Made by a program: the position numbers and the translations under genes. From an uncultured Opitutia bacterium (GTDB taxonomy: Bacteria; Verrucomicrobiota; Verrucomicrobiia; Opitutales; Opitutaceae), in assembly GCA_903840415.1 (NCBI GenBank), contig CAIMFY010000089.1, positions 1 through 50,205 on the forward strand: a DNA stretch of 50,205 nucleotides, written 5' to 3'. The notes under the pieces were generated by a model that did no database searches, was not told the origin of the DNA, and saw nothing but the letters and a program-made list of their open reading frames with translations. Below are positions 1-50,205 of this stretch, one piece after another (the first letter of the stretch is position 1; each line of letters starts with the position of its first letter).

Positions 1-778
1 CGTTGACGACCAGAGTTGCAGTGCTGCTCGTCGCGCTGCCAGCGGAGTTCGTCGCCACGACCGTGTAATTGCCGGCTGCACTGGTCTGCACATTTGAGAG
101 TGAGAGTGTCGCGCTCGTCGCTCCCGCGATCGCGGTGCCGTTAAGGCTCCATTGATAAGTTGGGGCCGGTGTGCCGCTGGCTGCGGCCGTAAATGTTACC
201 GTCGCGCCCGTCGTCACTGTCTGGCTCGCAGGCTGTGTGGAAAACGCTGGGGCGATCGTCGCGGCGTTGACGACCAGAGTTGCAGTGCTGCTCGTCGCGC
301 TGCCAGCGGAGTTCGTCGCCACGACCGTGTAATTGCCGGCTGCGCTGGTCTGCACATTTGAGAGTGAGAGTGTCGCGCTCGTTGCTCCCGCGATCGCGGT
401 GCCGTTAAGGCTCCATTGATAAGTTGGGGCCGGTGTGCCGCTGGCTGCGGCCGTAAATGTCACCGTCGCGCCCGTCGTCACTGTCTGGCTCGCAGGCTGC
501 GTGGAAAACGCCGGAGCAACCGTCGCGGCGTTGACGACGAGTGCCGCGGTGCTGCTCGTCGCGCTGCCGGCGGAATTAGTCGCCACCACCGTGTAATTGC
601 CGGCATCCGTCGTCTGCGCACTTGCTAACGAGAAAGAGGCATTCGTCGCACTGCTGATGGCAGCGCCATTGAAATTCCACTGATAGGTCGGCGTCGGCGA
701 ACCGCTGGCCGCCGCAGTGAACGTCACCGCCGCGCCCGCCGTCACCGTCTGGCTGACAGGCTGCGTGGTGAAAGCGGG
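1..778 (-). repeat. Tandem 264-bp Ig-domain repeats
   Basis: Three in-frame units are visible. Unit junctions with the sequence CGTTGACGAC on the plus strand fall at 1, 265 and 529, an exact period of 264 bp (88 codons). The copies at 1-264 and 265-528 are nearly identical at DNA level, differing at only a few bases. The copy ending near 778 is clearly diverged, for example SSATNASFSLASAQTTDA in place of AGATSATLSLSNVQTSAA. The array continues past the left edge, so the copy number is unknown. Near-identity of adjacent units indicates recent duplication or gene conversion. Confidence 0.9.
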
Positions 779-1321
779 TGCCGTCGTCGACGTTCCACCA
801 CTGCCGGCGGCAACGTTAATCACGTAGGTGAAAACCGGCGATGTATTCCCTTTTGTGTTGGCACTCTCGAAGGCCTGCAACGTGGCCGAGCAGGAACCAG
901 CCGTAGTCGGCGTCCCGGATAGCGTTAGGGTGGACGTGTTGATGTTGCCGGGAGCAGTCAACCCCGAGAACGACATGCCAGGCGGAATCGAACCACCGAT
1001 TTTCCAGGAACCGGGAAGCCCTTGCACACCCTTCACCGCGTAAACCACCATTGGCGCAGCTGTGCCAGCCGTCACAGCCAGCGGGCTCGGATAGTTATTG
1101 GTCGTGAGCGTCGTCGCACCCGCCATCGAATGGAGCGCACCGAGCGAGGCGGCCGTGAGCATGACGGAGCGCAACACCGTGCCGACGGGCGAGGCGGCCA
1201 CGATCTCAGCTGCCGTCGACGCTACCTGAACCACCGGCGAACGCTGGAGCAACGCGAAGAGCAGCGCTCCGGGAAGGTTGAGCCAACGCATCTGGCGGGA
1301 AAACAGCAGAGAAGGATTCAT
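1..1321 (-). CDS. Ig-like repeat surface protein, 5' part (runs off left edge)
   Basis: The frame is open from the ATG at 1319-1321 to the window edge, giving about 440 residues with no stop. The N-terminus has hydrophobic stretches (MRWLNLPGALLFALLQ, then VMLTAASLGALHSMAGA), so export is likely, though the start could lie at one of the internal Met codons. Residues of about 100-165 read as a putative-Ig fold (GSIPPGMSF, TLSGTPTTAGSCSATL). From about residue 178 onward come 88-residue Ig-like units, each with the pattern TQPxSQTV, YQWxxNG, AGNYTVVATNSAGS. Such arrays are typical of large verrucomicrobial surface proteins. Function is unknown; adhesion or substrate binding is only an inference. 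It lies downstream of the DUF4266 gene on the same strand, 102 bp away, and may be a separate transcript. The C-terminus, which would carry any anchor, is outside the window. Confidence 0.85.
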   Translation of the reverse strand, partial: MNPSLLFSRQMRWLNLPGALLFALLQRSPVVQVASTAAEIVAASPVGTVLRSVMLTAASLGALHSMAGATTLTTNNYPSPLAVTAGTAAPMVVYAVKGVQGLPGSWKIGGSIPPGMSFSGLTAPGNINTSTLTLSGTPTTAGSCSATLQAFESANTKGNTSPVFTYVINVAAGSGGTSTTAPAFTTQPVSQTVTAGAAVTFTAAASGSPTPTYQWNFNGAAISSATNASFSLASAQTTDAGNYTVVATNSAGSATSSTAALVVNAATVAPAFSTQPASQTVTTGATVTFTAAASGTPAPTYQWSLNGTAIAGATSATLSLSNVQTSAAGNYTVVATNSAGSATSSTATLVVNAATIAPAFSTQPASQTVTTGATVTFTAAASGTPAPTYQWSLNGTAIAGATSATLSLSNVQTSAAGNYTVVATNSAGSATSSTATLVVN

Positions 1322-1423
1322 GTGGGAAACGAGACGGTGATGCGGATGGCGCTCGACGCACGATATGGCCCATCAGACCTCATGGCGTCAGCTTGGTGCC
1401 CGGAGTGGCGCGTAAAGGTTGTG

Positions 1424-1660
1424 TTAGTTGCAGCCGCAACCGGCACCACCGACTCCGCGACCACCCGACGCGCTCTCGCGCGAAAAATAAATATGCTCCG
1501 TCATCGCCGTGGCCATCGGATCACGGCCGGGATTCATCGTGTAGTCGGCGAGGGTCGCGCGCTCCCACGGCTTCACCCGGACAAGATTGGTGTTGGTGCA
1601 GCCGCTGAAAACGGCGGCGCTGCCGACCAGAGCGAGAAGGAAGAGGCTTTTGGATTTCAT
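1424..1660 (-). CDS. DUF4266 family small lipoprotein
   Basis: A 78-residue product starting MKSKSLFLLALVGSAAVFSGC, which is a lipoprotein signal peptide with lipobox VFSGC and Cys21 as the lipidated residue. The mature part contains VRVKPWERATLADYTM, then a Gly-rich tail ending GAGCGCN. The PWER-LAxxxM core and the GCGCN end match what I recall of DUF4266. The ATG at 1658-1660 was chosen because it places the signal peptide at the N-terminus; the open frame extends upstream but only through the preceding gene. It starts 4 bp after the TlpA-like stop, so it is the last gene of the DUF3570/ApbE/TlpA/DUF4266 set. Function is unknown; the terminal Cys-Gly-Cys could bind metal or be a thioredoxin substrate (inference). 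Confidence 0.85.
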   Translation of the reverse strand: MKSKSLFLLALVGSAAVFSGCTNTNLVRVKPWERATLADYTMNPGRDPMATAMTEHIYFSRESASGGRGVGGAGCGCN

Positions 1661-1664
1661 GACA

Positions 1665-2168
1665 TTAATTTTTTTCGGCAAGGAGGAGATCGATTTCATG
1701 GCGGATCTGTTTGTCGGTGGCGTCGCCATGGAAACCTTCATGCACGAAGCGCACCTGACCCGTGCGATCGAGCAGGTAGCTCGTCGGCATCGTGGGCACG
1801 ACGACCTGCTGCACGAGTTTCTGCTCGCGATCATGGAGTGTAACGAACGGCGGCGATTGTTTTTTCCAAAATGCCACCGCCGCCGGCGCCTTTTCGTCGA
1901 TGCTCACCGCGGCGATAATCAGCCCACGCGCCGCATAGTCGTTATGGAGCTTCGCCATCGCGGGAAACGATGCCTTGCACGGCGCGCACCACGACGCCCA
2001 AAAATCCATCAGGACGACATGTCCGGCCGTCGCCGGCAGATCGCCGCCGGCCAGATTGACAACACCGGCGGGGGCGAGCGCTGGGAACGCCGCGCCGACT
2101 TTCACGTCGGCTCGTGCCAGTGCAGCGCAAGCGAGCGCCACGAAGAACAGTTTAATTTGATGCGACAT
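1665..2168 (-). CDS. TlpA-like periplasmic thioredoxin
   Basis: A 167-residue protein with a signal peptide (MSHQIKLFFVALACAALARA) and a thioredoxin fold. The redox centre is WCAPC (Cys61 and Cys64) in the context MDFWASWCAPCKASFP, typical of the TlpA/ResA/AhpC-TSA group. The cis-Pro region VVPTMPTSYLLD and the following strand DRTGQVRFVHEG complete the fold. It probably acts as a periplasmic thiol-disulfide reductase. The start overlaps the end of the ApbE gene by 17 bp, and its stop is 4 bp from the DUF4266 start, so the genes are probably co-translated. The open frame extends far upstream, but that part is a shadow of apbE. The likely partner is the Cys-containing DUF4266 lipoprotein (inference from position). 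Confidence 0.9.
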   Translation of the reverse strand: MSHQIKLFFVALACAALARADVKVGAAFPALAPAGVVNLAGGDLPATAGHVVLMDFWASWCAPCKASFPAMAKLHNDYAARGLIIAAVSIDEKAPAAVAFWKKQSPPFVTLHDREQKLVQQVVVPTMPTSYLLDRTGQVRFVHEGFHGDATDKQIRHEIDLLLAEKN

Positions 2169-3132
2169 AATTGAAAAATCCCCGCGTTTGCGCCCGCGCC
2201 AGTTCGGTGAGCAGCAGACCCTCGGCGCCGGGGCAGGCTTGGATAAAATCGACACCCGCCGGCACCCCGAGCACGAAGGCCGTCGTCGAAAGCACGCCCG
2301 CCTGCAGACACGTGCCTGCAATGACCGTCGCCTGCACGCAACCGTTGGCGACCGGCCAGCCCGTCCGCGGATCGACAATGTGGCCGTAGCGCCGGCCAGC
2401 GATCGTGAAACAGCGCAGATAATCACCGGAGGAAGCGACGCCCTTTCCCACCACCGCAATGCTGCCCGAGGTCGCGCCAGGCTTTTTCGGATCCTCAAGG
2501 CCGATGTGCCACGCCGGCCGACCCGGCGGCGCGCCGATGGCACGAAGATCGTGGCCGAAATCCACCAGCGCACATGGCAACGCGTGGTCCACCGCCAGCT
2601 GAGCGACGATGTCGACGGCGTATTCCTTGCCGAAGCCGCCGAAGTCGAGCGCCATGCCGGGCTCGGGCAGATAGATTTTTCCCGGCGCACGCTGCACCTT
2701 CTTCCAACCGACGAGCGCCCGCGCTGCCGCGATCTCGGCGGCCGACGGCACGCGCGGCTGCTCTGCTTTATAATTCCAAATGCGCAGCAACGGTAGCGCC
2801 GTCGGATCGAGCACGCCCTGCGTCATGAAATACAGTGTATCGCAGAGCTTGAGCAGGCCTTCCATCTCCGCATCGACATCCACCCACGCGCGTCCCGCGG
2901 CGGCATTGATCCGGCTCACGAGACTGTCGGGACGGAAGCGCGAGTATTTCGCCTCGAAGGCATTCACCCATGCGACCGCCGCCCGCTCAAACGCTACCGA
3001 CTGCGCGTCGCCACCAGAATACTGCACTTCGCACGTCGTCCCCAGCGCGCGGAAGGAAAGCTTCCGCAACGGTGCGACTGCACCGGTCGGAACCGATGGC
3101 GGCGGGCGATGGGCTTGAGCGACAACGGCCAC
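2152..3132 (-). CDS. apbE: FAD:protein FMN transferase (ApbE family)
   Basis: A 326-residue protein with the ApbE landmarks: RALGTTCEVQ near residue 30, the glycine-rich MALDFGGFGKEYAVD, VDFGHDLRAIG, VASSGDY, and HIVDPRTGWPV followed by an A-x-x-A-x-x-L-S-T-T-A segment. ApbE enzymes transfer FMN from FAD to a Thr or Ser of exported proteins, with Mg2+, in the periplasm. The N-terminus is short and not an obvious signal peptide, so either export is by an unusual leader or the start is elsewhere. Upstream, the DUF3570 gene ends 33 bp before this start; that protein has an FMN-acceptor-like motif and is the most likely substrate. Downstream the gene overlaps the TlpA-like gene. Confidence 0.92.
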   Translation of the reverse strand: MAVVAQAHRPPPSVPTGAVAPLRKLSFRALGTTCEVQYSGGDAQSVAFERAAVAWVNAFEAKYSRFRPDSLVSRINAAAGRAWVDVDAEMEGLLKLCDTLYFMTQGVLDPTALPLLRIWNYKAEQPRVPSAAEIAAARALVGWKKVQRAPGKIYLPEPGMALDFGGFGKEYAVDIVAQLAVDHALPCALVDFGHDLRAIGAPPGRPAWHIGLEDPKKPGATSGSIAVVGKGVASSGDYLRCFTIAGRRYGHIVDPRTGWPVANGCVQATVIAGTCLQAGVLSTTAFVLGVPAGVDFIQACPGAEGLLLTELARAQTRGFFNYVASN

Positions 3133-3165
3133 GGGGATTTTCGACAGGGACGATGGTGCGAAAAA

Positions 3166-4332
3166 TTACCAAGAATACTTGCCGCCCACCGTGACCACCC
3201 GCGCACGCGGATAGGCACTTTGCGGCGTGACACTGTCAGTGCCGCGCATCACGTATTCCTCAAGCGCCACATCAAGATCGATCCGCTCAGTCACCTTCCA
3301 GATCACTTTCAGACCGTAGTTGAACGTGTGCAGCGAGGAGAGTCGGTAGTCCGACGAATAGAAAGGACCGCTCGACGACGCCAATCCCATGGGCGGCGTG
3401 ACCGAGGAATTGTTGAGATTGTAGTGATAAAAATCCGCGGCGCTCTGCGAGTAGGCCCGGAAGCCGGGCCGCAGGATCACTTTTTCTCCGAGGTGCTGGA
3501 ACCACGCCAGATCCACTGTGTGGGCGGACGTGCCGAAGGTGTCGTGATAGTAACGGTAGGTCGCATCGAGTGCGCCATGAAGTTCGGAAAACGTGCGGTT
3601 GTAGCCAATCAGGCTAACCCATTTTTCGCGGTAAGCCGGACGGTTTTCGCCGAAAGTGAGCGGCAACACGACGCCAGGAAAAATCTGCGTGTCTTTTTCG
3701 ACTTCCTTGTAGGGATCCGAGATGTAACCCGAAGCGCGACCCCAGGTGACGTTGAACGTGACAGACGTCAGCGGATTGATCAACTGCGTGACGCCGACAA
3801 TGACGTCGTTGGTGTGCTTGCGCGCCCGCGGTCCTTGAAAAAAGACTTTGATCTTGTCGTCGGTGCCGGCGAGGCCGGCGAGGAGCGTGGTGTTCTTCTG
3901 GTTGAAATCGGTCAGCGTGTTAATGGACCAACCATTCGACACGTAATCGCTTTCGCGGCTGTTGCCGAGGCCGAGACCAATGTTGATACCGGGAAACTGG
4001 CGGGAAAAATCCAGAGTCCACGACTTGCGATGCTCGGGATTCAGTTGAGTCGTGTCGACCTGATTACTGCCGGCAGGTGCCGGCACACCGGTCGGCGTGG
4101 CACCAGTAATCGCATCGTTTACGCCCTCAAACTTGAGGTGCATGTCGGTGCTGATATCCTGCTCGATGACAACTCCATTCGTCTTGACGGCGATTCGCCC
4201 GCCCGCCTCGTCGTAGGTTTCGTATTTGTAAGCGATCGAGTTTTCGGCTCGGGCCGCGCGCGGCGCGAGCCAGACCAAGAAGCTCGCCAGCAATAACGAG
4301 CGGCGCGAATTATTAGAATAAGTGGATTGCAT
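3166..4332 (-). CDS. DUF3570 outer-membrane protein, possible ApbE substrate
   Basis: A 388-residue product with a signal peptide (RRSLLLASFLVWLAPRAARA, cleavage after about residue 29). The body is rich in alternating polar and aromatic strands and ends in GGKYSW, the terminal aromatic typical of outer-membrane beta-barrels. The strands, the match to DUF3570 and the next-door ApbE, TlpA-like and DUF4266 genes support the family call. Residues 73-81 read DAITGATPT, close to the D-x-x-[ST]-G-A-T-x-[TS] acceptor site that ApbE flavinylates in FMN-binding domains; Thr79 would be the modified residue. I chose the ATG at 4330-4332 rather than the longer frame to 4437 because it starts at the signal peptide. 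Electron transfer at the outer membrane is an inference. Confidence 0.85.
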   Translation of the reverse strand: MQSTYSNNSRRSLLLASFLVWLAPRAARAENSIAYKYETYDEAGGRIAVKTNGVVIEQDISTDMHLKFEGVNDAITGATPTGVPAPAGSNQVDTTQLNPEHRKSWTLDFSRQFPGINIGLGLGNSRESDYVSNGWSINTLTDFNQKNTTLLAGLAGTDDKIKVFFQGPRARKHTNDVIVGVTQLINPLTSVTFNVTWGRASGYISDPYKEVEKDTQIFPGVVLPLTFGENRPAYREKWVSLIGYNRTFSELHGALDATYRYYHDTFGTSAHTVDLAWFQHLGEKVILRPGFRAYSQSAADFYHYNLNNSSVTPPMGLASSSGPFYSSDYRLSSLHTFNYGLKVIWKVTERIDLDVALEEYVMRGTDSVTPQSAYPRARVVTVGGKYSW

Positions 4333-4434
4333 CGGAAAGCGGCATAAGGGGTTTAACTGAAAATGATATTGCAAACAGAAAGCGACAAACGGAACGGTGC
4401 GTAGTTCCAACAGAAACTGTTCATATACTAGAAA

Positions 4435-4453
4435 CACCCGGCTAAGGCGGGTG
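4435..4453 (-). terminator. Possible intrinsic terminator after the gspM gene
   Basis: A CACCCG / CGGGTG stem of 6 bp with a 7-nt loop is followed on the minus strand by TTTCTAG. It lies 54 bp past the gspM stop and before the DUF3570 start, so it may separate the secretion operon from the DUF3570 set. The T-run is short, which lowers confidence. Confidence 0.4.
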
Positions 4454-4506
4454 AATCACAGCAGTTCAATGCCATCAGACTCTCCGTAATTTCCGCATCC
4501 ACCAGA

Positions 4507-5070
4507 CTAGCGACTCTTAGCGATCTCCACGGAGGAGACCCGTAAAACCAGACTGAGTTGCGCGCGATTTACTGGATCGGGCCGCAGCGTGAACTGCTCA
4601 ATGCCGATGTAAGGCGAGCGTTGCTGCAAAGCGCTGTAGAATTTCGTGAGCGCATCCCAATTCTTGCCCGGATCAGGATCGCGGAGGTTCACGGTGTAAT
4701 CGAGCGTGTGAATGGAAAACTGGGCGTTGCCCGGAGGATTGCTCGGCGCCGCGCTGGTGGTGTTTCGTAGACCGGCGTCGGAGGCCATTTTTTGCACGGC
4801 CTCCAGAAGGCGCACGCCGTCGAGCGTCTTCGTCGCGTCCAACCGCGCGGCGGCCTTTTGCGCCGCCGTCTCGACGCTGGCGCGGTTGCCCAGCCACTGG
4901 GCCTGCTCCGCCAGATCGATGGAGGTGCGATGCTGTTCGCGCCAGAAAGCGCTAGCCCGCTTGCTGAAATTGGAGAGCCAGACCAGCACCGCGAGAGCGA
5001 GAAAGCCGACAACGAGCATCTTCTCGCGCAATTGACAGCCAAGGAAATGGGCGCGAAGCGTACGGATCAT
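4507..5070 (-). CDS. gspM: GspM-like type II secretion protein
   Basis: A 187-residue bitopic protein: a short cytoplasmic N-terminus, one membrane segment at about residues 17-34 (KMLVVGFLALAVLVWLSNF), then a helical stretch and a C-terminal alpha/beta domain with periodic strands (FSIHTLDYTVNLRD, IGIEQFTLRPDP, QLSLVLRVSSVEI). This layout and the position directly after a GspL-like gene fit GspM, the inner-membrane platform subunit that pairs with GspL. The ATG at 5068-5070 overlaps the gspL stop by 4 bp (ATGA), suggesting translational coupling. Sequence similarity in this family is low, so the call leans on topology and context. Confidence 0.72.
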   Translation of the reverse strand: MIRTLRAHFLGCQLREKMLVVGFLALAVLVWLSNFSKRASAFWREQHRTSIDLAEQAQWLGNRASVETAAQKAAARLDATKTLDGVRLLEAVQKMASDAGLRNTTSAAPSNPPGNAQFSIHTLDYTVNLRDPDPGKNWDALTKFYSALQQRSPYIGIEQFTLRPDPVNRAQLSLVLRVSSVEIAKSR

Positions 5071-6221
5071 GAGGCGGACGCGGGTTTGACCGCGTCGGGT
5101 TTGAAGGTGATGACCAACCGAAATGGCGTCAGGTCGCCGCGCGCACCCTGCGGCTGCATGTCCACTTTGTCGCACAGGGAAAGTTTTTCGAGGGCGGACT
5201 GGTAGAGGCTGATCTGGCCGGCGTTGTTCGTCTGGCCCTCAATGCTCAACGTATAAAGTCCGTTCGCCGTGGCCGCCTGCACGCGAGTGAAAATCATGCC
5301 CGGAGGCAGGAGTTCGCCGTTCACGCCCATCACGACGGTAAGCATTTCCAGCGGCAGGAGCCGCTTCGTGGCGAGATCGTCGATATGGATGGCGAGCGCG
5401 TTTGACGTCATGATCGCCTCGACGCGCGGGCGCTGTGTATTGAGTTTCGCGAGTCGAACCTTCGACCACTGCAACCCACCGAGACGCCCAATTTCGAGCG
5501 CACCCAACAGCGCCAGCACCGCCGCGCAACCCAGCGCGAGCCGCCACAGGAGAATGTCACGACGGCGGGCGCCGCGGAGTGTGGCGAGTTCGTCTTTGTC
5601 CCGCACGTCGAGCGCCGCAGCGAGCGGAGCCGGCAGGCGCGAAACAAAATCGCCCGACCGAAAGACTCGCTCGCGATCGGTGAGCGCGGGGTCGGCGGTA
5701 GGCGGGCCAGCCAAATCGATGACGGTCTTGCTGCCACCGATGGTGCGGATCAATTCGTCGCGCGCCTGGGTGCGATCGTCGTCGGTGGCTTCGGGCGCAA
5801 GCGGATGGCAGAGAACTTTCGCCGGCACTCGGCCGTTGTCCCAGAAGACAGCGGTCAGGCTGTCCGGCGCCGCGAGGATGACGGTCGTCGCAGGTTGGAC
5901 CACCGTCCCCAGCACGGTGGCAAACGCCGGCAGCACCAGTTCGGCGCTGGGCCAGGCGGCCGTCTGCTCGCTGGTAAAACGGCGACGGTAGGACGCGAAC
6001 ACGATGGCGCGGTCGGCGCCGGGCACCCAAAACCAGCCGTAGTAAAGTTGCGCGAGCGGAAAAGGCGCGACGGCCTCGAGTGCGAGTTCGATCTGTGCCG
6101 CGGCTTCAGCGTCGGTCGCTCCGGCGGCAACCGGCAGGGCGCGCGTGAAGAAAAGCGCATCCGGGAGGAGCGCGATCTTGGGCGGCGGCGGGCCGGCGCG
6201 GAGCGTTTCGAAAAATTTCAT
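5067..6221 (-). CDS. gspL: GspL-like type II secretion inner-membrane platform protein
   Basis: A 384-residue protein with a cytoplasmic N-terminal domain (about 1-220), one membrane helix at about 223-246 (ILLWRLALGCAAVLALLGALEIG), a coiled segment, and a periplasmic ferredoxin-like domain (LYTLSIEGQTNNAGQISLYQ). That is the GspL arrangement, also seen in PilM-PilN fusions of type IV pili. Its role would be to link the secretion ATPase to the pseudopilus platform. The N-terminal domain lacks obvious actin-like phosphate motifs by eye. It starts 76 bp after the gspK stop and overlaps gspM by 4 bp. The secretion ATPase (GspE) it should contact is not in the window. Confidence 0.75.
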   Translation of the reverse strand: MKFFETLRAGPPPPKIALLPDALFFTRALPVAAGATDAEAAAQIELALEAVAPFPLAQLYYGWFWVPGADRAIVFASYRRRFTSEQTAAWPSAELVLPAFATVLGTVVQPATTVILAAPDSLTAVFWDNGRVPAKVLCHPLAPEATDDDRTQARDELIRTIGGSKTVIDLAGPPTADPALTDRERVFRSGDFVSRLPAPLAAALDVRDKDELATLRGARRRDILLWRLALGCAAVLALLGALEIGRLGGLQWSKVRLAKLNTQRPRVEAIMTSNALAIHIDDLATKRLLPLEMLTVVMGVNGELLPPGMIFTRVQAATANGLYTLSIEGQTNNAGQISLYQSALEKLSLCDKVDMQPQGARGDLTPFRLVITFKPDAVKPASAS

Positions 6222-6297
6222 GCAGGGAGGCAGGCGGCGGGCAGTGCGACCGCGTCAGGCAAAGGAAGATGCAAAAGATTGGGTGCGCGAATGCAAT

Positions 6298-7452
6298 TTA
6301 TTGAGGCGGGGGCGGCGGTGCGGGTGGCGGAGGGATTTCATCATTCTCGCGAATCTCAAGAAGCGTAAAGGGGTATTTCAGGCTCGGCGGCGCGCCGGTC
6401 TGGCTAGCGCCGGACTTAGTCTGGCCGCCGGCCGCCTGCGCGGCATTGGGTTTGTTTTGCTGCTGCGCGGCGGGCGATGTCTCGGTGCGCTGCGACGTCG
6501 CCGTCTGGGTAACGGTGGTCGCGCCGGCGCCCTGCGGTGTGACGACGGCGGCCAGTCGAAACAGCGAATTGCCGTCGTGCACCGTGACAAATATCCGCAG
6601 CGCACTGATCGTGGTGGAGAAGGCGCCGATATTTCCAGCGGCGCCGGCGACATTCTGGGCGTCAGCCAAGTCTTGAAAATAGCCGGGCCCGTGCGTGGTG
6701 TAGTTGCCGGTGCCCGCGATGAAGTCGTTCACGTTTTGCTGCTGCGACAACCCAAACTGGCCGAGCGCTAGCATCGCATCGGGATTCGCGCCATTGATGT
6801 TGGGCTTGGTGAAATTCAACAGCGAAACCGCCGCCACAAATCGCCGCCAGAGATCGTTGGGCTGGCCGTCGGCATCGTAGAAAACGTCGCGCGCCTTCTC
6901 GATCGCGGCGAGTTCGGCATACGCACGCAGGGGGCGGTTGGGCGACTCGTAGGGTGGCGTAAATTGCTCGTAGTCGGGCGCGATCGCCGAGGTGTAGGTG
7001 TGGCCGCGCTGCATCCAGCCCATGATTGAGTCGGCCAAGGTGTCAGCATCCGTCTTCGTCAATTCCCAAGTTTGAAACAGCCGGGAGAGCGTGTCCGCGT
7101 CGGTGTGCGGAAGGGAGATTTTGCCGCTCTCATCCTCGAAGCCGATCTCCACCGTGCGGTCTTCCGTCGGCGTGTAACCGGCGAAGCCCAGCGGATCGCC
7201 CCAGCCTTCGGCGGGGCTGTGCAGGCCGTTGCCAGCTTCGCGAAAATCCTCGAGCACCGCGAGCGTGACCTCGAGCGCCGAGTAGGCCTCCATGCGTAGC
7301 CGGCGCGCCTCGGCGTCGTGCTGTTCGACGAGCAGATCGTTGCCGGCTTTCTCGATGAAGGCCACGAGGGCGAACGCCGTGAAGAGTAGCGTGATCATCA
7401 CGATGACCAGGACGCTGGCGCGGACGGCAAAATTGGGTGAACGCGGTTGCAT
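6298..7452 (-). CDS. gspK: Type II secretion minor pseudopilin GspK
   Basis: A 384-residue protein with an N-terminal hydrophobic helix (SVLVIVMITLLFTAFALVAF) after a short basic leader. The candidate prepilin-peptidase site is RA|SVLVIV, with Ala at -1 and no Glu at +5, as expected for GspK. The helix-rich body contains the GspK-type region DESGKISLPHTDADTLSRLF and a helix-hairpin-like NINGANPDAMLALG segment. GspK caps the pseudopilus tip with GspI and GspJ. The C-terminal 60 residues are Gln/Thr/Ala-rich and end in a proline run (DEIPPPPAPPPPPQ), which is not part of the usual fold. It starts 4 bp after the gspJ stop. Confidence 0.85.
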   Translation of the reverse strand: MQPRSPNFAVRASVLVIVMITLLFTAFALVAFIEKAGNDLLVEQHDAEARRLRMEAYSALEVTLAVLEDFREAGNGLHSPAEGWGDPLGFAGYTPTEDRTVEIGFEDESGKISLPHTDADTLSRLFQTWELTKTDADTLADSIMGWMQRGHTYTSAIAPDYEQFTPPYESPNRPLRAYAELAAIEKARDVFYDADGQPNDLWRRFVAAVSLLNFTKPNINGANPDAMLALGQFGLSQQQNVNDFIAGTGNYTTHGPGYFQDLADAQNVAGAAGNIGAFSTTISALRIFVTVHDGNSLFRLAAVVTPQGAGATTVTQTATSQRTETSPAAQQQNKPNAAQAAGGQTKSGASQTGAPPSLKYPFTLLEIRENDEIPPPPAPPPPPQ

Positions 7453-7455
7453 CGT

Positions 7456-8133
7456 TCAGAAGAGTGGCAACGCCTCGGTCGGGGACGGCAGCGTGAGGAC
7501 ACTCTCGTTCGTCATCTTGCCATAGGTAAACTTGAGCCGCAGGCGCTGCGGCGTCAGCGGCGTGGTGCCACCATTCGGATCGGGCTTGAGCACGGTCTCG
7601 GTCGTCCACCGCTGCGAATCGGGGTCGTAATAATCGTAGGCCAGCGACGTGACGAGCGGCGTGACGACCGTCTCGCGCGGCGGTTCGCTGTCGAAGTTTT
7701 TCTCGAGGCGCGAATGCCAGAGCAAGATGAGACCCTCGTTCGGGCGCACTTGCAGCGAGCACACGACTTCGGGCAACGGTCGTTTCGGGTCGGGCCACAC
7801 GCCGAGTCGGCTGCCGGCGGGCAATTCAAACGTGAGCAGTTTTTCCTGCTGGCCGTTTTGCGGGGTGACGTCCTGCAACGCGATCGGCGTCGAGCGTGCG
7901 ACGGCGGCCGGCGGCAGCACCGCGGAACGCAATTCATGATCGAGGAAACGCGTGACGGCGCGGACGTGCTGATCGAAGAGGCGGACGTCGGTGTTGCGCC
8001 CCCAGAGTTCGCCCATCGAAAAAACAAACGTGTTCAGCGCCACGAGCATCAGCGCGACCAGCGCCAGCGAGAGCAGAATCTCCAGCAGCGTGAAGGCGCG
8101 AGAGCGCTGGTTGCAAGCAACGGACGCGATCAC
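7456..8133 (-). CDS. gspJ: Type II secretion minor pseudopilin GspJ
   Basis: A 225-residue prepilin with a leader of about 13 residues, then RA|FTLLEILLSLALVALML: Phe at +1, Glu at +5 and a hydrophobic helix. The globular part includes RAVTRFLDHELRSAVLP, and SRLEKNFDSEPPRETVVTP, fitting GspJ. The GTG at 8131-8133 is the best start: it overlaps the gspI stop (GTGA) and gives a normal-length leader, while the longer open frame upstream is a shadow of gspI. Ala instead of Gly at -1 is noteworthy. It is one of three consecutive minor pseudopilins (I, J, K) that would form the pseudopilus tip. Confidence 0.85.
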   Translation of the reverse strand: MIASVACNQRSRAFTLLEILLSLALVALMLVALNTFVFSMGELWGRNTDVRLFDQHVRAVTRFLDHELRSAVLPPAAVARSTPIALQDVTPQNGQQEKLLTFELPAGSRLGVWPDPKRPLPEVVCSLQVRPNEGLILLWHSRLEKNFDSEPPRETVVTPLVTSLAYDYYDPDSQRWTTETVLKPDPNGGTTPLTPQRLRLKFTYGKMTNESVLTLPSPTEALPLF

Positions 8134-8648
8134 GATTTTGGCCTCCGCGCGAGCCCACCACTGCCGGTTCCCGCGCTGGCGCCGGTGCCCGCAGTCTTGC
8201 CCTGGATTTCGTTGATGCGATTCCGTGCATCCTGCTTCAGCTGGCTGCGCGCCGCCGGATCGATCGACCAGGTCGGGCGCAGGAGGGTGAAAGTCTGGAC
8301 GGTTTTGTCGGGCTGCGGCTGCGCGGGATCGGAGATTTCGCAGGTAAACACCACGGTGAACAAATCGGCCGTCGCCGTCGGCGTGATCACGGCACTCCAC
8401 TTCACGTGACGACCGGAGGCTCCCTCGAATTCGCCGCCGTCCTCCAGCTTCGTGCTGTCGGGCTGAGTAACAACGAGCGAGCGGGCAAACGCGAGATCCT
8501 CGCTCGTCCGGGCGGTGCGCCCGGCGATCGCGTAGGAATTGAGGACGTTGACGTAGGTCCCACCCAGGATGATCGCCGAGAGCGCAAAGATCGTCAGCGC
8601 GACGAGCACCTCGACGAGCGAGAAAGCACGGTGACGAAATTTCCTCAT
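8130..8648 (-). CDS. gspI: Type II secretion minor pseudopilin GspI
   Basis: A 172-residue prepilin beginning MRKFRHRA|FSLVEVLVALTIFALSA, with the cleavage site after Ala8 (Ala rather than Gly at -1), Glu at +5 and a typical hydrophobic helix. The C-terminal part is longer than usual for GspI and ends in a low-complexity GTGASAGTGSGGLARR tail. The ATG at 8646-8648 overlaps the gspH stop by 4 bp (ATGA). The position between H and J matches the common gspG-H-I-J-K order. GspI is the core of the I-J-K tip complex. Confidence 0.85.
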   Translation of the reverse strand: MRKFRHRAFSLVEVLVALTIFALSAIILGGTYVNVLNSYAIAGRTARTSEDLAFARSLVVTQPDSTKLEDGGEFEGASGRHVKWSAVITPTATADLFTVVFTCEISDPAQPQPDKTVQTFTLLRPTWSIDPAARSQLKQDARNRINEIQGKTAGTGASAGTGSGGLARRPKS

Positions 8649-9244
8649 GACGCGGGGAGCGCGTTTGGATCCGGTGGTGTGAGCACTGGCGCGCACGTCC
8701 ACGGATCGATTGCGACGAGGTGCGTGGCGCCGCCGCGTTCAAACTGCGCGCGAAACGCGGTGCAGGTGCCGTCCGCATAAAAAATGGCGGCAGGAATCGT
8801 CTGCGTCTCGACCATCTGACCCGCGACGAGGATGGCGCTCGCGCCTTTTTGCGTCGTGAGAAAACTCACGGTGAGGCCGAAGCTGGTCGCGGCGGGCAGT
8901 GGAAACGCCTGCGGTGTGATGCCGTCAGACACGAGGAAGGCTTTGCCCTTGTCGCGGTCGTCGACGAAGGTGAGCCGGATTTCGTGGCCGGATTTCAGCG
9001 CCTCCTTGCGGGCTTTCTGCACGGCTTTCCAGAAAATCTCGTCGGCCGAGGTGGGCTGGTCGTTCAACAAGTGCGCGGATCCGCCGATGAGCACGCCGCC
9101 GAGCAGCGCGATGATCGCAATTGCGAGCAGAAGTTCTAGCACGGTAAACCCACGCCGGACGGCGCGGAGAGTCCTCTGACGAAAAACCGGAGTCGAATGC
9201 ACGGGCGGGACGCGGGCACGGGCCGCGCGGAAAGGTTCAGACAT
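8645..9244 (-). CDS. gspH: Type II secretion minor pseudopilin GspH
   Basis: A 199-residue prepilin. The site RRG|FTVLELLLAIAIIALLGGVLIG (after Gly32) has the canonical Gly at -1 and Glu at +5. The globular domain has GspH-type features: AVQKARKEALKSGHEIRLTFVDD, and IPAAIFYADGTCTAFRAQF before the C-terminus. The 32-residue leader from the ATG at 9244 is long for a prepilin, so translation may begin at a downstream alternative codon. It lies 16 bp after gspG and overlaps gspI. Confidence 0.83.
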   Translation of the reverse strand: MSEPFRAARARVPPVHSTPVFRQRTLRAVRRGFTVLELLLAIAIIALLGGVLIGGSAHLLNDQPTSADEIFWKAVQKARKEALKSGHEIRLTFVDDRDKGKAFLVSDGITPQAFPLPAATSFGLTVSFLTTQKGASAILVAGQMVETQTIPAAIFYADGTCTAFRAQFERGGATHLVAIDPWTCAPVLTPPDPNALPAS

Positions 9245-9260
9245 CCGTCACGAGAAAACG

Positions 9261-9743
9261 TTACTTCGCCACGCCGGCCGCGGCGGCGTCGTCCCAGTTG
9301 CCGATATCCTGCGGCTTTTCCGGCGGGCCTTTCGACCACAGATCGTAGCCGGTTTTGTTGTGGGTGCCGGGAAAAGCGTATTGGTAAGGTTGACCCCAAG
9401 GATCCATGGGAATTTTTCCCTCAACGTAAGGGCCGTGCCAGCGATCGGACTTGTCGGCGGGCGGGGTGACGAGCGCCTGCAAGCCTTCGGCAGTGGACGG
9501 ATAGCCGCCCATGTGGAGGCTGTAGGTAAAGAGCGGCGCTTTTATGCTCTCCTTCACGAAAAGCTGCGCCGTCGACGCCTGCGCGGTGCCGAAAATTTGG
9601 TTGACGTTGGTGATCGCGAGACCCGCCAGGAGGGCCAGGATCGCGAGCACCACGAGGAGTTCCATCATCGTAAAACCGCGGCGGGCGGAACGAGCAAAGG
9701 AGCGGCGACCGAAGATGCGCGGGGCGGATGGAGAAATAGTCAT
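9261..9743 (-). CDS. gspG: Type II secretion major pseudopilin GspG
   Basis: A 160-residue prepilin cleaved at RRG|FTMMELLVVLAILALLAG (after Gly23). The mature part carries the GspG signature: GYPSTAEGLQALVTPP, VEGKIPMDPWGQPYQY, TGYDLWSKGPP and DIGNWDD. GspG forms the shaft of the type II secretion pseudopilus. The segment after SKGPP is shorter than the usual calcium-binding loop. The ATG at 9741-9743 was chosen over an upstream in-frame Met because the upstream part lies over the preceding gene. It is the first bona fide Gsp gene of the run, 70 bp after the preceding gene. Confidence 0.92.
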   Translation of the reverse strand: MTISPSAPRIFGRRSFARSARRGFTMMELLVVLAILALLAGLAITNVNQIFGTAQASTAQLFVKESIKAPLFTYSLHMGGYPSTAEGLQALVTPPADKSDRWHGPYVEGKIPMDPWGQPYQYAFPGTHNKTGYDLWSKGPPEKPQDIGNWDDAAAAGVAK

Positions 9744-9813
9744 GGCGGAGGGAAATTTGGCGCGCAGCGCGCAGAAGTCGAGACGCGAGCGGCGGACAAA
9801 CCGGACCGTCCTG

Positions 9814-10353
9814 TCACTTTGGCCAGGGCGCAAACTCGACGTCGTCCGCCGTGCCGAACTGCCGATCGGGGCCGGCGGAGTGAATCTCCATCTGCGTGCC
9901 GCTCAGTTGGTGAAACCGAAACGGCGTGCCCCACCGATCGCATAGTTCGCCGGCGGCGTTGATGGCGGGGTGGTTTTTCGGGACGAAGGCGAAGCCGATC
10001 GGATTGGCGCCGGTTAGCGCGGCGGTGATTTCGGAATTTTCCCCGACCGGATTGCCTGTGCGCGGGAAGTTGGTCTGAAAATTCACGAAGAGTTCATTGA
10101 GCACTTCGAGATCGCGGCGGATGGTGCCGGTCGGAGCGTTGAGCTCGGCGGCGAGAGGATTCGGGCCGCTGTCGGCGGCGGCACTCGGATTTTCGATTTT
10201 CGATTTTCGATTTTCGATTGCGGGCGGAGCGGATGATGCCGAAAGGGGCGGCGCGTTAGCGATGACGCGCCCTACCCTTAGAAATAAAATCGCAGCGAGG
10301 CCGAGAAGGAGCGCGGCGACGAGCGCGAACAGCGTAGCGCGGCGCACGGTCAT
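9814..10353 (-). CDS. Membrane-anchored protein with a pseudopilin-like C-terminal domain
   Basis: A 179-residue protein with one N-terminal membrane segment (about residues 6-27) and no prepilin cleavage motif. After a low-complexity linker come a helix (RRDLEVLNELFVNFQTNFP) and an end, CDRWGTPFRFHQL, then SAGPDRQFGTADDVEF, that resembles the C-terminal DPWG / S-x-G-x-D-x-x-x-G-T-x-D-D segment of GspG-like pseudopilins. It could be an accessory pseudopilus or platform component, possibly replacing GspC, but this is inference. The ATG overlaps the DUF1501 stop (TGATG), and gspG follows 70 bp later. The linker contains an in-frame heptad-repeat insertion encoding IENRKSKIEN. Confidence 0.7.
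   Translation of the reverse strand: MTVRRATLFALVAALLLGLAAILFLRVGRVIANAPPLSASSAPPAIENRKSKIENPSAAADSGPNPLAAELNAPTGTIRRDLEVLNELFVNFQTNFPRTGNPVGENSEITAALTGANPIGFAFVPKNHPAINAAGELCDRWGTPFRFHQLSGTQMEIHSAGPDRQFGTADDVEFAPWPK
10187..10219 (-). repeat. In-frame TTTTCGA heptad repeat
   Basis: Four to five tandem copies of a 7-bp unit (plus strand TTTTCGA) lie inside the membrane-protein gene and encode IENRKSKIEN. The base composition is far more AT-rich than the surrounding gene. Because three heptads equal seven codons, such arrays can expand without breaking the frame in multiples of three units. Confidence 0.85.
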
Positions 10354-11825
10354 CAAGCGCCCATGAAGCCGAGATCGGGTTTCGCGAAGCGGCCAAGGTT
10401 GGGCAGCACGACGGGCATGTCGGTCGCGCTCACGCCAAACCATTTCGCGAGCGTGGCGGAATATTCATCGACACTCGTCGAGGGAATCCAGCGGCCGCGG
10501 CCGGTGTCGTCGGGACCGTTGATCGCGAAGTTTGGCATCCGGCCGTAAATGTCGCCGCCGTTGACCGCACCGCCGAGCACGAGGTGATGGCTACCCCAGC
10601 CGTGGTCGGAGCCGTCACCGTTCGTGTTGTAAGTGCGGCCGAAGTCGGAGGCGGTGAACGCCGTCACCTGATTCTGCGCGCTGATCGAGGCGAGCGCGTT
10701 GTAGAAGGCGGTCAGCGACTGGCTGATGTCACGGATGAGGAGGGCGTGGGCGCCGTTGGTGGTGTTGCCGAGGGTGACTTCCGCCGTGTGCAGATCGAAG
10801 CCGCCGGTGCGCGCGAAGAAAATCTGGCGCTTGAGGCCGAGCGCGGTCTGCGCGTTGACCAACCGCACTATCATGTGGAGCTGCTGGCTGAGCGAAGAAG
10901 TGAGACCGGTGAAATAGGAGGCAAAGGGACTCGTGCCGGTGACGATGCTGGAGAGAAGCGCGCTGTTGTTGACGGCACTGGTGGTGAGCCCGCCGAACGC
11001 CGCCTCGAAGAGATTCGAGTTGGACTGCGCGAGGAGGTCGTTCATCGCCGTGGTGCGCAGGCCGTTGGCGGTGGTGCCCGTGCCACTACCCGTGAGCGCG
11101 ACGGCGCCCGCGGTGCCGACGGCATACTGCGCGACGTTTTTGCCGACCTGAAACGAATTTTGGCCGTTCAGGCTGATGGCCATCGAAATCCGGTTGTTCG
11201 AGTTGAACGAATTCGTCAGATCGGCGAGCCGGCCGCCCCAGCCGGTCGTGAACCCTTGATCGGTGATGCTACTCTGCCACTCGACCTGCTGATCGTTGTG
11301 CGAAAAAAGCTGGAGCGGTTTCGGCACGGCGCCGCTGTTGTATTGCGCCTGCGTGAGTGGATAGGCGAGCGTGCCGACGTTCGCGAGCACCGCGAGTTTC
11401 CCCTGATCGAAGAGGCCCTTGAGGCCGCCGGCGCTGCCGTCAGGGTTGATGCCAAGCGAAGGGTGCAAGCCCCAGGTGCGACCGTCGCTGGTCTTCGGCG
11501 TGATGCCGAGCAACGAGGGTTGCGGCAGGGCGAGCGCGCCGCGGCCAAGAGCGTAGGCCGAGTAGGTGGTGGTGTCGGTGGGGACGATGAGGTTGTTGGC
11601 GTCGTTGCCGCCGGCGAGGAAGATGCAGACGAGAGCTTTGAAATCCGACTGCGGCGCAGCATCAGCAGTCGGGCGGACGAGGGCTCCGTTGCCCGCACTC
11701 GCGACCGCGCCGATCATGCGGAGCTGCGCGAGGGCGGACAACATCCCGGTCGCAGTGACGGAGGCGCAGCAGGCGCCGAGAAATTTCCGGCGGGAGAGAT
11801 CGGACGCGGAAGTTTTTGGGTTCAT
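10353..11825 (-). CDS. DUF1501 protein with Tat signal
   Basis: A 490-residue protein starting MNPKTSASDLSRRKFLGACC, where SRRKFL (residues 11-16) is a twin-arginine signal, so it is exported folded. The mature part has DUF1501 landmarks: FKALVCIFLAGGNDANNLIVP near the start, SHNDQQVEWQS, GGFDLHTAEV, VTAFTASDFGRT and GSDHGWGSHHLVLGG. The family is related to the alkaline-phosphatase/sulfatase fold and is almost always paired with DUF1800, as here. The molecular function is not known to me. It starts 9 bp after the DUF1800 stop, and its own stop overlaps the next start. Confidence 0.92.
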   Translation of the reverse strand: MNPKTSASDLSRRKFLGACCASVTATGMLSALAQLRMIGAVASAGNGALVRPTADAAPQSDFKALVCIFLAGGNDANNLIVPTDTTTYSAYALGRGALALPQPSLLGITPKTSDGRTWGLHPSLGINPDGSAGGLKGLFDQGKLAVLANVGTLAYPLTQAQYNSGAVPKPLQLFSHNDQQVEWQSSITDQGFTTGWGGRLADLTNSFNSNNRISMAISLNGQNSFQVGKNVAQYAVGTAGAVALTGSGTGTTANGLRTTAMNDLLAQSNSNLFEAAFGGLTTSAVNNSALLSSIVTGTSPFASYFTGLTSSLSQQLHMIVRLVNAQTALGLKRQIFFARTGGFDLHTAEVTLGNTTNGAHALLIRDISQSLTAFYNALASISAQNQVTAFTASDFGRTYNTNGDGSDHGWGSHHLVLGGAVNGGDIYGRMPNFAINGPDDTGRGRWIPSTSVDEYSATLAKWFGVSATDMPVVLPNLGRFAKPDLGFMGA

Positions 11826-11834
11826 GGCGGGAAA

Positions 11835-14800
11835 CTATTTTTGGGTGGCGCCTTGCTGGGTGGAAATCGTGAGGTAAATCGCGGAGCGCACGTGCTCGAG
11901 ATCGTTGGCGTTGGTGATCGACGGTGTGCCAGTGGTCGTGGCGGGGAGCGCGGCGATGAGCGTAGTCATCCGGTCGGTCGTGGCTTTCGAAAGCGAGCCA
12001 GCGGCGAGAATGGTGTTCACCTGATCGACGAGGGCGGCGGGCGTGCGGGCGAACGGGATCAGACCGCTCAGATCGAGGCCAATGGTGGCATCGGCGGCGT
12101 TGGTCGTAGAGCGGTTCGCGTAGATGAAATTCCAAATCTGGTTGGGAATCGCGATCGCCGTGGTGTCGGTAAGGATTTGGTATTCTGGCGCGTAGAGACC
12201 GGCGGCGGCGAGCGAGCCGGGTGAGATGAAATTCGGCTCGAAGAAATTGAAGACGGTCGGGGCGTGGAGCGGATATTCGGCGAGCGTGGCCGTGGTCGCG
12301 GCGTCGTTGTTGAAGATCGCGAAGCGGCCGCTGTTCGCGGCGGCACCGAAAGCGCGGAGCACCCCCGTGGCGCGGAGCATAGGCTCCTTCAGTTTGCCAA
12401 AGCTGGCGGTGGCAGCGACCGCTGTCGATCGAGCCTCGTAATCCAGCAGGATCGCGCGGACCACGGCGGCGAGATCACCGCGGACGCCGCTGCCGTTGTT
12501 GGCGAAAACCTGGGCGACGCGGTAGATGTAACCGGGGCTCGGATTGCTCGTGACAAGCCGCTGGATGAGCTGGCGAGAAACGAACGGGGCGGTGTTGGGA
12601 TGATTGAAGAGCGTGTCGAGTTGGAGCTTGAGATCGGCGACGCCGCCCTGGTTGGCGGGGACGACGACGCCCCCGACGATCGTCTTCACGGTATCGTCGT
12701 GAAACGCCGGATAGAGCAGCATCGGGTGAAGGTAGTCCGAGGCGGAGTTGCGGAAGTTGGCGGTGACGGTCGGATCGGGCGATTGAAACGCCCAGCCGGT
12801 GAACACTTTCGCGGTCTGGCTGACCGTCGTCTGATTGTAGGTCGGGATGGGCAGGCCGGTCGGGTCGAGCTTGAGCGTGCCGTCGGGCTGCAGCTGGTTG
12901 AGGCCGATGGTGAAGAGCTGCATGACTTCGCGCGCGTAGTTTTCGTCGGCCGAGGTGAGCACGTTGCCGTTCGCATCAAACGTGCCCTTGCCGCTGCGGA
13001 GCGCGCTGAGGTAAACGCCCATCACGGGGCTGAGGGTGACGTTTTCGAGCAGCGTGCGGAAATTGCCGAAGGCGCCGCTGGAGAGGATATCGTAATAGGC
13101 AGCCGAGCCGCGCGGCGTGCCGGCGACCGTCGTGTTCACATCCGAAATCACAAAAAGCTCACTGAGCGCGAAGGCGACGCGCTGCCGGAGTTGATCGGGA
13201 CCGGTGAGGGCGATTTTCCACCAGGCGGCCTGGCGGTTTTGCTGAGAATATTGCGGATTGTCGCCGACGGCGGCGGCTTGGAAATCGGCATCCGTCGCCG
13301 CGAGATGCGACGACACCGGCTGGGCAATCTGCGCTGTGATCCAGTTGGCGAGATCGGCCTGATGCTTGCCGGTGAGCGCGTCGATTTCCGAGCGCATCGG
13401 ACCGAAGGTCGCCTGCGTGAGGAAGCGCGCGGCGTCGGTCGCAGCGAGCGGATTGTCGGCAAGCGCCGGCGCCGCGGCGGGAGCGTTGAAGCCGATCGAG
13501 CCGCTCGACTGGAGAAACGTGCCGTGGAGTTCGGAGGTCGGATATTGGGCGGTCTGGATATCCAAGAAGATGAGACCGCTCTTCAAGCCGGCCACGAGAT
13601 CGGCGGCGGTAAACGTGCTGCCGTTTTGAAACGTCCACAGCGCCCCGCTCACCTGCCCGGCCGGCAGCCGCAGGACATCGGCTCCCACATTGCCGGGATT
13701 GCCCAGGCGGAGATAAACCGCGGTTTCGGGCGAACTGAGATTGGAGAACGTAACGTTGACGAGGGCGAAGGTGTTGTCGGAGCTCAGTTGCACGCTGGCC
13801 GTGCCATACGCGGTCGAGGCAGTGGCAGAAACGGGTGTGCGCAAGGCAGCGAGGTAGAGCGTGCCGGGATTATAAAAAATCGTCACGGACGCGGCGCTGG
13901 CCGTGCCGATGCTGTAGCCGCCTCCGGCGAGAAGCGTGACGCTAACGTCCTTGTTGACCGTCGCACTCGCACCGGTGGAAAGCGCTGTGACGTTGACGGT
14001 CGTGCTCGTCGCACCCGCCGGAATCGTCACTGAGCCGGGCAGACTAGAATAATCAACCCCGGGCGTGGCGGCGCCACTGACACTGTAGAAGACGGTGAGC
14101 GGCGAGGCGGTGTTGCCACCGGTGCGCGAGAAAGTGAAGACACCGGGCGCGGCGCCCTTGGCATCGGTGCTCACGGTCGTCGCAGCGACGCCGGCGCTCG
14201 CGGAGTTGTCCGAAGTGATGTCGTAAACTTCGACGAGCGCGAGACCCGTGGTGCCGTTCACTCCACTCACTTGGATCGTGTAATTCGCGCCGGGCTGCAA
14301 ATCGATGATGAGCGCGGCGTCCTTGGAACCCGCAGCCAACGGGAATGCCCCCGCCGCCGCAAATGCGGCGGAGAGCGCCACGGCGTTGTCTGAGCCCCAG
14401 TTGTCGTTCGACGCGATTTGCACCGGCGGACTGGAATTGTCGTAAACCGCGATGGCAGGGTCGGCCAGCACACCGGGGACCGCGAAGCCGCCTTGCGTCG
14501 TCGGCAGCCCGAGCGTCGGACCCACAGCGCGGATGAGCATCTTTCGCGCGCCGCCACCAGGTGCGAGGCTGAGCCCCGAGATCAGAATCCCGGCGCCGGC
14601 ACCCACCTGCGCGCTCGTCGACAAATTTACCAACCGCGCCGAACCCGTCACATCGTAGATCTCAACCAACGTGATGCCGCTCGCGGTGCCGACGCCACTC
14701 ACCTGCGCCGTGTAGCTGCCCGGCGAAAGATTTGTGGCGAGGATCGCGGCGTCGCGGCTGCCGGTCGCCAGCGTAAACGCACCGGTCGCGCTGAACGTGC

Positions 14801-15149
14801 TCGTCAGCGTGGCGGCCGTGGCGGCGCCAGCGCCAACCGGCGTGCCCCAATTGTCGTTGTTCAAAATCGGCACACCATTCTGGTTGAAAACAGTGATGAT
14901 AGGATCGGGGTTGAAACCACTCGCGACACCGACGGTGGCGAGACCTGGGCCGACGGCCCGGATGAGGATGTTCTTCGGCGAACCCGCGCCGATCACAAAG
15001 CCGACGGTGGCGATGTTGGCGCCGGCGCCGACTTGCGCGCGCGTGGAGAGATTGGAGAGTCGCTGGTTGAATTCAGCGGCACCTGCGGCCGCGACAAAAA
15101 ACAGCAAACATATCGTCGTGCGCCAACGCAGGTTAAATTTGAATTTCAT
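11835..15149 (-). CDS. DUF1800 protein with duplicated N-terminal domain, Calx-beta and CHRD regions
   Basis: A 1104-residue exported protein (signal peptide about residues 1-25, TTICLLFFVAAAGAAEF). Domains in order: two copies of a 140-residue unit at about 31-172 and 173-317 (LSTRAQVGAGA, ILIRAVGPGL, NDNWG, SGITLVEIYDVT), a Calx-beta-like segment at about 325-425 (TPGVDYSSLPGSVTIPAG), a CHRD-like region at about 430-560 (TLYLAALRTP, then SELHGTFLQSSG), and the DUF1800 domain from about 575 to the end (DAARFLTQATFGPM, ENYAREVMQLFTIGL, KVFTGWAF). DUF1800 and DUF1501 proteins are consistently adjacent in Verrucomicrobia and Planctomycetes. It is the first gene of the co-directional run that ends with gspM. 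Confidence 0.92.
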   Translation of the reverse strand: MKFKFNLRWRTTICLLFFVAAAGAAEFNQRLSNLSTRAQVGAGANIATVGFVIGAGSPKNILIRAVGPGLATVGVASGFNPDPIITVFNQNGVPILNNDNWGTPVGAGAATAATLTSTFSATGAFTLATGSRDAAILATNLSPGSYTAQVSGVGTASGITLVEIYDVTGSARLVNLSTSAQVGAGAGILISGLSLAPGGGARKMLIRAVGPTLGLPTTQGGFAVPGVLADPAIAVYDNSSPPVQIASNDNWGSDNAVALSAAFAAAGAFPLAAGSKDAALIIDLQPGANYTIQVSGVNGTTGLALVEVYDITSDNSASAGVAATTVSTDAKGAAPGVFTFSRTGGNTASPLTVFYSVSGAATPGVDYSSLPGSVTIPAGATSTTVNVTALSTGASATVNKDVSVTLLAGGGYSIGTASAASVTIFYNPGTLYLAALRTPVSATASTAYGTASVQLSSDNTFALVNVTFSNLSSPETAVYLRLGNPGNVGADVLRLPAGQVSGALWTFQNGSTFTAADLVAGLKSGLIFLDIQTAQYPTSELHGTFLQSSGSIGFNAPAAAPALADNPLAATDAARFLTQATFGPMRSEIDALTGKHQADLANWITAQIAQPVSSHLAATDADFQAAAVGDNPQYSQQNRQAAWWKIALTGPDQLRQRVAFALSELFVISDVNTTVAGTPRGSAAYYDILSSGAFGNFRTLLENVTLSPVMGVYLSALRSGKGTFDANGNVLTSADENYAREVMQLFTIGLNQLQPDGTLKLDPTGLPIPTYNQTTVSQTAKVFTGWAFQSPDPTVTANFRNSASDYLHPMLLYPAFHDDTVKTIVGGVVVPANQGGVADLKLQLDTLFNHPNTAPFVSRQLIQRLVTSNPSPGYIYRVAQVFANNGSGVRGDLAAVVRAILLDYEARSTAVAATASFGKLKEPMLRATGVLRAFGAAANSGRFAIFNNDAATTATLAEYPLHAPTVFNFFEPNFISPGSLAAAGLYAPEYQILTDTTAIAIPNQIWNFIYANRSTTNAADATIGLDLSGLIPFARTPAALVDQVNTILAAGSLSKATTDRMTTLIAALPATTTGTPSITNANDLEHVRSAIYLTISTQQGATQK

Positions 15150-15250
15150 GGGATCAGCAGGAGGTGGACGAACAAGCGAGCGACGGTGCGCGCCAACGCG
15201 TCCTGTGGGATTGGAATATCGGCTGGGAACGAGGCGATGTCTAACACGCT

Positions 15251-15277
15251 AATGCAAAAGAGCGGTAAATGCAAAAG
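15251..15277 (-). promoter_or_regulatory. Direct repeat AATGCAAAAG upstream of the DUF1800/gsp run
   Basis: Two exact copies of AATGCAAAAG on the plus strand (15251-15260 and 15268-15277) are spaced 17 bp apart, about 100 bp upstream of the DUF1800 start. On the minus strand each contains TTGCAT, which could be a -35-like element or a regulator half-site. No clear -10 is visible, so the role is open. Confidence 0.3.
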
Positions 15278-15365
15278 CGGAGACGCCTATCATCCCCATT
15301 CAGTTACCGAGCGAAGATGGAGACTGAAGACTTGTCTCTGCCGAGTCCGATTGAACCATCCCGCT

Positions 15366-15441
15366 TGGTGCCCCCACCCAGAATCGAACTGGGATCACCC
15401 GTTTAGGAAACGGACGCTCTATCCATTTGAGCTATGGGGAC
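15366..15441 (-). tRNA. tRNA-Arg (anticodon CCT)
   Basis: On the minus strand the full cloverleaf can be folded: acceptor stem GTCCCCA / TGGGGGC, D-arm with GCTC/GAGC, anticodon stem TCCGT/ACGGG with loop TTCCTAA (anticodon CCT, reading AGG), and a TψC arm CCCAG-TTCGATT-CTGGG. The discriminator A and an encoded CCA end at 15366-15368 complete the 76 nt. It is transcribed toward the DUF1800 gene, which begins 217 bp downstream. Confidence 0.95.
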
Positions 15442-15604
15442 CGACCGGACGCACCTTGGAGAATTTGGCGGCATTCGGCGACGCTGAAATCCTGCGCTTC
15501 CGATCTGCCGTCGACGTGCAGTAGCGCAGCTCCTCCACCCACACCCGTGCCGCCAATGCGTTTTCCCTTTTCACGCCACGCGCGCTCCCCACGCTACTTC
15601 ACCG

Positions 15605-16774
15605 ATGCGCGTTCTCGTCGCTTTCGACAAGTTTAAGGACTCTCTATCCTCCCCCGCTGCCGGCGACCTCACCGCCGAAGCGATCCGCAGTGCGCATCCA
15701 GACTGGCAACTCGATCTCTGCCCGCTCACCGACGGTGGCGAAGGCTTTTGCGACATCCTCACTCGCGCGGCCGGCGGCACCGTCGATAAAATTTCCGTCA
15801 CCGGCCCGCGCTGCGATTCGGTCGAAGCCACGCTCGGTTTCGTCCCGCTCGAAAACATTCCGCCATCAGCCCGTGCGCTGCTCGCAATCCAAAATCCAAA
15901 ATCGGAAATCCGAAAATCCACCGTCGCCGTGATTGAGATGGCGACGGCGTCCGGCCTCGCCCTCCTTGCCCAGGACAAGCGCGATCCGTGGCAAACGACG
16001 ACGCTCGGCACCGGCGAACTGATCCGCGCCGCGGCGCGGCCCGGAGTCGCCGCGATCCTCCTCGGCATCGGCGGCAGCGCCACCAGCGATCTCGGGCTCG
16101 GCGCGCTCGCGGCGCTCGGGTGGGAATTTCGCTCTGCCGCTGGGGATGACGTCCGCCCGCCAATTCCCGCGCGCTGGTCTGAAATCACACGCCTCGCCGG
16201 CCGGATGCCCGCCGAATTTCCGCCGCTCCGGATCGCGTGCGACGTCACCAATCCGCTGCTCGGCCCGCGCGGTGCCGCCGCGATCTACGGTCCGCAAAAA
16301 GGCCTGCGCCCCGCCGATCTGGCCAACCTCGATCACGCCGCGGCGCGCCTCGCGCTCATGCTCTGCACGCACTGCGGCGCTTCCGACGCGCTCATGGATG
16401 CGCCTGGTGCCGGTGCCGCCGGCGGCCTCGGCTTCGGGCTAATGGCCGCCGCGGGCGCGCGCCTGCTCCCCGGTTTCGATCTCGTGGCGGCGTGGCTTGA
16501 TCTCGCGCCGAAACTCGCCGCTGCCGATCTCGTAATCACCGGCGAAGGCCGCTTCGACGCGAGTTCGCTCGAAGGCAAAGGGCCCGGTGCGGTCGCTGCC
16601 CGCGCACTCGCCCTCGGCAAACGTGTTCATGTTTTCGCCGGCTCGGTCGCGGCGACGCCGCGCGAAAATCTCACGCTCCACGCCATCACCCCCGCCGGCA
16701 CGCCGCTCGCGCAGGCCCTCCGCGAGGCACCCGCGAATCTGACGGCGGCGGTCCAACGCGCGTTTTCAGCGTGA
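15605..16774 (+). CDS. Glycerate kinase (GarK/GlxK family)
   Basis: A 389-residue enzyme. The start MRVLVAFDKFKDSLSSPAA, the early LCPLTDGGEGF, AVIEMATASGLALL, the glycine-rich GIGGSATSDLGLGALAALG, PGAGAAGGLGFGL and TGEGRFDASSLEGKGP are signatures of the type-1 glycerate kinase family, which phosphorylates D-glycerate with ATP. It is the first gene of a plus-strand pair and its stop overlaps the DUF1343 GTG start (GTGA). Between residues of about 85 and 105 there is an extra segment containing QNPKSEIRKS, encoded by a heptad repeat, where relatives have a short loop before the AVIEMA strand. Whether the enzyme stays active with this insert cannot be judged here. Confidence 0.92.
   Translation: MRVLVAFDKFKDSLSSPAAGDLTAEAIRSAHPDWQLDLCPLTDGGEGFCDILTRAAGGTVDKISVTGPRCDSVEATLGFVPLENIPPSARALLAIQNPKSEIRKSTVAVIEMATASGLALLAQDKRDPWQTTTLGTGELIRAAARPGVAAILLGIGGSATSDLGLGALAALGWEFRSAAGDDVRPPIPARWSEITRLAGRMPAEFPPLRIACDVTNPLLGPRGAAAIYGPQKGLRPADLANLDHAAARLALMLCTHCGASDALMDAPGAGAAGGLGFGLMAAAGARLLPGFDLVAAWLDLAPKLAAADLVITGEGRFDASSLEGKGPGAVAARALALGKRVHVFAGSVAATPRENLTLHAITPAGTPLAQALREAPANLTAAVQRAFSA
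15886..15920 (+). repeat. In-frame AATCCAA heptad repeat in the glycerate kinase gene
   Basis: About five imperfect copies of AATCCAA/AATCGGA/AATCCGA, 7 bp each, encode IQNPKSEIRKS. The unit is of the same kind as the array at 10187-10219 but the sequence variant differs. The AT-rich block contrasts sharply with the flanking GC-rich coding sequence. Confidence 0.85.
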
Positions 16775-18171
16775 CCGCGTCGCGTCGCTTCGCCAAGTCT
16801 CTCGGCTTCATGGCCGGAGCCTCCCGATTTTTTCCGCTGCACAGTGTGTTGCCGCTGCTGGCGTCGCTGCTGGCGCTCGCCGGCTGTTCGTCGGCCAAAC
16901 CACCGGTCCCAAAAGCCGCGGCGCCGCTGTTCGTGCCGCCAGTCGCGATCGTCGCGCCGCCGGCCGAAAATCTTCCGCCCGTGATGCTCGGCATCGACGT
17001 CCTCGAGGCCGAGGGTTTCGCTGCGGTGAAGGGCAAGCGCATCGGGTTACTCACGCATCCGGCCGGCGTGAACCGCCGCGGCGTCAGCACGATCGACGTC
17101 CTGCGGCGAGCGCCGGGCGTGCAGCTCGTCGCGCTCTTCGCCGTCGAGCACGGCCTCTACGGCGATTTGCCGGCGGAGAAACCGTTCCCCGACAAAATCG
17201 ATCTGCGGACGGGGCTGATGGTTTTCTCACTCTACAAGGGCAACCTCGTCCGCGCCACGCCCGCGCAGCTCAAGGGCATCGATGCACTCGTGATCGATTT
17301 GCAGGACATCGGCACGCGCAGCTACACGTTCAGCAGCGCGATGAAGGTCGCGCTGGAGGCGTGTTTTGAAGCTGGCAAGGAAGTCATCATCCTCGATCGG
17401 CCGAATCCGCTGGGCGGACTCAAGGCCGACGGGCCGCTGCTCGATGCCAATCGTATGAGCGACGTCGGCCGTTTCCGCGTGCCTTACGTCCACGGTCTCA
17501 CCATCGGCGAACTCGCCCTCATGGTGCGCAACGAACTACCGCCCGGCGGTCTCGCGATCAGCGAAGCGGCGCGCGCCAAGGGCAAACTCACCGTCATCCC
17601 GATGCGCGGCTGGACGCGCTCCATGCGCTGGCCCGAGACCGGTCTGCCGTTCGTCGCGACTTCCGGACTCGTGCAGGATTTCGCCGCCTGCGAAGGTTAT
17701 CCGATGACGGGGCTCGGCTGCATCCTCGGCGGCTTCCGCCACGGCGTCGGCGAGCAACATCCCTTCCGCGGCATCTCGCACCTGACGGTGAAAATCGACG
17801 TGGTCGAAAAGGAGCTGCGCGCGCTCAATCTCGCCGGGCTCCAGTTCCGCCGCGTCAGCGTGCCCAACGCCAAAACCGGCCAGCCCGGCATCGGCCTCTA
17901 CACCGAGATCACCGATTACGACGCGTGGTCGCCTACCGAGCTGAATTTCTGGCTCATGAAACTCGCCTGCAAGCTAGAGCCGAAAAATCCGTTCGCCACC
18001 GCGACCGATGCCCAGCGCCGCACGTGGCTTGTGCACGTCGGCTCGCAGGCCCTCTTCAACGACCTCGTCACCAAAGGAAAAAATGTCGATGTCGCCGCGT
18101 GGCTCCGCACGTGGCGCGAGCAGGCGAAGATTTACCAGGAGCAGAGCAAGAAGTTCTGGCTGTATCGCTGA
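16771..18171 (+). CDS. DUF1343 lipoprotein, NamZ-type exo-beta-N-acetylmuramidase family
   Basis: A 466-residue protein. The lipobox LALAGC (Cys39 from the GTG) follows a hydrophobic signal, so it is a lipoprotein. Family landmarks are KRIGLLTHPAGVNRRG, LFAVEHGLYGDLPA, ALVIDLQDIGTRSYTF, VIILDRPNPLGG, FRVPYVHGLTIGELA and the later GLCILGG-like and FWLYR end. DUF1343 includes NamZ, which removes MurNAc from peptidoglycan fragments, so a role in cell-wall turnover is likely. The GTG at 16771 overlaps the kinase stop; the ATG at 16810 is an alternative that still leaves the lipoprotein signal. No murein-recycling partner genes are seen nearby. Confidence 0.9.
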   Translation: MTASRRFAKSLGFMAGASRFFPLHSVLPLLASLLALAGCSSAKPPVPKAAAPLFVPPVAIVAPPAENLPPVMLGIDVLEAEGFAAVKGKRIGLLTHPAGVNRRGVSTIDVLRRAPGVQLVALFAVEHGLYGDLPAEKPFPDKIDLRTGLMVFSLYKGNLVRATPAQLKGIDALVIDLQDIGTRSYTFSSAMKVALEACFEAGKEVIILDRPNPLGGLKADGPLLDANRMSDVGRFRVPYVHGLTIGELALMVRNELPPGGLAISEAARAKGKLTVIPMRGWTRSMRWPETGLPFVATSGLVQDFAACEGYPMTGLGCILGGFRHGVGEQHPFRGISHLTVKIDVVEKELRALNLAGLQFRRVSVPNAKTGQPGIGLYTEITDYDAWSPTELNFWLMKLACKLEPKNPFATATDAQRRTWLVHVGSQALFNDLVTKGKNVDVAAWLRTWREQAKIYQEQSKKFWLYR

Positions 18172-18295
18172 CGCCGCTGCGCCGGCCTTCGCCGCGTGCT
18201 AGGTTCACGGTTGGCCGCGGCGGAGTTTTGACGGGCTTTCCGATCCGGCGGTGTTATGCTCATCACGCCGCGATCGCGTCGCGCGCCCCTTCGCC

Positions 18296-18640
18296 ATGAA
18301 CCAACCGGTCGATCCCCTGGATGAACTGCTCAACCGCTGCGCCGCCGCTCCGGAGCCGCCCGCGCAACTCGCCGCTAGTGTCCGCCGTCGCCTCGCCGCA
18401 CCGCCGGTCGCGGCGCCGTCCACGTGGGCGGCGCGTCTTGACCTTGTCTGCGCGCGCCCGTCGTTTGCCGCGGCGTTCATCGCGGCGTGCCTGCTGCTCG
18501 GACTGTTTCTCGCTGAGGCCCGCCTCACCCGCTGGCATGCCGCCCGCGGCGCCGAGATGGCCCGCAACTACGTGCAACTGATCGATCCGTTGCTCGCACC
18601 CGGCCCGCCGGTCGTCGCCACCGCGCCCCGCTCGCCATGA
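18296..18640 (+). CDS. Small single-pass membrane protein, probable anti-sigma factor (CnrY-like position)
   Basis: A 114-residue protein: a cytoplasmic N-terminus of about 55 residues with a helix (DPLDELLNRC, then LAASVRRRLAA), one membrane segment at about 56-73 (SFAAAFIAACLLLGLFLA), and a short periplasmic tail with a proline-rich end. It overlaps the next gene by 4 bp (ATGA) and the set ends in an ECF sigma gene. The order small membrane protein, periplasmic sensor, sigma factor is that of cnrY-cnrX-cnrH, where CnrY sequesters the sigma factor CnrH. Primary sequence similarity is too weak to prove it. The ATG at 18296 was preferred to the upstream Met because the upstream part lacks any plausible feature. 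Confidence 0.7.
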   Translation: MNQPVDPLDELLNRCAAAPEPPAQLAASVRRRLAAPPVAAPSTWAARLDLVCARPSFAAAFIAACLLLGLFLAEARLTRWHAARGAEMARNYVQLIDPLLAPGPPVVATAPRSP

Positions 18641-19095
18641 AAAACACGCTTATCGTTCTCGTCCTCGGCCTCACGGCCGCGACCGCGGCGCATTTCGGGT
18701 GGTATTATGCTCACCGCCCGTGCACCGGCGATCAGCTCGAATGCCAGCTCGCCTGGATGAAAGCCGAGCTGAAACTCACCGACGCCCAGTTCGCCCGCAT
18801 CAAGGCGATTCACGAGGTGTCGAGTCCGCGCCTGCTCGCGCTCGCCACGCAAGTCGCGCGGATGCGCGACGAATATGCGGCGTTTGAACGCGCCCGCGTC
18901 ACCACCGACCGCGTGGATTTCGTGGAGTTCGCCCGCTTCGTCGAGCAGCGCCGCGCGATCGATCGCGAATGCCTCGATTCCTCCCGCCGTCTCGTCGTCG
19001 CGACGAGCGATCTCATGACTCCGCTCCAACGCGCGCACTATTTTGGGCTGCTTCCCCCCGCCCTCCAGACCCGCGATCACTCACCCGCCAACTAA
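18637..19095 (+). CDS. Membrane-anchored periplasmic sensor of the CnrX/Spy type
   Basis: A 152-residue protein with an N-terminal membrane anchor or signal (LIVLVLGLTAATAAHFGWYY) and a helical periplasmic domain. The first helix contains LAWMKAELKLTDAQFARIKAIHE, the L-x-L-T-x-x-Q signature of the CpxP/Spy/CnrX (metal-resistance) group; two more long helices follow. Length matches CnrX (about 148). Cys29 and Cys36 lie just before the first helix. The His pair expected in CnrX before the LT motif appears to be replaced (A/W/M/K). In CnrX the domain senses Ni/Co and releases CnrH via CnrY; here the signal is unknown. Confidence 0.75.
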   Translation: MKNTLIVLVLGLTAATAAHFGWYYAHRPCTGDQLECQLAWMKAELKLTDAQFARIKAIHEVSSPRLLALATQVARMRDEYAAFERARVTTDRVDFVEFARFVEQRRAIDRECLDSSRRLVVATSDLMTPLQRAHYFGLLPPALQTRDHSPAN

Positions 19096-19110
19096 AACCA
19101 CCCGGCTCCC

Positions 19111-19683
19111 GTGAACGTGGACCGATCCAGCGACGCGACGCAGCTCTGCACCTTGCGCGAAGGCGGCGCCGCCGCGCTGGATGAAATCGTGGCGCGCTGG
19201 CAGCGACCGCTCTTCGCCTTCGCGTGGCGCTACCTCCACCACCACGCCGATGCCGAGGACCTCGTCGTCGAAACTTTTGTCCGGCTGCACGCGCAACGCG
19301 ACCGGCTCCGGCCCGACACCAATCTCTCCGCGTGGCTCTTCACGACGCTCACGAACTTCTGTCACAACCACCACCGCTGGCGCCGCCGCCATCCGGAGCA
19401 AAGTCTCGAAGCCGCCCTCGACGCGCCGGCTCCGGCCACACCGCCACCATCGATCGCGTTGGAGGAAGACGAACTCGCCGCCACCGTGCGCACCGCGATT
19501 GATCGATTGCCCCACGACCAGAAGACGGCGCTGCTCCTCCATCACTACGAACAGCTTGGTTACCGCGAAATTGCCGCCATCGTCGGCTGCTCAGAGCGCG
19601 GTGTAGAAACGCGTCTCTACCGCGCCCGGCAGCAACTCCGCGAAACGCTGCGTCCGCTCCTACGCGAGCTGGCGCCGCACTAA
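19111..19683 (+). CDS. ECF-type RNA polymerase sigma factor
   Basis: A 190-residue sigma-70 family protein, GTG start at 19111, 15 bp after the sensor gene. Region 2 is seen as DEIVARWQRPLFAFAWRYLHHHADAEDLVVETFVRLHAQ and NLSAWLFTTLTNFCHNHHR; region 4 as RLPHDQKTALLLHHYEQL then YREIAAIVGCSERGVETRLYRARQQLRETL, a helix-turn-helix. There is no region 3 or 1.1, as in ECF factors. Size equals CnrH. It is the last gene of the three-gene set; it is convergent with the TonB_C gene 27 bp downstream. The target promoters are unknown; ECF sets usually autoregulate. Confidence 0.92.
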   Translation: MNVDRSSDATQLCTLREGGAAALDEIVARWQRPLFAFAWRYLHHHADAEDLVVETFVRLHAQRDRLRPDTNLSAWLFTTLTNFCHNHHRWRRRHPEQSLEAALDAPAPATPPPSIALEEDELAATVRTAIDRLPHDQKTALLLHHYEQLGYREIAAIVGCSERGVETRLYRARQQLRETLRPLLRELAPH

Positions 19684-19710
19684 CTTTTCGTCGCGCGGCG
19701 CACGTTGCCG

Positions 19711-20466
19711 TCAGCTTTTCTCCGCCGCACCTGCGGCCGGCGCGCTCGTCGGACGAAACCGAAACAGCTGGCTCGTCTTCGTCAGCACCCGGCGTCCCTG
19801 GCAGGTGGGCGGTTCAAATTTCCACTGCTGGATCGCGACCACGGCCAGCGCCGCGAGATCGGGATCGGTGTTGGGCTCGACCGCCGGGAGGCGCACGGTG
19901 CCCGTCTCATCGATGTAGAAATTCACGTTCACATCGCCCACGTGGCCGCGCGCCGCGAGGGTGCTCGGATAGGACGGCGCCGGCGCCACCAGTGGCGTCG
20001 GGATCCGATCGAGTTCGCGCAAGGTCCGGGGAAAATAGCTTTCGTTGATCTGGTGGAGTTTGTTCAACCACGCGTTGATCGACTCCGCCGCAGTCAGCGA
20101 GACGACGACGGTGCCCTGCACCTCGAAATTGAAAGTGACTTCGGTCGCCGTCGCGATCGCCTGTCCGCTCAGCCGGGCCGGTTCAAACGTCCACCGCTGC
20201 ACCGCCGCGAGCGCGACCCGCGCAAATTCCGGATGAGTGTAAGCGATCGCAAGCCCATCATCGACTTTGCCGGCGACATCGACGCTGAAGGCAATGCAAA
20301 CCTGACCTTCGCGGACACCAGTCTGCACGAGTTCAAATGGAAACGGCGGCAAATCCTGATTCCTGATGCGCAGTTGCTCGAAGCCGGCCATCGGCCGGGT
20401 TTGCCCCGCGGCGGTTGCCGCCACCGTCAGGACCAAGAGAGAAACCATCCGGGTGAGTGTGTGCAT
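19711..20466 (-). CDS. Secreted protein with two TonB C-terminal-like domains
   Basis: A 251-residue product beginning [23 protein letters not shown], a cleavable signal peptide. Two halves each resemble a TonB_C domain: one at about 45-115 ([16 protein letters not shown], then [20 protein letters not shown]) and one at about 155-235 ([31 protein letters not shown], then [20 protein letters not shown]). Both carry the W-x-F-x-P signature. Unlike TonB, there is no N-terminal inner-membrane anchor or proline-rich linker, so it probably does not energise receptors; it may be a soluble periplasmic binder. The ATG at 20466 was chosen over 20490 because it gives a clean signal peptide. Confidence 0.82.
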
Positions 20467-20614
20467 GATGTGCCTCCGTTCGCCGCGCATAACACCCTCC
20501 GACCCGAAAACCCTTCACCGTTGGCGTCATTCCCGCGGACGACCCAAGCTGGATTTTGTCTCGCCGCAGCCGTGGCTTCGTTTAGTTCCCTTCCTCTCAA
20601 CCCTCGCCATTTTT

Positions 20615-21658
20615 ATGCCCCGCCCCGTCACCCTGTTCACCGGCCAATGGGCCGACCTGCCCCTTGAAAAACTCGCCCCGCTCGTCAAGTCGATGGGCTA
20701 CGACGGCGTCGAACTCGCCTGCTGGGGCGACCACTTCGACGTCGATGCCGCGGTGAATTCGAAAAAATACGCCCACGACAAATGGTCGCTCCTCCGCGCG
20801 CACGGCCTCACCTGCCACGCCATCTCGAGCCACCTCGTCGGTCAGGCGATCTGCGACCGCATCGACGAACGCCACCAGGCGATTCTTCCACCCGATGTCT
20901 GGGGCGACGGCGAGCCCGAGGGCGTGCGCCGCCGCGCCGCCAAAAAAATGATTACCGCGGCGAAGGCCGCGCGCATCTTCTTCGACGCCAAACCGGGCCG
21001 CGGTTCGCGCGATGAGTTCCCCGGCGTCGTCAACGGTTTCACCGGTTCGTCGATCTGGCATTCGATTTATGCGTTTCCGCCGACGTCGCCGGCGTTCTGG
21101 GACGCGGGCTTCGCCGATTTTGGCAAACGCTTCGGCCCAATCCTCGAGGCGTTTGAAAAAGCCAACGTCAACTTCGCGCTCGAAGTCCACCCGACCGAGA
21201 TTGCGTTCGACATTGCCAGCGCTCAGCGCGCCCTCGAAGCCGTCGGCGGGCACCGGCGTTTCGGCTTCAACTACGACCCATCGCACCTCGGCTATCAGGG
21301 CGTCGACTACGTGAAGTTCATCCGCGCGTTTGGCAGCCGCATCTTCCATGCGCACATGAAGGACGTGTGGTGGGGCCATGGCGACGGCACAGTCGGTGTC
21401 TTCGGCGGTCACGTCGGCTTCGGCGATGCGCGGCGGTTCTGGGATTTCCGATCGCTGGGCCACGGCGACATCAAGTTTGAGGACATTATCGTCGCGCTCA
21501 ACGACGTCGGCTACCGCGGTCCGCTCTCCGTCGAATGGGAGGACAGCCGCATGGACCGCATCCACGGCGCCACCGAAGCCGCCGCCTTCGTCCGCAAGAT
21601 CGATTTTCCGTCGAGCGCGATCGCGTTCGACGCGCAGTTCGATAAGAAAAACCAGTAG
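20615..21658 (+). CDS. Sugar phosphate isomerase/epimerase (xylose isomerase-like TIM barrel)
   Basis: A 347-residue TIM-barrel protein of the AP-endonuclease-2 superfamily. The early [11 protein letters not shown] motif and the metal-site carboxylates and His of the barrel can be placed: Glu190 (FALEVHPTE), Asp221 (NYDPSHLGY), His247 (HAHMKD) and Glu307 (SVEWED). These suggest a divalent-metal isomerase or epimerase acting on a sugar or polyol; the substrate is unknown. It is followed at 65 bp by two Gfo/Idh/MocA dehydrogenases, a typical catabolic trio. The ATG at 20615 was chosen because the upstream open frame overlaps the divergent TonB_C gene. Confidence 0.88.
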
Positions 21659-21722
21659 CGCGGCAGGGAGTAGTTTTTCAGGGCTGAGGAAGTGCGGAGT
21701 AGTCGCTGAATATTTTAAATTC

Positions 21723-22805
21723 ATGAGCATCAAAATAGCCATCATCGGCGCTGGCGGCATGGCCAGCTATCACGCCAAAGGTTTCCGCGAAGCCGGTGCC
21801 GACATCGTCGCCCTCGCCGACGTCAACCGCGCCGCCGCCGAAAAATCCGCCACCAAACACGGCATCGGTCGCGTTTACGGCGATGTCGCCGAGATGCTGC
21901 ACACTGAGCGCGACCTCGAGGCCGTGTCGATCATTGTGCCGAACAAGTTTCACGCGCCCCTCGCGCTGCAAGCCCTCGCCGCGGGCAAACACGTTTTCTG
22001 CGAGAAGCCGCCGGCGCTCAGCGCGAAGGAGATGGCGAAAATGCAGGCCGCCGCCGCGAAGGCGAAGCGGACGCTGATGTTCAACTTCAACAACCGCGCG
22101 CGTCCCGAAAGCTACGCCATGATGGAATACATCAAGGCCGGCACCGTCGGCACCATCAACACCTGTCAGGCGAAATGGATTCGCCGCGCCGGCATCCCCG
22201 GTTTCGGCGGCTGGTTCACCACGAAAGCACTGTCCGGCGGAGGTCCCCTCATCGATTTGCTGCACATGATCGATCTCGGGCTCTATTTCATGGGTTACCC
22301 CGAGCCGGCGCACATCCTCGCACGGACTTACCGCGATCACATCGACGACAAATCTTTCAAGGGCCCGTGGGGCATTCCCGACGTCGCCAAAGGCACGACC
22401 GATGTCGAGGCGGCGGCGCACGGCTTCGTCACGTTCAAGACTGGCCAGTCGCTGTCGCTCGCCGTCTCGTGGGCCGAGATGAACCAGCGCGAGGAAGTCT
22501 CGGTCACATTCCAAGGCGCCAAGGCCGGCGGAATCGTCCGCCGCCTCTTCGGCACCGACGGCATCGACGCCACCGCGATCGACGCCTGCCAGCTCTACAC
22601 GCTCGAACACGGCCGCCACGTGAACCGCGACATCATCGTCCCGCCCGACGAGACAATGGGCCGCGTGCGCTCGGCGGTGAACTTCGTGCGCACGCTCGAA
22701 GGCACGGAGCAGCCGCTCAACACCCCCGACCAAGCGCTCTCGCTCATGAAAATCATCGACGGCGCCTACAAGTCCGCGACGACCGGCCGCCCGGTCGCGC
22801 TCTGA
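21723..22805 (+). CDS. Gfo/Idh/MocA family NAD(P)-dependent oxidoreductase
   Basis: A 360-residue oxidoreductase. The N-terminal Rossmann fold opens with IKIAIIGAGGMASYHAKGF; the family CEKPPAL motif is at residues 93-99 (catalytic Lys95). The C-terminal substrate domain includes GGGPLIDLLHMIDLGLYFMG, where Asp and His of the D-x-x-x-H signature are seen. It should oxidise a sugar, sugar alcohol or inositol-type substrate with NAD(P). It lies between the TIM-barrel gene and a second member of the same family, so the three probably act in one pathway. Confidence 0.92.
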   Translation: MSIKIAIIGAGGMASYHAKGFREAGADIVALADVNRAAAEKSATKHGIGRVYGDVAEMLHTERDLEAVSIIVPNKFHAPLALQALAAGKHVFCEKPPALSAKEMAKMQAAAAKAKRTLMFNFNNRARPESYAMMEYIKAGTVGTINTCQAKWIRRAGIPGFGGWFTTKALSGGGPLIDLLHMIDLGLYFMGYPEPAHILARTYRDHIDDKSFKGPWGIPDVAKGTTDVEAAAHGFVTFKTGQSLSLAVSWAEMNQREEVSVTFQGAKAGGIVRRLFGTDGIDATAIDACQLYTLEHGRHVNRDIIVPPDETMGRVRSAVNFVRTLEGTEQPLNTPDQALSLMKIIDGAYKSATTGRPVAL

Positions 22806-22833
22806 GCCGATTCCTCTCAATCCGTCCTCCTCC

Positions 22834-24003
22834 ATGAAACTCAATCGCAAACTTCGCATGGGCATGATCGGCGGCGGGCGCGGCGCCTTCATTGGCTCCG
22901 TCCACCGCATGGCCGCCCGCCTTGATGGTGAAATCGATCTCGTCGCCGGCTGTTTCTCCGCCGATCCGGAGAAGTCGAAAGCCTCCGGCGCCGATCTCTT
23001 CCTCAATCCGGCGCGCGTTTACGCCACCTACTCCGAGATGGCGCAGAAGGAAGCCGCGCTCCCGGCCGACCAGCGCATCGACTTCGTTTCGATCGTCACG
23101 CGCAACAACACGCACTTCGCCGTTGCGAAAAAATTCCTTGAGGCGGGTTTTCATGTCATCTGCGACAAGCCGCTGTGTTTCTCGCTCGCCGAGGGCCGCA
23201 AGCTTCGCGAGGTCGTGAAAAAAACCGGCCGCGTCTTCGCGCTCACACACAATTACACCGGCTATCCGATGGTGAAAGAGGCACGCGAGTGGGTCCGCAC
23301 CGGCAAACTCGGCCGGCTCATGAAAGTCGTCGTCGAGTATCCGCAAGGCTACGCCATCACGGCGCTCGAACAAAAAGGCGACGGCGCGATCTCCAACTGG
23401 CGGATGGATCCGTCGGTCGCCGGCATTTCCAACTGCATGGGCGACATCGGCACACATGCGCACAACCTCGCCCGCTACATCACCGGTCTCGAAATCACCG
23501 AACTTTGCGCCGAGCTTTCGACGTTCATCCCCGGCCGCCCGCTCGATGACGACGGCAACTGCCTCCTCCGTTTCGCCGGCGGCGCGAAGGGCATCCTCTA
23601 CGCCTCGCAGGTTTCCAGCGGCGAGGAAAATAACCTCAACATCCGCGTCTTCGGCGCGAAGGGTTCACTGCAGTGGTTTCAGGAAAATCCGAACGATCTC
23701 ATCTTCAAGAAAGCCGATGGCCCGCAGGTGATTTCGCGCCGCGGTAACAACTACCTCACGTCCGCCGCGCAGGGCGCCACGCGCACGCCGTTCGCACACC
23801 CGGAGGGTTTCATCGAGGCGTTCGCCAACGTCTATCGCAGCACCGCCGACGCCATCGCCGACGCCATCGCGGGCCGCCAGCCGCCGAAGGCAGGCTACGA
23901 TTTTCCGACGATCACCGACGGCCTCGCCGGCATGGCGTTTATCGAGACTGCCGTGAAGTCATCGAAGCGAGGCGCGAAGTGGGTGAAGTTTCCGCCACTC
24001 TAA
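22834..24003 (+). CDS. Gfo/Idh/MocA family NAD(P)-dependent oxidoreductase
   Basis: A 389-residue oxidoreductase of the same superfamily as the preceding gene, but distinct in sequence. The dinucleotide-binding start is MGMIGGGRGAFIGSVHRMAA; the catalytic motif is CDKPLCF (Lys112). The C-terminal part has GGDIGTH-type residues as MGDIGTHAHNLARYITGL. The RGAFIG glycine loop and the presence of a 'HxxA' pattern fit the LgdA/inositol-dehydrogenase-like branch found with TIM-barrel isomerases. Its ATG is 29 bp after the upstream gene's stop. It is convergent with xseA 5 bp downstream. Confidence 0.92.
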   Translation: MKLNRKLRMGMIGGGRGAFIGSVHRMAARLDGEIDLVAGCFSADPEKSKASGADLFLNPARVYATYSEMAQKEAALPADQRIDFVSIVTRNNTHFAVAKKFLEAGFHVICDKPLCFSLAEGRKLREVVKKTGRVFALTHNYTGYPMVKEAREWVRTGKLGRLMKVVVEYPQGYAITALEQKGDGAISNWRMDPSVAGISNCMGDIGTHAHNLARYITGLEITELCAELSTFIPGRPLDDDGNCLLRFAGGAKGILYASQVSSGEENNLNIRVFGAKGSLQWFQENPNDLIFKKADGPQVISRRGNNYLTSAAQGATRTPFAHPEGFIEAFANVYRSTADAIADAIAGRQPPKAGYDFPTITDGLAGMAFIETAVKSSKRGAKWVKFPPL

Positions 24004-24008
24004 TCGCA

Positions 24009-25304
24009 TCACTCCGCCGTCACGCGCACGTCGCCGTCGGCGAACTGGTTCACGAGCCGCTGTCCTTTCCGGACCGCGGCTTTTTTTTGCACCGGCGCAC
24101 CCGATTCGTCGCGCACGATGGCAAACCCGCGGTGCAGCACCGACGCCGGACTCGCAGCCTGCAACCGTTTCCAGAGAGACAGCAACCGGTGAGATTCCAG
24201 CTGCACGCGACCTTCGGGTGACACGCGCTCCAGCGCCGCGCGGACTTCGGCGAATTGCTGCCGCCGCGCCTGCACGCCGCCGCGCAGCGCTGCGCCCAGC
24301 CGGTTAATCATGTCGTCCAGCCGCAAAAAACCCTGCTCGATCTGCGCCGCCGGCGACAGCAACCGCAGCCGCGATCGCGCGTGGTCGAGCCGCTCCGTCG
24401 CTCGCGCCACCGCGGCGCCGAGCGTCGCCTCCAACGCTTCGCCCGCCTGCTCGGCGCGCTCCGCGCACGCCACGAACCGGCTGGAGATCAATTCCGCCGC
24501 GGCACTCGGCGTCTCCGCCCGCACATCCGCCGCAATATCGCAGAGCGTAAAATCGATCTCGTGGCCGACGGCGGAAATGATCGGCACCGTGCTCGCCGCC
24601 ACGGCGCGCACGAGCAGCTCCTCGTTGAATGCCCACAAATCCTCGATGCTCCCGCCGCCGCGCCCGATCACCAGCAAGTCGAAAATCCCCAGCGCCTGTG
24701 CCTCCGCCAGCATCGCGGCCATCTCGGCGGCCGCGCCCTCGCCCTGCACTTTCGCGGGCAGAACGACCACCCGGCCACGCCAGCCGCGGCGCACGAGGAT
24801 GCGCACGAAATCCTGCACCGCCGCGCCCGTCGGTGACGTGACGAAACCCACTGTGCGCGGCATCGCCGGGATCGCGCGCTTCTTCTCCGGATCGAAAATT
24901 CCCTCCGCCGCCAGCCGCGCTTTCAGCGCCTCAAACTCGCGTTGCCGTTGCCCCACGCCGTCCTCAATCACCGCCCGCACGATCAGCTGATACTGTCCGC
25001 GCGCCTCGTAAACGCTCACCTCGCCGTAGACGATCACCTGCTGACCGTCGCGCAGTTTCACCGTCTGCCGCGTCGCGTCGCCGCGAAACAGCACCGCGCT
25101 GAGTTGCGCGCCGGCGTCCTTCAACGAAAAATAAACGTGCCCGCTTGCCTGGGCGCGGAGGTTCGAGACTTCGCCGCGCACCCAGCCCGGTCGGATGCCG
25201 CCCTCGAGCAGCGCCTTCACCCGCCGCGTGAATTCGCTCACGCTCTCCGCGCGCGCGCCGGCGGCGCGATCGCCGCCGAGATCGAGTTCGCGTTCAGCCT
25301 TCAC
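24009..25304 (-). CDS. xseA: Exodeoxyribonuclease VII large subunit
   Basis: A 431-residue protein. The N-terminal OB fold is clear (SVSEFTRRVKALLEGG, GWVRGEVSNLRAQASGHVYFSLKD), followed by the nuclease domain with GFVTSPTGAAVQDFVRILVRRG, GRGGGSIEDLWAFNEE and SAVGHEIDFTLCDIAADVRAETPSAAAEL, then a coiled coil and a C-terminal A-x-S-P-A-S-V-L-x-R-G-F segment. Together with XseB it degrades single-stranded DNA. The GTG at 25302-25304 was preferred to the upstream ATG at 25394, because the longer reading frame lies over the TVP38-like gene. The two genes overlap by 11 bp. No xseB is seen next to it. Confidence 0.93.
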   Translation of the reverse strand: MKAERELDLGGDRAAGARAESVSEFTRRVKALLEGGIRPGWVRGEVSNLRAQASGHVYFSLKDAGAQLSAVLFRGDATRQTVKLRDGQQVIVYGEVSVYEARGQYQLIVRAVIEDGVGQRQREFEALKARLAAEGIFDPEKKRAIPAMPRTVGFVTSPTGAAVQDFVRILVRRGWRGRVVVLPAKVQGEGAAAEMAAMLAEAQALGIFDLLVIGRGGGSIEDLWAFNEELLVRAVAASTVPIISAVGHEIDFTLCDIAADVRAETPSAAAELISSRFVACAERAEQAGEALEATLGAAVARATERLDHARSRLRLLSPAAQIEQGFLRLDDMINRLGAALRGGVQARRQQFAEVRAALERVSPEGRVQLESHRLLSLWKRLQAASPASVLHRGFAIVRDESGAPVQKKAAVRKGQRLVNQFADGDVRVTAE

Positions 25305-25968
25305 GTTTCGCGAATTTTTTCCGCAGCAGTTGCACCGACACGACGGCGATGGCCAACACCGCGAGACCGGCGCCGACGAGCTTGAAGTTGCCATTCATGA
25401 TGCCCTGTCCAAGCACCACCGCCCCCGCCGCCCACGGCAGCACGCACAGCCACGAAGCGATCATATAAATTCGGAACGGCACTTCCGCCAGCCCCAGAAT
25501 GTAGCCTTGCACGGCGTAAGGCGAACCGGTGAGGCGCACGACCAGAATGACTGCGAGTGCGTTTTTTTCTGTCACGCGCGGGACGCTGTAGCCGTAGCGT
25601 TTCATCAGACCGGTGAGCACCGGGCGCAGCGCGAAACGCGCGAGCCAGTAAATCAGCGCCAGGTTCAGCGCGAGGATCACGAGCGTGAGCGCGAGCACGC
25701 CTGCCAGACCGAGTTGCGGCGCGAACAACTCGCCCGCCGGAATGGTGAACGCCAGCAGCGGCGCGCCCGCGGCCGGCAACAACAGCATCGCCATGAAAAA
25801 TGCGATCGGCCCCGCCGCGCGAATCGTCGCCAGCCCACGATCCTTGACGCCGACCAGATCGACGCCGCGCAAGAGCAGCACCGCAACGAGGATCAAACCC
25901 GCCGCCAAGACTGCTAGTTTCACGACCGGCAGTTTCTTTTTTTGCAGCGGAGCTTCGGGCGACACCAT
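25294..25968 (-). CDS. TVP38/TMEM64 (VTT/DedA) family membrane protein
   Basis: A 224-residue integral membrane protein with about six hydrophobic segments ([55 protein letters not shown] and later ones). The VTT/SNARE-associated region reads [41 protein letters not shown]. Members are thought to move lipids or other solutes across membranes. The ATG at 25966-25968 gives a normal length; a longer frame reaches 26160 but its N-terminus has no family features. The gene overlaps xseA downstream. Confidence 0.87.
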
Positions 25969-26291
25969 GCGCCGAGCCTGCCCACCACCGCGCGCCACCG
26001 TCAAGAACTCGCCGAACGACGGCGACGTTGTGGCCAAGCGCAGTATCTGGGTCTTTGACGCCACGCGCTTCGTGCCTCTCGCCCACACCAGCAAGTCGGA
26101 AGATTCGAGTCCCACTTGGGTCGAGAAACTCACCCGCGTCGGCACCGTGCCATTCGCCACAAGATCGCGAAACCAGCCGCGTTCACCCTGAACACCCGCC
26201 CCCCCCGGTTGGCCTAGCCCTCACTCAGTCGGGGCCCGCAAAAAACGTCTTCCCACCACCGACCTGCGCCCTACGCTGCCCGAGCGTCCGC
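25969..26291. other. Divergent intergenic region between the TVP38-like and GT2 genes
   Basis: About 320 bp separate two divergently oriented genes. Open frames extend through it from both sides, but their translations (Ser/Pro/Arg-rich) look non-coding. No clear promoter, terminator or repeat was seen. It presumably holds the promoters of both genes. Confidence 0.5.
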
Positions 26292-26981
26292 ATGAAACTC
26301 ACCATCGTCATCCCCTGCTATAACGAGGCCAAGACCATCCGCACCATCGTCGACCGCGTGCGCGCCGCTCCGATCAAGCACAAGGAGATTATCATTGTGG
26401 ACGACTGCTCGCGCGACGGCACCCGCGATCTGCTGCGCACGCAAATCGCTCCGCTCGTCGACAAAATCATTTTCCACGAGGTCAACCAGGGCAAGGGCGC
26501 CGCGCTTCGCACCGGCTTCCAGGCCGCCACCGGCGACGCCGTCATCGTGCAGGACGCCGACCTCGAATACGATCCCCAGGAATATCCCCGGCTCCTGCAA
26601 CCGCTCATCGACGGCCGCGCCGACGTGGTCTTTGGCTCGCGCTTTTCTGGCGGCGACGCTCACCGCGTCGTCTATTTCTGGCACATGATCGGCAACAAGT
26701 TTCTCACGCTTTGCTCGAACATGGCCACGAACCTCAACCTCACGGACATGGAGACGTGCTACAAACTATTCCGTCGCGATGTGCTGCAAAGAATCACTAT
26801 CGAGGAGAACCGCTTCGGCTTCGAACCCGAAATCACCGCGAAGATCGCGAAGCTGCGCGTGGTCATTTACGAGGTTGGCATCAGCTATTACGGCCGCACC
26901 TACGAAGAGGGCAAAAAGATCGGCTGGCGTGACGGCTTCCGCGCCCTCTGGGCCATCGGCAAATACAACTTTCTCCGCTGA
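26292..26981 (+). CDS. Family 2 glycosyltransferase (DPM1-like)
   Basis: A 229-residue GT-A enzyme. [16 protein letters not shown] opens the fold, [12 protein letters not shown] is the nucleotide-binding segment, and the DxD-like metal site is DAD at residues 88-90 ([16 protein letters not shown]). [38 protein letters not shown] and [18 protein letters not shown] are typical of polyprenyl-phosphate-mannose/glucose synthases. It would load a sugar on a lipid carrier for the GT-C enzymes encoded downstream. It has no membrane segment. Confidence 0.9.
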
Positions 26982-27088
26982 CGGGCGCCGCGAATCGTGC
27001 TGCCCTCGCTGGAATCCCATGGTCAATCCGGCGCCCATCAATTCCGCCATGAACTGATCGTCGACGAGCGCCAACTCCAGTTCGGTCC

Positions 27089-28798
27089 ATGCCCATTGAT
27101 TTGATTAGCAGCCTGCTCGTTTTCTTCGGCGTCGTGTTTGGACTGGCTTGGCCTTTGGCGGCGCGATTGCCGCTGGCGGCTGCGGAAAAAATCGCCGCCA
27201 GCTTCATGCTGTCGCTACTCGGCGTCTTCTTGTTCGCTTGGTGCGTTTATGTGTGGGCGATCCCGGCGGCAGTGTTGTGGGTGTTGCCTGCGCTTGGTGC
27301 GTTTGGTTTAGCCATCGGCCTCCGCGATCTCGACGCCGCGTGGCGCGACACCGACGGGCGCGCTCTCCTCATCGGCCAACTGATCGTGACCGGCTGGTGT
27401 CTCGGCTGGCTCGCCACGATCGCCAGTTACGCGGGCGGCGGTTGGACGAGCGACTGGTTCGAACACTGGGAGCGCGCGCGCTTCTTCCTCGAACGCCTGC
27501 CCCTCGATCAAAAATTTCTGGGGACTTACACGCTGACCGCGCGACCGCCGCTGGCGAACGTCGTCACCGCCGCGTTGCTTTTCGTCACGCGAGCTGACTT
27601 CGCCCACTTTCAATTCGTTTCGACGCTGCTCGCGAGCCTAGTCTACCTGCCCGCCGCGCTGCTCGCGCGCCGCTTCGGTCGCGACGTACGCACCATCTCC
27701 CTTTGCGCGGCGCTGTTCCTCGTCAACCCACTGCTGGTGCAGAATGCGACCTTCGCGTGGACGAAGTTGCCCGCCGCGGCATTCGTGCTGACGGCGCTGT
27801 ATTTCTTCCTGCGCGCGCAGGAGCGCGGCTCAGCGGCCAGTGTCGCGGTGCTGTGCGCGGCGAGCCTCGCGGCCGGATTCCTCGCGCACTACTCCGCCGG
27901 CCCCTACGCCGTGTTGCTCGCCCTCGGCTGGATCGGACTCGGCTGGCCGCGAAGGCACGAACGCGAATGGCAACGCGCCACCTCGCTCGCCGCGGGCACC
28001 GGTGCCGTCGTGCTCGCGACGTGGTTCAGCTGGGCCCTCGCAACCTACGGGGCGCACGAAACCTTTTTTTCCAACAGCAGCGTGACGGCCGCGGAAAGCA
28101 ACCACGGCAGTCTGCTCGCGAAGATTGCACTGAATCTTCGCGACACGCTCGTGCCGCATTTCCTACGCTCGCTCGATGCGTCGCTGATCACGCAACTCAG
28201 CTCGTGGGGCCACTGGAGCGATTGGGTTTTCCAGTGTTACCAGCTCAACCTCCCGCTGGCTTGCGGTTGCCTCGCGTGGCTCGCCATCGCGCGTGAACTG
28301 TGGCGCGTCTACCGCACAGCGGCAGTGCACGATCGGATTTTCTGGGGAATGTTCATCGCGGGAGTCGTGCTGCTCGGCGTCGGGACCCATGGAGCGCGCG
28401 ACGTGTGGGGCCTCACGCATATCTGCCTGCAGGCTCTCGTGCTGCTGGCGGTCGCGTTTCTCGCGGCACGGTGGGGCGTACTCGAACGGGCTTGGCGGCT
28501 GGCTCTGATCGCAGGCGCGACCGTCGATTTGTCGCTCGGCATCCTGTTGCATGGCGGCGTGCAAAGCTACGCATTCGACCGCTGGTTCGCCGCTGGCGGG
28601 GTCTCGAATCAGACCCTGCACAGCTACACCGAGTCGGCCTTCATGAACCTCGCCGCGAAAATCAAACATCACCTCGCGTTCTTCTCCGACACCTTCGCCG
28701 CTCCGCTGGCGGCCGTGCTCGGCGCACTGGCGCTGTTGCTCGGGCTCGCACTTTGGCGCGCGCGCCAGCCGCGGGCGTCAAGAAACGGCGTTGCCTGA
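27089..28798 (+). CDS. Polytopic membrane protein, probable GT-C type glycosyltransferase
   Basis: A 569-residue protein with about twelve membrane segments spread over its length. The first large loop contains SDWFEHWERARFFLERLPLDQKFLGTYTLTARPPLANVVTAA, which resembles the acidic first loop of GT-C enzymes (ArnT/PMT type), with acidic residues after a YAGGGWT strand. It follows the GT2 gene by 107 bp and precedes a second GT2 gene, so transfer of a sugar from a lipid carrier is plausible. No family signature beyond the overall layout was recognised. Confidence 0.65.
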   Translation: MPIDLISSLLVFFGVVFGLAWPLAARLPLAAAEKIAASFMLSLLGVFLFAWCVYVWAIPAAVLWVLPALGAFGLAIGLRDLDAAWRDTDGRALLIGQLIVTGWCLGWLATIASYAGGGWTSDWFEHWERARFFLERLPLDQKFLGTYTLTARPPLANVVTAALLFVTRADFAHFQFVSTLLASLVYLPAALLARRFGRDVRTISLCAALFLVNPLLVQNATFAWTKLPAAAFVLTALYFFLRAQERGSAASVAVLCAASLAAGFLAHYSAGPYAVLLALGWIGLGWPRRHEREWQRATSLAAGTGAVVLATWFSWALATYGAHETFFSNSSVTAAESNHGSLLAKIALNLRDTLVPHFLRSLDASLITQLSSWGHWSDWVFQCYQLNLPLACGCLAWLAIARELWRVYRTAAVHDRIFWGMFIAGVVLLGVGTHGARDVWGLTHICLQALVLLAVAFLAARWGVLERAWRLALIAGATVDLSLGILLHGGVQSYAFDRWFAAGGVSNQTLHSYTESAFMNLAAKIKHHLAFFSDTFAAPLAAVLGALALLLGLALWRARQPRASRNGVA

Positions 28799-28826
28799 CC
28801 GCGGCCCTCCGGTTCTCCTTTCTCCA

Positions 28827-29771
28827 GTGCCCACGCCGACCGTCGCCCTCGTCATTCCCGTCTTCAACGAAGCGGCCGTGCTGCCCGAACTCTTCGCGCG
28901 GCTCACCACGCTCTTCGACGGCGGCCACGGCTGCGAGTGGCGCGCGGTGTTGGTCGACGACGGCAGCCGCGATCAGACTGCGGCGCTCATTCGCGCCCAA
29001 CTCGCCAGCGATCCGCGGTTTGAGCTCGTCGAACTCTCGCGCAACTTCGGTTTTCAAGCCGCGCTCTCCGCCGGCCTCGCTCAGGCCCGCGGCGCCGACG
29101 CCGTCGTCACGATGGACGCCGACCTGCAGGATCCGCCCGAGGTCATCCCCGAACTGATCGCGGCCTGGCGCGGCGGCGCCGAGATTGTGCGCGCCGCGCG
29201 GCGGTCGCGGGCGGAAACCGGCGTGCGCCGCGCCGGCTTCGATCTGTTTCACACGCTGTTCGGCCGGCTCACCGATTTTCCCATCGAGTCCAACACCGGC
29301 ACTTTCGGTCTCCTCGGCCGCGACGCGATCGAGGCGTTTCACCAGCTCCCCGAGCGTCATCGCTTTTTCCCCGGCCTGCGCGCCTGGATCGGATTTCCCG
29401 CGACCGATGTGCTCTACGATCGGCAGGAGCGCGTGGCGGGGCAGCCGCAGCAGACGTTGCGCCGGCTCGTGCGCTACGCCCTCGACGGCGTGTTCAGTTT
29501 CTCACACCTGCCGCTGCGAATGCTGACCTACGCCGGGCTGTTCATCGCGTTCATGGGCTTCTCAGCCGGCGTGTTTTTTATTCTCTGGCGGTTGCTTGGA
29601 TTTGAAAACTCCCAGCAAGGTTTCACGACGCTCGTGGTGCTCGTGCTTTTCCTCGGTGGCATCCAGTTGATCGGCATCGGTGTGCTGGGCGAATATCTCG
29701 GCCGCATCTACGACGAAGTGAAGCAGCGCCCGCTCTACGTGGTGAAGCGCTGCACCGGCGGCCAGCGATGA
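28827..29771 (+). CDS. Family 2 glycosyltransferase with two C-terminal membrane helices
   Basis: A 314-residue enzyme of the GtrB/ArnC/DPM type. VALVIPVFNEAAVLPELF, VLVDDGSRDQT, ELSRNFGFQAALSAGLAQARG and the DAD metal site (residues 97-99, VTMDADLQDPPEVIPELI) define the GT-A fold; NTGTFGLLGRDAIEAFHQLPERHRFFPGL follows. Two hydrophobic helices near the C-terminus (YAGLFIAFMGFSAGVFFIL and TLVVLVLFLGGIQLIGIGVLGEYLGR) anchor it in the membrane, as in GtrB. It would make undecaprenyl-phosphate sugars. The GTG at 28827 was chosen; a TTG at 28791 would add an implausible 12 residues overlapping the previous gene. It overlaps the next gene by 4 bp. Confidence 0.9.
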   Translation: MPTPTVALVIPVFNEAAVLPELFARLTTLFDGGHGCEWRAVLVDDGSRDQTAALIRAQLASDPRFELVELSRNFGFQAALSAGLAQARGADAVVTMDADLQDPPEVIPELIAAWRGGAEIVRAARRSRAETGVRRAGFDLFHTLFGRLTDFPIESNTGTFGLLGRDAIEAFHQLPERHRFFPGLRAWIGFPATDVLYDRQERVAGQPQQTLRRLVRYALDGVFSFSHLPLRMLTYAGLFIAFMGFSAGVFFILWRLLGFENSQQGFTTLVVLVLFLGGIQLIGIGVLGEYLGRIYDEVKQRPLYVVKRCTGGQR

Positions 29772-31957
29772 ACCGGCTGCGCTGGCTGCCCCTCGCGCTG
29801 CTCAGCGCCCTCGTGACGGTCGCCGCGGGCTCGCTGCTGTTCTCGACGTTCATGATGTATGACGACGAGGGCTATGTGCTCTTTTCGCTGAAGACGTTTA
29901 CCGAAATCGGCGGGCTCTACGAACGCGTTTTCAGCCAATACGGTCCGTTCTTTTTTCTCTTCAACCAGCTGCTGCATCTCGCCGGATTTGAGTTCACCAA
30001 CACCGGCGGCCGGCTGCTCACGCTCGTCTGCTGGCTTGGGTCGTGTGGATTGTGCGCGTCGCTGGTGTGGCGGCTCACGCGATCGCACGTGGCGACGGTG
30101 GCCACGCTCGGCGGAGTTTTTCTGCACCTGTGGCCGATGGTCAGCGAACCATCGCATCCGGGCGGCTTCATCGCGCTGGTCACCGCCCTCGTCGCGTGGT
30201 GTGGCGTGCGCTGGATCGATCAACCACGACGACTCGCCGCGACCGTCGGCCTCGCGGGCGCGGCGCTGTTACTCACCAAGATTAACGTCGGTGTTTTTCT
30301 TTTCGCGGGTGCGGGCGCGTGGTGGGCGCTGCATCTCGAAACGCACTCGCCCAACCGGCGAACCCGCGCGTGGCTCGTCGGCGTGGCGCTGGCGCTGATG
30401 CCCGTCGCGTTGATGCGGGCGCAATTCAAACTCGAATGGGTCGTCACCTTTGCCGGCATCGCCGCCTCGGCTGGCGCAACGACGGTCATCGCAGCGACCT
30501 GCGGCGCGGAAACGCGCACGCGCTGGCGCGATCTTACGGCGCTCGCCCTCGCGGCCGGCGCGGTCGCCGGCGTGACGTTTGGCGCGATGCTCGCCCAAGG
30601 CTCGTCGCCGCACGCACTGCTCGAAGGCTGGCTGCTCAATCCGCTGCGTTTTCCCCAAGCTTACAGCGCCTTCGTGAAATGGCGCGCCGGCGCGGAGCCG
30701 CTCGCGCTCGCCTCGCTGGTGCTGGCCGCTGGGATCGCGGCGCGCCCCAGTGCGACCGCGATGCGCCTGATCGCGATCGGACGTCTGGTCGCGGCGGGCG
30801 TTTTTTTCGCGAGCCTGGTGGCGACGTGGTCGCTCAACTCCCACGCCTTCGCCCTGTCCTACGGTCTTAGCGCGGCATGGCTTTTCGTGATGCCGCTCGA
30901 CGGCGATCGCGCGACGCAATCGGCGCGCGCCTGGCTCGCGCTGCTCCTCGTGCCGCAGACGCTCCACGCGTTTCCCGTCGCGGGCAGCCAGATCAGCTGG
31001 GGCACGTTTTTGTGGGTTCCGCTGGCGGCTCTCGGCGTGCACGACGCGGTGCGCGTGCTGACGCCAGGTTGGCCGGTCGCGCGCCAGCGGCTGCTCGCCG
31101 TGACGGGAGCGGCGCTCATGGTCGCGACGATTGCACGGTGCGCGAACTTCACCTGGGTCGGCCTCGCGCGGCTGCGCGACAGCGACTCGCTCCGCCTGCC
31201 CGGCGCCGAAATGCTGCGCCTACCGGAAAATTTCACGACAATGCTGCGCCTGCTTTCACGCAATGCCTCCGCGCACGCCGACGTGCTTTTCAGCCTGCCG
31301 GGGATGCACAGCTTTCATCTCTGGACCGATGTTCCGCCGCCGACTTCGCTCAACGCCACGCACTGGTTCACCCTGCTCACGCCCGCCCAACAGGAAGCCA
31401 TCCGCGTGCGACTCGAATCCTCACCGCGCTCGTGCGTGATCGTGCAACGCAACCTCTACGAGTATCTCCTTAATGGCGGCATCGCCACCGAGTCGCCGCT
31501 CACCGTCTGGCTGCACACCCACTACGAGACAGTCTTCTCGATCGAGACCTACGATTTCATGGTGCGCAAAGGCCGGCACATTGCTCCGCTCAGCACCGCG
31601 AGCCTGTTTGAGGCGACACCCGGCGCCGGCGCGCACTACAAGATTTCCCTGACACTGGCGGAGACCGCACTGCGCGGTATCACCAGCATCCAACTCTGCC
31701 GCTTCGATGGTGACGTGAGCACACCGGTGACAACTTGGACGGCCACCGACTCGCAGCTCGACATCACACCGCTCAACTCCGCCGGCGCCGCTGCGGGCCC
31801 CACGAGTCGGGCCCGCTATCCCTTCGACGCGACTGGTGTGCTGCGGCTCGACCTCCTGACCGATCGTTTTCCGCCCGGCTGTCCGCTTGGCCATTGCGTG
31901 CTCTACTTGCTCGACGCGACCGGCCGCCGCGCTGCCGAAGCACGCTTCGTCCGCTAA
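29768..31957 (+). CDS. Large polytopic membrane protein, probable GT-C glycosyltransferase
   Basis: A 729-residue protein with about ten membrane segments in the first 480 residues and a soluble C-terminal domain. An acidic motif YDDEGY (residues 31-36) sits in the first periplasmic loop, followed by ERVFSQYGPFFFLFNQLLHL, which matches the DE-motif and Y-G-P segment of GT39-like enzymes. The ATG overlaps the GT2 stop (ATGA), so the two are probably translated together and may use the same lipid-linked sugar. The acceptor is unknown. It is convergent with, and overlaps by 4 bp, the methyltransferase gene. Confidence 0.75.
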   Translation: MNRLRWLPLALLSALVTVAAGSLLFSTFMMYDDEGYVLFSLKTFTEIGGLYERVFSQYGPFFFLFNQLLHLAGFEFTNTGGRLLTLVCWLGSCGLCASLVWRLTRSHVATVATLGGVFLHLWPMVSEPSHPGGFIALVTALVAWCGVRWIDQPRRLAATVGLAGAALLLTKINVGVFLFAGAGAWWALHLETHSPNRRTRAWLVGVALALMPVALMRAQFKLEWVVTFAGIAASAGATTVIAATCGAETRTRWRDLTALALAAGAVAGVTFGAMLAQGSSPHALLEGWLLNPLRFPQAYSAFVKWRAGAEPLALASLVLAAGIAARPSATAMRLIAIGRLVAAGVFFASLVATWSLNSHAFALSYGLSAAWLFVMPLDGDRATQSARAWLALLLVPQTLHAFPVAGSQISWGTFLWVPLAALGVHDAVRVLTPGWPVARQRLLAVTGAALMVATIARCANFTWVGLARLRDSDSLRLPGAEMLRLPENFTTMLRLLSRNASAHADVLFSLPGMHSFHLWTDVPPPTSLNATHWFTLLTPAQQEAIRVRLESSPRSCVIVQRNLYEYLLNGGIATESPLTVWLHTHYETVFSIETYDFMVRKGRHIAPLSTASLFEATPGAGAHYKISLTLAETALRGITSIQLCRFDGDVSTPVTTWTATDSQLDITPLNSAGAAAGPTSRARYPFDATGVLRLDLLTDRFPPGCPLGHCVLYLLDATGRRAAEARFVR

Positions 31958-32697
31958 CCGCGCCGACGCGCCACCAGCAGCAGGCTCACGCCAAACGGCA
32001 ACGGCAGACGCCATTTCGCCATGCCGACAAAAAGCGCACCGAGCAGCGAATTGAGCCAGCGCGGCGGCAGGCGGTCTTCGGTGCGCGCGGTCGCGGGAGC
32101 GCCAAGTCTTGCGCGGAGCGCGCGCCACTTCCGCACGAGCCACACCGCGGGATAAACGGCGACGTTAGTGTAATTGACGTAAACGATTTCCCATTTCTCC
32201 TCCGGAAAAAGCGCGCGAAGCTGTGCGCGCCGGTAGCGGCGAAAATGGTGCAGTGCCACGTCCCAGTCGCTCCACAACGCCATGCTGGCCGGCACCGTCA
32301 CCGCGGCGAGGCCGCCGGGTTTTAGCAGCCGGTGAAAGCCAGTCACGACCGCGGCGTCGTCTGGCACATGCTCAAGCACGTCGAGCGCGGTCACGTATTC
32401 CAACGAGCCGTCGGGTAACGGCACGCGATCGCCGGCGAGGCTGAGAATCTGTTCTGGGCGGAAACGCGTGCGCAACATCCGCAGCGCCTCCGCATGATCG
32501 TCGAGTGCGAACACGCGGCAGTGGGTCTCCATTTCCTTCGCGAAGAGTCCTGTCCCCGCCCCACAGTCGAGCAATGTGTCCGTCGGCTGAGGCGGCCGCG
32601 TCCGCTGAATCCAATCGCGCACGAAGCGGCGCTTGCCGGCATAATACCAGTGTTCACCCTCCAGGGCGGCGATGTTGTCGTATTCGGCGGCGTCCAT
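31954..32697 (-). CDS. SAM-dependent methyltransferase
   Basis: A 247-residue class-I methyltransferase. The SAM-binding motif I is LLDCGAGTGLFAKEM (DCGAGTG at residues 44-50), with VFALDDHAEALRMLR, LPDGSLEYVTALDVLEHVPDD and HRLLKPGGLAAVTVPA following. The C-terminal hydrophobic segments (YVNYTNVAVYPAVWLV, then LNSLLGALFVGMAKW) suggest membrane association. It lies inside a glycosyltransferase region and could methylate a glycan or a lipid precursor. The ATG at 32697 was chosen because it begins the domain; the longer frame lies over the divergent gene. Confidence 0.88.
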   Translation of the reverse strand: MDAAEYDNIAALEGEHWYYAGKRRFVRDWIQRTRPPQPTDTLLDCGAGTGLFAKEMETHCRVFALDDHAEALRMLRTRFRPEQILSLAGDRVPLPDGSLEYVTALDVLEHVPDDAAVVTGFHRLLKPGGLAAVTVPASMALWSDWDVALHHFRRYRRAQLRALFPEEKWEIVYVNYTNVAVYPAVWLVRKWRALRARLGAPATARTEDRLPPRWLNSLLGALFVGMAKWRLPLPFGVSLLLVARRRG

Positions 32698-32748
32698 GGT
32701 GGCGGGAAGACGTTGTTTCGCGGCGCGGAGTTCTCCAAGTTCAAAAGC

Positions 32749-34731
32749 GTGCCGCGCCCCGCCACTTCGCCGTCCGCCGGATTTCTCATCACGCTCGCCG
32801 TGCTTCTCGCGATCGCGCATGCCGTTCTCGCGGTCACGGCAACCGCGGACAAGTCGATGACGTCGGACGAAATCGCCCACCTGACCGCCGGTCACGCCTA
32901 CAACACGCGCAGTGATTTTCGGCTCCAGCCCGAGAACGGCAACCTGCCCCAGCGCTGGGCCGCCCTTCCGCTCCTACTCGCCGGTGCGCCACTGCCGCCC
33001 ACCACGCTCGCCTCGTGGCGCGAGGCCGATATCTGGAACTACGGTCACACGTTTTTCTACGAACACACGCTCGCCGCCGGTTGGTTCCTGTTTGCCGGGC
33101 GCGCCATGATCGCGCTGATCAGCGCGGCGACCGGGCTGCTGATTTTCTTCTGGTCGCGTGCGTTCTTCGGCTGGCGCGGCGCATTTCTTTCGCTCGTCTT
33201 GTTTGTCTTTTGTCCGGCGTTTCTCGCGCACGGCGCGCTCGCGACTTCGGACGTCGTGATGGTTTTCTTTTTTCTCGCAGGTGTCGGCGCCTGGTGGCGC
33301 CACCTCGAATACCCGGGCGGGTTCGGCGCCGCGCTGAGCGCCATCACGCTCGGGCTAGCGTGCGTCGCGAAATTTTCCGCTGTGCTACTCGGACCGATGT
33401 TTGCGCTTTGCGCGCTCGTTTGGCTCATCGGACGCGTGCGCTCCGTCGGTTGGCGCGCGCCGCTCGGGCGGCTCGCGCGCACGAGTGTCCTCCACATCAT
33501 CGTCGCTTGGGGTGTGATTTGGCTGTTCTACGGCTTCCGCTTCAGCGCGTTTGCCCCGGCGCTGGCCGAGGGCGCCAGCTTCAATCACGGCTGGGGCTGG
33601 CTCGTCTCCGATCTCGGCTGGCCGCGCGCGATCATCCTGCGGTTGCGCGACTGGCAGGCGCTGCCCGATGCGTTTCTCTACGGCTTCACGTTTGTGATTC
33701 AATTTGCGAAGGCGCGGGGCGCGTTTCTCAACGGCGACTACCGTGTGACCGGCTGGACGGCTTTTTTTCCATATGCGTTCTTGGTGAAGAACACCCTGCC
33801 CTCTCTACTGTTGCTCGTCACGGGCGTGATCGCGATCGTTCAGCTCGGCGGCAAAGATCTGCTTCGGCGACTGCGACCGTGGACGCCCCTACTCGCGCTC
33901 TTCAGCGTCTATTGGGCGACTTCGCTCATGAGCCACCTCAACATCGGTGATCGCCATATTCTGCCGACGTATCCAGTGCTGTTCATCGCCGCCGGCGCGT
34001 TCGGCGCGTGGCTTGATTTGCGGCGACCGCGCGCGGCGTTCCTTGTCGGCGCGCTCGTCCTCTGGCACGTCGGCGCTTCATGGATCTCGCGACCAAACTA
34101 CATCGCCTATTTCAACTCGATCGCGGGCGGCCAAGAAAACGCCTGGCGCCACCTCGTCGACAGCTCGCTGGACTGGGGTCAGGATTTGCCGGGATTGAAG
34201 GCGTGGCTCGACACCCACGCACCTGGCGAACGCGTTTTCCTTTCCTACTTCGGCACCGGCGACCCAGCGTATGAAGGCATCCGCGCCACCCCGCTGCTTT
34301 CACTGCCGGAAGTCGGCCCGCGCCATCGCGGCCAGGCTTTGGCTCCCGGCGTTTACGCCATCAGCGCGACAATGCTCCAGCAGGTTTACAGCCCGGCGAA
34401 TGGCGCTTGGACGCTCGCCCGTGAAAAAGAGTTTCAAGACCTGCGCGCCATCGAGCCGCAACTCCTCGCCTATCAAAACGACGCCGCGCAGCGCAATGTC
34501 TTGGTGCACGACGCGCCGGCGGAAAAATGGGAATTTGCTTGGCGTCGCTACGACTGGCTGCGGCTTGCGCGACTCTGTCACTACTTGCGGGTGCGCCCCG
34601 CCGAAGCGAACATCAACGGCTCTATTCTCGTCTATCGACTGAGCACAGAGGAACTCGCCGGCGCGACCGGCGGCACGCTGCACGACTGGGAAGCGCTCAT
34701 CGAGCGGACTGTGAACCAACGCGCGCCCTGA
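32749..34731 (+). CDS. GT39-like membrane glycosyltransferase
   Basis: A 660-residue polytopic protein starting at a GTG at 32749. After the first membrane segment (FLITLAVLLAIAHAVLAV) the loop reads DKSMTSDEIAHLTAGHAY (Asp40-Glu41), the typical DE catalytic motif of the PMT/GT39 superfamily, followed by PENGNLPQRWAALPLLL. About nine membrane segments and a C-terminal soluble part follow. The longest open frame begins at 32494, but its N-terminal residues overlap the methyltransferase and look non-coding. It is transcribed alone on the plus strand, flanked by opposing genes. Confidence 0.82.
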   Translation: MPRPATSPSAGFLITLAVLLAIAHAVLAVTATADKSMTSDEIAHLTAGHAYNTRSDFRLQPENGNLPQRWAALPLLLAGAPLPPTTLASWREADIWNYGHTFFYEHTLAAGWFLFAGRAMIALISAATGLLIFFWSRAFFGWRGAFLSLVLFVFCPAFLAHGALATSDVVMVFFFLAGVGAWWRHLEYPGGFGAALSAITLGLACVAKFSAVLLGPMFALCALVWLIGRVRSVGWRAPLGRLARTSVLHIIVAWGVIWLFYGFRFSAFAPALAEGASFNHGWGWLVSDLGWPRAIILRLRDWQALPDAFLYGFTFVIQFAKARGAFLNGDYRVTGWTAFFPYAFLVKNTLPSLLLLVTGVIAIVQLGGKDLLRRLRPWTPLLALFSVYWATSLMSHLNIGDRHILPTYPVLFIAAGAFGAWLDLRRPRAAFLVGALVLWHVGASWISRPNYIAYFNSIAGGQENAWRHLVDSSLDWGQDLPGLKAWLDTHAPGERVFLSYFGTGDPAYEGIRATPLLSLPEVGPRHRGQALAPGVYAISATMLQQVYSPANGAWTLAREKEFQDLRAIEPQLLAYQNDAAQRNVLVHDAPAEKWEFAWRRYDWLRLARLCHYLRVRPAEANINGSILVYRLSTEELAGATGGTLHDWEALIERTVNQRAP

Positions 34732-34732
34732 A

Positions 34733-36613
34733 TCAACGTGCGCCAGCCGTCGAGACGTAGAGTGCGTAGGGGGAAGGCACCGCCACCCGCACGAAGTCGC
34801 GGCTTGCACCCGGCGGACGCAGGGTCGCCGGATGAGGTTGATCCTCGAGCACCAGCACGGCATCGGGCGGCTCCACCAGCGCCGCCGGCAGAGCACCCCA
34901 AAGGCGCGCACTTGGGCCGCCCTCCGACAGAAAACGACTCAGCAGCGGATAGGGAAAACCGTGCCGCGTGACGACTCGGAGCGAACTCACTCGCGCATCC
35001 AACACCGCCCGTAGGCAGGCCTCCTGTCGCATACCTTCAGTCGGATCAAAACGGAAATAATTTTCCCAGCGCGTCCACTCCCCGAGGCACGGAGCAGTCC
35101 ACAACGGCCGGTCAGAAGTCTCGGCGGACGGCAGCCAGCCCAGCACGCAGACCGCGACGGCCGTGGCGAGACCACGTGGACCAACGCACTCAGCGACGCG
35201 AGCGACGACGGCTGCGAGCACGAGAAACGCAGGCAGTTGGAGGCGCGCGCCCGCGGGCTGCCACTTGAGCGCGACGCAATAGAGTAGCGCGCCACCCGCC
35301 AATAAAATCCCAATGACCCTCACATTCGCGCCCCGCGGCTTTACCCGAAACAGCAAGAGCGGAACTGCAGCAAGCCCCAGGAGAAACTGCGCCGGCGCAC
35401 CCGCCACCATCTCGTCGCGCGGCCCCCACGCCACGCCGTAGCGCAAAACCCATAGCGTCGTCCGACGGTCGTTCACGTCGAGTCCGAGCCAGTCGTGCAG
35501 TCGCACGACCACTGAGCAAACTTTCCGGTTAATCAGTGGCGATGGAGTGGTGAGGTGTAGCGTGGCGTTGCGCAGGGCGTTGGAAGCCACGCTCTGCCAA
35601 GTGCGTAATTCTAGGCCCTGCGCTCCGCCATCCTCTGCGCGGTGCACCCCCAGCGGCGTGCCATACCATTCAATATTTCGCCAGGCATGCGCCGCTGGGA
35701 GCAGCAGGGCGGCGCCCGCCAATAGGGCCGCGCCCCGCGGATTTCGCCATGCGGCGGCAGCCAACAACACCAGCGGCAGCGGCACAAATATCAACGCCGT
35801 GGTCTTGGTGGCCAGCGAGAGACCGCAGGCCACGCCGGCGGCGAGCCATTCACCGCGCTGGCGGCAGCCTGGTGGCGCCGCCGCCAACCGCAGCGCGAAC
35901 CACGCGAATATCCCAAGCCAGTCGGCGACCATCAGATCGTTTTTCGCCCCACTCGCTGCATGCCACGCCATGGGCAGCGTCGCGACCATCACAGCCGCCA
36001 GCGCCTGCGCCGCGCGCCCCGCGCCAAGTTCGCGCGCCAGCAGACTGGCGACAACGAGACCGAGACCGTAGGCAAGCCACGACGGAAAGTTCGCCCAGCC
36101 ATCACCACCGGAAAGCAACAGCGCGTGCGCCTGCATCATCTCGCAGAGCGGAGGCATCATCAGCGCGCGATCGTCGAGCGTCACAAAATGTTGCACGCCG
36201 CGCTGCTGGAGCCACATCAGCTGGCGGGTCAAGTGATAGCTGAGCGCGTCGGGCGTGTTCGGGGGTGAGAGCATTGCCGTCACCAGCGAGAGCGTGAGCA
36301 AACCGGCCAGCGCTGCTGCCAAGATACGCAACCACCATCCGTCAAGTCGTGGGTAGATCGGGCCACCGCCGCGCCTCGACACCCGCCACGCGAGAATCGC
36401 GAGTGCGCTATCGATCGCGATCCAGGCACCCAGCACCGGGCCGAAACTCAGCGCGCGGCAGGCGCTCAATACCTCGGTTAGGACCAGCACGGCTGCGGCC
36501 CATGCGAGAGCGGCGCGGACTGCCGCCGCGCGCCAGCCGCGGGCCGGTGCGCGGGCTTGGCCTAGCCACACCAGCAGTGGGAGCGCTGCGAATTCGAGTG
36601 CGCCGGCAACCAT
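34733..36613 (-). CDS. Polytopic membrane protein, GT-C (GT39-like) glycosyltransferase
   Basis: A 626-residue protein with about ten membrane segments. The motif PDALSYHLTR (residues 121-130), followed by QLMWLQQRGVQHFV, is the first-loop signature of a GT-C group usually read as [DN]-A-L-x-Y-H-L-x-R. AASGAKNDLMVADWLG and TKTTALIFVPLPLVLLA follow. It starts 4 bp after the preceding membrane gene and is convergent with the gene at 32749-34731 (1 bp gap). Substrate and acceptor are unknown. Confidence 0.75.
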   Translation of the reverse strand: MVAGALEFAALPLLVWLGQARAPARGWRAAAVRAALAWAAAVLVLTEVLSACRALSFGPVLGAWIAIDSALAILAWRVSRRGGGPIYPRLDGWWLRILAAALAGLLTLSLVTAMLSPPNTPDALSYHLTRQLMWLQQRGVQHFVTLDDRALMMPPLCEMMQAHALLLSGGDGWANFPSWLAYGLGLVVASLLARELGAGRAAQALAAVMVATLPMAWHAASGAKNDLMVADWLGIFAWFALRLAAAPPGCRQRGEWLAAGVACGLSLATKTTALIFVPLPLVLLAAAAWRNPRGAALLAGAALLLPAAHAWRNIEWYGTPLGVHRAEDGGAQGLELRTWQSVASNALRNATLHLTTPSPLINRKVCSVVVRLHDWLGLDVNDRRTTLWVLRYGVAWGPRDEMVAGAPAQFLLGLAAVPLLLFRVKPRGANVRVIGILLAGGALLYCVALKWQPAGARLQLPAFLVLAAVVARVAECVGPRGLATAVAVCVLGWLPSAETSDRPLWTAPCLGEWTRWENYFRFDPTEGMRQEACLRAVLDARVSSLRVVTRHGFPYPLLSRFLSEGGPSARLWGALPAALVEPPDAVLVLEDQPHPATLRPPGASRDFVRVAVPSPYALYVSTAGAR

Positions 36614-36616
36614 GGC

Positions 36617-37855
36617 TCAGGCCTGCCCCCGCCATGAGCGCAAACCCTCGCGGACGAAGTGCGTGAGAAAACCGAGCAGGCAGATGAAAAACGCCCAAAC
36701 CAGCGGCTGCTCAAAGGCAAAATAACGATCCGCGGAGCGCATAATCACGTCGCCCGGGACATGGCCCGCCAGATTCGTCAACACGACGCCCGCGAGCGGA
36801 TCGGCCCACAAACTCACCATTAGCAGCACGCTCGTGAGACCAGCGAAACGGCGCACGGCGACAGGCGCGGTCGCCTCCAGCGGCAACCGCCAGAGCAGCG
36901 GCGCCATCCACAGCGCGAAGACCCAGCGATAGGCGTAGTTGGTGCCGGCAAAAAAACAGCCGGTGACCAGCACCGCCCCGAGCACAAAGCTCCACCAGAT
37001 CGCCCGATCCTCCGCGCGGATGATCCACGTCGAAAATATTTTCGCGCGTCCATACGCCACCACACCGATCGCCCCGAGCGCGAGCGCCACACCATGTGCG
37101 ACGCGATTGGAAAGACCGATGGCTTCAAACCCATTGGCTGCACCAAACGTCATCAACCCCTCGGCCTTCGGCAGGTAGCCGCTGATACGCCCGAGATCGG
37201 GCGCAACGTTATACCCCACCACGACGAGCGCCAGCACCGCCAAGCCCACGCGCCACCGCACCTCGCGCACCGAAGCACCCGCCAGCAGAATCAACCCGGC
37301 CAGCGCCGGGTAAAATTTCAACCCCGCCGCCACCGCGACCAACCCGACCGGGACAAGCCGCACCGCTCGGTGCTCCGAGAGGAGACACGGCACGACCGGC
37401 GCCAGCAGCATGAAGACGACGAGATCGTTGTTCGCGCGATTCATCGCCAGCAGGATCGGCGAACTGCACAGCACGGCGAGATACCAGAGCAACTCGCGCG
37501 GTGTGCGCGGTCGCAACCCCGCGACCGCAGTGACGAAAAAGCCCGCAACGATCACGAAACCGACCCGGATATTATCCGCCCGCGTCAGCCCGAGATCACG
37601 GAGGTGAAGCCACCAGTGCGAATAAATGTGCGGGCGGTTGAAGTAATCAAGGTGGTTGATCGCGAAAGGATCGCGTCCGAGTGCGAGGGCATCATTCGAC
37701 GCCAGAATGGCAAAGCTATCGAGAAACCACACTCCGTAATGATTCGTGCCGACAGCGAGAAACAGCCCGGGATAAAAAACGAAACTGGTAAAATAACAGG
37801 CGGCACCCACCACCAGCAGCCACCAAAGCCGACGTGGCGAGTGCGTCGGAATCAT
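36617..37855 (-). CDS. Polytopic membrane protein, GT87-like (DUF2029)
   Basis: A 412-residue protein with about ten membrane segments. Features resembling DUF2029/GT87 mannosyltransferases are the early acidic loop GRDPFAINHLDYFNRPHIYSHWWLHL, MNRANNDLVVFMLLAPV and GLKFYPALAGLILL (the K-x-x-P motif). The ATG at 37853-37855 overlaps the stop of the upstream gene (ATGA). The next gene begins 4 bp beyond its stop, so the four membrane genes 41599 to 34733 form one co-directional unit. Confidence 0.72.
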   Translation of the reverse strand: MIPTHSPRRLWWLLVVGAACYFTSFVFYPGLFLAVGTNHYGVWFLDSFAILASNDALALGRDPFAINHLDYFNRPHIYSHWWLHLRDLGLTRADNIRVGFVIVAGFFVTAVAGLRPRTPRELLWYLAVLCSSPILLAMNRANNDLVVFMLLAPVVPCLLSEHRAVRLVPVGLVAVAAGLKFYPALAGLILLAGASVREVRWRVGLAVLALVVVGYNVAPDLGRISGYLPKAEGLMTFGAANGFEAIGLSNRVAHGVALALGAIGVVAYGRAKIFSTWIIRAEDRAIWWSFVLGAVLVTGCFFAGTNYAYRWVFALWMAPLLWRLPLEATAPVAVRRFAGLTSVLLMVSLWADPLAGVVLTNLAGHVPGDVIMRSADRYFAFEQPLVWAFFICLLGFLTHFVREGLRSWRGQA

Positions 37856-39684
37856 GGTGCAACCGCGAGCGGCGCCATTTCTACCGGCGGCGCGGCGCAT
37901 TCTTTTTCTGGCGGATCCTCAATGGCGATGAGCCGGCTCAGACGCGCCCAGCGCGCGCCGAAGCGTTTCTCGGCGATCGGTTCGAGCTTGAAGCTGTCGG
38001 GCATGAGATCCTCCGGATCGACGCCCATGTCGCCGCGCGCGGAGGTCGGCCGCAGCGCCTGGGCGATGATGACCTCCGTGAACGTGCCCTCCTTCAGATG
38101 ATATTTGATCTGCGCGGCGCGCTGGCGGCCCACGCCGTTGATCACCGTCGGCACGTGCCACAAGACGTAGGGGAGCGTGGATTTGTTCGTGATGAATAGC
38201 AGTCGGCCGGGGCGTTCGAGCAGGAGGTCGTGCTCCCACTCGACTTCCTGCATCACCAGATTTTGGTTCGTGTAGAGCCGGCGCGACATCGCCGGCAGGT
38301 CCCAGCCGAGCAGCCACACCCCAAGGCCCAGCGCGGCGAAACGCGTGGCCACCGGGCGCCGATCGTCGAGCCAGCGGAAAAACAACGCGGCCAGCAACGC
38401 GAGCAGGAAACACATCGGCAGGGCGAAACGCGCCGCGATGACGTCATCGAGCCGGCTCCAGTAATAAAACATCAGCATCGCAAGGTTGGCCGCAATGCCG
38501 GCGCCAATCGCGATCAGCACGAACGGCGCAGGTGGAACTTCACCGCGTTCCGGTGCGCGGACCCAACGCCAAATCAGCGCCAGCGCCCAGATCAGCGCCG
38601 CGACTCCGAGCTCCGACAGATACCACGAGTTGGCGAGCGCCGGATCGAAGTTGAAAAAGAAATTCCACGCCCCTTTGAGATTGTTCGAGAGGTAGCTCGC
38701 GCTGAAACGCGCAGTCTGGCCGGTGCCGAGCTGCCAGAGCAGCGGAGCATCGTCGACGATGCGCTTGAGCCACACGTAAGGCACGAGCAGCAGCGGCGCG
38801 AAAATCGCCGGCCAAGACAGGATCACCCACCCGGCGCGTCGCCAGCCCGCGACGATCACAATCGCGACCGGGACGACGAAGAGCACCGATTCGTAGCGAC
38901 TCTGCGACAGCAACACCGTGCCCACCACGAGCAGCGACAACCGATCCGGATCAGGCGCGCGCAGCCACAAGATCGCCAGCGCAGTCACCAGCGCGAGCAT
39001 GACAAGGTTGTGGAGTTCCATGCCGGCGCCCGTCGCATTCTGGCCGAAAAGCGGCATCGTCGCGAGCAACCCGACGGCGAGAAGCGCGGGACCGCGGCGG
39101 CCGGTCAGCGCTTGCGCGAGCCAGTAAACCAATCCGAGGCACAGTGGCGTGAGCGCGGCGTTGACGAAAAAAATATTCGCGATCCGAAAGCCGGTGAGGT
39201 CGTGGGCGAGCGCGACTAGAAACGTGAAAAAATACGGGCGCTTGTCCAGGAACGTGTCGATGGGCGTCCACGAACCGGCGATTTCGTAAGCGCGAATGAC
39301 GGTGCCGATTTCCTTCGTCGCGTGCATGTGCAGCGCCGTGCCCTGCAGGACATATTCATCGAAGAGCACCTTGTGTTTGAACGGATCGCTCCAGAGCGCG
39401 AAGACCGTCGCAAACACGAGAACCACTCCGACCCAGCCCGGCCGGCGCAGCCACGCGAGCCACACCGCGCCGCGTGGCGCGGCCACGCGCCAGCCGTAGA
39501 AAATCAACGCCGTGAACAAGCCCAGCATGTAATAATAACCCCAGGTCTTGATCAGGCTTTTGGCCGCGAAGGGCGACACGCTGAAAAATCCCGTCAGGAG
39601 CGCGAGGACTGCGAACAAGACGAAGAGCCTCAGGCGGCGCGGATCGGGCGCGGTGCGAAGGAGGCGGAGCAGCGGCGGTATCAC
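37852..39684 (-). CDS. Polytopic GT39-like membrane protein, paralog A
   Basis: A 610-residue protein, GTG start at 39684. The first large loop carries KVLFDEYVLQGTALHMH (Asp109-Glu110), then DKRPYFFTFLVALAHDLTG. Later motifs are GQNATGAGMELHNLVMLALV and SQSRYESVLFVVP, and a soluble C-terminal part ends in EIAEK-type acidic sequence. The layout matches GT39-type enzymes. It is clearly paralogous to the gene directly upstream (39731-41599), sharing DKRP-FF-FLV-L-HDL and NATG-G-EL-NLVM blocks. The open frame extends to 39921 but overlaps the paralog. Confidence 0.8.
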   Translation of the reverse strand: MIPPLLRLLRTAPDPRRLRLFVLFAVLALLTGFFSVSPFAAKSLIKTWGYYYMLGLFTALIFYGWRVAAPRGAVWLAWLRRPGWVGVVLVFATVFALWSDPFKHKVLFDEYVLQGTALHMHATKEIGTVIRAYEIAGSWTPIDTFLDKRPYFFTFLVALAHDLTGFRIANIFFVNAALTPLCLGLVYWLAQALTGRRGPALLAVGLLATMPLFGQNATGAGMELHNLVMLALVTALAILWLRAPDPDRLSLLVVGTVLLSQSRYESVLFVVPVAIVIVAGWRRAGWVILSWPAIFAPLLLVPYVWLKRIVDDAPLLWQLGTGQTARFSASYLSNNLKGAWNFFFNFDPALANSWYLSELGVAALIWALALIWRWVRAPERGEVPPAPFVLIAIGAGIAANLAMLMFYYWSRLDDVIAARFALPMCFLLALLAALFFRWLDDRRPVATRFAALGLGVWLLGWDLPAMSRRLYTNQNLVMQEVEWEHDLLLERPGRLLFITNKSTLPYVLWHVPTVINGVGRQRAAQIKYHLKEGTFTEVIIAQALRPTSARGDMGVDPEDLMPDSFKLEPIAEKRFGARWARLSRLIAIEDPPEKECAAPPVEMAPLAVAP

Positions 39685-39730
39685 GGCTCGGAGTGGTGGA
39701 CTGGGCGCGGCGCGCAAGCGGATCGGCGGC

Positions 39731-41599
39731 TTACGGCAGCATCCGCACAAAATTTTCGAGATACGCGCCGCGGATCTTTTCGATCTCGGCGCGGTCCTTC
39801 GGCACTTCGTGTGGCACCGGATCGGGCGCAGTGAGGACAGCGGCGCCTTCGCGGATTTCCTTGAGGCGGCTGAGGCGCGAGAGCGTGAGCGCTTGCAGCC
39901 GTTCCTCGCGAACCGGCTCAAGCACGAAGTTCGGCCCGAGGTCGTCGCCCTCGCGCAGCGTCATGCGGCCGGTGTCGGCATCGATGTTGAAGCGTTGAAA
40001 AACGTAGATGGCGGAAAACGTGCGGTTGCGCATGTGAAACACGAGCGCGTCGCGTCGCTTCTGCGCCTGTAGCACCGGCGTCGAGGAAACCTGGTGCGCA
40101 ATCCAAAGGATCGAGTCGTTGTCGATGACGAGGTAGTCGTGGCGGGGCTGCTCGGCGATAAACTCGCGGCGCCACGCGGTCTCCTTGCCGGGAAGATATT
40201 CCTGCGAATAGGCGTGCGCGGCCATCGACGGGATGCTGCGCGACAATAACCCGAGCAGGGCAACGCCCAGCAACGCGCGCATGATGATCGGGCGGGAAAA
40301 TTGCGGCAGCACCGCCAGCACGGCGATGACCATGCCGAGTTGCGTCGGCAGGCTGAGCCGGCGGATCACGATGTCGTCAAACTGGCCGTAAAAATAACAC
40401 ATGAGCAGCGCGAATTGCGCCGCGAAACCGAAGGCAAACAGGGTCACGACCACTACCACCGGTGGCTCGCTGGCCAGAGTGCGGAGGCGTTTGACTACCA
40501 ACAGCGCGAAGAACGGCACGGCGATGCATCCGAGCACGGAGAGGACGATCGAGTTGGGTTGCTCAGTGGCTTTCGCGAAGAGGAAATTTACGGCGTGGGA
40601 AAGATTGCCCACCAGATAGTCCGCGGAAAACGGCGAAGTGGAGCCGGGTTTGCTGGCGAGTTCCCACGACGACGTCCGCACATCAAAAATCCGGTGTTGC
40701 AGCGGATAGTGGACCATGAGCAGCGGCGCAAACATGGCGGGCCACGAGAGTATGATCCGGCCTTCGCGTCCCCACACCCAGAGGATCAGCGCCGCCACGG
40801 GCAGCAGAAAAATCACCGACTCGTAGCGCACCTGCGCGAGCAGCAACGCCGCAAAGCAAAAGGCGGTGAGCGAGGGCTCGTCGCGTTTATCCACGAAGCG
40901 CGCGCCAAGCAGCAGCGTGGCGAGGATCATCACGAGGTTGAGCAATTCGAAACCGCCGCCGGTGGCGTTGTGCGCGAGCAGCGGCAGACCGGCAAAAAGC
41001 GTGACCCCCAACCAACCGGCAGCGCGGCCTGCAAGCCGCCGGCCGAGCAGGAACACGAGACCGAGGAACACAAATGTCAGTCCGGCGTTGAGAACAAATG
41101 CATTGGCCGGACGGTAACCGATGAGGTCGTGCAACAGGGAAACGAGGAACGGAAAGAACAGCGGCCGCTTGTCCACCATCCCATCGAGGATCGCGAAGGT
41201 GCCTTGGATGTCGTTGCCGCGCATGGGCACCGCGACGGTCTTGTCGAGGTGCATGCTCATCGACGTGCCGAGGAGCATGATTTCGTCCATCACGATTTTA
41301 AAACCGAAGGTCTCATGCACGAGGAGCACCACGCCACCCAGCGCCACGATCCCGACGGAGATCCAGTCGACTGCGTGCCAGCAGAAGGCGGCCAGTTCAC
41401 TGCGCCAAGTTCGCCACAGCGCGTGCAGGAAGATAACAAATGCCACCAACACGAGCCAGAAGCCCGCCTTGGAAACAAATCGGATCGCCGCCTGATCGGG
41501 CACCAGCCAGAATCCAAGCAGGACCGCCGCGAGCGAAACGACTCCAAGCAGCCAGACGCGCCGGTCGCCGAGCCACGAAGCAAGAGGAGTGCGATGCAT
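39731..41599 (-). CDS. Polytopic GT39-like membrane protein, paralog B
   Basis: A 622-residue protein with about eleven membrane segments, ATG at 41597-41599. The catalytic-type loop KIVMDEIMLLGTSMSMH (Asp105-Glu106) is followed by DKRPLFFPFLVSLLHDLIG. Blocks AHNATGGGFELLNLVMILAT and AQVRYESVIFLLPV repeat in the neighbouring paralog A, so the pair arose by tandem duplication. The GC-rich C-terminal domain (about 150 residues) is soluble. It is the first gene of the minus-strand membrane-gene unit. The pilin genes lie just upstream but end in terminators. Confidence 0.8.
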   Translation of the reverse strand: MHRTPLASWLGDRRVWLLGVVSLAAVLLGFWLVPDQAAIRFVSKAGFWLVLVAFVIFLHALWRTWRSELAAFCWHAVDWISVGIVALGGVVLLVHETFGFKIVMDEIMLLGTSMSMHLDKTVAVPMRGNDIQGTFAILDGMVDKRPLFFPFLVSLLHDLIGYRPANAFVLNAGLTFVFLGLVFLLGRRLAGRAAGWLGVTLFAGLPLLAHNATGGGFELLNLVMILATLLLGARFVDKRDEPSLTAFCFAALLLAQVRYESVIFLLPVAALILWVWGREGRIILSWPAMFAPLLMVHYPLQHRIFDVRTSSWELASKPGSTSPFSADYLVGNLSHAVNFLFAKATEQPNSIVLSVLGCIAVPFFALLVVKRLRTLASEPPVVVVVTLFAFGFAAQFALLMCYFYGQFDDIVIRRLSLPTQLGMVIAVLAVLPQFSRPIIMRALLGVALLGLLSRSIPSMAAHAYSQEYLPGKETAWRREFIAEQPRHDYLVIDNDSILWIAHQVSSTPVLQAQKRRDALVFHMRNRTFSAIYVFQRFNIDADTGRMTLREGDDLGPNFVLEPVREERLQALTLSRLSRLKEIREGAAVLTAPDPVPHEVPKDRAEIEKIRGAYLENFVRMLP

Positions 41600-41663
41600 G
41601 CGTGACGGAAGGTTGAGCGTATCCCGACGAAATGAAAAGCCTGTTGGCGCCGTCTTCCGACAC

Positions 41664-41690
41664 AAAAAAGCCGCCCACAACGCGGGCGGC
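41664..41690 (-). terminator. Intrinsic terminator after pilin gene A
   Basis: On the minus strand GCCGCCC-GCGTTGT-GGGCGGC forms a perfect 7-bp GC-rich stem and is followed by TTTTTT. It lies 27 bp past the pilin stop and upstream of the membrane-gene unit, so pilin transcription ends here. Confidence 0.9.
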
Positions 41691-41716
41691 TCGAAAACTG
41701 AAATCAATCCAGCCGT

Positions 41717-42079
41717 TTACGGTGAGTAGGTGACCGTGCGCGCGCCGGCGATGCCGTCGACCGTGAGAGTGACACCTTGGGTGAAGCCGGACGGATAGGT
41801 CTCGTTGGCGACAGTGTTGAGTGCCTTCACATAGTTCGTGGAGCCAACGAGGCTGCCCTGCGTCACCGACGACACGCCGTTTTCCAGAAAATACTGGTCG
41901 GCGGCGGCGGCGAGCTGGCGGGCGTTGTTGAGCACCGCTTTGTCCTGAGAGGACTGACGGACTTTTTGGAACGCGGGAATCGCCATCGCGGCCAACAGGC
42001 CGATGATGACGACGACGATCATGATTTCAACGAGAGTAAAACCTTTGGAGGACGAACGAGGAATGGTATTAATAATCAT
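41717..42079 (-). CDS. Type IV pilin-like protein, copy A
   Basis: A 120-residue prepilin with a 13-residue leader and the cleavage site SSKG|FTLVEIMIVVVIIGLLAAMAIPAFQ (Gly at -1, Glu at +5). The mature protein of about 107 residues has the short globular domain typical of compact bacterial pilins (QDKAVLNNARQLAAAADQYFLENG, then NYVKALNTVANETYPSGF). It differs from copy B, 188 bp away, at only five residues of the mature part. The ATG at 42079 gives a normal-length leader. Assembly genes (pilB, pilC, pilQ) are not in the window. Confidence 0.9.
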   Translation of the reverse strand: MIINTIPRSSSKGFTLVEIMIVVVIIGLLAAMAIPAFQKVRQSSQDKAVLNNARQLAAAADQYFLENGVSSVTQGSLVGSTNYVKALNTVANETYPSGFTQGVTLTVDGIAGARTVTYSP

Positions 42080-42205
42080 ATATTGAATGAATAACGATAG
42101 ATGGAACGCCACTAATCAATCAGTTGCCTGACGAAATGACGAACCTTGCTTTGTAAAGTTTCTCAAAAAATTGCAGCGAATAGAACGGGCCTGTTCTCAT
42201 CGCAT

Positions 42206-42232
42206 AAAAAAGCCACCTAGAAACAGGCGGCT
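42206..42232 (-). terminator. Intrinsic terminator after pilin gene B
   Basis: On the minus strand AGCCGCCT-GTTTCT-AGGTGGCT forms an 8-bp stem (one G-T pair) followed by TTTTTT. It lies 36 bp after the copy B stop and upstream of copy A, so the two pilin genes appear to be separate transcription units. Confidence 0.85.
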
Positions 42233-42267
42233 TTTGAGAAGAACTCAACCACTGACTAGCGCCACCA

Positions 42268-42621
42268 TTACGGGGCGTATGTGACGGTGCGCGCTCCGGC
42301 AATCCCGCTAACCGTGAGCGTGATGCCCTGGGTGAAGCCGGACGGGTAGGTCTCGTTTGCGACGGTGTTAAGCGCCTTTACGTAATTCGTGGAGCCAACG
42401 AGACTGCTCTGCGTCACCGACGACACACCGTTTTCCAGGAAATACTGGTCGGCGGCGGCGGCGAGCTGGCGGGCATTGTTCATGACCGCTTTGTCCTGAG
42501 AGGACTGACGGACTTTTTGGAACGCGGGAATCGCCATCGCGGCCAGCAGGCCGATGATGACGACGACAATCATGATTTCAACGAGGGTGAAGCCCTTGGT
42601 GGATTTGTTAATGGATTTCAT
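42268..42621 (-). CDS. Type IV pilin-like protein, copy B
   Basis: A 117-residue prepilin with a 10-residue leader (MKSINKSTKG) cleaved before FTLVEIMIVVVIIGLLAAMAIPAFQ. The mature protein is nearly the same as copy A; the differences are M/L, S/G, I/V, S/D and A/S. The short globular domain has no cysteines. As major-pilin-like subunits the two copies could assemble into the same filament with a shared assembly machine, or be alternately expressed. Upstream, 195 bp separate it from rsfS. Confidence 0.9.
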   Translation of the reverse strand: MKSINKSTKGFTLVEIMIVVVIIGLLAAMAIPAFQKVRQSSQDKAVMNNARQLAAAADQYFLENGVSSVTQSSLVGSTNYVKALNTVANETYPSGFTQGITLTVSGIAGARTVTYAP

Positions 42622-42816
42622 ACGAGGCAGGTATCGATTTTTTTATTTATGATAAGATGCCGCTCAATCGCGAGCAGCAGACGGACTCAATCGTTTTATT
42701 CGTCAGAACTCAAGCTGGAACTCACGCGCTAGCCGCATCCGCGATGGGTATAAACACTATGCGCAATAACACCCACCACCGACGTTTTTGGGTGAATGGC
42801 GGACGAATTCGACAGC

Positions 42817-43248
42817 TTACTTGCGCTTCGGGCGGGCTGCTTTCGCCTGCTTCTTAGCGACTTTGGGCTTCGGACCCGTGGAGATTGCCTCCGCGAGCGA
42901 TAGCTCCGCCGCATCCTTCCAGAGTCGCTCCAGACTGTAGAGTGAACGCCGATCGGGGAGAAAAAGATGCACCATCACATCAAACAAATCCACGACGACC
43001 CAGCCGCTGTCGTGCGCCGCATCGATGCCGACGATGCGCGTCTTCGACGCATCGACCGCCTTTTCCAATTCGATCCGCATCGCGCGCAGGTGCGGCTCGG
43101 ACGTCGCCGTCGCAAGGACAAGAAAATCCGTGATCGACGATTGCTCGCTGACATCGAACACGCGCAGGTCGCCGGCTTTTTTCTCGTCCAGCGCGACACA
43201 GCAGATTCTCAGCAATTCGCGCGAAGCCGTCTTGGTTGTTCTTTTCAT
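42817..43248 (-). CDS. rsfS: Ribosome silencing factor RsfS
   Basis: A 143-residue protein of the Iojap/RsfS family. The fold is recognisable by ELLRICCVALDEKKAGDLRVFDVSEQSSITDFLVLATATSEPHLRAM and WVVVDLFDVMVHLFLPDRRSLYSLERLW, matching the conserved D-x-x-D-V-x-V-H-x-F segment. RsfS binds ribosomal protein L14 and blocks subunit joining in starvation. The C-terminal 20 residues are a Lys/Ala/Pro-rich basic tail. The ATG at 43246-43248 overlaps the nadD stop by 4 bp (ATGA), the common bacterial nadD-rsfS pairing. Confidence 0.93.
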   Translation of the reverse strand: MKRTTKTASRELLRICCVALDEKKAGDLRVFDVSEQSSITDFLVLATATSEPHLRAMRIELEKAVDASKTRIVGIDAAHDSGWVVVDLFDVMVHLFLPDRRSLYSLERLWKDAAELSLAEAISTGPKPKVAKKQAKAARPKRK

Positions 43249-43874
43249 GTCACCTCGCGATAAAGGTGGTTGTCGCGAATGTAAACAATCGCCTTGTGCG
43301 GCACAAAATAATCCAGCGAAAGCCCGAGGCGCGAGCGTTCGCGCAACTCGGTTGAATTGATGGCCAGCAAATGCCCGTCGCACCGGTTTAGCCGCAACCC
43401 AGCAATCTCAGGATGTGCCTTCACCGGGAATCCAGGCCGCTCGAGGAAAATAAACTCCACCAGCGCGGCGAGTTCATTGATGTCTTTCCATTGATGGAGC
43501 CTCGGCAACTGATCGCCGCCGATGACCCAGTAAAGTTCATCGTGAGGGTAAAGCGCTCGGAAATGCCGGGCGGAATCAATCGTGTAACTCACACCGCCGC
43601 GTTTTAACTCCAGGTCTGAGATTTCGAACCGGCGATCCCATTCCACGGCGGCCCGGAGCATCGCGAGCCGATCCCTGGCCGAGGATTGGACGTCATTCGG
43701 CTTCAGCGGCGCCTGAGCGGCGGGAACAAGGATCAGGCGATCGAGCTTTCGTTGTTCGAACGCATCCTGCGCCGCCATCAAATGGCCGAAGTGCACGGGA
43801 TCGAAACTCCCGCCGAGAAATCCAATTTTCACCGGCGCACCGTGCGCAGCCGGGTCAATCGTCGCAAGGCTCAA
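43245..43874 (-). CDS. nadD: Nicotinate-nucleotide adenylyltransferase
   Basis: A 209-residue protein. The nucleotidyltransferase motif IGFLGGSFDPVHFGHL (residues 17-32, the H-x-G-H signature) and the C-terminal INSTELRERSR (analogue of I-S-S-T-x-I-R) define NadD, which makes deamido-NAD from nicotinate mononucleotide and ATP. YWVIGGDQLPRLHQWKD lies between. It overlaps rsfS and follows the large surface-protein gene by 69 bp. A shorter start at Val15 is possible but the ATG at 43874 is acceptable. Confidence 0.95.
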   Translation of the reverse strand: MSLATIDPAAHGAPVKIGFLGGSFDPVHFGHLMAAQDAFEQRKLDRLILVPAAQAPLKPNDVQSSARDRLAMLRAAVEWDRRFEISDLELKRGGVSYTIDSARHFRALYPHDELYWVIGGDQLPRLHQWKDINELAALVEFIFLERPGFPVKAHPEIAGLRLNRCDGHLLAINSTELRERSRLGLSLDYFVPHKAIVYIRDNHLYREVT

Positions 43875-43943
43875 TTCAACCAGCGCGCTCGCATTCTCAG
43901 CGAAGCGATTCGCGCCGGGTCGATCGCGGGATCGCGATTCGAG

Positions 43944-46900
43944 TTAGGACGAGGGGCCGTTAATCGATTTGCCGGTGCAATTATTGTAGGCGTCGAACCA
44001 GTTCTTCGTCCATGCCTGATAGCTGGCATTGTAGCGCGAAGGATTCGTCAGCACACATTCGCCCCACCAAATGAAGAGATAGGTGACGTGTTGGTTCCCG
44101 CTGATATAGTTGCCCGCAGAGTAGTTGTATTCTGCGGCGAGCAGGCTTTGCGCGAGTTGATCGCTGGAGTTGTTGCTGTTGGATTTCAGCAGCGAGCACG
44201 CGGCTTGCGGTGAAATCCCGGCAAATACGCCGGTGCCGGCATTGCTGAGACAATTGGTGTAATTGGTCAGCGTCCAGAAATTGGGCATCCACCAGCTCCA
44301 CCAACTGGAGAACGTGTTATCAAGATTGCTGCGCCAATAGCTCTGCGTCTTGCAGGAAGCCGGGAGCTTCTGCAGGGCGCTGAAATCCAGTCCAAATCCG
44401 ATTTGGGCGACCACGACATCAGCCAGTGAAATGGAAACAGCGACGTCGTTGGGTGTCGTGGCCTTGAGCCCCGTCAACGGGACAGCCAGCACGTAGTAGG
44501 AACCGGGAAGAACATTAGCGAAACTGTAGGCACCCGTGCTGTCCGTGACGGTGGTAGCGACGACCTGATTGGCGGAATTAAGCAATTGGACCGTTACGCC
44601 GACCAGACCGATATCGGACGTATGCGAAGATTCGCTATCGCGAGCGAAACTGAAATTCCAACCCCAGTTATTGCTGTTGCCGCAAAGTCGGTTGGAATAA
44701 GAACCACCGCCCCACTGCTGGCCATAATAGCCGGACCAATTTTGATCGTAAGAATACCCACCCCAACCGTCGTCGTTGCATCCCAACTGGTTGGTATAGG
44801 CATCGTGACAGGTCTTGTTGGTATCAAAATCGCCATCGTAATTCGTGTCAAAGAAGACCACGCCACTAATCTTATGCGGTTTGCCAGCAGCAGTGACCGT
44901 GAGAGTCTGGATAACTGCAGTGGCCGCGAGGTAATTGGTGTTGCCAGCTTGGTTTGCCGCGATGTTCGCGGTGCCGGCACCGACGATGGTGATGGTGCTG
45001 CCACTAACAGTGGCGACGGATGAATTGGAACTGGTGTAAGTGACCGCGTTACCGGAACCACCGCCGGTCGCAGTGAGCGCATACGACGCGGTGCCGACCA
45101 CCACCGACGGGAGCGGGCCAAAAATGATGGTCTGAGTCGCCGGGTTAACGACGAGTGAAACCGAGGCCGTCAGCGGACCACCGTAGTTGGCCGAATTGGA
45201 TGGCGTGAAGGTGACGGTGAGGGTCTGCGTGCCCGCCGAGAGTATAGTGCCGGATGCGGGGCCATAAACGTAGGTGCCAGCAACTGCGACTCCAGCATAG
45301 GTCGCGGTCGCGTTGAGTTGGGTAGACGACAGGGCTGTGCCGTAGGTGATGGCAGCAGGATTCGACCAAGCCAGAGTCGGCGTCACAGCAACTGGTGTTA
45401 CAGTGAGGCTCTGGGGGACCGAGGCGGCTGCGGAGTAGTTGTTGTTGCCGGTCTGGCTGGCCGTGATGGTCGTAGTGCCAGCACCAACAATCGTGACGGT
45501 GCTACCACTAACCGTTGCGACGGCCGGATTGGAACTGGAATAGCTGACCGCCAAACCCGAACTCGCAGTCGCAGTAAGTGCAATTGGCGCAGCTCCAGTC
45601 TGCACGGAGGCGAGCGGACCAAAAGCGATCGTTTGCTTGGTCGGGTTGACGAGGAGCGTCTGGGCGACCGGGGTGGCCGCGCTGTAATTCGTGTTACCAG
45701 CTTGGCTCGCGGTAATCGTCGTCGTGCCCCCGGCAATGATCGTGACGGTGCTGCCGCTGACGGTCGCAACGGCTGGATTGGAACTCGAATAACTGACCGG
45801 CAATCCAGAGTTGGCCGTCGCTCCAAGCGTAATCGGTGCCGCTCCAAACGTCACTGGCGTGAGGGCGCCAAAGGTGATGGCTTCACCGGCGGGATTTACC
45901 GTCATCGTGCCTGGGACCAGAGTGATGACGTAATTGGCCGCAATCGCTCCCACGGCCGTAATGGGGTAGGTGCCCGTCGGGCTGGAGGATGTGGCCGTCG
46001 TGTTCAGAACGAGACCACTGACCACTACGGAGGTATCGCCATTCCCGAAGCCGGAGTAGGTTGCGGATAACGCCGGCACGAGCGCACCGTAGGTCATGAC
46101 CTTGTTGGCAGCCGTGATGGTGAGTGGCGCCGGAACGACGGTGAGCGTGAAATTTTGGGTGGCGGTGCCGACGGATTTTGCCCCCGTGGAATCGACCAAG
46201 GAATTGGTTGCTGTGATCGTGAACGGGTAGGAGCCGACCCCCGAGGTGGGCGTGCCGCTCAACACGCCAGTCGTCGAGTTCAGGGTCACTCCCGCGGGCA
46301 GAGTGCCGGTGGTAACAGCAAATGTAGGAGCCGTGTAACCGCTCGCGATGACGGTGTATGTGCCCGCCTGACCATAGGTAAAGGTAGTCGCGGCCGCGCT
46401 GGTGAAAGTCGGCGGCGCGTAGATGTTGATTTGCGTTGTTGCCGTCGTCGTGCCAGCGGCGTTGGTGGCGGACACCGTAATCGTGTGCGGACCGGAGTTG
46501 GTAATCGACGGAGTGACGCTGCCGGATGCGCTGTATGTCAGGTCAGGCAAGGCTGGTGACTGGATCCCGGTGGTGGTGGAGAAAATCAACGTGGTCGTGT
46601 CAATCTGGGCATCCAATGTCGAAATCGTAGAGCCACCGATTGCTGTCGAGACACATGTCGCAGTGAAACTAATCGGCACCGGCACGGAAGTTGAACCGCT
46701 GGGAATGATAAAATTAGCTCCATTAGCCGGCAGAAAACTCGAGACGGGAATGACCGGAAGTGCATTGAGGGATATGGTCGGCGGCGCAACTATCGCGTTA
46801 ATGGTGCCGCCTAAATCAACCACACTGGTTGACGGCCAGTTGGTGCCATATACGTTCCAATAATAGTCTCCTGCCACCGGCCCCGCCGGGACATTGACGG

Positions 46901-47291
46901 AGACTATCACCGTAGCCGTAGTGTTCGGCGCAGAAAACGTCACTGTGGGAGACGACAGCGTGCAATACCCGAGCGCGGCGGCGGCGTTGCCACCATTCGG
47001 AACGGGGACAACTGGCTGGGCGGTTACACTGAAACCAGTATTTCTCACCGCGAGAGTGATCGTGAGTGGATAAGCCGAAGCAGGAATATAAGTCGTGTTG
47101 GGCGCCGTGATAACTAGTGTAAACGGGTCGGTTCCGTTTAGCGCCGCCGAACCGGCGACGAGCGGCTCATTACCTTGGATTACCTGCGAGGTCGGGTTGT
47201 AAGTCGGATTCGGGCTTGAGAGCGCCAGCGCTGACGAGACCAGGATCAATCCGGAACAAAGGGAAACGCAAAAGCGCGAGATGGGATTCAT
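43944..47291 (-). CDS. Large secreted surface protein: MBG/Ig-like repeats and SdrD B-like domain
   Basis: A 1115-residue protein with a signal peptide (MNPISRFCVSLCSGLILVSSALA). In order: an N-terminal region of about 180 residues; a putative-Ig unit (TFAVTTGTLPAGVTLNSTTGVLSGTPTSG); an MBG unit (LTITAANKVMTYGALVPALSATYSGF); several YSSSNPAVATVSGSTVTI-type Big/Ig repeats; an SdrD B-like domain (KPHKISGVVFFDTNYDGDFD, then LVGVTVQLLNSANQVVATTVTDSTGAYSFANVLPGSYYV), interrupted by a Gly/Trp/Tyr/Asn-rich insert; and a C-terminal domain with CKTQSYWRSN that resembles the T-Q-G-Y-W-K domain of bacterial surface proteins. Function is unknown; surface attachment is likely. It is divergent from the gene at 47863. 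Confidence 0.85.
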   Translation of the reverse strand: MNPISRFCVSLCSGLILVSSALALSSPNPTYNPTSQVIQGNEPLVAGSAALNGTDPFTLVITAPNTTYIPASAYPLTITLAVRNTGFSVTAQPVVPVPNGGNAAAALGYCTLSSPTVTFSAPNTTATVIVSVNVPAGPVAGDYYWNVYGTNWPSTSVVDLGGTINAIVAPPTISLNALPVIPVSSFLPANGANFIIPSGSTSVPVPISFTATCVSTAIGGSTISTLDAQIDTTTLIFSTTTGIQSPALPDLTYSASGSVTPSITNSGPHTITVSATNAAGTTTATTQINIYAPPTFTSAAATTFTYGQAGTYTVIASGYTAPTFAVTTGTLPAGVTLNSTTGVLSGTPTSGVGSYPFTITATNSLVDSTGAKSVGTATQNFTLTVVPAPLTITAANKVMTYGALVPALSATYSGFGNGDTSVVVSGLVLNTTATSSSPTGTYPITAVGAIAANYVITLVPGTMTVNPAGEAITFGALTPVTFGAAPITLGATANSGLPVSYSSSNPAVATVSGSTVTIIAGGTTTITASQAGNTNYSAATPVAQTLLVNPTKQTIAFGPLASVQTGAAPIALTATASSGLAVSYSSSNPAVATVSGSTVTIVGAGTTTITASQTGNNNYSAAASVPQSLTVTPVAVTPTLAWSNPAAITYGTALSSTQLNATATYAGVAVAGTYVYGPASGTILSAGTQTLTVTFTPSNSANYGGPLTASVSLVVNPATQTIIFGPLPSVVVGTASYALTATGGGSGNAVTYTSSNSSVATVSGSTITIVGAGTANIAANQAGNTNYLAATAVIQTLTVTAAGKPHKISGVVFFDTNYDGDFDTNKTCHDAYTNQLGCNDDGWGGYSYDQNWSGYYGQQWGGGSYSNRLCGNSNNWGWNFSFARDSESSHTSDIGLVGVTVQLLNSANQVVATTVTDSTGAYSFANVLPGSYYVLAVPLTGLKATTPNDVAVSISLADVVVAQIGFGLDFSALQKLPASCKTQSYWRSNLDNTFSSWWSWWMPNFWTLTNYTNCLSNAGTGVFAGISPQAACSLLKSNSNNSSDQLAQSLLAAEYNYSAGNYISGNQHVTYLFIWWGECVLTNPSRYNASYQAWTKNWFDAYNNCTGKSINGPSS

Positions 47292-47862
47292 GATTTTGAT
47301 GGGATCAGCGGGCTTGTGAAAATTTACACCAAATGCAGATGGCTTCAGCGGGGGAATTCAATTTGGACCTGTGATGTTACTAGGTATTTCTCCTTAAAAG
47401 TCCATGAAAAAGAACCCGCTAAGCGTTTTCACGGCACCCATGCGTAATCCCCGCACGGAATCCGCCAAGAGGAAATGAGCGTAGGGCCGGGAATCGATTG
47501 GTCTTTCGCGCTCCGCGAAATGACACCCCACCCATTCACTCCTTGGAAGGACTAAATCGGACATTTTCATTCAAGGAATCATATCGGACGGGATTCAATT
47601 CTCCCCGTGAATAATCTAGCGTAACAATACTTACCACCCTGCGATCGGCGCCTTGATTGGTCCCTCGGCTGAACTTCAATTTCACGCGCCATTTCTTTTC
47701 AGGCGCGATCAAGCCTCTGGACTCATTCAACGACCTTGTTTTTTCCGTCGTTCCTCCCCGCCCGCTTTGCCCATTTTAGCACAATCTTAAATAGGTATTA
47801 CACCCTAAACCAGCATTGACAAATCCGGCCGATTAGTTCTTATTCTTTCTATCAAGGTCGCA
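47292..47862. other. Divergent intergenic region (571 bp) between two surface-protein genes
   Basis: AT-richer than its flanks. It contains a perfect inverted repeat TTTCGCG-CTC-CGCGAAA at 47504-47520 and a promoter-like TTGACA at 47816. A 64-codon minus-strand frame (47536-47730) has no recognisable features and is probably not a gene. The 11-mer ATGGGATCAGC at 47299-47309 recurs just upstream of the DUF1800 start. Confidence 0.6.
47816..47846 (+). promoter_or_regulatory. Possible sigma-70-type promoter for the beta-strand repeat gene
   Basis: A perfect TTGACA (-35) at 47816-47821 is followed 19 bp later by TATTCT (-10-like, four of six) at 47841-47846, 16 bp ahead of the ATG at 47863. The spacing is a little long, so this is only a candidate. 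Confidence 0.35.
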
Positions 47863-50205
47863 ATGGATATTTTTAACCGCACCCGGCCTGACCAACCCCC
47901 CAACCAAATTGATTCCGATTTGGCCTTGGCGCGGCGTTGGAAAAAAGCGTTGGCGATAGTGACTGTTGGTGTGTTTGCGGTATTCGTCAATTTGCCGCTC
48001 GGTTGGTCGCAGACCTTCACGTGGAGTACGACGGCGGCGAGCGGGACCTTCAACACTGGGGCCAATTGGGGCGGTACCGCTCCAGCCAGCGGCACCACTT
48101 CTTTCCTGGTGTTCGGAACTTCGACAACCACTACTCTCACTGCCAACCAAGGCGCCGGGTGGATTTACGGAAAAATGACGTTCAACAGTGGAGCGCCGGC
48201 ATACACGATTAATGCTGGAAGTGCCTTCACGCTTTCCGGCCAGGCGGCCGCTCTCACTAACAACAGCACGTCGCTTCAAACAATCAGCGACGCCATCACT
48301 TTTGCCAACACGACGGCCCAGACCATCGCGGCGACCAGTGGCGCCATCAACCTCAGCGGCGCCCTCACGCTCACGAACACAGGAGCCGGCATCACGACTA
48401 CCTTCACCGGCTCAAATGCGATCACGTTTGGCGCCTCGGTGGCCAACACGGCGGCGGCCAATCACACCTTTACGAACAATGATACTGGCGGCGTGACGAT
48501 GGGCTCGATCAACCTCTCGAATTCCACCACCGGGCGCACCTTTACTTTTAACGGCAACAGCACCACGACGGTTAATGGCACGATCGCCAATGGTGGCACC
48601 GGTGCGGGCAGTATCACCTATTCGGGCACCGGCAACCTGATCCTCAATGGCGCCAACACCTACACCGGCACCACGACGGTCACCAGCGGCACGGTCCGCG
48701 CCACGGTCGCCACCGCACTCGGCGGCGGCCTCTCGCTCGGCGGCGGCACGCTCCAACTCGCCAATAATGCTGCGACTGCCTTCAACGATAACACGACGCT
48801 GACCGCCAACAGCACGATCACCTCCGACGTCACCACGCTCGGCAATGCCGGCGTCACGCAGACCTTGGGCACACTCGGACTCGCCACCAACACACTCACT
48901 GTCAGCGCTGGCAGCAACATCCTCGCTGGCACCACCGCGGGGCTGACCTTTAGTGGTGCGACCACCATCAGCAGTGGCGCGGGCATTGCACCCGGTGCAG
49001 GCACTTTGCTCACGCTCGGCGCCATTACCGGCACGAATGCCAATTTCACGGTCAATGGCGCTGGCAATGCCACCATCACTGGCATAATCGGCACCGGCAG
49101 TGGATCGCTAACCCAGTCCGGCGCTGGCATGCTCACGCTGTCTGGCACCAACACCTACACCGGCGTGACGTCGATCAACGCGGGCACGCTTTCAGTCGCC
49201 ACGATTGGCAACGGCGGCAGCGCGAGCAATCTGGGCCAGGCAGCGGCGGCCGCCAGCAACCTCGTCCTCGGCGGCGGCAATCTCCAATACACCGGCGGTA
49301 ACGCCACCTCCAATCGATCCTTCACGCTCACGGCGGGCACCACCAGCAGCATCGAAGTCACGAATGCCGCCAACACCCTGACCATCTCCGGCGCCAGCGC
49401 CGCCACTACCGGTGGCCTCACCAAGATCGGCGCTGGCACACTCCTGCTCAGCGGTGCCAACCTCTACACGGGCACCACCACGATCACGGCTGGCACGCTG
49501 CAGGAAGGCATCGCCAACGCGTTGGGATCGGGCGGCATCATCGTGAACGGCGGCACACTGAATCTCGCGACGTTCAATGACACCGCGGGTGCTGTCAGTC
49601 TCCTGAGCGGTTCCATTATCGGCTCTGGCGGCGCGTTGACTGGCACGGGCTACGACATGCAAAACGGCTCTGTCAGCGCCATCCTCGCCGGCACCGGGGC
49701 CCTGACCAAATCGACCACCGGCACGGTGACGCTTTCCGGCACCAACATCTACACCGGCGTGACCTCGATCAACGCGGGCACGCTGTCGGTCGCCACGATC
49801 GGCAACGGCGGCATCGCGGGCAATCTAGGCCAGGCGGCAGCCACCGCCAGCAACCTCGTCCTCGGCGGCGGCAACCTCCAATACACGGGCGCCACCGCCT
49901 CCTCCAATCGATCCTTCACGCTGACCGCCGGCACCACCAGCAGCATCGAAGTCACAACTGCCGCCAACGCTCTGACCATCTCCGGCGCCAGCGCCACCAC
50001 CAACGGTGGCCTCACCAAACTCGGCGCCGGCACACTCGTGCTCAGTGGGGCCAACACGTTCACTGGCGCGACCACCATCAGCGCCGGCACGCTCAAGGCT
50101 GGCGTGGCATCGGTCGCCAACGTCAGCGGCGCGTTTGGCAACAACTCCGCCGTCACCCTCGCAAACGTCGCCGGTGCGACGCTCGACATCACCGGCTTCA
50201 ACACC
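47863..50205 (+). CDS. Autotransporter-associated beta-strand repeat (PATR) protein, 5' part
   Basis: The frame is open from the ATG at 47863 to the window edge (781 codons). A long charged leader precedes a hydrophobic segment (ALAIVTVGVFAVFVNLPLGWSQ), an extended signal peptide, then FTWSTTAASGTFNTGANWGG, a common N-terminal module of these proteins. The rest is a series of G-T-x-x-L-x-L-S-G-x-N-T-Y-T-G strands (for example GNLILNGANTYTGTTTV, GMLTLSGTNTYTGVTSI, GTLLLSGANLYTGTTTI), the PATR repeat, forming a right-handed beta-helix. Whether the C-terminus is an autotransporter barrel, PEP-CTERM or other anchor lies beyond the window. The long minus-strand frames here are shadows caused by the repeats. 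Confidence 0.9.
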   Translation, partial: MDIFNRTRPDQPPNQIDSDLALARRWKKALAIVTVGVFAVFVNLPLGWSQTFTWSTTAASGTFNTGANWGGTAPASGTTSFLVFGTSTTTTLTANQGAGWIYGKMTFNSGAPAYTINAGSAFTLSGQAAALTNNSTSLQTISDAITFANTTAQTIAATSGAINLSGALTLTNTGAGITTTFTGSNAITFGASVANTAAANHTFTNNDTGGVTMGSINLSNSTTGRTFTFNGNSTTTVNGTIANGGTGAGSITYSGTGNLILNGANTYTGTTTVTSGTVRATVATALGGGLSLGGGTLQLANNAATAFNDNTTLTANSTITSDVTTLGNAGVTQTLGTLGLATNTLTVSAGSNILAGTTAGLTFSGATTISSGAGIAPGAGTLLTLGAITGTNANFTVNGAGNATITGIIGTGSGSLTQSGAGMLTLSGTNTYTGVTSINAGTLSVATIGNGGSASNLGQAAAAASNLVLGGGNLQYTGGNATSNRSFTLTAGTTSSIEVTNAANTLTISGASAATTGGLTKIGAGTLLLSGANLYTGTTTITAGTLQEGIANALGSGGIIVNGGTLNLATFNDTAGAVSLLSGSIIGSGGALTGTGYDMQNGSVSAILAGTGALTKSTTGTVTLSGTNIYTGVTSINAGTLSVATIGNGGIAGNLGQAAATASNLVLGGGNLQYTGATASSNRSFTLTAGTTSSIEVTTAANALTISGASATTNGGLTKLGAGTLVLSGANTFTGATTISAGTLKAGVASVANVSGAFGNNSAVTLANVAGATLDITGFNT
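49144..50055 (+). repeat. Duplicated 318-bp block within the beta-strand repeat gene
   Basis: The blocks 49144-49461 and 49738-50055 are highly similar at DNA level and lie exactly 594 bp (198 codons) apart. Both encode SGTNxYTGVTSINAGTL through LTKxGAGTLxLSGAN, including the distinctive NLGQAAA-A-ASNLVLGGGNLQYTG stretch. The intervening 276 bp encode a different repeat. The duplication unit is therefore larger than one PATR repeat. Confidence 0.85.

Follow-up and report, generated by a model that had tools for sequence, protein, structure and literature searches.

The window, a stretch of 50,205 nucleotides of contig CAIMFY010000089.1 from an uncultured Opitutia bacterium (Opitutaceae), carries at one end a gene cluster with all genes on the minus strand (Table 1). 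A DUF3570 protein (213.7 bits for PF12094, against a curated cut-off of 25) is followed, 33 bp after its stop codon, by the start of an ApbE-family FMN transferase (243.3 bits for PF02424, cut-off 25.6), a spacing given in the original prediction and confirmed by the ORF coordinates. The next ORF, encoding a TlpA-like protein, overlaps the apbE stop, and the genes of a DUF4266 protein and of an Ig-repeat protein, referred to as Ig_N, lie beyond it. NCBIfam assigned no family to the DUF3570 or DUF4266 product. The wider neighbourhood holds only Ig, NHL, histidine-kinase and response-regulator genes, and no terminal acceptor was identified there.

Table 1. Features of the DUF3570 cluster, with positions in the window.
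Feature	Position	Strand	Description
DUF3570 protein, 388 aa	3166..4332	-	predicted signal peptide and 16-strand outer-membrane barrel; PF12094, E 5e-63
Motif DAITGATPT, residues 73-81	4090..4116	-	flavinylation-type; codon of putative acceptor Thr79 at 4096-4098
ApbE-family FMN transferase, 326 aa, GTG start	2152..3132	-	PF02424, E 4e-72
ApbE Gly279	2296..2298	-	aligned to catalytic/Mg-binding Asp301 of FmnB
ApbE Glu170	2623..2625	-	next after the Lys matching FAD-binding Lys190 of FmnB
ApbE Asp195	2548..2550	-	aligned to FmnB Asn216
TlpA/ResA-like thioredoxin with CAPC	1665..2168	-	predicted exported; PF08534, PF00578, PF13905
DUF4266 lipoprotein-like protein	1424..1660	-	C-terminal GCGCN; PF14086, E 3e-22
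Ig-repeat protein Ig_N	2..1321	-	predicted secreted; PF13927, PF07679; incomplete at contig end
HSMAGAT in Ig_N N-terminus	1112..1132	-	candidate second flavinylation motif or signal-peptidase site

Clusters of ApbE, DUF3570, thioredoxin and DUF4266 genes have already been described by Meheust et al. (2021; PMC8238504), whose co-expression experiments in E. coli established that ApbE flavinylates the DUF3570 protein of C. luteolum and that flavinylation is abolished only after Ser-to-Ala replacement at both sites. The main idea, flavinylation of DUF3570 by ApbE, is therefore already published. The window cluster shares the gene families of the published ones, would likewise have DUF3570 as the ApbE substrate, and its DUF4266 protein carries the same C-terminal CxC. 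It is also devoid of DsbD, as are 316 clusters listed in that paper; two DsbD matches were found in the genome, on contigs C13 and C17, and none on C89, the contig of the DUF3570 cluster. In contrast to the published systems, the window DUF3570 contains [ST]GA[ST] only once instead of twice, and the ApbE active site has a Gly/Glu arrangement. Furthermore, the thioredoxin-like proteins of that study belong to PF13899, which is not among the matches of the window TlpA-like protein at E up to 0.001 (Redoxin, AhpC-TSA, Thioredoxin_8, Thioredoxin and Thioredoxin_2), and the available part of the paper does not mention an Ig-repeat partner. Among relatives, CxxC is found in 102/103 TlpA-like proteins and C-x-C in 59/60 DUF4266 proteins.

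The DUF3570 barrel and its acceptor motif

The AlphaFold model of DUF3570 is a closed antiparallel 16-strand barrel (mean pLDDT 95.3), in agreement with the outer-membrane barrel that had been predicted. The C-terminal residue is W, an aromatic end as for outer-membrane barrels, and the structure matches shown from the PDB are outer-membrane barrels, with VIA-align Z up to 22; a sequence search returned no solved relative at E up to 1. The predicted signal peptide includes a Tat-like RR pair, which also occurs in some of ten relatives, and by eye no Tat motif is shared among the ten listed. In the model, Thr79 lies at the upper end of strand 3, on the rim that is presumed to be extracellular. 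Its side chain appears to be directed to the lumen, within a zone of concentrated conservation: the upper lumen-facing half is the most conserved (entropy 1.15 vs 1.96 in the lower lumen, p 4.5e-6), with lumen and lipid facing deduced from residue alternation, which is weak for strands 2 and 7.

DAITGATPT was confirmed at the residues and bases for which it had been reported, and its first seven residues (73-79) match the ApbE-substrate motif D-x-x-[ST]-G-A-[ST]. A family HMM search gave 108 distinct DUF3570 proteins with a length of 300 aa or more, a set from which the L122 fragments (<300 aa) and all pattern-derived loci L033-L112 were excluded. The form [DN]xxxG[AS][ST]P is present in 105 of these 108, and the strict form D..[ST]GA[ST] in 45 of them. 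The motif occurs in most DUF3570 proteins encoded with an ApbE (91/94), but a specific link to neighbouring apbE genes did not hold, since it is equally present in 14/14 proteins without an ApbE in view. For 2 of these 14 the contig ends there, and all 4 examined genomes with a DUF3570 but without a nearby ApbE encode ApbEs elsewhere. An FMN_bind domain was found in 0/6 genomes (the window genome and 5 relatives), while the control matched in 4/14 named genomes.

That the motif is a chance match within a structural turn would be feasible for a single protein, as 0.36% of 100,000 shuffled versions of the window DUF3570 contain D..[ST]GA[ST]. Conservation across relatives is the stronger argument for a real motif than this shuffle statistic, and together with the demonstrated flavinylation of the C. 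luteolum protein (PMC8238504) it leaves the chance reading with hardly any probability and close to refuted. By analogy to that relative, the DUF3570 barrel beside ApbE very probably bears a covalent flavin. Of the predicted flavin on Thr79, the conserved motif and the precedent thus stand, and the modification of the window protein itself is inferred from them; the electron transfer at the cell surface suggested in the original prediction is a hypothetical role.

Signal peptides and active sites of the ApbE enzymes

Flavinylation of exported proteins by ApbE is commonly viewed as extracytosolic. According to a review, most characterised ApbEs are periplasmic lipoproteins, and cytosolic ones are known as well; the methods of PMC8238504 include truncation of an ApbE signal peptide, implying an exported enzyme. 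The window ApbE, by contrast, has no hydrophobic N-terminal segment from any start codon according to a hydropathy heuristic, a simple rule distinct from SignalP. The same heuristic was positive for 5/96 ApbEs of DUF3570 loci (including L116, whose hit lies within the domain and is false, and the marginal L123) compared to 28/33 other Verrucomicrobial ApbEs; 29 of these 33 are among the best-scoring ones of 59 genomes, with a possible bias to canonical enzymes. It was also positive for 98/112 DUF3570 and 99/103 TlpA proteins, but for only 31/61 DUF4266 proteins. ApbEs of DUF3570 clusters therefore seem to be without a detectable signal peptide, which appears to be a new observation.

A signal-less ApbE that is needed to flavinylate a specific protein is known from Klebsiella pneumoniae (PMC12052999), where the substrate is a cytosolic soluble fumarate reductase, whereas the window substrate is a predicted exported barrel. 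Two Pantoea ApbEs of the fumarate-reductase type, encoded beside flavocytochrome c and taken as stand-ins for the Klebsiella type, are signal-less by eye and, unlike the window enzyme, retain the Asp of the catalytic triad. Loss of this Asp as a plain companion of cytosolic ApbEs was thereby rejected.

As PMC4767422 yielded no names of Mg ligands, Listeria monocytogenes FmnB (PMC8906456) served as reference for the metal site. The window enzyme belongs to the same family and has the Ser and His of the Asp-Ser-His triad (Ser235 and His251), but the triad is incomplete: Asp301 of FmnB is replaced by Gly, the Gly following Lys190 by Glu, and Asn216 by Asp. It was accordingly classed as a variant of the characterised ApbE flavin transferases rather than as an ordinary member. 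In FmnB these positions touch Mg or FAD, or adjoin residues that do, and Asp301 binds both Mg ions. The catalytic Ser and His are retained in 127/127 ApbEs (pieces with <200 residues past the domain start, among them L133, were excluded). At the Asp301 and post-Lys190 positions, 93 of 135 aligned ApbEs have Gly and Glu, 40 have Asp and Gly, and 2 have other residues, so that paired states account for 133/135; Asp at the FmnB-Asn216 position is found in 93/93 Gly-class but only 4/40 Asp-class ApbEs. Since the swap requires only two changes on the tree, the perfect Gly/Glu pairing amounts to about one event, and the exchange was probably a single evolutionary event. This combined replacement of the Mg-binding Asp by Gly and of a nearby Gly by Glu likewise appears, from the alignment, to be new. 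It may represent a testable alternative solution for the ApbE metal site.

Site of flavinylation

We propose that DUF3570 is a flavin-bearing barrel of the outer membrane, to which the neighbouring ApbE would join FMN at Thr79, as demonstrated in a relative. The ApbE of this clade would remain cytosolic and act on the unfolded DUF3570 precursor, which would then be exported by Sec and fold into the outer membrane, placing the flavin in the conserved vestibule at the extracellular rim. After insertion of the barrel, this rim would presumably be out of reach of a periplasmic ApbE. Glu170 and Asp195, as neighbouring acids, may stand in for the lost Mg-binding Asp, and TlpA together with the CxC protein DUF4266 would probably link the flavin to a DsbD-type donor by relaying electrons, as proposed in PMC8238504. 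We consider this proposal as a whole to be fairly probable. If true, the pairing of a large group of signal-less ApbEs with the barrel would put the flavinylation step inside the cell and account for a flavin on the exterior side of the outer membrane. Sec has been reported to tolerate preproteins that were modified in the cytosol. Moreover, the methods of PMC8238504 describe a sister protein cloned in signal-peptide-truncated form and the C. luteolum pair cloned by 'a similar cloning strategy', and the product of this pair was mostly found in the pellet. This suggests that ApbE can act on a barrel that is not assembled.

Flavinylation could instead occur in the periplasm before assembly, with the ApbE exported by a cryptic route or with another, exported ApbE acting on the barrel. 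This would fit the location of most characterised ApbEs, and some of the 14 DUF3570 proteins without an ApbE in view may use a distant enzyme. We nevertheless regard it as somewhat unlikely, as 91/94 locus ApbEs are signal-less with Gly for Asp and no other ApbE of the window genome scored as signal-bearing: the enzyme on contig C63 is signal-less with Gly, that on C96 signal-less with Asp, and an ApbE-DUF2271 fusion on C52 falls below the signal cut, although its N-terminus is signal-like by eye. This fusion also implies that DUF3570 is not the sole likely ApbE substrate in this genome. Alternatively, the Gly-class ApbEs could be inactive or transfer another group than FMN to Thr79, the motif being kept for other reasons. 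In support of this, Ala at Mg-contacting residues of FmnB, Asp301 included, strongly lowers or abolishes activity (PMC8906456), and 93 of the 135 aligned enzymes carry Gly in place of the triad Asp. Yet the invariant Ser and His, the acids gained at two near-site positions and the high conservation of the acceptor motif in DUF3570 render this very unlikely, and cytosolic flavinylation by an active enzyme remains our preferred reading.

The Ig-repeat protein Ig_N

Within the family of this bacterium, Ig_N co-occurs with DUF3570, being found in 80/82 genomes with DUF3570 compared to 1/68 without, a count that excludes four weak matches confined to the C-terminus (G006, G013, G051 and G149) and becomes 80/82 vs 5/68 with them. 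Scoring covered up to 24 first-look candidates per genome in one Ig search and up to 12 in the other, so copies may have been missed. In other classes, Ig_N was absent from 14/14 DUF3570 genomes, and a role as partner of every DUF3570 system was therefore rejected. From sequence, this association within the family also appears to be new: Ig_N, predicted to be secreted and bearing a GA[TS] signature near its N-terminus, had not been linked to ApbE before. Given its frequency in the family, Ig_N offers a handle on the role of these uncharacterised redox systems.

The boldest open reading is that Ig_N is a second ApbE substrate with the GA[TS] signature as acceptor; the motif may instead be a signal-peptidase site. 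In MtrAB-like porin-cytochrome conduits, an outer-membrane barrel is coupled to envelope redox proteins and hemes, whereas the DUF3570 system has a flavin and thiols; a conduit role is a guess. Extended in this direction, ApbE would flavinylate both the barrel and Ig_N ([DHNQ]-[STA]-x-A-G-A-[TS]) in the cytosol, by means of its relocated metal site. After export, the barrel and the Ig fibre would together build a flavin conduit free of heme that leads from the envelope to the cell surface, a device of two flavoproteins modified in the cytosol to work in the outer membrane and beyond; we hold this extension to be unlikely. In 98 Ig_N proteins, the N-terminal signature has G in 97 and A in 97, followed at the acceptor place by T (89), S (8) or A (1), and the position six residues before it is occupied by H (50), D (24), N (17) or Q (6).

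The DUF3570 cluster and its motif

The original prediction, in which the adjoining ApbE attaches FMN to Thr79 of the DUF3570 protein, started from an observation that is correct, since both the position of the motif and the gap to apbE were confirmed on re-reading (see table). Its main idea has been known since 2021, when ApbE was reported to flavinylate DUF3570 in experiments on the C. luteolum pair (Meheust et al. 2021, eLife, PMC8238504), and the central inference was thus already published. According to that paper, DUF3570 and ApbE genes occur in clusters that also encode a thioredoxin-like protein and DUF4266, DsbD being present or absent. The C. luteolum constructs were signal-peptide-truncated (per "a similar cloning strategy") and the product was mostly in the pellet. 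The DUF3570s described there have two sites, unlike the window protein and relatives like it, which have a single site. Neither "barrel" nor "porin" occurs in the passages searched, and DUF3570 is not termed a barrel there. Our literature search found no other paper naming DUF3570 or DUF4266; a 2024 study lists the outer membrane among locations of flavinylated proteins, and DUF3570 is not named in its main text (PMC11334425).

Features of the DUF3570 cluster in the window
Feature	Position	Strand	Remark
Ig-repeat protein (Ig_N)	2-1321	minus	downstream of DUF4266; cut by contig end
DUF4266 gene	1424-1660	minus	product ends GCGCN; downstream of TlpA-like gene
Redoxin/TlpA-like gene	1665-2168	minus	overlaps apbE stop
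apbE	2152-3132	minus	GTG start; starts 33 bp past DUF3570 stop
DUF3570 ORF	3166-4332	minus	translation
DAITGATPT motif	4090-4116	minus	DUF3570 residues 73-81
Type II secretion-like genes	about 4507-9833	minus	directly upstream of DUF3570; GspK by profile match, others by inspection

Of 150 genomes belonging to the family of the window's organism, 82 encode DUF3570 according to family-HMM searches, as do 30 of 288 genomes in a phylum sample that includes this family. [DN]xxxG[AS][ST]P is present in 105 of 108 distinct DUF3570 proteins with a length of 300 aa or more; D..[ST]GA[ST] was found in 0.36% of shuffles of the window's DUF3570 protein. Specificity of the motif for DUF3570s encoded beside apbE was not borne out, as it is present in 91/94 proteins with ApbE in view and in 14/14 without, 2 of the latter lying at a contig edge. 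The first S/T of the motif is replaced by Ala in 45 and by Val in 4 proteins; Asn takes the place of Asp in nine (loci L113-L115, L120, L125, L127, L128, L131, and L132), and 2 carry GSS. Those Asn-motif proteins that were inspected harbor a long low-complexity insert directly after the motif, as expected of an exposed loop. In the three motif-less DUF3570s (L133-L135), a QSGASGD site lies immediately past the usual motif place, in the loop there. GSS or GST instead of GA[ST] occurs beside apbE in L117, L126, and L173, and with these variants the stringency of the ApbE site could be tested.

Predicted barrel and position of Thr79

The AlphaFold model of DUF3570 (104 relatives; mean pLDDT 95.3) comprises a signal helix followed by 16 long strands. 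Each PDB comparison listed 50 matches, made up of outer-membrane barrels or barrel models, including BamA (Z 22.0), PelB-type, BcsC, CymA, and OmpG. The N- and C-termini of such barrels lie in the periplasm, and this orientation was assumed for the model. Thr79 would then sit where strand 3 ends, at the face of the barrel that bears the long, extracellular loops, with Asp73 and Thr79 predicted to face the lumen by hydrophobic alternation, which is clear for strand 3 and weak for strands 2 and 7. Mean entropy is 1.15 at upper lumen-facing positions, whereas lower-lumen positions average 1.96 and lipid-facing ones 1.88 to 2.36. Of the 60 residues with the strongest conservation, 45 fall within the upper lumen or upper loops, a zone comprising 170 of 357 barrel positions. 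In the model, this conserved zone looks like a flavin vestibule. The model of the motif-less L134 (pLDDT 82.6) places the SGAS site of this protein in the same loop, with low local confidence.

ApbE proteins of the DUF3570 loci

The ApbEs of these loci begin almost at the catalytic domain. Using a hydropathy rule across all possible start codons, a signal-like segment was detected in 5/96 of them (three of the QSGASGD type, one false, and one marginal), compared to 98/112 for DUF3570, 99/103 for TlpA, 31/61 for DUF4266, and 28/33 for other ApbEs of the phylum, 29 of these 33 being among the best-scoring of 59 genomes. The simplest account is that flavinylation takes place in the cytosol, ahead of export: ApbE would add the flavin to DUF3570 there, and the modified protein would be exported afterwards. 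Earlier work describes transport by Sec of preproteins modified beforehand in the cytosol (PMC3418276) as well as cytosolic ApbEs serving cytosolic fumarate reductase (PMC12052999). A literature search of incomplete coverage found no description of a cytosolic ApbE serving an exported barrel.

Catalytic Ser and His are constant in 127 longer ApbEs, whereas the triad Asp is replaced by Gly in 92/94 ApbEs of DUF3570 loci (including one from a Vibrio plasmid) versus 1/33 others. Numbering of FmnB, the Listeria monocytogenes ApbE, was mapped by hand via HMMER alignment with an offset of 20, which aligns Asp184, Lys190, Asn216, Ser257, His273, and Asp301 with matching letters. As reported in PMC8906456, FmnB Asp301 is a ligand of both Mg ions and is kept in position by Asn216, Ala187 is a further Mg contact, Lys190 touches FAD, and Ala in place of Mg-contacting residues greatly reduces or abolishes activity. 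Among 135 ApbEs, the residues at the Asp301 place and after Lys190 are Gly and Glu in 93, Asp and Gly in 40, and other pairs in two; the Asn216 place is Asp in 93/93 Gly-class versus 4/40 Asp-class proteins. A tree built without the swap columns (quick method, several long branches) requires two changes, and the Gly/Glu swap is therefore a clade marker, not a sign of coevolution that happened repeatedly. The ApbE of the Vibrio plasmid cluster (L137, Vibrio sp. THAF191d megaplasmid) is likewise signal-less with Gly/Glu and, since its host is a gammaproteobacterium, the variant extends beyond Verrucomicrobiota.

The window's genome encodes four ApbEs and yielded no match to FMN_bind; its DsbD-like genes lie on contigs other than the window's. 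It contains an ApbE-DUF2271 fusion in which Asn replaces the catalytic Asp (L191, contig C52) and a second signal-less ApbE with the Gly/Glu swap, which does not adjoin DUF3570 (L193, contig C63). L200, L208, and L212 each carry two complete DUF3570-ApbE-TlpA-DUF4266 clusters in a stretch of about 15 kb, separated or flanked by histidine-kinase, response-regulator, Ig, and NHL genes. The gene context of the DUF3570 clusters viewed indicates no terminal electron acceptor.

Ig_N, the fifth gene

A relative of Ig_N, the predicted secreted Ig-repeat protein, lies at most 900 bp downstream of 79 of the 114 DUF4266 genes with room for it. Strong, nearly full matches to its N-terminal family (alignment A4) were found in 81/150 family genomes, corresponding to 80/82 with DUF3570 versus 1/68 without (Fisher p 4e-39, kinship ignored), the latter (G014) being 81% complete. 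Within genera g2, g7, g17, g20, g21, and g37, some sampled members have both DUF3570 and Ig_N and another has neither, a weak match in G006 (g7) being taken as no Ig_N. Among DUF3570 genomes of the phylum sample, Ig_N is present in 11/11 of the same family, 4/5 from the rest of the class, and 0/14 beyond it, limiting the link to this class.

The N-terminal signature of the family comprises LLQR.P and GA[TS]; 97 of 98 aligned N-termini keep GA, the next residue being T in 89 and S in 8, and the residue six places before the acceptor is H in 50, D in 24, N in 17, and Q in 6. Judged from these sequences, the GA[TS] site, HSMAGAT in the window, resembles the flavinylation motif, and Ig_N is possibly a second flavinylated protein; loss of the motif Asp had a minor effect in one substrate, according to PMC12052999. 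It is also possible that AGA/T represents a signal-peptidase site or a special export signal; the hydrophobic stretch that ends there fits a signal-peptidase site. G130 and G113 each encode a Gly/Glu ApbE with Ig_N directly behind it, and DUF3570 is absent from the 1.5 kb viewed.
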